Shown: positions 1 to 39,748 of the stretch, one piece after another
Layout: each line of letters starts with the position of its first letter
Position numbering within the stretch: the stretch's first letter is position 1
IMG/VR virus record: IMGVR_UViG_3300028844_003786
Location: 1 to 39,748 of that record
Source of the DNA: a virus
DNA length: 39,748 bases
Direction: 5' to 3' (one strand)
Position numbers and translations under genes: made by a program
The notes under the pieces: generated by a model
Databases searched by the model: none
What the model was told of the DNA's origin: nothing
The model's input: the letters and a program-made list of their open reading frames with translations, nothing else

Positions 1-1
1 C

Positions 2-103
2 AATTCACTAGGAATAAACACTGAAAAAAGTTACACTGCTAAAAATGGTCGTCCAATGAGAATAGCTAACAATGGTAAAATAATAAAGGATATAACATTA
101 TGA
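2..103 (+). CDS. 3' end of an upstream gene (partial, hypothetical)
   Basis: An open frame enters from the left edge of the window and ends at the TGA at 101-103, giving about 33 C-terminal residues. The stop overlaps the ATG of the next gene (ATGA at 100-103), the coupling style used throughout this window, which supports it as real coding sequence. The fragment is polar and basic with no recognisable domain, so no function can be given. Confidence 0.5.
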   Translation, partial: NSLGINTEKSYTAKNGRPMRIANNGKIIKDITL

Positions 104-483
104 GAAATTTAATATTGGCAGTTTTGTTTTTAACATCTACAATCACGTTGGCAGACGATAAAAGACCTCAAGGTAAACATCAGAAACCGCAAGTGGGACA
201 CGCCAAAAAGGATCATGCAGAGAGGCATAGTGGTCATCGGCCCCATGTTAGCAAAGACTATTACCAGTCGCGGGAAAGAGGTAGATACAATGCGACACCG
301 CAACACAATAGATACTACAGGCCGCAGGTTGGATTTAGGCCAGTTATTCAGTGGCTACCAAGTGGCTTCACTTTAAATATTGGACGAGCTACAGTGGGTC
401 CAAATCGTCGTTACGTTAGATTTGGGATCAATGCCGGATTCTATCAAACGTCTAGATTTCACACTTTTAACTATCATAGGTGA
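100..483 (+). CDS. Secreted His- and basic-rich small protein
   Basis: The 127-residue product starts with a clear signal peptide: MRN, a hydrophobic core LILAVLFLTSTITL, then a probable cleavage after ALA-type residues near position 18 (ADD). The mature part is rich in His, Lys, Arg and Tyr and lacks an obvious catalytic motif; the last 50 residues look like a small beta-rich domain. An AAGGAT ribosome site lies 6-9 bases before the ATG. It would be exported to the periplasm or outside the cell when expressed in the host. Metal binding by the His-rich segment is only a guess. I do not recognise the family. Confidence 0.75.
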   Translation: MRNLILAVLFLTSTITLADDKRPQGKHQKPQVGHAKKDHAERHSGHRPHVSKDYYQSRERGRYNATPQHNRYYRPQVGFRPVIQWLPSGFTLNIGRATVGPNRRYVRFGINAGFYQTSRFHTFNYHR

Positions 484-495
484 TATAATTTTAGT

Positions 496-511
496 GTGTA
501 TTACATATAAT
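496..511 (+). promoter_or_regulatory. Possible promoter with GTGTATTAC motif and TATAAT box
   Basis: The 53-base gap before the DUF285 gene holds GTGTATTAC (496-504) running into TATAAT (506-511). No good -35 hexamer lies 16-18 bases upstream. The GTGTATTAC part resembles GCGTAT motifs found before three other genes in the window, so it may be a phage-specific promoter element. This is inference from a few examples. Confidence 0.35.
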
Positions 512-536
512 ACTAACTCTTTTAAATAGGAAAACA

Positions 537-1763
537 ATGAATGACTTATTACTAACGGGTGCTGGTAGAGGTTCTTATGGAGAGGCAGTTTTCTTAGCGT
601 TCAATATGGAAGTTAATTCTAATCAAACATTGCAATTGGACCCCTCGGGTACTTATGATTTTACCATAGATTGGGGGGATGGATCTTCTGATGTTATTAC
701 TTCTTACAATCAACCAGAAGCCACTCATACTTATGCCAGTACCGGTGTAAATTATGATCTATCAGCGACTGGTACAATTGACAACACTAGATTTATAGAG
801 TTCGGAAGCCCATCTATATTGAACAATATTTCACAGTGGGGTAATTTCAAAATAGACACCACAAATACATTTACTAACACAAAATTTAGTCAGGGATTTA
901 CTTTTCCCGAGACTGCACCAAATATAACCACTCAAAACCTAACAGAAACCTTCTATGGTGCCACCGGTCCGAGTAGCTCAAATCGTTTAACACTAAATTT
1001 AAATGATTGGGATGTTAGTAATGCTACCAGTATGTCCGGCATGTTTCAGAATTTTAATTATTTTGATTTATATATTGGTGATTGGGATGTTAGTAATGTA
1101 ACTAATTTTTCAAATATGTTTTATACCGCATATAATTCCAGCATTGCTGACGACATAACGGGATGGGATACTAGTAGCGCAACAAATATGTCGAATATGT
1201 TTCGATCCGACTTTGCCACAGCTATAATTTTTAACCAAGATATTTCTACGTGGAATGTTGGTAATGTAACTGATTTTAGTAACATGTTCCGACGAAATAA
1301 CAATTTTAATCAACCAATTGGTAGCTGGGATACATCAAGTGCTACTACTTTTGAAGTAATGTTTTGGGAAAACACTGCTTTCAATCAACCTATTGGTAGC
1401 TGGGATACAAGCAATGTTACAAGTTTTGGCGCTATGTTCGGATCTTCCGTTCCCGGATATAGCTCTATTTTTAATCAAGACTTGAGCGGCTGGGACTTTA
1501 CTGGTTGCTCATCTTCTTCTTCACTTCAGTTGATTTTTGGTGCCGGAAATATCTTCAGCACCGGCGGGTCATTTGCTCCTATGTCACAAGCTAATTACGA
1601 GGCTTTGTTGATAAGCTGGGCTAATCAGGCAGCAAACATGCCAACGGGGATGACATTTGTAGCCAGCGACTATGTTTACGGCGCTGGAAGTGCAGCAGAA
1701 ACAGCAAGAAACACACTCGTCAACACTTACAGCTGGACTATCACCGATGCTGGTGCAGTCTAA
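537..1763 (+). CDS. DUF285/BspA-type repeat surface protein, likely fibre or adhesin
   Basis: The 408-residue product has an N-terminal beta-rich region with a WGDGSS motif (about residues 45-50) typical of PKD-like domains. About seven repeats follow, each built around W-[DN]-[VT]-S-x-[AV]-T-x-[FM]-x-x-M-F. These are the hallmark of the DUF285 (BspA-like leucine-rich) family known from bacterial surface proteins. There is no signal peptide, which fits a virion component better than a Sec-exported protein. An AGGAAAAC ribosome site precedes the ATG. Placement next to a possible head protein and sugar-modifying genes suggests a host-contact structure; the exact position on the virion is not shown by the sequence. 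Confidence 0.8.
   Translation: MNDLLLTGAGRGSYGEAVFLAFNMEVNSNQTLQLDPSGTYDFTIDWGDGSSDVITSYNQPEATHTYASTGVNYDLSATGTIDNTRFIEFGSPSILNNISQWGNFKIDTTNTFTNTKFSQGFTFPETAPNITTQNLTETFYGATGPSSSNRLTLNLNDWDVSNATSMSGMFQNFNYFDLYIGDWDVSNVTNFSNMFYTAYNSSIADDITGWDTSSATNMSNMFRSDFATAIIFNQDISTWNVGNVTDFSNMFRRNNNFNQPIGSWDTSSATTFEVMFWENTAFNQPIGSWDTSNVTSFGAMFGSSVPGYSSIFNQDLSGWDFTGCSSSSSLQLIFGAGNIFSTGGSFAPMSQANYEALLISWANQAANMPTGMTFVASDYVYGAGSAAETARNTLVNTYSWTITDAGAV
1006..1506 (+). repeat. DUF285 repeat units inside the adhesin-like gene
   Basis: Seven copies of a 72-90 base unit encode the W-D-x-S-x-[AV]-T-x-x-x-x-M-F motif, with tryptophan codons near 1008, 1083, 1164, 1251, 1326, 1402 and 1492. Copies beginning near 1309 and 1383 are almost identical at the DNA level over about 27 bases (AATCAACC[AT]ATTGGTAGC...), which points to recent duplication or recombination between units. 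Confidence 0.8.
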
Positions 1764-1778
1764 CACAAGGAGATAAAA

Positions 1779-2831
1779 ATGAACAATAAAACTTTAGCTA
1801 GTATGGATGATTCGTATAACAGAGAAGTATTCGGATGGTCAGAAGAATTATCGGAAGATAATTTTTATGTACCGTTTGAAAATGAATATGATGCGGTCGC
1901 GGGTGAGACTGAAGAAGATTGGGATATATCTGTAGCAAGGCCCGGATTATGGGAAAATATTCGTAAGAAAAAAGAACGCCAAGGAAAGAACTACAAGCCA
2001 GCCAAAACCGTAAAAGAAGGTAGGCCAACTCAAGAACAACTAAAAAGAGCGCAATCCGAGCATGAAGCGTATGCAGATCATGCGGAGGCAGATAGTCGAG
2101 GAAAAGATGACCCACGCAGAACACCCGCTCCAAAGGAAGACCAAAAAAAGGGATCTAAAAAGAACAAGCCAGATAGCGCCAAGAATCCTAGCGGCAAAAT
2201 TACATTTAGTAAAGAAGTTACTGCGCAACTTTCTAAAAAGGCGGCGGAACACAATGCTAAAGGTAAGGGATCAAAAGCTACTCTTGGTATGCTCAAGGCA
2301 GTATACCGCCGAGGTGCTGGCGCTTTTTCCACCAGTCATGCTCCAAAAATGAGTCGCCACGGTTGGGCTATCGCTAGAGTAAATGCCTTCTTGACACTTC
2401 TAAGAACCGGCAAACCTTCTAACTCGGCATACACGCAGGACAACGACCTGCTCCCAAAAAGTCATCCAAAAAAATCCAAGGCCGCATTTAAATATGAAAA
2501 TCCTAAAACCGGAGAGCAGTTTGTTTATGATCGGATTGGAGATTATAAAAAAGACGGAGAATCATTGGTTTACAAGGGCAGGGCTGCTGAATATCAAGGT
2601 CGTAAGGTTAAGTTAGGTAAGCCGTTTAGAACTCCAAAAGAATCAAAGAAATTCGCTGTGTATGTAAAAAACGGTAGCGGTAAGGTTGTCATTGTTCGAT
2701 TTGGCGATCCAAATATGGAAATAAAAAGAGACAACCCGGCTCGCCGTAAATCCTTTAGAGCAAGGCATAAGTGTGACACTAACCCCGGACCACGATGGAA
2801 GGCTAGGTATTGGTCTTGTAAAAAATGGTAA
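1779..2831 (+). CDS. Lys-rich phage protein, possible head/virion protein
   Basis: The 350-residue product has an acidic N-terminus (residues 1-55), then a long Lys/Glu/Asp-rich, probably disordered stretch (about 60-140). A more ordered part follows, with the segment GAGAFSTSHAP...RVNAFL...DNDLLPKSHP. The C-terminus carries RFGDPNMEIKR, then a K-C-D-x-N-P-G-P segment and a final RYWSCKKW. From memory, similar C-terminal motifs occur in phage structural or head-maturation proteins, but I cannot name the family with certainty. An AAGGAGA ribosome site precedes the ATG. The stop overlaps the start of the next gene. Confidence 0.7.
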   Translation: MNNKTLASMDDSYNREVFGWSEELSEDNFYVPFENEYDAVAGETEEDWDISVARPGLWENIRKKKERQGKNYKPAKTVKEGRPTQEQLKRAQSEHEAYADHAEADSRGKDDPRRTPAPKEDQKKGSKKNKPDSAKNPSGKITFSKEVTAQLSKKAAEHNAKGKGSKATLGMLKAVYRRGAGAFSTSHAPKMSRHGWAIARVNAFLTLLRTGKPSNSAYTQDNDLLPKSHPKKSKAAFKYENPKTGEQFVYDRIGDYKKDGESLVYKGRAAEYQGRKVKLGKPFRTPKESKKFAVYVKNGSGKVVIVRFGDPNMEIKRDNPARRKSFRARHKCDTNPGPRWKARYWSCKKW

Positions 2832-3250
2832 CAAAAACCCTATATACAGGAGGAACTTTTGATCTTTTTCATGCCGGACACGTTAGGTTCTTAAAGAGGT
2901 GCAGCGAAATATCGGACAGAGTTGTAGTTTCTCTAAATTCAGACTCCTTTGTGCGAGAGTATAAAGGGGTCGCTCCTGTTATTTCCTACGAAGAAAGATT
3001 TTGTGTGCTAAGTGCCTGTAGGTATGTCGATAATGTGGTGGAAAACATAGGTGGTCAAGATTCAAAACCGGCAATACTTAGGGTTAATCCAAATATAATT
3101 GCGGTCGGTGATGACTGGAAGTATAAAGATTACTGCAAGCAGATGATGTTTTCTAAAGAGTGGTTGAACATCAATGATATAACTTTGATCTATATACCAT
3201 ATACTAAAGGTATAAGTTCTACATGTATAAAAAGCAGGATTAATGAATAG
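2825..3250 (+). CDS. Cytidylyltransferase-like nucleotidyltransferase (TagD/HldE-C type)
   Basis: The 141-residue product has the nucleotidyltransferase signature GGTFDLFHAGH (residues 9-19, with the HxGH active-site motif at 16-19) and the late GISSTCIKSRI segment (129-139) that corresponds to the family's I-S-S-T nucleotide-binding motif. Length matches glycerol-3-phosphate cytidylyltransferases and the C-terminal half of HldE. Such enzymes join CTP or ATP to a sugar- or polyol-phosphate, releasing pyrophosphate and giving an activated donor for glycan synthesis. The gene overlaps the preceding stop and the next start, so it belongs to the sugar cassette. The actual substrate cannot be told from sequence. 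Confidence 0.85.
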   Translation: MVTKTLYTGGTFDLFHAGHVRFLKRCSEISDRVVVSLNSDSFVREYKGVAPVISYEERFCVLSACRYVDNVVENIGGQDSKPAILRVNPNIIAVGDDWKYKDYCKQMMFSKEWLNINDITLIYIPYTKGISSTCIKSRINE

Positions 3251-4145
3251 CGTTGTTTTCCGAGGTCTCACAACAGAAACTTCTGACCATAGAAATGGTT
3301 TTGATTCCTGCCTAAAAACCATAAGAAAATGGCACGATGGAGAGATTATTGTTTCGACTTGGGATAGTGACCCTTTACTATTTGATAAAAAGATGATTGA
3401 CACCTTGGTTTTATCAAAAGATCCCGGTTGGACAGGTAAGGTTTTTGGCTGGGGAGATTCGGAAGAAATGAGAAATTGGCCGGAAAAAGGTGGTGCGAAT
3501 CATGTAAACACGATAAGACAATTAACCCTAGCGAACGCTGGTGTAAAGGCGTCGACAGGAAAAAATACCCTTCTGACAAGAACTGATTTTAGACACGGGA
3601 AAAATTTATTTAACATCCAAGAGAAAGATCCGAATAAAATAATAATACCTTGCGTTGGAACAATGTGGCCCGATTTCAAAAATTTACAAAAAAAATTCTT
3701 ACGCAAACGACCACGCAAAGAAATGGTAAGGTTTTCAAAAAAAGAGCGATCCTGCCCGTTTCATTTTTCAGATCTTTTTCAATGTGGTACAACTGAAAAC
3801 ATAAAAAACTGGGCTTCAAACGAAGTTATGAGTAACGTTATTTCAAACATATGGACATGTAGATCAATAGAGCAGCTTTGGTCTTGTTCTTACCTTAATG
3901 GGTTTAGGGGTTACAAATTTGACTTCAAGGATTTAGAAAAGGATGCCAAAAAATACTGGCAAGTTTTGTTGGAAAACTTCATAGTTGTAGGAACTTGGGA
4001 GTCAAGATCAATTTCAATGAAATATGAATATAGAAATAGAGTAAGAAGAAGACCTAACTCAAAATTTTATATTTGGCCTAAACACTATAAAGAAAAGATA
4101 GAAGAGTTTCAGAGTTCTAATTTTAAACTAAAGGAAGACAAATGA
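3243..4145 (+). CDS. WavE-like lipopolysaccharide/glycan biosynthesis protein
   Basis: The 300-residue product starts with VVFRGL, has an early SCLKTIRKWHDGEIIVSTWD segment and a later LLTRTDFR motif, then SDLFQCGTTENI. This layout (strand-turn, S-T-W, R-x-D-F-R, D-x-F-x-x-G) is typical of the WavE family, GT-A-like proteins of lipopolysaccharide core synthesis. No signal peptide or membrane segment is visible, so it should act in the cytoplasm. It overlaps both neighbours and sits between a cytidylyltransferase and a GT8 enzyme, which supports a glycan role. Family assignment is by motif only. Confidence 0.7.
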   Translation: MNSVVFRGLTTETSDHRNGFDSCLKTIRKWHDGEIIVSTWDSDPLLFDKKMIDTLVLSKDPGWTGKVFGWGDSEEMRNWPEKGGANHVNTIRQLTLANAGVKASTGKNTLLTRTDFRHGKNLFNIQEKDPNKIIIPCVGTMWPDFKNLQKKFLRKRPRKEMVRFSKKERSCPFHFSDLFQCGTTENIKNWASNEVMSNVISNIWTCRSIEQLWSCSYLNGFRGYKFDFKDLEKDAKKYWQVLLENFIVVGTWESRSISMKYEYRNRVRRRPNSKFYIWPKHYKEKIEEFQSSNFKLKEDK

Positions 4146-4903
4146 TACAGGCCGTAGTGACTCTAATATCGGGAGGGCATGGTTTTTTTTTAGGGGCAGT
4201 CGGGCAAAAGAAATTAGTAGACAAATTTTGCCCAAATCTTCCTCACGTAGTAATGGTCGAAAGAAACTCATATTCAGAAGAGTGTTTAGATTATCTCAAG
4301 GCCATTGGTTCAGACGTAAGAATTGTCAGTGCCATCAGAATGAAAAAAGCCTGTCGTTACAATGCTAGTCGTTGGCCTAGAACATTTACTAAATTAAATC
4401 TATGGTCTTTGACGGATTTTCAACACGTTTTGTTTATGGATGCAGACGCTTATCCGTACAGTTCAGAACTCTTTAATCTTTTCTCACCTTACCAACCCCA
4501 CTTCCTAGCTGCCACTACTTTTGTCACAAATAAAAACAGATTTAGGTCTGGGATGATGGTTGTCCGTCCCGATCAGGAAATGTATAACGATCTATGTCAG
4601 TATGCCGCAGGCAATCCTTGGAAAATATTCGCCAAGCTAGGGGATCAGGGCGTTTTGAATCAATTTGTCAAAGATAAGAAAATACCTTGGAGAAGAATGC
4701 CTTATAATTGGCATACAGTGGTTTGGAATGCAAAAACTAAGGATGTAATTATAGGACATCTTAGGCCAAAACCTTGGGGTATGAAAACTAGAACATTGAC
4801 TGGAAAAAAATATGGTATGCATCCATATGTTGACATTTGGCGACAGGCAATAATAGATACCGAGGCTGAGTACGGGCAGGTGCCAAGAGGTAATCTTACA
4901 TAA
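4142..4903 (+). CDS. GT8-family (glycogenin-like) glycosyltransferase
   Basis: The 253-residue product has the GT8 pattern: an N-terminal VTLISGGHGFFLGAVG nucleotide-sugar strand, the metal-binding DxD in FMDADAYP (Asp100 and Asp102), FRSGMMVVRP, GDQGVLNQF, and the C-terminal IIGHLRPKPW whose His is a usual metal ligand. These enzymes transfer a sugar from a nucleotide-sugar with retention of configuration. The start overlaps the preceding stop (ATGA). The acceptor is unknown; neighbours suggest phage-directed glycan modification. Confidence 0.85.
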   Translation: MIQAVVTLISGGHGFFLGAVGQKKLVDKFCPNLPHVVMVERNSYSEECLDYLKAIGSDVRIVSAIRMKKACRYNASRWPRTFTKLNLWSLTDFQHVLFMDADAYPYSSELFNLFSPYQPHFLAATTFVTNKNRFRSGMMVVRPDQEMYNDLCQYAAGNPWKIFAKLGDQGVLNQFVKDKKIPWRRMPYNWHTVVWNAKTKDVIIGHLRPKPWGMKTRTLTGKKYGMHPYVDIWRQAIIDTEAEYGQVPRGNLT

Positions 4904-4965
4904 AAACAAAATGTTGCGTGTTCTTACCCTATTGATACCTTATAATGCTGTATAAGGAGAGCAAA

Positions 4966-6087
4966 ATGCAAATTAACCTAATGACCCCTATTAATCAGCT
5001 TGGCTACGGTGTAGCTGGACTAAATATACTCAAGGCATTACAGAAGAAAGCGGAAGTTTCACTGTTTCCCATTGGTGAACCGCAGGTTGTCAATGAAGAA
5101 GATGCAAACGCTGTAAGATCGAGCATGTCTATAGCCAAGTTCTATAACCCAAACGCGCCCTGTATTAAAATCTGGCATCAGAACCAGATGGCAGAACGCA
5201 TAGGGTCGGGTAAGTTTATTGGATTTCCTATCTTTGAGTTAGATACGTTTAGCAACTTAGAGAAGCACCATCTACAATCTTGCGATGAGTTGATGGTTTG
5301 TTCAAAGTGGGCTAGGGATATTGTACGACATAACATGGATGCGTATGCGAATGGCGGTTTTTTACTGGATCAAATTCACGTTGTACCTCTTGGTGTAGAC
5401 GCACAACTGTTCCCGCCAGCACCAGTAAGACAAGATGATAAAACAATTTTCTTCAACTGTGGCAAGTGGGAAAAGCGTAAGGGTCACGATGTTTTGATTG
5501 AATGTTTCAATAGGGCATTTAAAGAAGATGATAACGTAGAATTGTGGATGATGTGCGATAATCCGTTTATAGGCGATAGTAATGAAAAGTGGAGATCGTT
5601 ATACAAAACTTCTCCTTTGGGAAGTAAAATAAAGATAATACCAAGACAACATAGCCAGCAGGATGTGTATAGTATTATGGGCCGAACGGATTGCGGAGTG
5701 TTTCCAGCTAGGGCCGAGGGCTGGAACCTAGAAGCGTTGGAAATGCTTGCCTGCGGCAAGAATGTAATAACAACCAATTATTCAGCACACCAAGAATTTT
5801 GCAACAAAGACAATAGCTTTTTAATTGATATTAACGAAAAGGAAATGGCACATGATGGCGTTTTCTTCGACGGTATGGTTGGCAAATGGGCGTCACTGGG
5901 AGATAAGCAAAAAGAACAGCTTGTTGAACACATGAGGATGGTTCATGGTATTAAACAACAATACGTGAATGGTTGGGATACACAGATGCGTGAATTTAGT
6001 TCTCTAAATCACCAAGGAATAAAAACGGCACAACAGTTTACATGGGAAAACACAGCGAATAAAATTATGGAGGCTATGAATGGATAG
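4966..6087 (+). CDS. GT4-family glycosyltransferase
   Basis: I choose the ATG at 4966 because AAGGAGA (4954-4960) sits five bases upstream; the in-frame ATG at 4945 has no such site. The 373-residue product has the GT-B layout: N-terminal GYGVAGLNIL, the linker VVPLGVDAQLF, the C-terminal domain opening FFNCGKWEKRKGHDVLI, and the donor-binding EGWNLEALEMLACG (E-x7-E pattern), followed by VITTNYSAHQEF. Such retaining enzymes use a nucleotide-sugar donor. A 62-base gap separates it from the GT8 gene and its stop overlaps the peptidase gene start. Confidence 0.88.
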   Translation: MQINLMTPINQLGYGVAGLNILKALQKKAEVSLFPIGEPQVVNEEDANAVRSSMSIAKFYNPNAPCIKIWHQNQMAERIGSGKFIGFPIFELDTFSNLEKHHLQSCDELMVCSKWARDIVRHNMDAYANGGFLLDQIHVVPLGVDAQLFPPAPVRQDDKTIFFNCGKWEKRKGHDVLIECFNRAFKEDDNVELWMMCDNPFIGDSNEKWRSLYKTSPLGSKIKIIPRQHSQQDVYSIMGRTDCGVFPARAEGWNLEALEMLACGKNVITTNYSAHQEFCNKDNSFLIDINEKEMAHDGVFFDGMVGKWASLGDKQKEQLVEHMRMVHGIKQQYVNGWDTQMREFSSLNHQGIKTAQQFTWENTANKIMEAMNG

Positions 6088-7006
6088 CGTATTTTTAACA
6101 CCGAGGGCAATTCTTAACCATTACAGAAAAGGGTTTGTCGGTGGTTTTTGTGACGAAGAAGATACTAAAAAACTTCTTGGTGAACTGCCAATGCCTGTGT
6201 TCGGAGCTGCCGCATACGATCTAAACGGATCTGGGGAGGGTAAACTCAGTTTGCCATTTAAATGTGTGCAAGAGTTTGATGGTGGATTTGGCCCTAGTGA
6301 GAAACAGACAACGGGGGATTGTGTTTCCCATTCTACAAGAAACGCCATAGACATTACAAGGTCTGTTGAGATTTTAGAAAATAATGAGCCAGAAGAATGG
6401 TTAGCTAGAGGTGCGACTGAAGGTATTTATCAATATCGAGGCCATAGAAAACAGGGAATGAGTTGCTCGGGAGCGGCAAGATATGTCAATGATGCCGGTG
6501 GAGTTCTAATAAGAAAGAATTATGGAGTCATTGACCTTTCCACTTATGATTCAAGTATAGGCGCTAAACATAAAATTCCAGAGACTATCTATAAAACAGA
6601 AGCAAGAAAGCATCAAATAAAAACAATATCAAACGTAAGAACTGTCGAAGAAGCTAGAGATGCTTTAGCTAATGGTTATGCTCTTTCTGTATGTTCTGGG
6701 TACGGCTTTTCTTCTAGAAGGGATAGCAACGGTATCGCTAAACGATCTAAGGGTTGGAATCATGCTATGGCTTGGATTGCCTGCGATGATACTCATGATA
6801 TATTTAAAGAAACTTTGTTTCTAGTACAAAATAGCTGGGGCAAGTGGAACAGTGGACCAAAACGCCACGGTCAACCGGATGGTAGTTTTTGGATTCGAGA
6901 AAAGGATGCTCGCGGTATGCTTGCTGGCGGCGGTGCTTGGGTCTTTAGTAAGTTTGACGGTTTTCCATCAAGAAATATTAAATACACAATTAACAAGGTA
7001 TTCTAA
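6080..7006 (+). CDS. Papain-like (C1-type) cysteine peptidase
   Basis: The 308-residue product carries a papain-type catalytic triad in the right order: Cys81 in TTGDCVSHSTRNA, His228 in GWNHAMAWIA, and Asn251 in VQNSWGKWN, with Gln76 as a plausible oxyanion residue. Roughly the first 70 residues form an N-terminal extension that may be a propeptide, and no signal peptide is visible. A peptidase of this class in a phage could process a virion protein, act on host proteins or take part in lysis. The gene sits directly before four small membrane proteins. The triad makes the fold call strong; the biological target is unknown. Confidence 0.82.
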   Translation: MDSVFLTPRAILNHYRKGFVGGFCDEEDTKKLLGELPMPVFGAAAYDLNGSGEGKLSLPFKCVQEFDGGFGPSEKQTTGDCVSHSTRNAIDITRSVEILENNEPEEWLARGATEGIYQYRGHRKQGMSCSGAARYVNDAGGVLIRKNYGVIDLSTYDSSIGAKHKIPETIYKTEARKHQIKTISNVRTVEEARDALANGYALSVCSGYGFSSRRDSNGIAKRSKGWNHAMAWIACDDTHDIFKETLFLVQNSWGKWNSGPKRHGQPDGSFWIREKDARGMLAGGGAWVFSKFDGFPSRNIKYTINKVF

Positions 7007-7428
7007 TGAACGTAAACCAAAAAGCAATAATAGGAGTCTTTGTTGTACTTTTCTTTATTTATTTTACAAATTCTGATAAATTATCAAGTTCAAGGTTGAC
7101 AAATGACGAAGTAAATGGTATAATAAGGGGCGTGAACGAAAGTTTTGTAGACGCTGAAAAAGAAATTTTAACGGAACCCCCGGAACCCCCGGAACCTGTT
7201 GTTCCATCGGGTCCAGACCCAGATCCAAAAAAGTGCATATGTCAGGGGACCGGCAAAATAGTTCAAGGAGATGGTCATGTTTCCGATTGTCCATATCATG
7301 AGAACGAAGTGACAGTAATTGAGGATTGGTCCGAACCTGAATCGGTTATCAGTTCTACTAAAGATAATTCAAAATCATATAAAAGTCAGAGAGGAATTTT
7401 AGGTGGTCGCCTCTTTGAAGTAAAATAA
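7006..7428 (+). CDS. Membrane-anchored protein with Cys/His motif
   Basis: The 140-residue product has an N-terminal membrane segment (about residues 7-22, AIIGVFVVLFFIYF) that looks like a signal anchor. An acidic segment and a Pro-Glu run (PPEPPEP) come next, then a compact motif C-x-C-x-G-T-G-x9-C-P-Y-H around residues 77-97. That motif resembles one half of a DnaJ-type zinc finger and may bind a metal or become oxidised outside the cytoplasm. The gene starts at the last base of the peptidase stop (TAATG). A consensus promoter lies inside it at 7096-7124. I do not recognise the full-length family. Confidence 0.7.
   Translation: MNVNQKAIIGVFVVLFFIYFTNSDKLSSSRLTNDEVNGIIRGVNESFVDAEKEILTEPPEPPEPVVPSGPDPDPKKCICQGTGKIVQGDGHVSDCPYHENEVTVIEDWSEPESVISSTKDNSKSYKSQRGILGGRLFEVK
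7096..7124 (+). promoter_or_regulatory. Perfect sigma70-type promoter inside a gene
   Basis: TTGACA at 7096-7101 and TATAAT at 7119-7124 are both perfect consensus hexamers with the optimal 17-base spacer, plus a TG one base before the -10 (extended -10). It lies in the coding sequence of the membrane-anchored protein and would transcribe the holin-like gene and those after it with a leader of about 330 bases. Consensus quality makes chance unlikely but not impossible in AT-rich DNA. Confidence 0.65.
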
Positions 7429-7468
7429 CTGACTACCCTGTTGACAATTTATTGTTAGGAGATAAGTT

Positions 7469-7645
7469 ATGAGTAAGTGGAAATCGTTACTAGCCTCAAG
7501 GCGCTTTTGGGTTAGCGCAATTGGTCTTGTTAGTGTCGTTGCAGCAGATGTTCTAGGAGTAAATCTAAATCAAGAACAACTATTGGGAGTTGTAACAATC
7601 GTTGTCGCTTGGGTCATCGGTGACACAGTAAGAGAAACAAAGTAA
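7469..7645 (+). CDS. Small holin-like membrane protein
   Basis: This 58-residue gene has a TAGGAGAT ribosome site seven bases before its ATG. The product begins MSKWKSLLASRRFW, followed by a hydrophobic stretch (about 15-31), a short polar turn (NLNQEQ) and a second hydrophobic stretch (about 38-51), and ends in a charged tail (DTVRETK). That two-helix layout with a basic start and charged end, and the SRRFW opening, resemble short phage holins. A holin would make holes in the host membrane at lysis. No adjacent endolysin is obvious, so the role is inferred. Confidence 0.65.
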   Translation: MSKWKSLLASRRFWVSAIGLVSVVAADVLGVNLNQEQLLGVVTIVVAWVIGDTVRETK

Positions 7646-7660
7646 CTAGAGGTCTTTAGA

Positions 7661-7963
7661 ATGGAATTTTTAAATGATATAAGTATTGTTCAGTGGGTTT
7701 TTTTAGGACTCGGTTCTATTCTTGTATTTCCTCTTTTATGGGATAAAATTAAATATAATATTCCCTCTTTGAATAACTTAAAACTAAAACCAAATACAAA
7801 CTCTCCACCGAATTTATCTAAGATTGTTAGACAGTGGGAGGCTTTGATGGTAAGTTGTGAGGAAAAAAAACTTCGCGACGCCTGCAAAAAACTGGACGAG
7901 GTTTTTCCTTTACTAATTTTATTCAGAGAAGATGAGGTGGAAACAGATGACGAAAAAAACTAG
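7661..7963 (+). CDS. Small membrane-anchored protein, unknown function
   Basis: The 100-residue product has one N-terminal membrane segment (about residues 9-26, VQWVFLGLGSILVFPLLW), then a basic linker and a helical, charged C-terminal part with a possible dithiol pair (Cys50-x-x-x region and Cys60). It starts 15 bases after the holin-like gene and overlaps the next gene. I do not recognise the family. Position suggests a partner in a membrane module. Confidence 0.65.
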   Translation: MEFLNDISIVQWVFLGLGSILVFPLLWDKIKYNIPSLNNLKLKPNTNSPPNLSKIVRQWEALMVSCEEKKLRDACKKLDEVFPLLILFREDEVETDDEKN

Positions 7964-8402
7964 AGCTATTATTGGCATTTGTTTGATATTGATTGGGTTC
8001 TTTTGGGACTCAATTAAAAACAGTATTCCAAATATTCCTGCGCCCAATATTCCAATTTTAAATATTCCTAGACCAGACTTAGATACTTTGGAAAATGTTT
8101 CAAGTATTGCCAACTTAGTAACCGATAAGGATGATGGGTTGCGGTTGGCGATATTTAACATGGTTTTTTCGGAAAGGGTTAAAGATTGGAACTGTAATTC
8201 TCAACAGATAAACGATATATATGTACTAGCCGCTCAAAACGAGTTTGGAACCAGTCTAGCCGGTAAGTATGACGGATATGCAGAAGGAATAGAGGAATTA
8301 TTTAAGGATTCCTTGGGTACAAAAAACGCTTCTGTTACAGAAAACCAAAAACAAAACCTTTCAATTGATTTTAATGGACTAGCGTATTCACTAGCTAATT
8401 AG
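7947..8402 (+). CDS. Small membrane-anchored protein with N-I-P repeats
   Basis: I start at the ATG at 7947 because GAGGTGG lies about six bases upstream; the ATG at 7932 has no comparable site. The 151-residue product has an N-terminal membrane segment (about 7-19, IIGICLILIGFFW). A short Pro repeat (SIPNIPAPNIPILNIPRP) follows, then a mixed helical domain without a known motif. The Pro repeat may act as a rigid spacer holding the domain away from the membrane. It overlaps the previous gene by 17 bases. Function unknown. Confidence 0.65.
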   Translation: MTKKTRAIIGICLILIGFFWDSIKNSIPNIPAPNIPILNIPRPDLDTLENVSSIANLVTDKDDGLRLAIFNMVFSERVKDWNCNSQQINDIYVLAAQNEFGTSLAGKYDGYAEGIEELFKDSLGTKNASVTENQKQNLSIDFNGLAYSLAN

Positions 8403-8410
8403 GAAAAAAT

Positions 8411-8644
8411 ATGAATATTGTTGACGTAGTGATTTCAAAACTAAAAGCTGAATCTGAAGAAGAGTTATTTAAAATAAATTCGATACTAGCTAATCCAACA
8501 AAAGACAATGCTATACCAGATTTAAAACTTTCGCTTCTTCGTTACTCAGAGATCGCGAATACGGTAAGAAGCGCAGATCGTCTTAAACATGAATTAGACA
8601 AAGGGCAAAATTTTGAAAACAAAAATAACACTGATAATTCTTGA
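8411..8644 (+). CDS. Small hypothetical protein
   Basis: The 77-residue product is soluble, charged and predicted largely helical, with no cysteine and no recognisable motif. An AGGA ribosome site lies six bases before the ATG, and the gene follows the previous stop by eight bases. It overlaps the next gene by 32 bases. It keeps the same style as its neighbours, which is the main support. Confidence 0.6.
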   Translation: MNIVDVVISKLKAESEEELFKINSILANPTKDNAIPDLKLSLLRYSEIANTVRSADRLKHELDKGQNFENKNNTDNS

Positions 8645-8984
8645 ATTACCAAGTCGATTTAATGGTGTTATCCCTAGTGTAAATCTACTTGTTAACTCAT
8701 GTGGCAGCTTTCCTTTTAAATTTGTTTCCGCTGGTAGCATAGAAAGTACACTATCTTCCTTATGTTCTGAAGTATGCAACCTGCATTACGGATTTATAAA
8801 TCCTCAATTAAAAGGATTAGTAAAGGAAAGCCCTTCTGTTGTAGAGGCAATTTACTGCGCAACCGTGCCAAAAGATGTTATATGTGGTAGAAATGGTTGC
8901 AAAACGGTTCCGTTAGAAGACATTTTTTTGGAGGATAGATATGGACAGTGCATCAGACAAGTTCCACGACTCACAGGAGGATGA
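8613..8984 (+). CDS. Cys-containing hypothetical protein with a TTG start
   Basis: The frame has no ATG near its beginning. An upstream in-frame stop at 8595-8597 leaves the TTG at 8613 as the first usable start, with AAAGGG seven bases before it. The 123-residue product starts KTKITLIILELPSRFNG and holds several cysteines (SLCSEVC, CGRNGC) and a late VEAIYCATVPKDV...PLEDIF segment. The order beta strand, variable loop, then P-L-E-D-I faintly recalls the C-terminal half of NUDIX domains, but no NUDIX box is visible, so I do not assign that function. Confidence 0.55.
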   Translation: MKTKITLIILELPSRFNGVIPSVNLLVNSCGSFPFKFVSAGSIESTLSSLCSEVCNLHYGFINPQLKGLVKESPSVVEAIYCATVPKDVICGRNGCKTVPLEDIFLEDRYGQCIRQVPRLTGG

Positions 8985-9300
8985 AAAAGAAAACCAAGAT
9001 TTACTAGCGAATCTTGTTTTTTGGGTTGATAAGCGAGGGGAGGTGCAGTATCATATGGACTGGACAGAAGATAATGATGGTATTCAAGCTCTTTCTAAAA
9101 TATTTTACGAATTAATACATAATGGATATGCTGACTTGATTTTATCAAAAATGAGAGAACAATGTGTATTAAATGATACAGAGCTTGAATATGAGTCTTT
9201 TATCAAATTAATTCTAAATCATTATCCAGACAAGATAAATAAAGAGGGTTCACTAAATTCACCTATTATTTCTCCTGAAAAATCTGCTTACACTATATGA
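8941..9300 (+). CDS. Acidic hypothetical phage protein
   Basis: A GGAGG ribosome site at 8930-8934 lies six bases before the ATG, so the 43-base overlap with the previous gene is probably real. The 119-residue product has a charged N-terminus, then a segment NLVFWVDKRGEVQYHMDW that looks like a beta hairpin, then helices. No catalytic motif or membrane segment is visible. Family unrecognised. Confidence 0.65.
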   Translation: MDSASDKFHDSQEDEKENQDLLANLVFWVDKRGEVQYHMDWTEDNDGIQALSKIFYELIHNGYADLILSKMREQCVLNDTELEYESFIKLILNHYPDKINKEGSLNSPIISPEKSAYTI

Positions 9301-9309
9301 GGTAAGGCT

Positions 9310-9936
9310 ATGGCAAAAGTCAAAAGTATAATCTGGAAAAGCTGGAATGCTATGTCAGAGCAATTCATGGCATCAATAGCTGCCGATTTTAACATAATGC
9401 AAGAGATTGCAAATTCAATGGAGGATGGAGAAAATTCAGAAATATTCTTCCCGCTTAAAAACGCAGCAAGTATTCAAACTCCTGTCGGAATATTTAACGT
9501 GGACTCCATGTTTAAACCTTCGGATAGGTGGGACTGCTGGATTGGTACGACCAATTTTGATATAACAGAAACTATAAAAAACAAAATAATATCAATGGAT
9601 GGTGTGGCATGTTTGAAGATTATGGATCGCTACACTTTCTTTATTGGTATTCCTCATCTTCAGTTTAATTTTAACGAGGTTCGTCAAGAAATAGAAAGTA
9701 GGCTTTGCATTTATACGGAACAGGAGGTTATGACAGATGAGGTTAGGGTAACTGTTGACCTAGTAAAAAAACAGTTAGAGAATCAAAAATACTGGTCAAT
9801 TCTGGTTAGTGTTAATGGAAATGTTGATTATATTTTATCGGATGAGTTAGATCAAGAATATATGGAAAACTTGAACAAACTCGTAGAACTAAAGCAGTCG
9901 CGTGGCGGCATAATTTTGAGAGGAAAACATGGGTAA
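9310..9936 (+). CDS. Hypothetical protein, unknown function
   Basis: The 208-residue product is soluble and evenly mixed alpha/beta. It has a hydrophobic core segment around PVGIFNVDSMF and a later strand-rich part (RYTFFIGIPHLQF). The last 50 residues are charged and helical. An AGG-type ribosome site precedes the ATG, and the stop overlaps the sigma-like gene. Its length and tight coupling to a transcription factor gene are the only context; I do not recognise the family. Confidence 0.65.
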   Translation: MAKVKSIIWKSWNAMSEQFMASIAADFNIMQEIANSMEDGENSEIFFPLKNAASIQTPVGIFNVDSMFKPSDRWDCWIGTTNFDITETIKNKIISMDGVACLKIMDRYTFFIGIPHLQFNFNEVRQEIESRLCIYTEQEVMTDEVRVTVDLVKKQLENQKYWSILVSVNGNVDYILSDELDQEYMENLNKLVELKQSRGGIILRGKHG

Positions 9937-10405
9937 TATTGATTTGAACAAAGCTTTTTCAGACAAGTGGAACGATTCTAATGTTTCTAATATTATGAAT
10001 AAGGTTTCTAATAGGTATAGAAGAAATATTGATTCAGATGAAATTGAGTCTATTAAGATGAACACGTTATGGAAGTGCATTGAGAAGCACGACGAGAGCA
10101 AATCTAAATTCACTTCTTTTCTATATAGCCAATTATCATTTGCTCTTAAAAATAAAGTAAAGAAAAAAAAGATAGAATATAACTGCTCCAATATTGAAAA
10201 GGGCGACTACAAAACAGAAATGTTTCTAGAATACACAGATATCGTTTCCGGCCTGCCAGAAGACGTAAAAGAAATATTAAGACAAAGATTTTACGAAAAC
10301 TTAACAATGAAAGAAATAGGTAAAATTAACGGTTACAGTAGGGAAACCGCAAGACGTAGATTAAAAACCGCGATAAACATTTGTAAAAACATTTGCGAAT
10401 CTTGA
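9929..10405 (+). CDS. Small sigma70-family-like RNA polymerase sigma factor
   Basis: The 158-residue product has a helical N-terminal part with a region-2-like segment, LWKCIEKHDESKSKFTSFLY, followed by a basic stretch (KNKVKKKK). Its C-terminal region-4-like helix-turn-helix reads LPEDVKEILRQRFYENLTMKEIG...GYSRETARRRLKTA, where the second helix would read the -35 or an equivalent element. This layout and length match compact ECF-like and phage sigma factors. It would redirect host RNA polymerase to phage promoters, like T4 gp55 in role though not shown to be an orthologue. AGAGGA precedes the ATG. A promoter-like site follows just after its stop. Confidence 0.75.
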   Translation: MGNIDLNKAFSDKWNDSNVSNIMNKVSNRYRRNIDSDEIESIKMNTLWKCIEKHDESKSKFTSFLYSQLSFALKNKVKKKKIEYNCSNIEKGDYKTEMFLEYTDIVSGLPEDVKEILRQRFYENLTMKEIGKINGYSRETARRRLKTAINICKNICES

Positions 10406-10420
10406 TAAATTGCGTATAGT
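10393..10420 (+). promoter_or_regulatory. Promoter for the structural protein gene
   Basis: TTGCGA (10393-10398) and TATAGT (10415-10420) are separated by 16 bases, and the start codon of the next gene lies about 70 bases downstream. The -10 is embedded in GCGTATAGTAAT (from 10412), the GYGTAT motif also seen near 496, 11733 and 15691. It may therefore serve the host sigma70, the phage sigma-like factor, or both. Confidence 0.5.
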
Positions 10421-10488
10421 AATCTAGGAACCGGACAGCTATTATTGGATAATTTGGAAAATAAAAATTTTACTCTTAGGAGATTCCT

Positions 10489-11172
10489 ATGGCTGTTCCC
10501 GGTGCTTCGGCAAATTACTTGAAAAATACTACCGGTGGTGCTTTTGCAGCACAGAAACAAGGTGGTACTATAATTGGAAATGGAGAAACTAGTTCCACTA
10601 TTACAAAAGCTTTTCTTTTGAAAGATGCTACAGACGATATTATTAAGTCTTATGGCGTTCCTGAGAGAGCATATCCAGCTGCCCCAACGGGTGGTATGTA
10701 TGGTACTCAGAAAATTCTTTCTGGCGGAACTTTTTCATATCAAGAAGCTGGTCAGTACGTTATTCGTACAGTCAGTACAACAATTTCTGGCGTTTCAACG
10801 AACGCAGTTCTTATTCCCGGAAACTCTGATCGTCCAACTGTCGCAAGGTTAAAACACGACTTTGGAGTTCGACTGCTCGCTAAATGGAGAGCAGGTGAGT
10901 TTTCTTACACGGGTGTTTTAGCTAACGGCTCTAAGATTCCTTCTCGTCTTAACTGGTTGAACTCAGCCGGAACACAGGCGGAGGCGCCGGTAACTGCAAC
11001 TGATTTAGACATGTTTGACCCAACTACTGGTGCGACATCTGCTAACAGTGACAGCGCTGCTAATCCAACCCGCGCAGTTCCGGGTGAATTGGTGTTAAAG
11101 GTTGACTTTGTAGATACTAATTTCGCTACAAGTGGAGACTTCTACGATTACAAACCTATTACAGGTATGTAA
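10489..11172 (+). CDS. Probable abundant virion structural protein
   Basis: The 227-residue product is rich in Gly, Ala, Ser and Thr, has no cysteine, no membrane segment and no enzymatic motif, and looks beta-rich. These traits are common for phage capsid-decoration or tail proteins. TTAGGAGAT gives a strong ribosome site before the ATG. It is the only gene between a promoter-like site and a perfect 11-base-pair terminator, which suggests a monocistronic, highly expressed message, as is usual for major virion proteins. Which virion part it forms cannot be told from the sequence. Confidence 0.65.
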   Translation: MAVPGASANYLKNTTGGAFAAQKQGGTIIGNGETSSTITKAFLLKDATDDIIKSYGVPERAYPAAPTGGMYGTQKILSGGTFSYQEAGQYVIRTVSTTISGVSTNAVLIPGNSDRPTVARLKHDFGVRLLAKWRAGEFSYTGVLANGSKIPSRLNWLNSAGTQAEAPVTATDLDMFDPTTGATSANSDSAANPTRAVPGELVLKVDFVDTNFATSGDFYDYKPITGM

Positions 11173-11192
11173 TTCATATTAGTTGTTTAGGC

Positions 11193-11228
11193 GTAGGACT
11201 CGCTCGGTGTGGGCGAGTCCTACTTTTT
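11193..11228 (+). terminator. Rho-independent terminator
   Basis: A perfect 11-base-pair GC-rich stem (11193-11203 GTAGGACTCGC pairs with 11213-11223 GCGAGTCCTAC) closes a nine-base loop and is followed by TTTTT (11224-11228). It ends transcription after the structural protein gene. Confidence 0.93.
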
Positions 11229-11249
11229 ATATAGCTGCGGGAAAATATC

Positions 11250-11600
11250 ATGAATGAAGCTTGGAGTTTGACCAGAGATATAGCAGAAGTCATAGGGATG
11301 TTTCTTGTCCCTGTAATGGCTTGGGTTATGTATACCATACTAAATCATGGAAAACAAATTATAATTTTAGAAGAAAAAGTAAATGATTCACTGAATAGAA
11401 GAATGGAAGGCATTGAAGAGAAGGTCGGAAATATGGAAAGTAAAATAGAAAACAAAATAGATGGCCTTGAGAAAAACATTGTAGAATGTAAAATAGCCAT
11501 CAATAATAATGCCAACAATCTTAATTCTATAGGAAATTCCATATCTAATAAATTCGAAAATCTTATAGAAAAAATTGATGATGCAAAATGGTCGAGGTAG
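11250..11600 (+). CDS. Membrane-anchored coiled-coil protein
   Basis: The 116-residue product has an N-terminal membrane segment (about residues 14-31, VIGMFLVPVMAWVMYTIL). A long heptad-rich helix with Glu, Lys, Ile, Leu and Asn from about residue 40 to the end follows; it should form a coiled coil. A GGGAAA ribosome site precedes the ATG. It follows the terminator, so it needs either readthrough or its own promoter. The layout resembles some spanin- or haemolysin-XhlA-like phage membrane proteins, but no specific family is clear. Confidence 0.65.
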   Translation: MNEAWSLTRDIAEVIGMFLVPVMAWVMYTILNHGKQIIILEEKVNDSLNRRMEGIEEKVGNMESKIENKIDGLEKNIVECKIAINNNANNLNSIGNSISNKFENLIEKIDDAKWSR

Positions 11601-11601
11601 C

Positions 11602-11636
11602 GTTAGATAAAATCGGATTATGCTGTAGCATCTAAC
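11602..11636 (+). other. Hairpin after the coiled-coil gene
   Basis: GTTAGAT (11602-11608) can pair with ATCTAAC (11630-11636), with a competing inner ATGC/GCAT stem. No T-run follows, so it is not a classical terminator; it may protect a 3' end or be chance. The rest of the gap to 11712 is A/T-rich with nothing else I can support. Confidence 0.3.
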
Positions 11637-11712
11637 TAGCTTAACATAGAATCAATATATTTTAAATCTATTTAACATACCGCAAAAAAACCAAAATTTT
11701 GTCATTTTCATA

Positions 11713-11741
11713 TTGATTTTTGCTCTAGAATAGCGTATAAT
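11713..11741 (+). promoter_or_regulatory. Sigma70-type promoter for the nrd operon
   Basis: TTGATT (11713-11718) and TATAAT (11736-11741) have a 17-base spacer. The -10 lies within GCGTATAATGATAAG (from 11733), sharing the GYGTAT motif. Transcription would begin near 11748, so the ATG at 11740 cannot be the start of nrdA and the ATG at 11779 is used. Confidence 0.75.
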
Positions 11742-11778
11742 GATAAGCGTACACATCATTGAAACACTAGGGACAAAT

Positions 11779-14001
11779 ATGAAAGTAACCAAAAGGGACA
11801 AAACGCTAGAAGACTTTTCCGTAGAAAAAATTCACAAAGTTGTGCAGTGGGCAACGAAGGGAATAAACGGAGTATCGTTTTCTGATATTGAGATGAATGC
11901 TAATTTGTCACTATATGATAATATTAAAACAAAAGAAATTCACAATGTATTAATTAAATCAGCTAATGATTTAATATCTAAAGAAAATCCAAACTATCAG
12001 TATGTAGCCGCTAGACTTCTGAATATGCAACTTAGAAAAGAGGTTTGGGGCGGGGATCAAGTTCCTGACTTTCTTAATTATATCCGTAGAAATGTAGACA
12101 ATGAAGTTTACGATCCAGAATTGGAAAATAAATGGACAGAGGAAATAATCGACGCTTTAGGCAAGTATATTAACCATTCCCGCGATGACAAATTTACTTA
12201 TGCGGGGTTGCAGCAAATGATTGATAAGTATTTAGTAAAAAACAGAAGCACAGGAAAAATTTATGAAACCCCACAGTTTGCCTATATGGCTATTGCGATG
12301 TGCCTTTTCGACAATGTGGACGATGTTAAGCGTGCTTATGATTCTTATTCTACATTTAAAATTAACCTTCCAACTCCTATCATGGCAGGGGTTCGGACAA
12401 ACATCCGACAATTCTCTAGTTGTGTTTTGGTTGACGTTGATGATAACCTCGACGCTATCTTTTCTAGCATTCATGCTGTTGGAAAATATACCGCACGTCG
12501 CGCGGGTATTGGTCTCAACATCGGCAGAATGCGACCAATCAACTCACCTATTAGGGGTGGAGAAGTTATCCACACAGGATTGATTCCGTATTTGAAGAAT
12601 TTTGAATCAGCTGTTAAATCAACGTCTCAGAACGGATTGCGTGGAGGCTCTGCCACAGTTCATGTACCATTTTGGCATTATGAAATTGAGGATATTCTTG
12701 TACTAAAAAACAACGCAGGAACTGATGATAATAGAGTTAGAAAACTGGACTACAGTATTCAATTTTGCAAACTGTTTTATGATCGACTAATTTCTAATGA
12801 AGATATTACATTATTTAGTCCTTATGAAGCGGAAGGATTGTACGAAGCTTTTGGTGATAATGATAAATTTGAAGAACTCTATCTAAAACTAGAATCTAAA
12901 AGATCACTAAAATTTAAGAAGAAAATTCCCGCTCGCCAGCTTGCACAGATTTATGCTCGCGAGCGACTGGAAACAGGTCGCATCTACAGTATGAACATTG
13001 ACTCAGCTAATGCACACGGATCGTGGGACATACCATGCCATATGAGCAACCTATGTCAAGAAATTATTCATCCAACAGTTCCAATTAAATCCATCGACGA
13101 TCCAGAAGGTGAAATTGGTATTTGTATTCTTTCTGCATTAAATCTTCTAGAGTTATCCAGCGAGAAGGATGTTGAAGAAGCGTGCCGTATGGCAGTAAGA
13201 ACTCTGGATGCCGTTATTGACTATCAAGACTACCCTGTTATTGCCGGAGAAAACTTTACAAAGAACCGTAGATCATTAGGTATTGGTATCACTAATCTTG
13301 CCGGATTTTTGGCAAAGAATAAATTAAAATATGGAACCGAATCTTTAGAGTTAGTACATGAGACTATGGAACAAATTCAATGGAATCTACTTAATGCTAG
13401 TTGCGAACTAGCGGAAGAACTAGGACCATGCCCTAAATTTGAAGATACCAAATATTCAAAAGGACTTCTGCCTATTGATTGGTACAAAAAAAAGGTTGAC
13501 GATATCATTAAACCAAAGTATAACATGGACTGGGAGGCTTTGCGTGAAAAAATTAAAACCTATGGTTTACGGCATTCTACTTTATCTGCTATTATGCCTT
13601 GTGAGTCTAGTTCTGTTATTCAGAACAGCACAAATGGAATAGAGCCTGTGCGGAGCTTATTAATCTCAAAAAAGGCTAAGAATGGAGTATTAAAGCAATT
13701 AGTTCCCAACTACCATATGCGTAAAAATTATTATACTATGGCTTGGGACATGGATAGCAATAGAGACATTATGGATGTAGCGGCGGTTATTCAAAAGTTT
13801 ACAGATATGAGCATGAGTACCAATCTATACTATAACTATTCACATTACGAGGATGGAAATATTCCGCTAAGTGTAATTATCAAAGATCAGATCTATGGAT
13901 ATAAGTACGGACTAAAGAATTTTTACTACTGTAATACTCCCGATGGTGATGGAGATACAGAAAAAGAAATGAACTGCGAATCTGGAGCGTGTGCAATATG
14001 A
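11779..14001 (+). CDS. nrdA: Ribonucleoside-diphosphate reductase class I, alpha (large) subunit
   Basis: The product (740 residues from the ATG at 11779; E. coli NrdA has 761) makes deoxyribonucleotides from ribonucleoside diphosphates with NrdB. An N-terminal ATP-cone reads VTKRDKTLEDFSVEKIHKVV. The redox cysteines are in FSSCVLVDVDD and in EIGICILSALNL, with the radical Cys and neighbours in SNLCQEI. The radical-path tyrosines are in FYYCNTPDGD, and the C-terminal relay pair is in CESGACAI, nearly identical to the E. coli tail. The start is set by the promoter at 11713-11741, which makes the longer frame from 11740 untranscribed. It supplies dNTPs for phage replication. The stop overlaps nrdB (ATGA). 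Confidence 0.96.
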   Translation: MKVTKRDKTLEDFSVEKIHKVVQWATKGINGVSFSDIEMNANLSLYDNIKTKEIHNVLIKSANDLISKENPNYQYVAARLLNMQLRKEVWGGDQVPDFLNYIRRNVDNEVYDPELENKWTEEIIDALGKYINHSRDDKFTYAGLQQMIDKYLVKNRSTGKIYETPQFAYMAIAMCLFDNVDDVKRAYDSYSTFKINLPTPIMAGVRTNIRQFSSCVLVDVDDNLDAIFSSIHAVGKYTARRAGIGLNIGRMRPINSPIRGGEVIHTGLIPYLKNFESAVKSTSQNGLRGGSATVHVPFWHYEIEDILVLKNNAGTDDNRVRKLDYSIQFCKLFYDRLISNEDITLFSPYEAEGLYEAFGDNDKFEELYLKLESKRSLKFKKKIPARQLAQIYARERLETGRIYSMNIDSANAHGSWDIPCHMSNLCQEIIHPTVPIKSIDDPEGEIGICILSALNLLELSSEKDVEEACRMAVRTLDAVIDYQDYPVIAGENFTKNRRSLGIGITNLAGFLAKNKLKYGTESLELVHETMEQIQWNLLNASCELAEELGPCPKFEDTKYSKGLLPIDWYKKKVDDIIKPKYNMDWEALREKIKTYGLRHSTLSAIMPCESSSVIQNSTNGIEPVRSLLISKKAKNGVLKQLVPNYHMRKNYYTMAWDMDSNRDIMDVAAVIQKFTDMSMSTNLYYNYSHYEDGNIPLSVIIKDQIYGYKYGLKNFYYCNTPDGDGDTEKEMNCESGACAI

Positions 14002-15068
14002 AAACAATTTTTAATACAAAAAACATAGACCCTAAATCACAACCGCTGTTTCTTGGAAAAGATCTTGGAGTACAGCGTTACGATCAGATAAAATATCCTG
14101 TATTTAAGGATCTTGATAGTAAGCAAATGATGAACTTCTGGAGACCAGAAGAAATTGAACTAAAGAAAGATAGGTCTGATTTTAAGGAATTATCTGATAA
14201 TGAAAAGTTTATCTTTACATCTAATCTGAAATATCAAACTATGCTCGACAGTGTTATCTGCCGTGGAGTACCAACATTGCTTGAGTTTGTGACCAACTCT
14301 GAACTAGAGGCTTGCCTAATGACTTGGCAGTTCTTTGAGAAAATCCATTCTCAAAGTTATAGTTATATTATTCAAAATGTTTACCCAGACAGCGGAGAAG
14401 TTTTTAACGGTATTTACGAAGATAAAGAAATTATGAAGCGAGCCAACTCTGCAATTAGGGATTATAACAATCTCATGGGAATGGCTTGCAGTAGCAATAA
14501 GCCTTCAGATATAAGAAAACAAATCTATATGTCTGTAGTCAGCATTAACATCCTCGAAGCTGTTAGGTTTTACGTCAGCTTTGTTTGTAGTTTCGCCTTT
14601 GCTGAAAATAAAAAAATGGTAGGCAATGCAGATATCATAAAATTAATAAAACGAGATGAGGCTTTGCACCTAGCTAACACTCAGGCCATATTAAAAATTC
14701 TACACAAGGAAGAAGACGAGGGGTTTGTGAATACGGCAAAGCAATGTCAGGACGATGCTATAGAAATGTTCGAGAGCGCTGCAAAAGAAGAAAAAGAATG
14801 GGCATCCTATTTGTTTCAAAATGGTTCAATATTAGGCTTAAACGAGCAGGTTCTACATCAGTACGTCGATTGGTTGTGTATGTCACGAAGAAAAACGATA
14901 GGTCTACCATACGATAACGTAGGAAAGAATCCCATCGCCGGATGGACAAGTCATTGGATGAGCAGTGAGAGTGTTCAAGTGGCTCCACAAGAGCATGAAA
15001 TCACCAGCTATAAGATTGGAGCCAGTAAAAATGATTTGGATGATATGGATTTAGGAGATATTTTATGA
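13998..15068 (+). CDS. nrdB: Ribonucleoside-diphosphate reductase class I, beta (small) subunit
   Basis: The 356-residue product carries the di-iron and tyrosyl radical residues of class Ia NrdB: EKIHSQSY (Glu, His and the radical Tyr in E-x2-H-x3-Y spacing), ILEAVRFYVSF (Glu ligand), and RDEALHL (Glu and His ligands). FWRPEEIELKKDR and NLKYQTMLDS match the conserved N-terminal part. I use the ATG at 13998 that overlaps the nrdA stop, rather than the GTG nine bases earlier. It generates the radical used by NrdA. All key residues are present, so an active enzyme is expected. Confidence 0.96.
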   Translation: MKTIFNTKNIDPKSQPLFLGKDLGVQRYDQIKYPVFKDLDSKQMMNFWRPEEIELKKDRSDFKELSDNEKFIFTSNLKYQTMLDSVICRGVPTLLEFVTNSELEACLMTWQFFEKIHSQSYSYIIQNVYPDSGEVFNGIYEDKEIMKRANSAIRDYNNLMGMACSSNKPSDIRKQIYMSVVSINILEAVRFYVSFVCSFAFAENKKMVGNADIIKLIKRDEALHLANTQAILKILHKEEDEGFVNTAKQCQDDAIEMFESAAKEEKEWASYLFQNGSILGLNEQVLHQYVDWLCMSRRKTIGLPYDNVGKNPIAGWTSHWMSSESVQVAPQEHEITSYKIGASKNDLDDMDLGDIL

Positions 15069-15268
15069 GTAACAAAAGATATAGTGGTATTTTTGACAGT
15101 ATCGTTGATAACATACTAGAGAAGTATGGCATAGAAGAAAAAACCATAAAACAGATCTCCAAAGTCGTTTCTACAATTTCGGATCATGTGACAACCGAAA
15201 AGATAGGAGATGAAACTTTTGTTACGATTCATTTAGACAAGATTCATTTTAAATTCAAAAAGGACTAA
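15065..15268 (+). CDS. Small protein in the nrd operon, unknown function
   Basis: The 67-residue product is charged, with an N-terminal helical part (IFDSIVDNILEKYGIEEKTIKQI) and a C-terminal strand pair (FVTIHLDKIHFKFKKD). Its ATG overlaps the nrdB stop by four bases (ATGA). No glutaredoxin-type CxxC is present, so it is not the usual NrdH-like partner. Family unrecognised. Confidence 0.7.
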   Translation: MSNKRYSGIFDSIVDNILEKYGIEEKTIKQISKVVSTISDHVTTEKIGDETFVTIHLDKIHFKFKKD

Positions 15269-15270
15269 CT

Positions 15271-15687
15271 ATGGTACGAGTTAACGTTGCGAACATCAAA
15301 AATTGCTGCAATGACCTGCCCGAATGTCAAGATCATAAAGCAAGAATGGATATGTTAGAAAAAAGCCACAATTCTATCAAGAAGAACGTAGGAACTAAAA
15401 CCTTGATAGAAAAAATTACACGATGGCACCATGAGCGCAATCTAATCAATGGATCTACCGACAAAGACCAATTTGCCAAACTAATACAAGAGGCGGGAGA
15501 GCTTAGTGATAGTATTTGCAAAGACAAAAACGTTTCGGACGATATCGGAGACATGATAGTTGTACTCATTAATATTGCGGAGAGAAATGGATTAAGCATT
15601 GGAGAATGTTTAGAAACTGCTTGGAATGATATTAGAGATCGTAAGGGTAAAATGATTGATGGTGTTTTTGTTAAAGAGGGTGACTGA
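15271..15687 (+). CDS. MazG-like nucleotide pyrophosphohydrolase
   Basis: The 138-residue product has a MazG-type core: KITRWHHERNLI, then QEAGELSDSI with Glu74 and Glu77, then DDIGDMIVVLINIAE with Asp91 and Asp94. This fits the E-x2-E plus E/D-x2-D metal-binding scheme of the all-alpha NTP pyrophosphatases. Such enzymes split (d)NTPs into NMPs and pyrophosphate; phage members may adjust nucleotide pools. The first 40 residues form an extension with Cys11, Cys12 and Cys19 that is not part of the core. It follows the nrd genes directly, which fits nucleotide metabolism. Confidence 0.85.
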   Translation: MVRVNVANIKNCCNDLPECQDHKARMDMLEKSHNSIKKNVGTKTLIEKITRWHHERNLINGSTDKDQFAKLIQEAGELSDSICKDKNVSDDIGDMIVVLINIAERNGLSIGECLETAWNDIRDRKGKMIDGVFVKEGD

Positions 15688-15690
15688 AAT

Positions 15691-15706
15691 GCGTATTACT
15701 AATATG
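15691..15706 (+). promoter_or_regulatory. GCGTATTACTAATATG motif, possible phage promoter
   Basis: The 33-base gap before the tail-like gene holds GCGTATTACTAATATG, close to the sequence that contains the -10 at 10412 (GCGTATAGTAATCTAG). No -35 hexamer is evident. It may be an element read by the phage sigma-like factor. GGGAGAT near 15705 is the ribosome site for the next gene. Confidence 0.35.
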
Positions 15707-15720
15707 GGAGATAATAAATA

Positions 15721-17214
15721 ATGGCATATACATCACCTTTTAACGATAGAATAGGTTATTTTTCTCATGCTGTTTTTTACAAGACAGCTATAGGTCCGGG
15801 TGACCCTTTAGGCGCAGTTATTACGGACCATCTATTTCTAGATGGTGTTCAGGATATAAGTGTAGAAAGGCAGATTTCTCAAGAAAAACTTCCCGAGTTT
15901 GGTCAAATGACTCAGGACAAATTAAAATACGGTAAGACAAAATACGAAATTCAAATCACTAGAGTTCTAGGGTCTTTGAAAGATAATTTTTACTACGAAC
16001 CCTCCCCAAGTTCTGGTGCCCCAGATGTAGTAGCGGGTGAATATGGATTGGGGAAGGGTGATTTTTTCTACAACACAACCGGTAAGACCACTTACGAAGA
16101 AGCGCATGTTACCAATATTAATAACGGAATTGGTGTTGGAAATGGTAAGCTAAGATATTATGATATAACGGTTGTTTATGGCAGAGACAGCATTTCTAAT
16201 ATAAATAGCGGATTTCCGCCCGGAGAAGATCCCCCATCGACAACCAGCGAATGTAGGACCATAACATACAGAAGTGCCGTTTTAAACTCTATATCTTATG
16301 ATATTGAAACAGAGGGTGCTGTTCGAGAAACAATATCGCTCACCGCTGAATATTACGAACAGGATTTGGTTGTTGATGCTATGCTTTTTGAAGACTTGGA
16401 CCCAGAGGTGAGTGATAGTGCGGTCCCTCTTCCTAGAAAAGCAAAAACCTTACGGCGTAAAAATATTATACTAAATCCAGATATCGTTCCTCATACGCAA
16501 GCCGATGCCGGACTTCCCTACGCTTGGTTGCCGCTAGAGGTTCAGGAGTTATTCTATCTTGGCAACGAGAAGGATGGTATTCCAATCATAGGAATAACTT
16601 CTATTAGTATTGACATAGAATTTAATATTAAGGAACTTGTAGATTACGGACAGTGGTCTGGGAGTGATATATACTCAAATGTAGCCCAGCAGCAGGCAGG
16701 TACTCCAGATGAAGGGGGAGAAACTCGAATAAACAATTATAAAATTCTTCAATTTCCTATTGCAGTAAGTTGTACATTTGAAGGAATTGTAAGAGATCAT
16801 TACATAAACTCTAATCAGCAAACGAAACCAAAGACAGTCAGTCCCAACACATATCCATCGGCAATTCAGCCGCCTATAGACAAGTTCGACCACCTTGTTA
16901 CGGATACTCACTTTAGCTCTTATGGATTGACCAACACGAATTCGGAGCTGTATGCCTACTACGCCAAAGAGTTTCAGGGAAACAATAAGGCGGATAGAGA
17001 AATTAGAATATTAGCAAAAGATCCCGCCGTTGCCTCAAAATACTGGCAATGGAATCTAGGTGACAAGAATTTTTTAACAGATTTTTCAATCACTGGTGGA
17101 GGCGTAGGAGGTGAAAGTGTAACAGCTTCACTATCCTACCGAAACGATTCTAGTGAAATATTCTTGGTAAAAGATTCGACTATTCATGAGTTTAAATCCA
17201 ACGACACTTATTAA
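15721..17214 (+). CDS. Virion structural protein, tail-tube-like
   Basis: The 497-residue product is beta-rich, soluble and without enzymatic motifs. It has an N-terminal strand region, DHLFLDGVQDISVERQ, and repeated blocks of the type N-S-I-S-Y-D-I-E-T-E-G-A-V-R-E-T and F-S-I-T-G-G-G-V-G-G-E-S, in which a strand pair is followed by a small-residue turn. These are common in phage tail-tube and baseplate proteins. Length is above that of a minimal tube protein, so extra domains are likely. The upstream GCGTAT motif is shared with the other structural gene. The tail assignment is by style, not by an identified family. Confidence 0.6.
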   Translation: MAYTSPFNDRIGYFSHAVFYKTAIGPGDPLGAVITDHLFLDGVQDISVERQISQEKLPEFGQMTQDKLKYGKTKYEIQITRVLGSLKDNFYYEPSPSSGAPDVVAGEYGLGKGDFFYNTTGKTTYEEAHVTNINNGIGVGNGKLRYYDITVVYGRDSISNINSGFPPGEDPPSTTSECRTITYRSAVLNSISYDIETEGAVRETISLTAEYYEQDLVVDAMLFEDLDPEVSDSAVPLPRKAKTLRRKNIILNPDIVPHTQADAGLPYAWLPLEVQELFYLGNEKDGIPIIGITSISIDIEFNIKELVDYGQWSGSDIYSNVAQQQAGTPDEGGETRINNYKILQFPIAVSCTFEGIVRDHYINSNQQTKPKTVSPNTYPSAIQPPIDKFDHLVTDTHFSSYGLTNTNSELYAYYAKEFQGNNKADREIRILAKDPAVASKYWQWNLGDKNFLTDFSITGGGVGGESVTASLSYRNDSSEIFLVKDSTIHEFKSNDTY

Positions 17215-17223
17215 GGCACTGCA

Positions 17224-17904
17224 ATGGCTAAAAGAAGAAGAGACAACAGTAAGAAACAGCCCATTAGACCAGCCCGAAAAAAACTTAAACCCAAAAGCGA
17301 AAATCAGTTTGATTATATATCATTAATGTCAGAAAATGATCTTACATTTTGCTGTGGTCCAGCCGGATCTGGTAAGACCGCAGTAGCAGTAGGAATGGCT
17401 TGTGAATATATATTAGAAGAAAAAATAGAAAAAATAATAATAACAAGGCCAGTAATAGAGTCAGGAAGAGGGTTGGGCTTCTTGCCCGGCTCGCTTAATG
17501 AGAAGGTTCATCCTTACATGGTTCCAATAATTGAAGAAATGAAACTTTATCTAGGGGTGGAAACATATAATTCAATGAGGGCCACAAACAAAATAGAAGT
17601 GTGTCCCTTGGAATATATGCGTGGAAGAAACTTTCATCACACATTTATGATTTTAGATGAAGCACAGAATGCCACGTATGAACAAATCAAAATGTTTATG
17701 ACAAGAATCGGCATCGGCTCTAAAGCAGTTGTTAATGGAGATTTAGACCAAACCGATCTAAGAGGATCTTATGATACATCAGGAGGATTAAATAACTGCA
17801 TGGAAAAACTAGATGACCTAAAGGGTGTTGGAATTTGCTATCTAACTAATGAAGACATTGTTCGAAACAGAATTATATCTAGAATTTTAAATAGGTTAAA
17901 ATAA
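17224..17904 (+). CDS. phoH: PhoH-like P-loop ATPase
   Basis: The 226-residue product has a basic N-terminal tail (about 1-25). The PhoH domain follows, with Walker A GPAGSGKT (45-52), ITRPVIESGRGLGFLPGS, Walker B FMILDEAQN and the late GDLDQTDL sensor region. PhoH-like proteins are common in marine phages; they are ATPases and some have RNA helicase or nuclease-associated roles, with the true phage function unsettled. It follows the tail-like gene by ten bases and is closed by a strong terminator, so the two may be co-transcribed. Confidence 0.93.
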   Translation: MAKRRRDNSKKQPIRPARKKLKPKSENQFDYISLMSENDLTFCCGPAGSGKTAVAVGMACEYILEEKIEKIIITRPVIESGRGLGFLPGSLNEKVHPYMVPIIEEMKLYLGVETYNSMRATNKIEVCPLEYMRGRNFHHTFMILDEAQNATYEQIKMFMTRIGIGSKAVVNGDLDQTDLRGSYDTSGGLNNCMEKLDDLKGVGICYLTNEDIVRNRIISRILNRLK

Positions 17905-17919
17905 ACTAAAATGTGCTTT

Positions 17920-17957
17920 GGGGGTTACTTGTATCTATAATACAGTAACTCCCTTTT
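17920..17957 (+). terminator. Rho-independent terminator after phoH
   Basis: GGGGGTTACT (17920-17929) pairs with AGTAACTCCC (17944-17953) with one G-T wobble. After a single bulged T (17930) the stem continues GTAT/ATAC around a five-base loop, and TTTT follows (17954-17957). This makes a stem of 14 pairs with one bulge. It separates the tail/phoH unit from the recombination and replication genes. Confidence 0.85.
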
Positions 17958-17981
17958 ATTGAACAGGAACGAGGAACTAAG

Positions 17982-18341
17982 ATGCCAACATACGATTTTG
18001 AATGCGAACCTTGTGCTTATCATATAGAAATTGTTCAGAGACATGACGAACCCGAAAATCACACTTGTCCTATTTGCGAACAGAAAAGCTTAAAAAAAAT
18101 ATTCATTAACGCTCCCGGTATTATCGTTAAGGGAGAACCTACCACAATCGCACAGCAGGCCGAGAGAAATACGGCAAAAATGGGAAAGTATGAATTAGAA
18201 ACTAAGCGATCTAGCGATAAGATAAACTCAGAACTTTCTACAAAACAAAAGAGCGCAAGAGAACGTCATCGAGCGATTGTTTCAATGACACCAGAACAGC
18301 AAACGCATTGGGTTAAGACAGGGGAGCGACCATCGACATGA
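17982..18341 (+). CDS. FmdB-type zinc ribbon protein
   Basis: The 119-residue product opens with MPTYDFECEPCAYHIE and then HTCPICEQKSLKKIF, giving C-x2-C...C-x2-C, the FmdB-family zinc ribbon. The rest (about 55-119) is basic and helical, ending in a segment SMTPEQQTHWVKTGERP. FmdB-like small ribbons are seen in bacteria and phages and are thought to bind nucleic acid or protein, but their role is not settled. GAGGAA precedes the ATG. Its stop overlaps the next start. Confidence 0.85.
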   Translation: MPTYDFECEPCAYHIEIVQRHDEPENHTCPICEQKSLKKIFINAPGIIVKGEPTTIAQQAERNTAKMGKYELETKRSSDKINSELSTKQKSARERHRAIVSMTPEQQTHWVKTGERPST

Positions 18342-18613
18342 GAGAAACAGCTTTCTCAAAAATGATGAGAAGCGGGATAGAAAAAGATCCCGATCCACCA
18401 AGAGCTAATCCACATACAGCAATTATAACGCTAAAAATAGAAGTCAGAGAGCTAGACTCTAATGGAATCATAGGAGAATCCGTAGTCGGTAACGGTAGAC
18501 TTTCTAAGTTTGGAATTAGAGATAAAGCCCGGATAATGATTGCCGGAGCTACAGAAGGTGAATGTATCCTAAAAGTAAAACAATTATTGGAGAACCTTAA
18601 TGAAAAACCATAG
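18338..18613 (+). CDS. Small hypothetical protein
   Basis: The 91-residue product has a short Pro-rich N-terminus (DPDPPRANPHT), then a beta-rich domain with strands TAIITLKIEVREL and ESVVGNGRL, and a C-terminal helix. No catalytic motif is visible. It starts with ATGA overlap after the zinc ribbon gene and overlaps the next gene by 14 bases. Family unrecognised. Confidence 0.65.
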   Translation: MRETAFSKMMRSGIEKDPDPPRANPHTAIITLKIEVRELDSNGIIGESVVGNGRLSKFGIRDKARIMIAGATEGECILKVKQLLENLNEKP

Positions 18614-18959
18614 TAGCGAAGATTTTGACCAAATGGGACTACCAAAGCCCACAGAAACTCTTGTACAATGGTTTGGTATGGACGCAAAAAAAGTAAAGGA
18701 TGAAAGAACTGCTTTCGCAAAAAGCGTTTCTTGTACGTATGATTACGAAAATTTGTCAAAACAGTTCTTCCTAAGAATTTCGAGCGGAGAATTGATTGAC
18801 CCTTACTACACCAACTCTGGAGTAGGTAGAGCTAGGCTTGCAACATTCTCTTTTAGAAAGGTTAACGTTGCTACATTTGAAGCTTTTATGAAATATCTAA
18901 AAAGCAAAAAAAGAACTGATTACACTTTCGCTAGACGTTTATTAATGGAGATTAAATAA
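18600..18959 (+). CDS. Small hypothetical protein
   Basis: The 119-residue product is basic and mixed alpha/beta, with segments KQFFLRISSGELIDPYY and ARLATFSFRKVN and a Lys-rich C-terminal helix. AGAACCTTA-type spacing leaves the start inside the previous gene. No membrane segment, cysteine pair or known motif was seen apart from one Cys near residue 46. Function unknown. Confidence 0.65.
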   Translation: MKNHSSEDFDQMGLPKPTETLVQWFGMDAKKVKDERTAFAKSVSCTYDYENLSKQFFLRISSGELIDPYYTNSGVGRARLATFSFRKVNVATFEAFMKYLKSKKRTDYTFARRLLMEIK

Positions 18960-19324
18960 TGAAGAAGGGACCACTTTCAAAAAAAGAAAAAGCATATATT
19001 GCTAAAAATTACCAAGACACAACACCCAATGAAATAGCAGATCTACTAGATAGATCCGTTCACATGGTTGATAAACAAATCATGAAGCTTTCCTTTACAG
19101 CCAATAAGGAAAAGCAAGAAGAAGAACTAGCATCAGAAGCTCTAAGCCCACCAACTGAATCAAATCCTTTGTACGCCAGAAACGTAGCGGAAAACGGGGT
19201 TGTGCGTTCTACGATTGGAACTCAGGCAGCGTCAATGGCTGCTGACGAATCAAGAGCAAAAAGGAAATCACCAGAAGTTAGTCCACGATACTCTAAACAT
19301 ATTCACGAAATAAAGAAAAGGTAA
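18959..19324 (+). CDS. Putative helix-turn-helix DNA-binding protein
   Basis: The 121-residue product opens with LSKKEKAYIAKNYQDTTPNE and continues IADLLDRSVHMVDKQIMKL. This reads as three helices in the style of a Myb/GcrA-like or resolvase-like helix-turn-helix. A flexible Glu/Ser/Pro linker follows, then a basic tail with ...YSKHIHEIKKR. The HTH suggests DNA binding, possibly in regulation or packaging. It starts at the last base of the previous stop (TAATG). The call rests on helix pattern only. Confidence 0.6.
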   Translation: MKKGPLSKKEKAYIAKNYQDTTPNEIADLLDRSVHMVDKQIMKLSFTANKEKQEEELASEALSPPTESNPLYARNVAENGVVRSTIGTQAASMAADESRAKRKSPEVSPRYSKHIHEIKKR

Positions 19325-19328
19325 GTAA

Positions 19329-19868
19329 ATGTCGGAAGTTAAAGATAAACCCCTACATCTTTTAAACGATTCTGTATGTACTTCTTTCGATCCATTTGTG
19401 AGAAAACAACTGATGTCATCCTTGACAATGAGTTGGATAGCAACTATGACAGACGGAAGCCTTGTCTATGGAGACTATGAAAGACAGGGTTATGAAAAAT
19501 GCTGGGAAAGATTTAAAAAGCATTGCTTTAAAACTAATACAACGCCAACAAGCATCAAGCTGCATATGCTTGGATGTCCTGCTGTAGAATTTTTTTCTGA
19601 CCCAGATGGCTTGGACGGGTTTTCTATATCGAGAGGGGTCGCCAGAGAACAGTCAATGTCAGGCGACTTTAAAGACTACCAAAGTCTAACAGTGTCACTG
19701 CTTAATAAAAACTGCAAACATATAGACATTAGAAAGTTTGTCTGGCCTTTGAATGATTTTGAAGAATTGCAGGGAAAGAGAAAGTTGACAAAAGTAAACA
19801 TTGAACAGTTGATTTTTAAAAATGAATCAGAAAAACGAGAAAAAGTTCAAAAGTATCTCAACGGGTGA
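19329..19868 (+). CDS. Hypothetical protein
   Basis: The 179-residue product is soluble with a mixed fold; segments such as MSWIATMTDGSLVYGDYER and KLHMLGCPAVEFF look like beta strands. No catalytic motif was recognised. A weak AAGG ribosome site precedes the ATG. It overlaps the next gene by 47 bases and lies four genes into the stretch that leads to the recombinase, so a link to recombination is possible but not shown. Confidence 0.65.
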   Translation: MSEVKDKPLHLLNDSVCTSFDPFVRKQLMSSLTMSWIATMTDGSLVYGDYERQGYEKCWERFKKHCFKTNTTPTSIKLHMLGCPAVEFFSDPDGLDGFSISRGVAREQSMSGDFKDYQSLTVSLLNKNCKHIDIRKFVWPLNDFEELQGKRKLTKVNIEQLIFKNESEKREKVQKYLNG

Positions 19869-20283
19869 ACCTTGTACTGCTGCTCAGTATTTAGCTGAAA
19901 TGGTTTGCATTAGAAAAGCTGAACGCGAAAACAAGGGAAGTCTTGCTTACAAATTTTGGAATAAAGGAGACTCTTACAAAATTCAGATAAGAGTAGCCAA
20001 CAGATTAATAAAGAAATATGGAGAGAAGCCCATATTTTACTATTTAAACAGCCCAAGTGGTAAAAGTATTTATTCGTTGGGCTTTCTACATAAAAGTAAA
20101 AAGTTTGTACTAATACTCGACTTCGTAGAAGAGGGAGTAAAAAAAGCCAAGAAAATAACTGACGCCCAAGAGCTGCAAGAAAAAAAAGTTGTGAACTTAC
20201 CTAAAGGCGAATACAAGTCAAAAAAGAAGAAGAAAAACAATAGTCTATTATCAAAAATAAGGAAAGCAGATGGTAACAAGTGA
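19822..20283 (+). CDS. Basic hypothetical protein, conserved-looking N-terminal motif
   Basis: The 153-residue product has an N-terminal block TGEPCTAAQYLAEMVCIRKAE, then LAYKFWNKGD and SGKSIYSLGFL, followed by a Lys-rich C-terminal tail (KKKKKN). The tight block looks like a conserved phage domain, but I cannot name it. The high Lys content suggests nucleic acid binding. It overlaps the previous gene by 47 bases with no strong ribosome site, which makes the exact start less sure, and its stop overlaps the recombinase start. Confidence 0.65.
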   Translation: MNQKNEKKFKSISTGEPCTAAQYLAEMVCIRKAERENKGSLAYKFWNKGDSYKIQIRVANRLIKKYGEKPIFYYLNSPSGKSIYSLGFLHKSKKFVLILDFVEEGVKKAKKITDAQELQEKKVVNLPKGEYKSKKKKKNNSLLSKIRKADGNK

Positions 20284-21418
20284 ATTTAGTAATAAATTTC
20301 AAGCAGATAAAAAGTCCACTCAACCAAAATATTTAAAAAGCATTTTGAAAGATAATGGCGAAATTATTAAAAGCGGAATAGATGTACTAACTGAAAAGAA
20401 AAATTTAGGAATGATTTCAATTAGTCCTGCTATTGATCTAGCTTTGGGTGGAGGTGTTCGTGAAGGATGCTGGCTAACCCTTACAGGAGATCCTAAAAGC
20501 GGCAAAACAACTACAGCAATGCAAATTGCAGCCAATTGTCAAGCGGAAGGTCGCCCAGTGATTTATCTAGACGCTGAAGGTAGACTTAAAGACATGAACT
20601 TTCAAGTGGAAGGGTTTGATACATCCAAGATTCACGTAATTGCACCTGTCGACAAACCTCTTTCCGCAGAAGTATTTTTAGAAGCCGCTTATAAGATGAT
20701 GAGCCATCCAGATTATGCCGGAGCTGTGTTAATTATCGACTCGGTTTCATCCCTTCTGCCGCAGAAAGAAATAGAAGGAGATTTTAGTCCGGGTCGTGCT
20801 GGACTACCTAAGATTTTATCAATTTTCACCAAGAAGATTGGACAACTACTTCCTAAGCAACGAGGGTTGGTAATAGCTATAACTCACTATATCGCAAATA
20901 CTGGTGGATTTGGCAAGGCTAAAATGTCTGATGGTGGTAATAAAATTCAGTATCAGGCAGACACAAGAATGGAAATAGCTGGCAGTGGGATGGATCGTCC
21001 AGCAATTAAAGGTTGGGTTGATGAGAATGGTAAAAGAATCGGCCAGATTGTAAACTGGAAAATTATCTGTTCATCCTGTGGACCACCGGGAGGTCAGGTG
21101 CAAAGTTATATCAGATATGGAAAAGGAATCGACAAGGTTCAAGAAAATATACAAATCGGAATGGATCTCGGACTTGTTTCAAAAAGCGGAGCATGGTGTA
21201 CCTGTGATTTCGTTACTTTTGGCGGAGGGGATGATGAAAAAGATTTTAAAGCAATTTTAAAGAAGGCGAGACCAGACATTGATGTTGATAATCAAGAAGA
21301 ACTACTATCAACCAAAGGGTTTAAGTTCCAAGGTCAGATAAAACTTTACAATTTTATGGCAGAAAATCCTGATTTTATGAACCTCTTGACTAAAATGACC
21401 GCTCAAGGGTTAGAATGA
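20270..21418 (+). CDS. RecA/UvsX-like recombinase
   Basis: The 382-residue product has an N-terminal segment, then the RecA core. Walker A is GDPKSGKT (73-80), YLDAEGRL follows, Walker B is VLIIDSVSS (153-161), and the DNA-binding loop region lies near GDFSPGRAGLP and MSDGGNKIQYQADTRMEI. The end of the core reads YIRYGKGIDKVQ...GLVSKSGAW, close to bacterial RecA. It would drive strand exchange in recombination, repair and recombination-dependent replication. Unusual features are CSSC in the loop before the last core strand and CTC after GAW. AAGGAA precedes the ATG, and the stop overlaps a nuclease gene. Confidence 0.93.
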   Translation: MVTSEFSNKFQADKKSTQPKYLKSILKDNGEIIKSGIDVLTEKKNLGMISISPAIDLALGGGVREGCWLTLTGDPKSGKTTTAMQIAANCQAEGRPVIYLDAEGRLKDMNFQVEGFDTSKIHVIAPVDKPLSAEVFLEAAYKMMSHPDYAGAVLIIDSVSSLLPQKEIEGDFSPGRAGLPKILSIFTKKIGQLLPKQRGLVIAITHYIANTGGFGKAKMSDGGNKIQYQADTRMEIAGSGMDRPAIKGWVDENGKRIGQIVNWKIICSSCGPPGGQVQSYIRYGKGIDKVQENIQIGMDLGLVSKSGAWCTCDFVTFGGGDDEKDFKAILKKARPDIDVDNQEELLSTKGFKFQGQIKLYNFMAENPDFMNLLTKMTAQGLE

Positions 21419-21813
21419 AAGTAGTAGGACTTGACGGAAAGGACTATAACTGGAAACCAAAGGGGAACAAAGGGAAAAGATCAAAGCTGCACAAGCGGGC
21501 AGTGGGAATTATTAAAGAGTTGTTTCCTTTTGACGTTATTTTAGAAGAGGTTTCTCTTCCCGGCTCTGCTACAACTAAAAATAACAAACTTAGATGCGAC
21601 ATATTTGTTCCTAATAGGGAAATGTTTGTAGAAGTTCATGGCGAGCAGCACTTTAAATACATTCATTTTTACCACAAAAACAAGATTAATTTTTATCGTG
21701 CCCAAGCAAGAGATAGGACCAAGCAGGATTGGTTTAAGTTAAACGACTTAACCCTGATAGAGCTTAATTTTAACGAAACAGACGAACAGTGGAGACAGAG
21801 ACTAAAATGGTAA
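21415..21813 (+). CDS. Putative PD-(D/E)XK-type small endonuclease
   Basis: The 132-residue basic product has the order typical of small restriction-like nucleases: a helix (KLHKRAVGIIKELF), a strand with acidic residue (LRCDIFVPN), and a core strand ending FVEVHGEQHF, followed by a basic region and a final LTLIELN strand. D-x10-E-x-H resembles very short patch or homing-type nucleases. Its ATGA coupling to the recombinase suggests a role in recombination or repair, such as resolving joint molecules, but a homing-type nuclease is equally possible. Activity is inferred from pattern, not from a named family. Confidence 0.65.
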   Translation: MKVVGLDGKDYNWKPKGNKGKRSKLHKRAVGIIKELFPFDVILEEVSLPGSATTKNNKLRCDIFVPNREMFVEVHGEQHFKYIHFYHKNKINFYRAQARDRTKQDWFKLNDLTLIELNFNETDEQWRQRLKW

Positions 21814-22574
21814 CAATGGCTCATAAGACAAAAGGTTTTGTTTGTCATCATATTCCAAAAACCGGTGGAACATCCATCGGAAACTGGATAGCAAAAAACA
21901 TGGGACAAGAAGTGTACTTTGTAGGACAGAGAGGGGTTCGTACTCTTACTAGGGACACAGAAGGAGAAATGTTTGTAGGTTGGAGCGAGAGCAATCCTGA
22001 CCACAATAATTGGATGAAGTGGTGGTTTAAACACGCTGGTCTTAGAAACGGATTTGGGGCACATAACCAAGTAAGTTTAACTAAAAAGATTCTCTACGGA
22101 AACCCAAGAACAAAGCATTTAAAAAAAAAATTTTGGCACTTTGCCTTTTTAAGGAATCCTTACGACTGGCTAACGTCCTTGTTCTGGCATAGAAAGCACA
22201 TACCAAGTCCGATGAACAAAATTTACAATAAAGTTATAGATAATCCCGATCAAGATCTGGCATTTGCTGAGTTTATATTTTGTCTAGAAAATAGAGACGG
22301 ATTAAAGTCCGACCGTCTACAATCCTTTTGGCTTAATTCCAAAGTTGATTTCATTGGAGACTTTGACAACCTAGAAAGAGATTTTAGAAAGATTATGTCA
22401 CGCTTCGATATCGAGGTCAACAATTTTCCAAAAACAAATACTCAACCAAAAAACAAATCGGTATACCTGTGGAACAACCCGGAAATTTTAGCTAGGGCTA
22501 CCAACCTTTTGAGTAAGGATATCGAACTATACGAAAAAACGTTTAACAAAAAGGCATCGTATGAAAGAGGATAG
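21807..22574 (+). CDS. Sulfotransferase-family protein
   Basis: From the ATG at 21807 the product has 255 residues. It carries the two PAPS-binding signatures of cytosolic and Golgi-type sulfotransferases. The 5'-phosphosulfate loop HHIPKTGGTSI lies at about residues 14-24, and the 3'-phosphate motif FAFLRNPYDWLTSLF lies at about residues 112-126, with the Arg and Ser expected there. Such enzymes move sulfate from PAPS to a hydroxyl or amine, often on a glycan. The ATG at 21807 overlaps the nuclease stop; a longer GTG frame from 21789 is less likely. No PAPS synthesis gene is present, so host PAPS would be used. A decayed second copy lies at 27894. Confidence 0.85.
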   Translation: MVTMAHKTKGFVCHHIPKTGGTSIGNWIAKNMGQEVYFVGQRGVRTLTRDTEGEMFVGWSESNPDHNNWMKWWFKHAGLRNGFGAHNQVSLTKKILYGNPRTKHLKKKFWHFAFLRNPYDWLTSLFWHRKHIPSPMNKIYNKVIDNPDQDLAFAEFIFCLENRDGLKSDRLQSFWLNSKVDFIGDFDNLERDFRKIMSRFDIEVNNFPKTNTQPKNKSVYLWNNPEILARATNLLSKDIELYEKTFNKKASYERG

Positions 22575-23019
22575 AAGTACCGAGTTTGTCAACACTATCG
22601 AGGAATGGGTTAGTTCCAAGTTTCTTGCTAGAGTAGACCCTCCTAAAGAGATAGAGACGGTAATCAATGCTTCTTTTGAAGAAATGCAGTCATGGAGTCA
22701 GGAAACGTGTTACATCAACTCTTTTAGGCTCTACGCATACTCAGAATACTTGGCTGGGGTAAAAGCTAAAGAAAAAATTGTTTTTGATTGGGCAGAAGGT
22801 TCTATTTGGTTTATAATAGGTAGTACACTGGACCAATACGGTGATGGGTTTACAAAATGGGAAAAGAAGTATTATTCTGCTGTGAAAGAAAATCCACTAG
22901 CTACAAAGATTTTAAAGGTTAAAAACCATGCACATGCTAGGGTTCAAATGCTAGAAGGAAAACAGGAAAGAATTATCAAGATGGCAGACACTCTAAACAA
23001 TATGGCTAGGAGAAAATAA
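22561..23019 (+). CDS. Helical hypothetical protein, possible recombination mediator
   Basis: The 152-residue product is soluble and strongly helical, with a Tyr-rich middle (RLYAYSEYLAG, WEKKYYSAVKEN) and a charged C-terminal helix ending in NNMARRK. Size, helix content and position three genes after the recombinase recall UvsY-like mediators, but this is a weak, remote resemblance. It could as well be unrelated. The start overlaps the sulfotransferase stop by 14 bases and the stop overlaps the next start. Confidence 0.6.
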   Translation: MKEDRSTEFVNTIEEWVSSKFLARVDPPKEIETVINASFEEMQSWSQETCYINSFRLYAYSEYLAGVKAKEKIVFDWAEGSIWFIIGSTLDQYGDGFTKWEKKYYSAVKENPLATKILKVKNHAHARVQMLEGKQERIIKMADTLNNMARRK

Positions 23020-23444
23020 TGAGCGATCTAAGTGTAAAGATAAAAAAACTAATTAAGAAAGCTAAAGAAACTGGCGATATGGAGCTATTAGATTTGGCTA
23101 CGGACTTGATTGACTCTCAATCTATAAAAAATAGTCAAGAAAAAATCAATAAAGAAGTCACTAAAAACGAAGCGGAATTAGATAATAAATTTCCAGAGTT
23201 TTCCATGAAGTCGGAAAGTAAAATGCGACAACCTGTGGAGGTAAAAAAAAGAACGAACCTCTATGTAGACAAAGGTGAACATAAGGATGAGCATAATATC
23301 ACGCCAAATGTAGAATTAACTGAAAGACGAAGACCAACATTCAAAAAGGTTGACCAAACTTGCCAAAGGTGTAGTAAAGTAGTGAGTGTTAATCCGTCTT
23401 TCGTCAGGGATTTTTTTACTTGCGATTCATGCTTACGACGATAA
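23019..23444 (+). CDS. Lys/Glu-rich protein with a C-terminal zinc-finger motif
   Basis: The 141-residue product has a helical, charged first part and a disordered middle. The C-terminal motif TCQRCSKVVSVNP...FFTCDSCLRR (C-x2-C-x16-C-x2-C) should form a zinc ribbon. The gene precedes the replicative helicase by a few bases. Such fusions of a helical tail to a zinc ribbon can serve as nucleic acid or protein adaptors; function unknown. Confidence 0.7.
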   Translation: MSDLSVKIKKLIKKAKETGDMELLDLATDLIDSQSIKNSQEKINKEVTKNEAELDNKFPEFSMKSESKMRQPVEVKKRTNLYVDKGEHKDEHNITPNVELTERRRPTFKKVDQTCQRCSKVVSVNPSFVRDFFTCDSCLRR

Positions 23445-23450
23445 AAACTT

Positions 23451-24911
23451 ATGAATAAAAAATTGAGCGACTTAGCATCAGAAAGAGCTGTATTAGCTGC
23501 ACTTTGCCAATATGGTTTAGATGCTTATCTAGAAGTTGATTTCATAGAATCAAGATCTTTTACAGATCCTATGAATCAGCTATTATTCGATTGCATATAC
23601 AAATCAATTTCTGAAAATACTCAGGTAGAATTATCTTCAATTTTATCTGCTGCGAATGATTTAGGCGTATCTGAGCAGATGAACTCTAAGGATGAGATAT
23701 CCTTTGTACGTTCTTTGTTTAATTTCCCAATAACAAAACAAAACGTAGGATCATACGCAGCGAAAATAGCGAAACTAAAACTTGCTAGAGACTTGTCTCA
23801 AACACTAAAAGCTTGTGAAAAAGAGCTGGGCAAGGTAAGTGGGGAAGAGGATATAATGGACATTGTGTCCAAGATTGAAGAGCCTCTTCTAGATGCGACT
23901 GGTGACATATACAAATCTTCTAGTAAGAAAACCGAACTGCTTGGAGATGGCATAGAGGATTATTTAGATTTCTTATCTGATAACGTGTCCGACTTCGTAG
24001 GCATACCTACAGGCTTCCCTGCGTTAGATGCTGCTATCGGCGGTGGCTTGCGTAGAAAATGCGTTGATCTAGTTGCTGCTAGGCCCAAGGTCGGCAAGTC
24101 TATGCTTGGTGACGCTGTAGCGAAATACGTAGCATCTGAAGTTAATGTTCCAGTTTTAGTTTTAGACACAGAAATGTCTAAAGAAGATCACTACAACAGA
24201 ATGTTGGCTGATGAGTCTGGTGTAGAAATCAACAGAATTTCTACTGGTCGTTTTAGCGAAAGTGAAATAGAAAAAGAAAAGGTTCAAAATGCGGCGCAAA
24301 GACTAAAAGAAATTCCATATCACTACATCAGTATTGCAGGAGAGTCTTTCGAAAACATTATTTCTCAAATGAGAAAATGGATTTACCAGCATGTAGGATT
24401 CGATGAGTCTGGTAGAACAAAAGATTGTGTTATTGTTTATGACTATCTGAAACTAATGGGTTCAGAGGGTATTAACGCTGCAATGCAAGAGTATCAGGTT
24501 CTCGGTTTTCAAATTACCAAACTGCACAACTTTGTGGTTAAATATGATGTTGCGTGTTTGGCGTTTGTTCAACTCAACAGGGATGGAATTACAAAAGAAA
24601 CTACGGACGTTGTTTCTGGTTCTGACAGGCTTGTATGGCTCTGTACTAGTTTTTCAATCTTTAAATTAAAATCAGACGAAGAAAAAGCGGAGGATGGTCC
24701 TGAGAATGGAGACAGAAAGATTGTACCTGTCGTTGCTAGACATGGAGAGGGACTAGATGATGGAGATTATATTAGTATGAAAATGTTCGGTAAGTTTGGA
24801 AGAATCCAGCAGGGTTTAACTAGGAACGAGATACATGATAATTCGAGAACAAGAGAACAGGGTTTTGAAACCGAAGAATTTGACGAAGAAGAAAATATCG
24901 TCACTCTGTGA
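23451..24911 (+). CDS. dnaB: DnaB-like replicative DNA helicase
   Basis: The 486-residue product has the DnaB plan: an N-terminal helical domain (about residues 6-115, ERAVLAALCQYG...), a linker, then a RecA-fold core. The core begins GIPTGFPALDAAIGGGLRR, with Walker A ARPKVGKS (210-217), PVLVLDTEMS (234-243) and a Walker B region at CVIVYDYLKLMG. SGSDRLVWLC lies near the arginine-finger end. It would unwind the fork as a hexamer, partner of the primase that overlaps its 3' end. Acidic C-terminal tail. The first ATG follows the previous stop by six bases. Confidence 0.92.
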   Translation: MNKKLSDLASERAVLAALCQYGLDAYLEVDFIESRSFTDPMNQLLFDCIYKSISENTQVELSSILSAANDLGVSEQMNSKDEISFVRSLFNFPITKQNVGSYAAKIAKLKLARDLSQTLKACEKELGKVSGEEDIMDIVSKIEEPLLDATGDIYKSSSKKTELLGDGIEDYLDFLSDNVSDFVGIPTGFPALDAAIGGGLRRKCVDLVAARPKVGKSMLGDAVAKYVASEVNVPVLVLDTEMSKEDHYNRMLADESGVEINRISTGRFSESEIEKEKVQNAAQRLKEIPYHYISIAGESFENIISQMRKWIYQHVGFDESGRTKDCVIVYDYLKLMGSEGINAAMQEYQVLGFQITKLHNFVVKYDVACLAFVQLNRDGITKETTDVVSGSDRLVWLCTSFSIFKLKSDEEKAEDGPENGDRKIVPVVARHGEGLDDGDYISMKMFGKFGRIQQGLTRNEIHDNSRTREQGFETEEFDEEENIVTL

Positions 24912-25947
24912 AGCCCTGCTTCCAAAATCAAAACAGTTATTAGATTATTTCGGCGTAAACTGGGTAGAGTTTCCAAATAGATTGGCCTTTGCTTGCCCTA
25001 TTCATGGAGGTGACAATCCAGAAGGTTGCTGTATATTTACTGACGGCGAATCAAACACTGGAAACTGGTCTTGCTGGACAAATCACTGCGAGGAAGAACA
25101 TATCGGAAACCTTTTTGGTTTTGTTCGGGGATGTTTGAAGCGACATAGAAACAAAGATATTTCTATGCTTGAAACCGCTTCTTTTATTTGTTGGTTTTTA
25201 GACACTGACATAGAAGAAATAGAGTCTAGCTTTGTTGACAGAAGTAGTCGAACAGTAGACGTGTTTAACAGGAAGATTGCAAGGAAGGAGTCTCAATTTA
25301 CGAGGTCTTCAATTAGAAACAAACTAAATATTCCTTCGCAATATTTTGTAGGAAGAGGGCACAGCGTAGATATATTAGAAAAATTTGATATTGGAGAATG
25401 CACTGTTGAAAATCAGCCAATGTCAGGAAGAGTTGTTGTACCCTTATATGATGAAGATAATAACTATGTAGGATGTGTTGGTAGAGCCATTAAAGAACAT
25501 CTACAGCCAAAATGGCTACATAGCAAAGGATTCACTAAGAATATTCTTTATGGACTAAATTACGCCAAAAGCAATATACTTGAAACTAAAACAGTTATTT
25601 TGGTAGAAGGTCAAGGTGATGTTTGGCGAGCATTTGAGTCTGGTTTAGACATGACAGTAGGAATATTTGGAACATCACTAAGTGAAGATCAATTAATACT
25701 GCTAGAATCGTCAGGAGCGCTTAATGTTGTCATACTAACAGATTACGATGAAGCTGGAAAGAAGTCTGCTGATTCCATAATTAAAAAATGTGGTAGGAGA
25801 TTCAATTACTTCAGGCCAGAATTAGATAGCTGGTTTGACAGTAAGGATATCCCAATAAAGCAGCGCGACTTGGGACAAATGACAAGCGAAGACATTAAAA
25901 AAGAAATTATACCCTATCTACCGTTTACAAGGAAAAGTAATGAATAA
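24835..25947 (+). CDS. dnaG: DnaG-like DNA primase
   Basis: The 370-residue product has a CHC2-type zinc motif (CPIHGGDNPEGCC with Cys54, His57 and Cys65/66, then C-x-x-x-x-C around Cys80 and Cys85). A Toprim core follows: VILVEGQGDVWRAFESG with the catalytic Glu, and VVILTDYDEAGKKSA with the metal-binding DxD-type pair. It makes RNA primers at the fork. It is shorter than bacterial DnaG, lacking an obvious helicase-binding C-terminal domain. An AGGA site nine bases before the ATG at 24835 supports a start that overlaps the helicase gene by 77 bases. Confidence 0.92.
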   Translation: MIIREQENRVLKPKNLTKKKISSLCEALLPKSKQLLDYFGVNWVEFPNRLAFACPIHGGDNPEGCCIFTDGESNTGNWSCWTNHCEEEHIGNLFGFVRGCLKRHRNKDISMLETASFICWFLDTDIEEIESSFVDRSSRTVDVFNRKIARKESQFTRSSIRNKLNIPSQYFVGRGHSVDILEKFDIGECTVENQPMSGRVVVPLYDEDNNYVGCVGRAIKEHLQPKWLHSKGFTKNILYGLNYAKSNILETKTVILVEGQGDVWRAFESGLDMTVGIFGTSLSEDQLILLESSGALNVVILTDYDEAGKKSADSIIKKCGRRFNYFRPELDSWFDSKDIPIKQRDLGQMTSEDIKKEIIPYLPFTRKSNE

Positions 25948-26884
25948 TCAATCAGAAACTAGAATACTTGCCTTTGCTGGATCGAAACAGTCAGGAAAAA
26001 CTACCGCATGTAACTTCCTTCACGGGTATCAGTTACGCGCCCAAGAAGTTATCCAAAACTTTGGAATAGCTCCAGATACTGGTAGGTTGATTGTTAACAC
26101 AGAGATTGTAGATAGTGGTGGTAAAATTGAACAGGGTGACACCTTTATGGATATCTCTAGGCGAGATCCTGAATTTGTTGAATGGGCTATGTATAATATG
26201 TGGCCCTTTGTTAAAAAGTATTCCTTTGCAGATTCTTTGAAGAGTATCTGTATGTCTTTGTTCGGACTTACTTACGAGCAGTGTTATGGCAGCAATGCTT
26301 ATAAAGACCAGATTGTTCCTCACCTAAGATGGGAAAACATGCCGGGAATTGCTACTAAGGAGATTCTTGAAGAAGAATGGGGCAATTTGTTGTGCGATTG
26401 GTTTCCTAGTGATAGTGAATATGGCAATGAGGAAATGCAAAAAGACCTTGCTAGAATCAATTTAACATATCACGCCGCAGGCCCAATGACCGCCCGTGAA
26501 TTTATGCAATTCTTTGGCACAGACGTTATGCGTAAAATATGGGAACCCGTTTGGATAAAAAGAACGTTAAAAGATATCGAAGAAGAACGTCCATTGTTAG
26601 CGGTGATTGACGACTGTCGTTTCAAAAATGAAATCTTGGCTATCCAAGAGGTCGGAGGTAAAGTAATAGGACACACAAGAGATATCTACGGAGATACTCA
26701 CTCTAGCGAAAAAGAGATTAAAGAAAACTGGGATTTTGTGGATTGTTTAATTGATAATAAAAATATGGAAATTCATGAAGTTTGTAAAGAAATAATCAAA
26801 ACGCTTAATGACTGGGGATGGTTAGGAGCCGCTACTGTCACCAATGGTAAAAAAACTGTTCATACAATAAAGGCCAATCAATGA
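25940..26884 (+). CDS. Deoxynucleoside monophosphate kinase-like protein
   Basis: The 314-residue product opens with a P-loop: ILAFAGSKQSGKTTACNFL with Walker A GSKQSGKT (14-21). Later blocks are KKYSFADSLKSI, MTAREFMQFFGTDVMRKI and LLAVIDDCRFKNEILAIQEVGGKVIGHTR. These match the layout of phage dNMP kinases such as T4 gp1, which phosphorylate dNMPs to dNDPs. It is longer than T4 gp1, with an insertion after the P-loop (about residues 40-75). It lies among replication genes and overlaps both neighbours. The assignment is good, the substrate range not known. Confidence 0.85.
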   Translation: MNNQSETRILAFAGSKQSGKTTACNFLHGYQLRAQEVIQNFGIAPDTGRLIVNTEIVDSGGKIEQGDTFMDISRRDPEFVEWAMYNMWPFVKKYSFADSLKSICMSLFGLTYEQCYGSNAYKDQIVPHLRWENMPGIATKEILEEEWGNLLCDWFPSDSEYGNEEMQKDLARINLTYHAAGPMTAREFMQFFGTDVMRKIWEPVWIKRTLKDIEEERPLLAVIDDCRFKNEILAIQEVGGKVIGHTRDIYGDTHSSEKEIKENWDFVDCLIDNKNMEIHEVCKEIIKTLNDWGWLGAATVTNGKKTVHTIKANQ

Positions 26885-27897
26885 TTGTAGAGTATATACG
26901 TAGTTCAAGCTATAATAATTTCGAATACTGTGAATTGCAGTATTTTATCACCTACAACTTAGGTTACCAGTCTCCTTCTGGAAAAAAGGCCCAACTAGGA
27001 ACTATGGTCCACAAAGTAATGGAGTGCCTCGCCTCCTGCACAAAAGATATTCAAGACCATCCGGCAGATAAAAAAACGCCAAGATCTATTGTAGATGATG
27101 CGCTTGGAGAGGTAAACTTTACTGAAACAAAACTAAAAACCAAAAAATTCGTAAAGGAACTACTAGACAGAAGCTTTGAATGGTATTCTTCAAACGACCA
27201 TCATAATTACACACCGGCAGATATTAAATTTTGCAGCAAACAAATCAACGAGGCTTTGTTATTTAACGACGGACAGTTCGACCCCCGTAAAAGAAAGATC
27301 GTAGACACAGAGCCTCAGTTCAACATAGTTATTGAAGAAGACTGGGCTAATTTTACATACGAAGATGGAACCCAAGGACAGCTTGCAATTAAAGGAACTA
27401 TTGACCTAGTTACAGAAATTGATAGCGACATAATAGAAGTTGTAGATTGGAAAACGGGACAAAGAAAGAATTGGGCGACTGGAGAAAAGAAAACATACGA
27501 GAAACTTTTAGAAGATCCTCAGTTATTATTATATAATTATGCAATATCTAAGCTGTATCCGCAGTATAAACAAGCAATTATGAGTATATTTTTTACTCGC
27601 GATGGCGGTCCATTCAGCATGTGTTTTGACAAAAGTGACCAAAAGAAATTTTTGACAATGCTGGAAAAAAGATACAAAGACATAAGAAAAACGAACTACC
27701 CTCGACCATGTTCAAAAAACAGGTCTAGTTTTAAATGTACAAGGTTATGTCACTTTTACAAAGAAAAATGGCCCGGAACAGATAAGTCTATGTGCAATTA
27801 TGTAGAAGATAGGCTTTATGACATAGGACATGACGCAACTGTTAAAGAGTGTACTAAAAAAGGTCATAGTGTAGGATATTACGAGGCGCCGGGATGA
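26881..27897 (+). CDS. Cas4/RecB-like PD-(D/E)XK nuclease with Fe-S cysteines
   Basis: The 338-residue product has the RecB-like nuclease motifs: GTMVHKVME (His of motif I), KGTIDLVTEI (Asp of motif II), EVVDWKTGQ (D-x-K of motif III) and the following QLLLYNYAIS helix. One early Cys (Cys17, EYCELQYF) and a C-terminal cluster KCTRLC...MCNY match the four-Cys Fe-S layout of Cas4 and AddB-type nucleases. It probably degrades or resects DNA ends in recombination or repair. There is no adjacent Cas1/Cas2, so CRISPR adaptation is not implied. It overlaps the dNMP kinase stop. Confidence 0.88.
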   Translation: MIVEYIRSSSYNNFEYCELQYFITYNLGYQSPSGKKAQLGTMVHKVMECLASCTKDIQDHPADKKTPRSIVDDALGEVNFTETKLKTKKFVKELLDRSFEWYSSNDHHNYTPADIKFCSKQINEALLFNDGQFDPRKRKIVDTEPQFNIVIEEDWANFTYEDGTQGQLAIKGTIDLVTEIDSDIIEVVDWKTGQRKNWATGEKKTYEKLLEDPQLLLYNYAISKLYPQYKQAIMSIFFTRDGGPFSMCFDKSDQKKFLTMLEKRYKDIRKTNYPRPCSKNRSSFKCTRLCHFYKEKWPGTDKSMCNYVEDRLYDIGHDATVKECTKKGHSVGYYEAPG

Positions 27898-28013
27898 TGA
27901 AGATTTTTCAAATAGGATTCAATAAGTGTGGCACAGCTAGTTTGTACCATTTTTTCAAGGATAGCGGTCTTAAATCTGTTCATTGGAGATGAGGTGATTT
28001 AAATAAAATATGA
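27894..28013 (+). pseudogene. Truncated sulfotransferase-family remnant
   Basis: From the ATG at 27894 (overlapping the nuclease stop by ATGA) a frame of 32 residues reads MMKIFQIGFNKCGTASLYHF... and ends ...SVHWR at TGA 27990-27992. GFNKCGTASL is the 5'-phosphosulfate-binding opening of a sulfotransferase subfamily, and HW at the end fits its next conserved block. After the stop the same frame continues G-D-L-N-K-I to a second stop at 28011. All remaining domain (200 or more residues) is missing. A premature stop plus deletion is the simplest reading; a functional 32-residue peptide is unlikely. Confidence 0.65.
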
Positions 28014-28022
28014 AAAAACCAG

Positions 28023-28051
28023 TTGGCAAATCAGCACTCTCATACTATAAT
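28023..28051 (+). promoter_or_regulatory. Sigma70-type promoter for the replisome operon
   Basis: TTGGCA (28023-28028) and TATAAT (28046-28051) are separated by exactly 17 bases. Transcription would start near 28058, giving a leader of about 35 bases before the polymerase ATG at 28093. The site lies just after the sulfotransferase remnant. Confidence 0.78.
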
Positions 28052-28092
28052 AAGACGTACACTAAACTTTGCGAAATAGATTTGAGGAACAT

Positions 28093-29694
28093 ATGTGGAA
28101 CCCAGTTAACTGCAAAACTCACTTTTCTTTACAGCACGGGTTTTGCAAGGCTGATAAATTAGCAAAACGCTGTGCGGAGTATGGGTATACGGCTTGTGGA
28201 ATAGCTGATTTTGGCACGCTTTCCGGGGCCGTAGATTTCCAACAGGAATGTAAGCAAAATGGTATCAAGCCAATTATTGGATGCGAGTTTGATGGCTATA
28301 TTCTTTACGCCAAAAATAAGGATGGATGGTTCGACCTTGTAAAGTATGTATCAAACCAGACTCTCAATGTTCTTAAAGATGTTGCCAGTCGAGGAAATGT
28401 ACTTTGTGTTACCGCAGAAAAAAATGGATTTGCCAACCTTTTTAAAAGCAATCATGTACAGCTTGATTATGAGTCGCAGGCAATCTATTATGTAGATGAA
28501 AGTGACGCTGAGTGTCATAGAATCATGTTATGTGGCAAGATGAAAACCACACTAAAGAAGGTAAATAACTTAGAACACGATTATGAGCAGTTCTTCGATC
28601 CTCTTCATAAAAGCTATGGAACGTTTCACCTAAAAAACCAAAACCAAGAATTTACCAAGATTTGCTTTACTGAGGGTCAAAATGATATTTGGCGAATTGT
28701 GGATAAATGCGAAGAATACGACCTTGCTGATAAACCATCATTCCCTACCTTTCCATGTCCTGACGGAATCAGCGAGGATGATTATCTCACAGAATTATGT
28801 AGAGAGGGCTGGAAATCAAGACTTGTAGGCACAGAAAAGATTACTACCCAAGAAGACAAGGATCGCTATACGAAACAAATCAAACACGAACTAAAGGTTA
28901 TTTTTAAAGCACAGCTTTCTGGTTACTTTTTGATCGTTCAGGATATTATTCGATGGGTTAAATCACAAGGTTGGCTCGCTGGTCCGGGTCGAGGATCTGC
29001 CGCTGGTTGCTTGATATCATATCTTTTAGGAATCACAGACGTTGATCCTGTTGAGTTTGATCTTCTCTTTGAGCGTTTTTATAATGAAGGACGTAATACA
29101 GAAGATAATGTGGCAATTCCTGATATTGATATGGATGTTCCGGCAGAATATAGGGATGATGTAATCTCGTACATCAAGGAAAAGTATGGAGAATCAAATG
29201 TTGCACAAATGATTACAATGGGCAGGCTACAAGGAAGGTCTGCAATAAAAGAGGTTTGTAGAGTAAATGAAGCTTCTAGTTTTGCCGAAATCAACGAAAT
29301 GACAGCGGCTCTGCCTGACGAGCAATTAATTTCCGATCAGCTAGAGTTAATGGATAGCAAGTCTGTAATTCTATGGGCCTTGGAACACCAACCAGAAAAA
29401 CTTAAAAACTACTGTTACATTAATGAAGATGGAAAATTAGACGGTCCTATGAAGGACATCTTTACCCAAGCTATAAATATCGAAGGAACTAATAAATCAC
29501 AAGGAAAACATCCTGCTGGTGTAATTATTTCAAAACATAAACTTTCGGACGTTTGTCCGATGACGGTTGATAAAAACGGTGATCCAATCGTTGCTTTTGA
29601 AATGAACCCCCTTGAAAAACAGGGACACGTTAAATTCGACGTTTTAGGAATTGACTTATTATCAAAAATCATGGAGATATGCAAAAATGAATAA
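28093..29694 (+). CDS. dnaE: DNA polymerase III alpha subunit, N-terminal half (split gene)
   Basis: I use the ATG at 28093, four bases after GAGGA, not the upstream TTG at 28069. The 533-residue product has a PHP domain (about 1-110: KTHFSLQHGF, CGIADFGTL, GIKPIIGCEF). The Pol III palm core follows: GYFLIVQDIIRW, GPGRGSAAGCLISYLLG, PDIDMD with catalytic Asp344 and Asp346, HPAGVI, and VKFDVLG with Asp516 as the third catalytic residue. PHP metal ligands are replaced (the usual H-x-H and DHG appear as N-x-K and DFG), so this domain is probably not an active exonuclease. The protein stops right after the palm; the rest is in the gene at 31497. The stop overlaps the next ATG. Confidence 0.93.
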   Translation: MWNPVNCKTHFSLQHGFCKADKLAKRCAEYGYTACGIADFGTLSGAVDFQQECKQNGIKPIIGCEFDGYILYAKNKDGWFDLVKYVSNQTLNVLKDVASRGNVLCVTAEKNGFANLFKSNHVQLDYESQAIYYVDESDAECHRIMLCGKMKTTLKKVNNLEHDYEQFFDPLHKSYGTFHLKNQNQEFTKICFTEGQNDIWRIVDKCEEYDLADKPSFPTFPCPDGISEDDYLTELCREGWKSRLVGTEKITTQEDKDRYTKQIKHELKVIFKAQLSGYFLIVQDIIRWVKSQGWLAGPGRGSAAGCLISYLLGITDVDPVEFDLLFERFYNEGRNTEDNVAIPDIDMDVPAEYRDDVISYIKEKYGESNVAQMITMGRLQGRSAIKEVCRVNEASSFAEINEMTAALPDEQLISDQLELMDSKSVILWALEHQPEKLKNYCYINEDGKLDGPMKDIFTQAINIEGTNKSQGKHPAGVIISKHKLSDVCPMTVDKNGDPIVAFEMNPLEKQGHVKFDVLGIDLLSKIMEICKNE

Positions 29695-29905
29695 CGCACA
29701 AAAATTACTTTACAAAGAAATCATATATGATGGATGCTCTATTGAGTTTAAAGGAGTATCTCTTTGCAACCTACAGGACACGATGGTTACATCATTACGT
29801 GTACCAAAAAATAAGTATCAAGTCTATAGCAAGCGTCATAATTACAGCAAACTTTTCAGAACTTTAGATGAAGCCGTAGATCAATTCATCTCTTTAAAAA
29901 AGTGA
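29687..29905 (+). CDS. Small basic protein between polymerase halves
   Basis: A GGAG ribosome site (29673-29676) lies ten bases before the ATG at 29687, which overlaps the stop of the polymerase N-half by eight bases. The 72-residue product is basic with Tyr and Lys, with segments IIYDGCSIEFKGVSLCNL and YSKLFRTLDEAVDQFI. The layout (strand, strand, Y-x-x-F-x-x-L-D-E-A, helix) resembles small AP2-like or phage DNA-binding folds, but this is only a shape impression. Function unknown. Confidence 0.65.
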   Translation: MNNAQKLLYKEIIYDGCSIEFKGVSLCNLQDTMVTSLRVPKNKYQVYSKRHNYSKLFRTLDEAVDQFISLKK

Positions 29906-29915
29906 ATTTCAGTAA

Positions 29916-30629
29916 ATGACTATAAAATCAAATTTTTGCATAACATTTTGTGATAAAGATTGGCACTTATTAGAGAGATGTGTTAATTTTATTGCCGCTC
30001 AAAGTATGCAACCTGAAAAAGTAACCTTTGTGGGAAGCGGATTATTAGATAGAACCGAAGTTGCCCACGCACTGTGCCAAAGACTAGGTAGATGGTTTGA
30101 TGAATATAGTATCACGACCTCGCCAACAAGAAAGCTTCCGGGATGGGCTAGAAACAAAGGTTCATTTTCCTACATCCTCACTTCTCACAACCGGGACGAT
30201 GATGAGGTTATTTCTTTTTGCGATGTTGACGACGATATTCATCCTAAAAAATGCGAATTTGTCAAAAAGGTTTTCGTGAATCCCGATGTGGATGCACTTG
30301 TTCATAACTATAGTCGGGGAGAATTGTTTCCTATCTGGGAGTCGGTTAACGATAAGGATGTTTTAAACGTGGAGCCTATAATATTGGTAGAACCAAATCC
30401 AGACCCTGTTCCAGAAGGATGGTTTAACATCCCTAGAACAAATGTAATGACTAAAAACAAGCAGCCCGTTGCACACGGACCTATTTCTATCAGAGCATCC
30501 TCTGCACAACATTTCAAGTATAAAGAGAATATGCCACTAGGAGAAGATGGGACTTTCTGTAGGGAAATAGTTAATCATCCAGATTTTAACTTGTACTATA
30601 CTCCAAAAAAGTTTATAGTATATAACTAG
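29916..30629 (+). CDS. GT-A-fold (GT2-like) glycosyltransferase inside the replisome operon
   Basis: The 237-residue product opens with NFCITFCDKDWHLLERCV, has VISFCDVDDDIHP with a DxD-type metal site (Asp103 and Asp105-107), and ends with MPLGEDGTFCREI, the G-E-D block common in GT2-like enzymes. It is thus probably a nucleotide-sugar-dependent glycosyltransferase. Its place between the two halves of the replicative polymerase is odd because the other sugar genes lie in two separate islands. It starts ten bases after the small basic gene and is followed by a 55-base A/T-rich gap with a GAGGAAAAG ribosome site for the exonuclease. No mobile-element ends are visible around it. Confidence 0.75.
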   Translation: MTIKSNFCITFCDKDWHLLERCVNFIAAQSMQPEKVTFVGSGLLDRTEVAHALCQRLGRWFDEYSITTSPTRKLPGWARNKGSFSYILTSHNRDDDEVISFCDVDDDIHPKKCEFVKKVFVNPDVDALVHNYSRGELFPIWESVNDKDVLNVEPIILVEPNPDPVPEGWFNIPRTNVMTKNKQPVAHGPISIRASSAQHFKYKENMPLGEDGTFCREIVNHPDFNLYYTPKKFIVYN

Positions 30630-30684
30630 AAACAATCATTAATTTAAGAAATCGTAGAAGCTAAATCATAATAACGAGGAAAAG

Positions 30685-31374
30685 ATGGCTAATTACAGAG
30701 ATATTATCGTATTTGACTTTGAAACCACTGGTCAAAATCCATACAAGTGCCAACCAACTCAAATCGCCGCAGTAGCTATTCACGCTAGAAAGTTAGAACT
30801 ACAGCCGGGAGGAGTTTTTGAAAGTAAGATTCGCTGCATTGTTGACGACGAAAAAGCTGTAGAGGCGGGCTTTGATCCAATAGAGGAAAAGGCTTTAGAG
30901 GTAACTAGGAAAACAAGAGAAGAAATCAGCAAGGGACCAAAACCAAAAACCGTCTGGAACAAGTTTGACAAGTTTTGCGACAAGTTTAACTGGAAGGGTA
31001 CTAGCTGGACTGCTCCAATAGCTGCGGGTTTCAATATCAATGGTTACGATATGCCAATTGTGAATAGAATGTGCAAAGAGTATGGACCTTGGAATGAAAA
31101 AAAGAACCAACAGACACTTTTTAATCCGATCTTTACAATGGATCTAATGCAGCATATATATTGCTGGTTTGAAAACAACACAGACTGCAAAGGATATAGT
31201 ATGGATTACATGCGAGATTATTTTGGTCTACCGAAAGACAACGCTCACGATGCTTTGCAAGACGTTAAAGATACGGCCAATATTCTTATCAAATTCTTAA
31301 AAATGCAGAGAAACCTGTCCAAGAAAATAACTTTTGAAAAAGCCTTTGGTTCTGGAGATTTGTATGTCAGATAA
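30685..31374 (+). CDS. dnaQ: DnaQ-like DEDDh 3'-5' exonuclease (proofreading)
   Basis: The 229-residue product has the DEDDh exonuclease motifs. Exo I is VFDFETTG (Asp11 and Glu13), Exo II is AGFNINGYDMPIVNR, and Exo III is NAHDALQDVKDTA with the catalytic His and Asp. This is the family of the epsilon proofreading subunit of DNA polymerase III. Because the PHP domain of the polymerase looks inactive, this enzyme likely gives the phage replicase its proofreading function. It sits between the two polymerase genes, which supports a working complex. A GAGGAAAAG site precedes the ATG. Confidence 0.9.
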   Translation: MANYRDIIVFDFETTGQNPYKCQPTQIAAVAIHARKLELQPGGVFESKIRCIVDDEKAVEAGFDPIEEKALEVTRKTREEISKGPKPKTVWNKFDKFCDKFNWKGTSWTAPIAAGFNINGYDMPIVNRMCKEYGPWNEKKNQQTLFNPIFTMDLMQHIYCWFENNTDCKGYSMDYMRDYFGLPKDNAHDALQDVKDTANILIKFLKMQRNLSKKITFEKAFGSGDLYVR

Positions 31375-31504
31375 CAAAAAAACCATCAGAGTTAACGATG
31401 TTCATGGAAATTTTTTCATGATAAATATTGAAGAACTAGAAGATTTTTACAAAGAACAAAAGAGAATTCAACAAGAGTTGAAAGAAAGTAAAAAAGATGA
31501 CTAA
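31364..31504 (+). CDS. Small charged protein between exonuclease and polymerase C-half
   Basis: This 46-residue gene has GGAG (31354-31357) six bases before its ATG, overlaps the exonuclease stop by 11 bases and the polymerase C-half start by eight. The product has an N-terminal strand pair (TIRVNDVHGNFFMIN) and a charged helix rich in Glu, Lys and Gln. Overlap and ribosome site support expression; function is unknown, but a small replisome partner is possible. Confidence 0.6.
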   Translation: MSDNKKTIRVNDVHGNFFMINIEELEDFYKEQKRIQQELKESKKDD

Positions 31505-33074
31505 TTTTGACATTAACGATTTTGACGATGAAAATGTTTGGGACTTGCTATGCGAAGGTGATACAAAAGGCGTCTTCCAGCTAGAATCACATTTGGGTAG
31601 ACATTGGGCAAAAGAGACAAAGCCTAGAAATAGAAAAGATCTTGCGGCACTTATCAGTCTTATTCGACCCGGAACTCTTATGGCGAAAGATGCCAACGGA
31701 AAAAGCATGACACAGGTCTATGCAGATAGAAAAGCTGGAAAAAGCGATGCTCCTGTCGAGTACCTACATGAGTCACTAGAGCCTATCCTAAGAGAAACAT
31801 ATGGCGTTCTTGTTTACCAAGAACAGTCTATGGCTATCGTTCAAAAACTAGCAGGCTTTAACGGAGTACAAGCTGATTCGCTACGCAAGGCTATCGGAAA
31901 GAAGAAGGCAGATGTTATGGCATCTGTTAAGAAGGAGTTTATGGATGGCGTAGAAAAAAAAGGTGAAATAAGTCTTGGTGTCGCGGAAGAAATATTCTCA
32001 TGGATCGAAAAGTCTAGTAGGTACGCTTTCAATAAATCTCACGCAGTCTCTTATGCATACCTAGCTTACTGGTCTGCCTATTGTAAGTTTCATCGTAGAA
32101 ATAAATTCTACAATACTTATTTAAATAGAGCGAATAGAAAACCTTATCCAGACGAAGAAAAAAAACAACTAATAAATGACGCCAAGAAGGCAAACATCGA
32201 AGTGCTTCCACCTAGACTGCAACATTTAGTTGCGGATTTTTCTAGAGATAAAAAGAAAAACGTTATATACTACGGAATTAACCATGTTAAAAACGTAGGC
32301 AGCATAGAAACCAAGAAGATTATGGATTTTATGAAAGACAGGGAAATCCAAGATTTTAGCTGGTTAGATTGTCTTTTTTTTATCATTAACGATCTTCGAT
32401 TAAACAAAAGGTCCACAATCGCATTGATTTCTGTAGGGGGATTTAACGGTAGGAATAACTTAAACTCTCGACAAAAAATGCTTTATGAGTTTGACTCTTG
32501 GAAAAAGTTGACTGAAAGAGAGCGAAAAACTATTGTTTCCAATTACAAATCAGGCGAACCGTCTGTATTCGCAAAGGATCTTTCTCAGGCGATAGGCCAT
32601 TTAATCGAGGGTAGAGGATTAAAGATTAATGCAAAGAGAATGGAAACCGTTAAAGATATAAAAGACTCCTTAGACAATCCATTTTATGACATAAATGACA
32701 ATGCACTTACTGTTGCGATAGACGAAGAAAAATTTCTTGCATCACCACTTACTTGTAGCAAAGTTGACGGATTAGATATAATTAATTCAACAAATATGTG
32801 TCAAGATGTGGCAAAAGGTGTGATAACAGGTAAAGTAATTCTTGCTGTTGAAATATCTCGTATGAAAATTGTACAAACTAAAAACGGAAAGAACCCCGGA
32901 CAAGAAATGGCTTTTCTTAGCGTAGAAGATGGTTCCGGCGATCTAGAAGATGTTGTAATCTTTCCAGACTGTTATAAAGAAAACAAAGACGTTTTAATTG
33001 AGGGTAATACAGTATTATTGCATGGCGAAGTTAGTAAAGGTTCGTTCATTGTTAATAAAGCAACACAGATTTGA
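31497..33074 (+). CDS. dnaE: DNA polymerase III alpha subunit, C-terminal half (split gene)
   Basis: The 525-residue product begins at the point where the N-half ends. It reads FDINDFDDENVWDLLCEGDT, KGVFQLES, then LIRPGTL, ETYGVLVYQEQSM, LRKAIGKKKADVM and YAFNKSHAVSYAY: the fingers and the region that follows the palm in bacterial DnaE. Further on come a helix-hairpin-helix-like region and an OB-fold (about residues 440-525, ITGKVILAVEI...AFLSVEDGSGDLEDVVIF). Together with the 533-residue N-half it makes about 1058 residues, near normal DnaE length, so nothing large is missing. No intein residues are seen at the joint. The pair should assemble into one replicase. Confidence 0.92.
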   Translation: MTNFDINDFDDENVWDLLCEGDTKGVFQLESHLGRHWAKETKPRNRKDLAALISLIRPGTLMAKDANGKSMTQVYADRKAGKSDAPVEYLHESLEPILRETYGVLVYQEQSMAIVQKLAGFNGVQADSLRKAIGKKKADVMASVKKEFMDGVEKKGEISLGVAEEIFSWIEKSSRYAFNKSHAVSYAYLAYWSAYCKFHRRNKFYNTYLNRANRKPYPDEEKKQLINDAKKANIEVLPPRLQHLVADFSRDKKKNVIYYGINHVKNVGSIETKKIMDFMKDREIQDFSWLDCLFFIINDLRLNKRSTIALISVGGFNGRNNLNSRQKMLYEFDSWKKLTERERKTIVSNYKSGEPSVFAKDLSQAIGHLIEGRGLKINAKRMETVKDIKDSLDNPFYDINDNALTVAIDEEKFLASPLTCSKVDGLDIINSTNMCQDVAKGVITGKVILAVEISRMKIVQTKNGKNPGQEMAFLSVEDGSGDLEDVVIFPDCYKENKDVLIEGNTVLLHGEVSKGSFIVNKATQI

Positions 33075-33086
33075 TAAGGAATAAAT

Positions 33087-33410
33087 GTGAACAAATGTAT
33101 GTTTTTGGGCAAAATATCACACGGTCCAGAGTTGGTAAATGTAAACGGTGTGTCATGTGTCAACTTTGATTTAGAAATAGAAGAGTTTAGAAAAGACTCA
33201 AACGGAGAAAAGGTAAAAAATTTCACATATCTTGCCTTCGAAGCTTGGGACTCTGCTGCTCTAGCGATTAATAAATATGCCAAAACAGGGTCTATAATGG
33301 CTGTAGAATCCAGTGCCCGAAACGAAGAATCTTGGCAGCAGGATGATTCCAGCGAAGTATCGCTTACTACATATTTCAGAGTTTCCTCTTTTAAGATTAT
33401 TGTTCAATGA
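33087..33410 (+). CDS. ssb: Single-stranded DNA-binding protein (SSB-like)
   Basis: The 107-residue product starts with GTG at 33087, seven bases after AAGGA, and matches the SSB OB-fold. NKCMFLGKISHGPELV comes first, then VNGVSCVNFDLEI, FTYLAFEAWDSAA, and strands up to FRVSSFKIIVQ. It protects ssDNA at the fork. It lacks the acidic C-terminal tail of bacterial SSB, so binding of host SSB partners through such a tail is not expected. It follows the polymerase C-half by 12 bases and its stop overlaps the next gene. Confidence 0.87.
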   Translation: MNKCMFLGKISHGPELVNVNGVSCVNFDLEIEEFRKDSNGEKVKNFTYLAFEAWDSAALAINKYAKTGSIMAVESSARNEESWQQDDSSEVSLTTYFRVSSFKIIVQ

Positions 33411-35062
33411 GAAAAAAAAGAATACTTTGGGTCAATGAAGCCCATTGGCAAGGAACCGGATACTCTGTTTACGGTAAAGAGATTCTATCAAGATTAAACA
33501 AGGTAGAAGAATTTCAAGTTGCGGAGCTGGCTACTCATGTTGACAGAAAAGACATAAGAATTGCCAACTCTCCTTGGAAAGTATATCCAAATCGACCTCT
33601 TGATTCCGACGAAGACTTTCAATCATACATAAGTAGTCCGTCTAGAATTTTTGGGGAAAACACTTTCAACAGTGTATTGATAGACTTTAAGCCTGATATT
33701 GTTATGGATATTAGAGACTGGTGGATGTTTGAATTCCAGCAGAGGTCGCCATACAGAGACTTTTTTCATTGGGCAATTATGCCAACGGTAGACGCATTTC
33801 CACAAAATCCTATGTGGATAAATACGTTCGCTTCTGCGGATTCTGTTTTGAGCTACTCTGAATTTGGTAGGGATACACTTCTTAGGCAAAGTGATTCTAT
33901 TAACTTTGTCGGAATAGCTCCTCCATGTGCAAACAAGGAAATATTTGACAAGGTTCCAGATAAGAATAAACACAAGGATGATATGGGACTTGATTCAAGT
34001 GTATTTCTTGTAGGAACGGTTATGAGAAACCAAAGAAGAAAATTATACCCAGACTTGTTTAAAGCCTTCCGTCAATACTTAGACGAAAACAAAACCCCAG
34101 AAGCCTACCTTTACTGTCACGTTTTTTATCCCGACATCGGATGGGAAATCCCTGAACTTCTTAACAGGTTCGGACTAGAAAACAGAGTCCTTTTCGGTTA
34201 CAAGTGTAAAAACTGCGGCGATGTATCTATGGACTTTTACAGAGACTCCATGTGTCACTGCGGAAAATGTAAACAGTTTAAGAAAAAACTCATAGGCGTA
34301 AACAACTCCGTTGATGGCGCAGAACTAAGCAAAATATACAACACATTTGATTTGTATGTTCAGTACGCTAATAGCGAAGGATTTGGTATGCCTCAGTTAG
34401 AAGCGGCGTTTTGTGGCGTTCCTGTGGCCGCCATTAATTACTCTGCCATGAACTCAGTTATGAAAAATATCGGAGGAATTGCGATGAACCCTTTGGCACT
34501 TTCTATGGAGTGTGAAACGGGTTGCTATAGAGCCATTGCCGATAACGATTTGTTGGTTAAAGTTATAGCAGATGCATATAAAAATAAACGTGATAAAACA
34601 AAATATGACGGACACAATGGAGAGTCTATATACAGTAAATCCAGAAATCACTACGACTGGGATAAAACTGCTCAGGTATGGATAGAGCATTTAAAAACAA
34701 TTCCGATAAAAGACTGGTCTAAAACATACATGTCTCCAATAAAAGTGCTTAAACCAGCAACTTCAATGCCTAACAATATTGTTTCAACCGAAGAACAGGT
34801 AAGTTACCTATTTAAATATGTTTTACACAAGCCCGAATGGATTGGGGGCTGGTTTTGGTCTAAAGTTATAAAAGATGTCACATTCGGATACAGGGTGAAT
34901 CCCTCGGAAGATGACTATTATTTCAACGAATCCCACCTTCCTTCGCAAAATAAGTATCAACCTTATAACATGGAAGGCGTTGTAAGAGATCTAACAAACA
35001 TGAGGCAAAATTGGAACGAATTAGAAAGACAAAGAGGACAAATTAATGCAAATGCAAAATAG
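33407..35062 (+). CDS. GT4-family glycosyltransferase with an inserted zinc ribbon
   Basis: The 551-residue product is GT-B-like: KRILWVNEAHWQGTGYSVYG at the start, a middle opening FLVGTVMRNQRRKLYPDL, and the donor site ANSEGFGMPQLEAAFCGVPV. Between these, at about 34204-34275, lies an insertion YKCKNCGDVSMDFY...CHCGKCKQ with four to five cysteines in C-x2-C and C-x-C-x2-C spacing, a likely zinc ribbon not typical of GT4 enzymes. The C-terminal 120 residues have no family I can name. It begins the second sugar island and its start overlaps the ssb stop. Confidence 0.82.
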   Translation: MRKKRILWVNEAHWQGTGYSVYGKEILSRLNKVEEFQVAELATHVDRKDIRIANSPWKVYPNRPLDSDEDFQSYISSPSRIFGENTFNSVLIDFKPDIVMDIRDWWMFEFQQRSPYRDFFHWAIMPTVDAFPQNPMWINTFASADSVLSYSEFGRDTLLRQSDSINFVGIAPPCANKEIFDKVPDKNKHKDDMGLDSSVFLVGTVMRNQRRKLYPDLFKAFRQYLDENKTPEAYLYCHVFYPDIGWEIPELLNRFGLENRVLFGYKCKNCGDVSMDFYRDSMCHCGKCKQFKKKLIGVNNSVDGAELSKIYNTFDLYVQYANSEGFGMPQLEAAFCGVPVAAINYSAMNSVMKNIGGIAMNPLALSMECETGCYRAIADNDLLVKVIADAYKNKRDKTKYDGHNGESIYSKSRNHYDWDKTAQVWIEHLKTIPIKDWSKTYMSPIKVLKPATSMPNNIVSTEEQVSYLFKYVLHKPEWIGGWFWSKVIKDVTFGYRVNPSEDDYYFNESHLPSQNKYQPYNMEGVVRDLTNMRQNWNELERQRGQINANAK

Positions 35063-35669
35063 TGCGATTATTCAGTACATGCAAAATGAGGTAACTTGGG
35101 ATAACCTTAAAGTAATTCCACCGCCATTTAGAGACAGTCTTTTTAAAAGAGCGTTAGATAGATTCAGGGGAAAACCTGTTGATATTTTTCAGATAGGTGC
35201 TATAGAAACTTTTGAAGACAAGTTTAGAATGGGTTCTGGCTGGAGCGATATTTGGTTTGGATCTTATACCAAAAAATTTGGCGGTGAATATTATGTTGCA
35301 GACATTAATGTTGACCATATAGCAAACTCATTTTTTTTAGCTAATTCCTTGGGCCACAGGGTTAATTTAAGAATCGGAGATGGCTTAGATAGCCTGCAAC
35401 AAGTATCACGCTGCGGCGTTTATTATTTGGATGGTGCAGACATTTCACAAACACCTGACGCACATGTGCAAACATTAAATCAGTTCATTGCTGTAGAAAA
35501 AATTGCCAAAAGTTCCGAGGGTGATACTGTCTCGGTTTTGGTAGACGATGTTCCAACCAAAGCACTTGATCTTATTAAGTATTTAGACGAAAAGGGTATC
35601 GACTATGAAAAGTTGCCTGAATTTGGAAGCGGTATGCTTTATATGGAGAACATAAATGGAACGAATTAA
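35046..35669 (+). CDS. Putative SAM-dependent methyltransferase-like protein
   Basis: The 207-residue product has a Rossmann-like sequence: VDIFQIGAIETF (strand and glycine turn), GGEYYVADINVDHI (acidic end of strand 2), VNLRIGDGLDSL (strand 3 with an acidic turn), and GVYYLDGADIS. This is the order seen in class I methyltransferases, although motif I is G-A-I rather than the usual G-x-G-x-G. So a SAM-binding fold is likely but catalysis is not certain. It overlaps both neighbours inside the sugar island. Confidence 0.65.
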   Translation: MQMQNSAIIQYMQNEVTWDNLKVIPPPFRDSLFKRALDRFRGKPVDIFQIGAIETFEDKFRMGSGWSDIWFGSYTKKFGGEYYVADINVDHIANSFFLANSLGHRVNLRIGDGLDSLQQVSRCGVYYLDGADISQTPDAHVQTLNQFIAVEKIAKSSEGDTVSVLVDDVPTKALDLIKYLDEKGIDYEKLPEFGSGMLYMENINGTN

Positions 35670-36294
35670 TTTCTACAGCCAGTTTGGTCAAGATTTATTT
35701 GTTTCAAAGATAACAAGATTCAAACCGGGATTTTTTGTAGACATAGGTTGTGGAACTAGCGATTTAGATCTAAGATACTCTCACTGGTCTTCTATGAGTA
35801 ATACTTGGACCTTGGAAAGTGTTTTTAAGTGGCAGGGAATAGCGCTAGATTATGACAAAACTTATTACGATTCCGCTTCTAAATATAGAAAGAGCTTGCA
35901 TTGTGTCGACCTTATGGAGCATAATATTAATGATGTTCTTGCGGAAAGGGATTGTCCAGAACACTTCGATTATCTTTCCTTTGACGTAGACATGGCACAA
36001 CGCAAAGTATTAGACGAGTTCGATTTTAACAAATATTCATTTAAGATTATGACGTATGAACATAACTTTAGCACCGAAGGAAATCCAAACTTTAAAGGGT
36101 TTTACGATGGGGACAAGGACTACTCTAGAGAAAAATTTCAAGACCTTGGATACAAGATATTGTTTGGTAATGTCGGATTAAGAGAGGATGAAAAAATAGA
36201 AGACTGGTATGTAAATGACGAACTCTTTAAAGAGTGGGGACATTTAGCAGAAGATAACATAACTTTTCATGAGATATTTAAAAAGCTAGAATAA
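35656..36294 (+). CDS. FkbM-family methyltransferase
   Basis: The 212-residue product has the FkbM layout: FYSQFGQDLFVSK, then GFFVDIGCGTSDLD (SAM-binding motif I), SNTWTLESVFKWQGIALDYD, and FDYLSFDVDMAQRKVL. FkbM-type enzymes methylate hydroxyl groups, often on sugars. GGAG lies about ten bases before the ATG, which overlaps the previous stop by 14 bases. With glycosyltransferases on both sides it probably O-methylates a sugar in the glycan made by this island. Confidence 0.85.
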   Translation: MERINFYSQFGQDLFVSKITRFKPGFFVDIGCGTSDLDLRYSHWSSMSNTWTLESVFKWQGIALDYDKTYYDSASKYRKSLHCVDLMEHNINDVLAERDCPEHFDYLSFDVDMAQRKVLDEFDFNKYSFKIMTYEHNFSTEGNPNFKGFYDGDKDYSREKFQDLGYKILFGNVGLREDEKIEDWYVNDELFKEWGHLAEDNITFHEIFKKLE

Positions 36295-37379
36295 TGAAAG
36301 TATTATACATAGGTCACTACAAAGACGGAACTGGCTGGGGTAACGCCGCGCTAAACAATATACTTGCACTTAACACTGCCGGAGTAGATGTTGTTCCGAG
36401 GGCTATTACATACGAAGCGGAAGACAGGGTTCAAAATGAGATCGTGCAAAGCCTAGAGAAGAAGGAACAAACGGGTTGTAATATAGTTATTCAACATACA
36501 CTTCCTAGCAATTACTGTTACAACAGTAAATTTGATAAAAATATTGGAGTTCTTTGCGCTGAATCCTCTAACTTTAATCAAACTGACTGGGCAAGAAATT
36601 GTAACATGATGGACGAGATTTGGGTTCCTAATGAAGTAACTCGTAAAATCTGCCTAGAAAGCAATGTTAAGGTTCCAGTAAGACTCGCCAAATATTCTCT
36701 AAACCCTACTCAATATAAACCCAGTGGTCAAGTTGCGATACAAGAGATGAAAGACAACTTTGTATTTGGGTTTGTGGGTGAATTTATTGAAAGAAAAAAC
36801 ATCCAAGCTTTTGTCAGAGCTTTTCATATGACTTTTGACGGGAGAGATAGTGTAAGACTTTTTATTAAAACTTCAAAAAAATCCGTAAAAGATGTACAAG
36901 AATATTGCAACCACATCAGAAAAGGACTCAAGCTATCAAAAGATTTTTCAGAAGAGGTCATAATTTCGGGATCAGTGCCGCAAAAAGAATACATTGACAT
37001 TCTTAGTCAGATAGACTGTTTTGTTATGCCAAGTCGTGGAGAGTCTTTTTGTATTCCTTCGCTTGAGGTTTTGTTTATGGGTATTCCCAGCATATGGACC
37101 GAAGGAATCGGCATGGATCAGGTTATTGGTATTCCGGTGCCATCTAGAGACGTTCCTTGTTTTGGTGCAGTAGAATCCCTTCCAGACATTGATACATCCG
37201 CATCAACTTGGAAAGATATTGACATAGTGGAACTTTCTAAAGCAATGCGAAAAATGTATGAAACATTAGTAGTTCCAGAAATAAAACAAGATGTTGCAAA
37301 CCAGTGCAAGACTGCTGCCAATGGATATTTCCACAAAACCGTAGGATTAGAAATGAAAGGGCTATTAAATGACAGCTAG
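36294..37379 (+). CDS. GT4-family glycosyltransferase
   Basis: The 361-residue product has the N-terminal GHYKDGTGWGNAALNNI block and a linker MDEIWVPNEVTRK. The C-terminal donor domain opens FVFGFVGEFIERKNIQAFV and holds MPSRGESFCIPSLEVLFMG (E-x7-E type). It is a retaining GT-B enzyme of unknown donor and acceptor. The start overlaps the FkbM gene stop (TAATG), and the stop overlaps the next gene by 11 bases. Confidence 0.87.
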   Translation: MKVLYIGHYKDGTGWGNAALNNILALNTAGVDVVPRAITYEAEDRVQNEIVQSLEKKEQTGCNIVIQHTLPSNYCYNSKFDKNIGVLCAESSNFNQTDWARNCNMMDEIWVPNEVTRKICLESNVKVPVRLAKYSLNPTQYKPSGQVAIQEMKDNFVFGFVGEFIERKNIQAFVRAFHMTFDGRDSVRLFIKTSKKSVKDVQEYCNHIRKGLKLSKDFSEEVIISGSVPQKEYIDILSQIDCFVMPSRGESFCIPSLEVLFMGIPSIWTEGIGMDQVIGIPVPSRDVPCFGAVESLPDIDTSASTWKDIDIVELSKAMRKMYETLVVPEIKQDVANQCKTAANGYFHKTVGLEMKGLLNDS

Positions 37380-38412
37380 AGCGTCGGCTAAATCGGTTAA
37401 GTTAATTATGAACCGGCCCACATCAGACCGGAAGCTGAACATATTAACTTTTGCCACACATGAGCGATACGAAGAAAATCTATGTAAAACTGGACACAAC
37501 TTTTACTCTCTAAGAGTTGGCAAGGAGTGGGACACTACATATGCACCGGTTCCAGAGAACTACCACATAATCGACTCTCTGCCCGACTACCTAGATATAG
37601 ACATTGTACTAAGCCATACCTCTTGCAACCGTCTACAGGTCGCTCATGACCTCCTTAGTGAGACAAGGGGACAAGCTAATAAAACAGCAATACCGATCCT
37701 TAGACATTGCCATGTTTTGCCAGATGTCAGAGGTGATGTTCAACAGCAAATAAAGGGATATGGCGAAATTCCTGTTTCCAGCAATTCCTTTATTTCCGAG
37801 TTTAATCGTGACACTTGGGGTTTTTCAGCAGATAATAGTAGTGTAGTAGAGCATGGTGTTGATACAGAGTTTTGGAATCAGGGTTGGGGAGCTAGTAATA
37901 CATCGAGAGAACTTTATTGCTTATCGGTTGTTAATGAGTTTCCTTCAAGAGATTGGTGTTGCGGCTTTAGCTTATGGAAAGAAGTGGCATCCAGCCCTAT
38001 TGCTCCTTATCGAGTAGTAGGAAAATGCACAGGGGAACATGCCGGATTTTCCCAACCCGCTCAATGCAGGGAGCATCTAAGAGATATCTATCAAACCGCT
38101 GCCGTGTTCTTAAACACATCGCTTCACTCGCCCGTGCCATCGGTAATGATGGAAGCTATGGCGTGTGGTTGTCCTGTTGTAACAACAGGGACGTGTATGA
38201 TTCCAGAAATCATTGAACACGGTGTAAACGGAATCATAGCCGATAACGCATCGGATATGAAATTCTGGTGTAGGGAGTTGTTAGATAAACCAGAACTCGC
38301 TCGCAAAATCGGTGAGGCTGGACGCAAAACAATTGAAGAAAGATATAGTCTTGACAGATTTGTACAGAGTTGGAGCAAATTACTTTACAAAACCGTTGGA
38401 GAATTTAGATGA
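37369..38412 (+). CDS. GT4-family glycosyltransferase
   Basis: The 347-residue product is GT-B-like: NKTAIPILRHCHVLPDV in the first domain, VVEHGVDTEFW at the domain border, and HSPVPSVMMEAMACGCPVVTT with the E-type donor motif. It ends HGVNGIIADNASDM and a C-terminal helix RYSLDRFVQSW. It is shorter than many GT4 enzymes but complete. The first 18 residues are poorly conserved-looking and basic, and the true start could be an ATG slightly downstream (37408). Confidence 0.85.
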   Translation: MTARASAKSVKLIMNRPTSDRKLNILTFATHERYEENLCKTGHNFYSLRVGKEWDTTYAPVPENYHIIDSLPDYLDIDIVLSHTSCNRLQVAHDLLSETRGQANKTAIPILRHCHVLPDVRGDVQQQIKGYGEIPVSSNSFISEFNRDTWGFSADNSSVVEHGVDTEFWNQGWGASNTSRELYCLSVVNEFPSRDWCCGFSLWKEVASSPIAPYRVVGKCTGEHAGFSQPAQCREHLRDIYQTAAVFLNTSLHSPVPSVMMEAMACGCPVVTTGTCMIPEIIEHGVNGIIADNASDMKFWCRELLDKPELARKIGEAGRKTIEERYSLDRFVQSWSKLLYKTVGEFR

Positions 38413-38804
38413 AGATAGAACTAAATAACGCCAGTAGCGGAATGAGTGTTTTTAACATTCAAGATAATCCTGTTACAGAGATAAACTGCGATTGGTTTCT
38501 GTGTCAATTCAAAGAAGAAGAAGTTTCAAAGGTTGTTGAAACTCTACTTTCCAAGATAAGAATTGGTGGCACTATATGTTTTCAGGAGTTAGACGTTTTT
38601 AACTTCGGTAAATATGTTAATTCTCTTCGTTCCAATCCTTCGCAAGTACATATTCCTAATGTTAACCTTTATGGAAATAGAATTAATTCTTTTTTGTCTT
38701 TAGAATATCTTGAAACACTGATTCCTAATAATTTCACAACCTTGACCCGTATGTTTATTCAAAACGGGAGTCAATTCCAACTTAAAATAAAGAGGGCAAA
38801 TTAA
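38409..38804 (+). CDS. Methyltransferase-like protein without SAM motif I
   Basis: The 131-residue product resembles the second half of a class I methyltransferase: INCDWFLCQFKEEEVSKVVE, then LLSKIRIGGTICFQELDVF, matching the region where a helix and the L-x-x-G-G strand follow the catalytic core. The first half that would bind SAM is absent. It may be a partial or accessory domain acting with another protein. ATGA overlap with the previous gene and TAATG with the next argue that it is a real, translated gene rather than a recent break. Confidence 0.6.
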   Translation: MKIELNNASSGMSVFNIQDNPVTEINCDWFLCQFKEEEVSKVVETLLSKIRIGGTICFQELDVFNFGKYVNSLRSNPSQVHIPNVNLYGNRINSFLSLEYLETLIPNNFTTLTRMFIQNGSQFQLKIKRAN

Positions 38805-39631
38805 TGTCGGCAGAATCATTAACTCCAGTAACAAAATGTGAAGGATGCGTTTTCTCAAAGCTTGAGGGAGGTAAGCAGGTCGATTGCGATTTAGCAAGGC
38901 ATGAAAAACTAGGATTTTCAACTCTTTCCGACGAAACAACCTTTACATTAGAAAGATTCTGCAATACTTACCGTCCAGAAGAATGGATTTCCAATCTTGA
39001 ATTCGAAGACAGGCTGAATATTAAAGAAGTCGCAATGAAAGAAGTGGCTCCAAGAGCAGGTTTTATAATCAAATTAGATCATACAAAGGGTGACGAAATT
39101 GAAGATCTTGATAAAACCTTAGCTTCAATTAAAAAAATAAAAACACCAACCGGAAAAGAACATCCATATATTATTGTGGTGACGGAAAAGGTTGAATACA
39201 ATGAAGATATTTGGGGTAAGTTTATTTCTTACTTTGGAGAAGACCCTGTAACCAAATATCACATTGTTCAATTAAACCAAGCTCATAAGAACTTATCTAC
39301 CATAATCGACGCTACTTTTACTCATTTTCAAAATGGATGGGTACAATGTCTAACTTCAGGTGACGAAGTTCCTGACAATTTCTTAAATAAAATCCATAAT
39401 TTTGTTAACGTAGAAATGAAGCAGATTGTTATGCTACTACCGAAGTCAGATAGTCCTTTCTCGGGATTTACATTTCCCGCCTTCCTGTTTAAATTTTTAA
39501 ACGGAAATAGCGCAAAAGTTTTCAAAGATGATATGGTTGATACTCGATCCTTCTTGAATAAGGTTCTTGCAGCCGAGAAAAGGGGCGGCACAAAAACTGT
39601 TTACACTTGGGAGGAGTTTTATGCTGCCTAA
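38804..39631 (+). CDS. Cys-motif protein with a GT-A-like domain
   Basis: The 275-residue product begins with a cysteine cluster (KCEGCVFSKLEGGKQVDCD...RFCNTYRPEEW; C-x2-C...C...C, about residues 12-55) that could hold zinc. The next part (about 80-230: FIIKLDHTKG, LDKTLASIKK, HPYIIVVTEK, NGWVQCLTSGDEVPDNFL) follows a GT2-like GT-A pattern of strand, helix, strand and an acidic loop near the donor site. The usual DxD is replaced by GDE. Activity is therefore uncertain. It overlaps the preceding stop and runs into the next GT gene. Confidence 0.65.
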   Translation: MSAESLTPVTKCEGCVFSKLEGGKQVDCDLARHEKLGFSTLSDETTFTLERFCNTYRPEEWISNLEFEDRLNIKEVAMKEVAPRAGFIIKLDHTKGDEIEDLDKTLASIKKIKTPTGKEHPYIIVVTEKVEYNEDIWGKFISYFGEDPVTKYHIVQLNQAHKNLSTIIDATFTHFQNGWVQCLTSGDEVPDNFLNKIHNFVNVEMKQIVMLLPKSDSPFSGFTFPAFLFKFLNGNSAKVFKDDMVDTRSFLNKVLAAEKRGGTKTVYTWEEFYAA

Positions 39632-39748
39632 AGTTGCTATTATTTGTGCGAATTATAACTATGGGGACTACATTATTCCTGCCATAGAAAGTATCATAGG
39701 TCAAACATACAAAGGGGAGCTTCGTTTGTATGTTGTAGACGATGGATC
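39621..39748 (+). CDS. GT2-family glycosyltransferase, 5' end (cut by window end)
   Basis: The ATG at 39621 follows GGGAGGAG by four bases and overlaps the previous stop. The 42 residues present read KVAIICANYNYGDYIIPAI, then SIIGQTYKGEL and LYVVDDGS, which is the nucleotide-sugar-binding opening of GT2 enzymes. The gene continues beyond the window. Confidence 0.85.
   Translation, partial: MLPKVAIICANYNYGDYIIPAIESIIGQTYKGELRLYVVDDG

Follow-up and report, generated by a model that had tools for sequence, protein, structure and literature searches.

The window (the whole 39,748-nucleotide stretch of viral DNA analysed here) carries, between positions 6080 and 8402, five tightly packed open reading frames on the + strand, with purine-rich sequences resembling ribosome-binding sites upstream of their starts (Table 1). 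The original prediction, made from the sequence alone, described a C1-type peptidase followed by four membrane-anchored small proteins, and all five frames were found where it placed them; we refer to their products as PEP, CXC, HOL, ANC3 and ANC4. A hydrophobic N-terminus of comparable kind occurs in 6 of the 52 genes of the window, and four of these six are the consecutive CXC, HOL, ANC3 and ANC4, a clustering with p ~0.003 (calculated by hand). The individual descriptions were largely borne out as well: PEP has Gln, Cys, His and Asn in the order found in papain, CXC has C77-x-C79...C95-P-Y-H after its N-terminal anchor, and HOL has the two hydrophobic stretches of the holin-like form ascribed to it. 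The N-I-P spacer reported for ANC4 is present in the window, but relatives keep its prolines only.

Table 1 Positions in the window of the five genes and of conserved residues and motifs within them.
Feature	Positions	Strand	Description
PEP	6080..7006	+	Putative papain-like cysteine peptidase, 308 aa, without signal peptide; tetrad conserved, AF2 model similar to xylellain 3ois
PEP Q76-C81 codons (QTTGDC)	6305..6322	+	C81 in 48/48 aligned sequences; Q76 in 47/48, one gap
PEP H228 codon (GWNHAM)	6761..6763	+	Predicted catalytic His, invariant in 48/48
PEP N251 codon (QNSWG, NSWG)	6830..6832	+	Predicted catalytic Asn, invariant in 48/48
CXC	7006..7428	+	140 aa; N-terminal anchor, Pro-rich linker, conserved Cys/GDGH motif
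CXC Cys/GDGH motif	7234..7299	+	C79, G83, I85, GDGH88-91 and C95 invariant in alignment A2
HOL	7469..7645	+	Two-TM holin-like protein, 58 aa; weak PHROG holin matches
ANC3	7661..7963	+	N-terminal TM and WE-L...C...L--A...L-EVFP domain (alignment A5)
ANC4	7947..8402 (alternative start 7932)	+	TM helix, Pro-rich linker, five-helix domain

Few proteins are as strongly conserved as PEP (79% mean column identity in alignment A1), and in one relative an intein is inserted exactly before the catalytic cysteine. With PEP as a single sequence, neither Pfam nor PHROGs gave a family match at E 1, and the PDB and 50,697 phage records gave nothing; a PEP profile found no relevant match among PDB sequences. 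Its AF2 model, which has a pLDDT of only 60, gave 104 Foldseek matches below E 0.001, including xylellain (3ois; Foldseek E 4.6e-7, and a VIA Z of 13.1 over 219 residues with an rmsd of 3.9). PEP thus resembles papain family C1 (xylellain 3ois; Cwp84 4d59 and 4ci7; cathepsins) in residue order and predicted fold, but differs in its low identity over the model (10-18%), in having no recognisable propeptide and in its phage context. One of these structural matches, Cwp84, is annotated as surface-layer associated, a likeness of structure that implies no common substrate. Given its residues and model, PEP is probably a papain-like cysteine peptidase and is predicted to be active; we term it papain-like and do not place it in a named family because neither a curated family model nor a PDB sequence matched it. 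Comparison with the lysin families of Pfam and PHROGs gave no match either, so PEP contains no known peptidoglycan hydrolase domain. In freshwater and soil relatives PEP carries an N-terminal membrane anchor, which makes it probable that the enzyme works at the membrane or outside it.

The conserved motif of CXC reads C-x-C-x-G-T-G-x-I-x-x-G-D-G-H-x-x-x-C-P-Y-H. Some relatives have thioredoxin fused to CXC (e.g., a Pfam Thioredoxin_7 match at E 1.1e-7 in contig L058), with a WCxPC-type motif downstream in 22 of 155 CXC frames; the CXC of the window has no WCxxC thioredoxin domain. Neither CXC nor its thioredoxin fusion had a match among cultured phages (50,697 phage records, searched with CXC), and the similarity of the CXC profile to the MDM2 zinc finger (E 0.007) was not accepted as homology. 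In genome G003, CXC and ANC4 are fused into one protein. The conserved Met of ANC4 makes its start at 7947 more probable than the alternative upstream. The AF2 model of ANC4 (pLDDT 88) is a compact five-helix bundle, and the protein is homologous to an anchored protein of the freshwater and soil loci (hhalign E 3.8e-9); neither ANC3 nor ANC4 has a relative among the 50,697 phage records. We also considered ANC4 as a propeptide-like inhibitor of PEP; the fold search returned only CRISPR Csm2-like helical bundles (Z 6), which say nothing for or against the idea.

In number of TM segments (two, where holins have one to four), size and charged C-terminus (GDTVRETK), HOL fits a holin, and it matched two PHROG holin families weakly (phrog_297, E 0.0013; phrog_9987, E 0.0055), as did HOL proteins of relatives. 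Its single weak match in a cultured phage lies directly downstream of an amidase gene and beside a holin-like gene. Elsewhere the HOL slot is held or flanked by different small two-TM proteins (in L152 of the G002 type, 70-94 aa), and the replacements in clade 2 had no holin match. Gene position and these weak matches hint that HOL may be a holin.

The five genes are linked well beyond the window. Tens of conserved homologues of all five proteins were found in the same gene order. Among loci fetched by PEP alone, CXC was the next gene in 71 of 74, and ANC3 and ANC4 were both present in 69/69 of those with enough flank. The reverse also holds: a search with the CXC motif alone brings back PEP loci (68 of the 79 fetched by the DNA motif), many with PEP at only 27-35% identity. 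At that identity, and across different gene orders, the core of PEP, CXC and ANC4 is retained. The locus in the window is thus one of very many, and the module is carried by a large uncultured phage group; neither the PEPs of the relatives nor a 113-aa TM protein had a cultured match. The original prediction had named as evidence against itself a canonical lysis set elsewhere in the genome together with an absence of conserved linkage. Linkage proved near-universal and persists when the module is re-ordered; the window being a fragment of 39.7 kb, the endolysin half of that statement was examined in relatives.

Profile searches of related contigs, with working controls, covered the lysozyme, amidase_2, SLT and M15 families and returned nothing (PF00959 0/32, PF01510 0/33, PF01464 0/32, PF08291 0/32, PF13539 0/13), the completeness of the contigs in all hydrolase searches being unestablished. 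No peptidoglycan hydrolase emerged either when two relatives were scanned with Pfam, one of 138 kb (70 proteins that had no other assignment) and one of 44 kb (39 proteins); CHAP, M23, GH19, GH25 and NlpC were covered by motif or in these two scans only, and a GH108 search carries no weight, its control having stayed silent. An M23-like motif in G001 was set aside, since the protein reads, by eye, like an IMP dehydrogenase/GMP reductase.

The lysis genes of phages usually follow the tail genes. This is where the module lies in the 44-kb siphophage G022, ahead of the integrase/replication block, and in G001 to G004 as in G022 it is away from the head genes. By contrast, it adjoins the major capsid gene in L158 and L172, immediately follows the genes for portal and protease-capsid proteins in L171, and has tail-fibre-like genes inserted into it in L187 and L188. 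Given these contexts, its position is late but not uniquely that of a lysis cassette.

We propose that the five genes form a lysis cassette in which a papain-like peptidase serves as the endolysin, together with a holin and anchored, possibly thiol-active partners, a reading whose chances we consider evenly balanced. It is suggested by the near-obligatory linkage in both directions, the conserved tetrad and papain fold, the holin-like HOL, the post-tail position in G022, the lack of a known hydrolase among the matches in the relatives searched, the anchored PEP of relatives, the two-TM proteins of different kinds sharing the HOL slot, and the ANC4-CXC fusion. The original interpretation is thus supported in part: the evidence favours a lysis or envelope module with a cysteine peptidase that is probably active, and gives the holin role of HOL weak support. 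Counting against the proposal are the weak holin matches and the varied gene contexts described above; the literature searched also contained no papain-family enzymes of C-H-N order acting as endolysins. In the proposed cassette, PEP would replace a muralytic endolysin, its targets in the host wall being protein or peptide bonds. The holin would be HOL, or the interchangeable small membrane protein of relatives, and would free the signal-less PEP from the cytoplasm, while in freshwater and soil relatives PEP's own anchor would take the place of such release. CXC, ANC3 and ANC4, anchored on the outer face, might position or regulate PEP, and CXC, sometimes fused to thioredoxin, could maintain the catalytic cysteine in its reduced state or open wall disulfides.

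The superinfection exclusion also raised by the original prediction is possible but less likely. Here an anchored protease complex would cut or mask receptors or surface proteins of the infected cell, with lysis left to unrecognised genes. Several components of the module are anchored, the tail-fibre-like insertions fit, and the module's neighbours in the window are glycosyltransferase and WavE-like genes adjoining it and, upstream, putative adhesin/fibre-like genes. Genes for exclusion, however, tend to be accessory and patchily distributed, whereas this module occurs in practically all members whose flank is long enough and contains one of the most conserved proteins; the phages would also be left with no recognised lysin, and the holin-like member is hard to account for. 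We therefore regard surface remodelling or exclusion as rather unlikely. Decidedly doubtful is a role accessory to canonical lysis, with PEP and its partners forming a spanin-like or envelope-weakening set beside a highly divergent endolysin. Spanins pair an anchored coiled-coil inner protein with an outer lipoprotein, often from overlapping genes. Endolysins and holins do diverge fast, several genes per genome are still unassigned, and a lipobox, a feature of outer spanins, occurs in 18/155 CXC frames; but five wall-hydrolase profiles found nothing in 13-33 contigs, the unbiased scans of two genomes agree, and in its model ANC4 is a compact bundle rather than an extended spanin rod. It is very improbable that PEP is a virion protease, packaged for entry or processing structural proteins during maturation beside incidental anchored neighbours, since the head-gene contexts of three contigs that favour this are set against a Clp-type prohead protease already present in G001, the anchoring of PEP in relatives and the distance from head genes in the five genomes.

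As a lysis cassette, the module would resemble lambda-type holin-endolysin cassettes in its signal-less hydrolase beside a small two-TM protein, its anchored accessory proteins and, in G022, its late position. It differs in that the hydrolase is papain-like instead of a lysozyme, amidase or CHAP/NlpC enzyme, in having two or three additional anchored proteins of no recognised type, and in that no spanin pair was recognised. Signal-anchored (SAR) endolysins such as P1 Lyz carry an N-terminal anchor on a lysozyme-fold enzyme. The anchored PEPs recall them, and thiol control of the catalytic cysteine is conceivable; the fold is not that of lysozyme, and only the freshwater and soil relatives have the anchor. 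CHAP/NlpC-type papain-like amidases serve phages against cell walls (PMC10318531, PMC9703825) and belong, like PEP, to the papain-related superfamily, but they are permuted or Cys-His enzymes acting on peptidoglycan, whereas PEP has the classical C-H-N order and matches none of their families. For archaeal viruses, exit by a holin and an S-layer protease has been proposed as a hypothesis, its enzymes being called unknown (PMC4456609). The idea of a membrane hole combined with proteolysis of a protein wall is common to both.

If the lysis reading is true, a widespread group of environmental phages lyses its hosts by means of a protease of the classical papain type. Endolysins of this kind are absent from the literature searched, and they would add a new class to the enzymes available for lysing walls. 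The module would also open a direct experimental route to the exit of tailed viruses from hosts that lack a normal peptidoglycan wall, stated as an open question for archaeal viruses (PMC4456609), and PEP-CXC-ANC4 would be a marker module for finding phages of hard-to-culture bacteria. Protease lysis specifically of protein-walled hosts (e.g., S-layer-only SAR202/Dehalococcoidia, or planctomycete-type), with the papain-like endolysin cutting the wall protein and the anchored CXC/thioredoxin partner using thiol chemistry to sustain the enzyme's activity or to open disulfides, is a tentative and unlikely extension.

The hints as to the host are weak. Contig L113 from a SAR202 MAG differs very little from G002, and one relative lies in a Lokiarchaeota MAG; we accepted neither as the host, since both appear to be binned contigs of phage DNA only. 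The tmRNA tags (VEENFALAA, GVENYAMAA, AESQFAMAA), compared with the mostly G-starting tags of Dehalococcoidia, do not decide the host, and planctomycete-type DUF1501 genes in these phages point, weakly, to PVC-type bacteria instead.

The five-gene module forecast by the original prediction, a peptidase followed by four consecutive membrane-anchored proteins, was found at 6080-8402 of the window, a viral fragment of 39,748 bases. The genes are close-set on the plus strand and encode the peptidase (PEP), an anchored cysteine-motif protein (CXC), a holin-like protein (HOL) and two further anchored proteins (ANC3 and ANC4), each preceded by a ribosome-binding-like sequence. Hydrophobic N-termini were found in 6 of the 52 window genes, four of them consecutive within the module, which is an unusual run for this window. 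ANC4 probably starts at 7947, because the methionine there is conserved in relatives. Elsewhere the window encodes a ribonucleotide reductase, PhoH, a sigma-like factor, a helicase, a primase, a split DnaE-like polymerase and several glycosyltransferases, and we therefore take it to be part of a tailed-phage genome; its polymerase matches those of known phages at about 30%, with no close cultured relative.

Both catalytic residues and predicted fold identify PEP as a papain-like peptidase, as had been claimed. It had no match among 50,697 phage records; 132 relatives were found in uncultured viral contigs, of which 80 were retrieved (66-89% identity to the window protein among 25 representatives). 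Cys81, His228 and Asn251 were invariant in all 48 PEP sequences, including relatives down to 27% identity, and Gln76 was kept in 47, with a gap in the remaining one. The AlphaFold model (pLDDT 60, moderate confidence) gave a good predicted papain-fold match to xylellain (Foldseek E 4.6e-7, Z 13.1), and the S-layer-associated protease Cwp84 was among its best structural rows; such likeness does not reveal the substrate. The PEP gene of one relative (G025) contains an intein of about 330 residues directly before the catalytic cysteine, which would serve as the +1 splicing residue. L161/L284 reads in a similar way, with an intein-like end (SN followed by C) in L284. An intein at this cysteine suggests strong constraint on the site.

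With PEP as the sole query, 71 of the 74 loci that had sufficient flank encode CXC after PEP, on the same strand and no more than 2.5 kb away. Both ANC3 and ANC4 occur in all of 69 such loci, and a HOL-family member in 46 of these 69. A second clade has rearranged upstream genes and still keeps PEP, CXC, ANC3 and ANC4 together, with an unrelated single-TM protein of about 113 aa in place of HOL. G002 and G004 have a hydrophobic protein of 70 aa encoded ahead of PEP, and its homologue occupies exactly the HOL slot in L152. As an independent test, viral contigs were searched by the DNA pattern of the CXC motif only: PEP was encoded in 68 of the 79 loci retrieved, and 5 of the 11 remaining records had further PEPs beyond the retrieved stretch. 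About half of these loci lie on freshwater- or soil-type contigs (a habitat read from contig composition, not from a record field), with PEP at 27-35% identity, usually carrying an N-terminal membrane anchor, and the order [TM protein]-ANC3-like-ANC4-PEP-[TM proteins]-CXC. Profile comparison shows ANC4 of the window-type group to be homologous to that of the freshwater/soil-type group (hhalign probability 96, E 3.8e-9). The linkage of the module genes is real and old. An ANC4-CXC fusion in G003 suggests that the two work together; CXC proteins of similar length occur in L132 and L153.

The original prediction also called for locating an endolysin elsewhere. With the window alone too partial to answer, the question was put to relatives' contigs, themselves perhaps incomplete. 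Profile searches with working controls detected no Phage_lysozyme, SLT or Peptidase_M15_3 in 32 related contigs each, no Amidase_2 in 33 and no M15_4 in 13, and a lysin motif scan of four contigs of 122-167 kb gave no convincing candidate. Pfam scans covering 70 proteins with no other assignment (31 + 39), mostly from the 138-kb G001, returned an M19 dipeptidase, a trypsin-like protein and a Clp-type protease, with no peptidoglycan hydrolase among the families listed (25 of 29 in one scan). The siphophage G022 (44 kb), which encodes portal, capsid and tail proteins and an integrase, had no wall hydrolase among all 25 Pfam families in 39 other proteins; its module lies directly after the tail genes, where siphophages usually keep their lysis genes.

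The simplest reading, to which we give an even chance, is a lysis cassette in which PEP would be the functional endolysin, HOL a holin-like releaser and the other products anchored partners. A signal-less PEP with a holin, as against an anchored PEP, parallels the two known routes of endolysins to the wall; the substrate could be peptidoglycan peptide cross-links or a protein wall. Superinfection exclusion or surface shaving would suit the anchors and the adjoining surface-modification genes, but is unlikely, leaving both the near-universal conservation and the missing lysin unexplained. An undetected canonical endolysin alongside the module is more doubtful again. That PEP is a virion protease is very improbable: head genes adjoin the module in some relatives, but the membrane anchors fit poorly. 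The open-access papers searched held no description of the module; pending experiment, the lysis cassette would be of a known kind with an unusual enzyme.

Across 155 CXC frames, an anchor or signal-like N-terminus was found in 119, a lipobox in 18 and a downstream WCxPC-type motif in 22; in L058 Pfam places a thioredoxin-like domain there (E 1.1e-7). A possible redox role for CXC is suggested by its cysteines and by the fusions to thioredoxin. HOL shows weak, repeated likeness to phage holins, and its sole cultured-phage match, also weak, has an amidase gene immediately upstream and a holin-like gene as a neighbour. The ANC4 model (pLDDT 88, good confidence) predicts a TM helix, a proline-rich linker and a five-helix bundle, for which structure search gave no informative match.

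Two MAGs, one from a SAR202 bacterium and the other from a Lokiarchaeote, include phages with the module. An S-layer without peptidoglycan is reported for SAR202 (PMC11994032), and the DUF1501 family has been discussed for the PVC group (PMC4452313). The module-bearing contigs in these MAGs appear to be viral throughout, and DUF1501 genes are present in the same phages; we therefore assign no host and keep the protein wall as a novel case only, below the main reading. One to four DUF1501 genes lie near the module in G001, G002, G004, G006, G007, G009 and G010. The family is usually discussed in planctomycete-type bacteria and, to our knowledge, is not known in phages.

Positions of individual features in the window and in related loci
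Feature	Locus	Positions	Remark
Intein-split PEP gene	L283 (G025:C1)	~74123-76033	intein C-terminal HN abuts catalytic Cys81
ANC4-CXC fusion	L076 (G003)	8909-10024	
Subtilisin-like protease gene (by eye)	L270 (G019)	1946-2887	directly upstream of anchored genes and PEP
Subtilisin-like protease gene (by eye)	L179	3444-4388	directly upstream of anchored genes and PEP
191-aa protein	L094 (G002)	3282-3854	N-terminal TM, possible PAS-like C-terminal part
DUF1501 (PF07394) genes	L087 (G001)	8761-13722	near module; TAT-like signals
Phage tmRNA gene	L087	18001-18342	
Phage tmRNA gene	L095	2584-2900	
Phage tmRNA gene	L105	18842-19124	
Phage tmRNA gene	L112	6835-7156	
DnaE-like polymerase, two genes	window	28069-29694; 31497-33074	
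Sigma-70 consensus	window	7096-7124	inside CXC; TTGACA-17-TATAAT with TG

The subtilisin-like protease would be a second protease within the cassette of those two relatives. The 191-aa protein, encoded directly ahead of the holin-like 70-aa protein and PEP, may act in timing or sensing. The phage tmRNA genes carry the tags VEENFALAA, GVENYAMAA and AESQFAMAA, and two of the four look permuted (tmRNA*). Between the window polymerase halves, each of which also has its own gene in G001 to G004, lie a small gene, a 237-aa gene and a DnaQ-like exonuclease. The perfect sigma-70 consensus overlaps the conserved LTNDE..II codons of CXC; it may be due to chance or could be a promoter for HOL-ANC3-ANC4.
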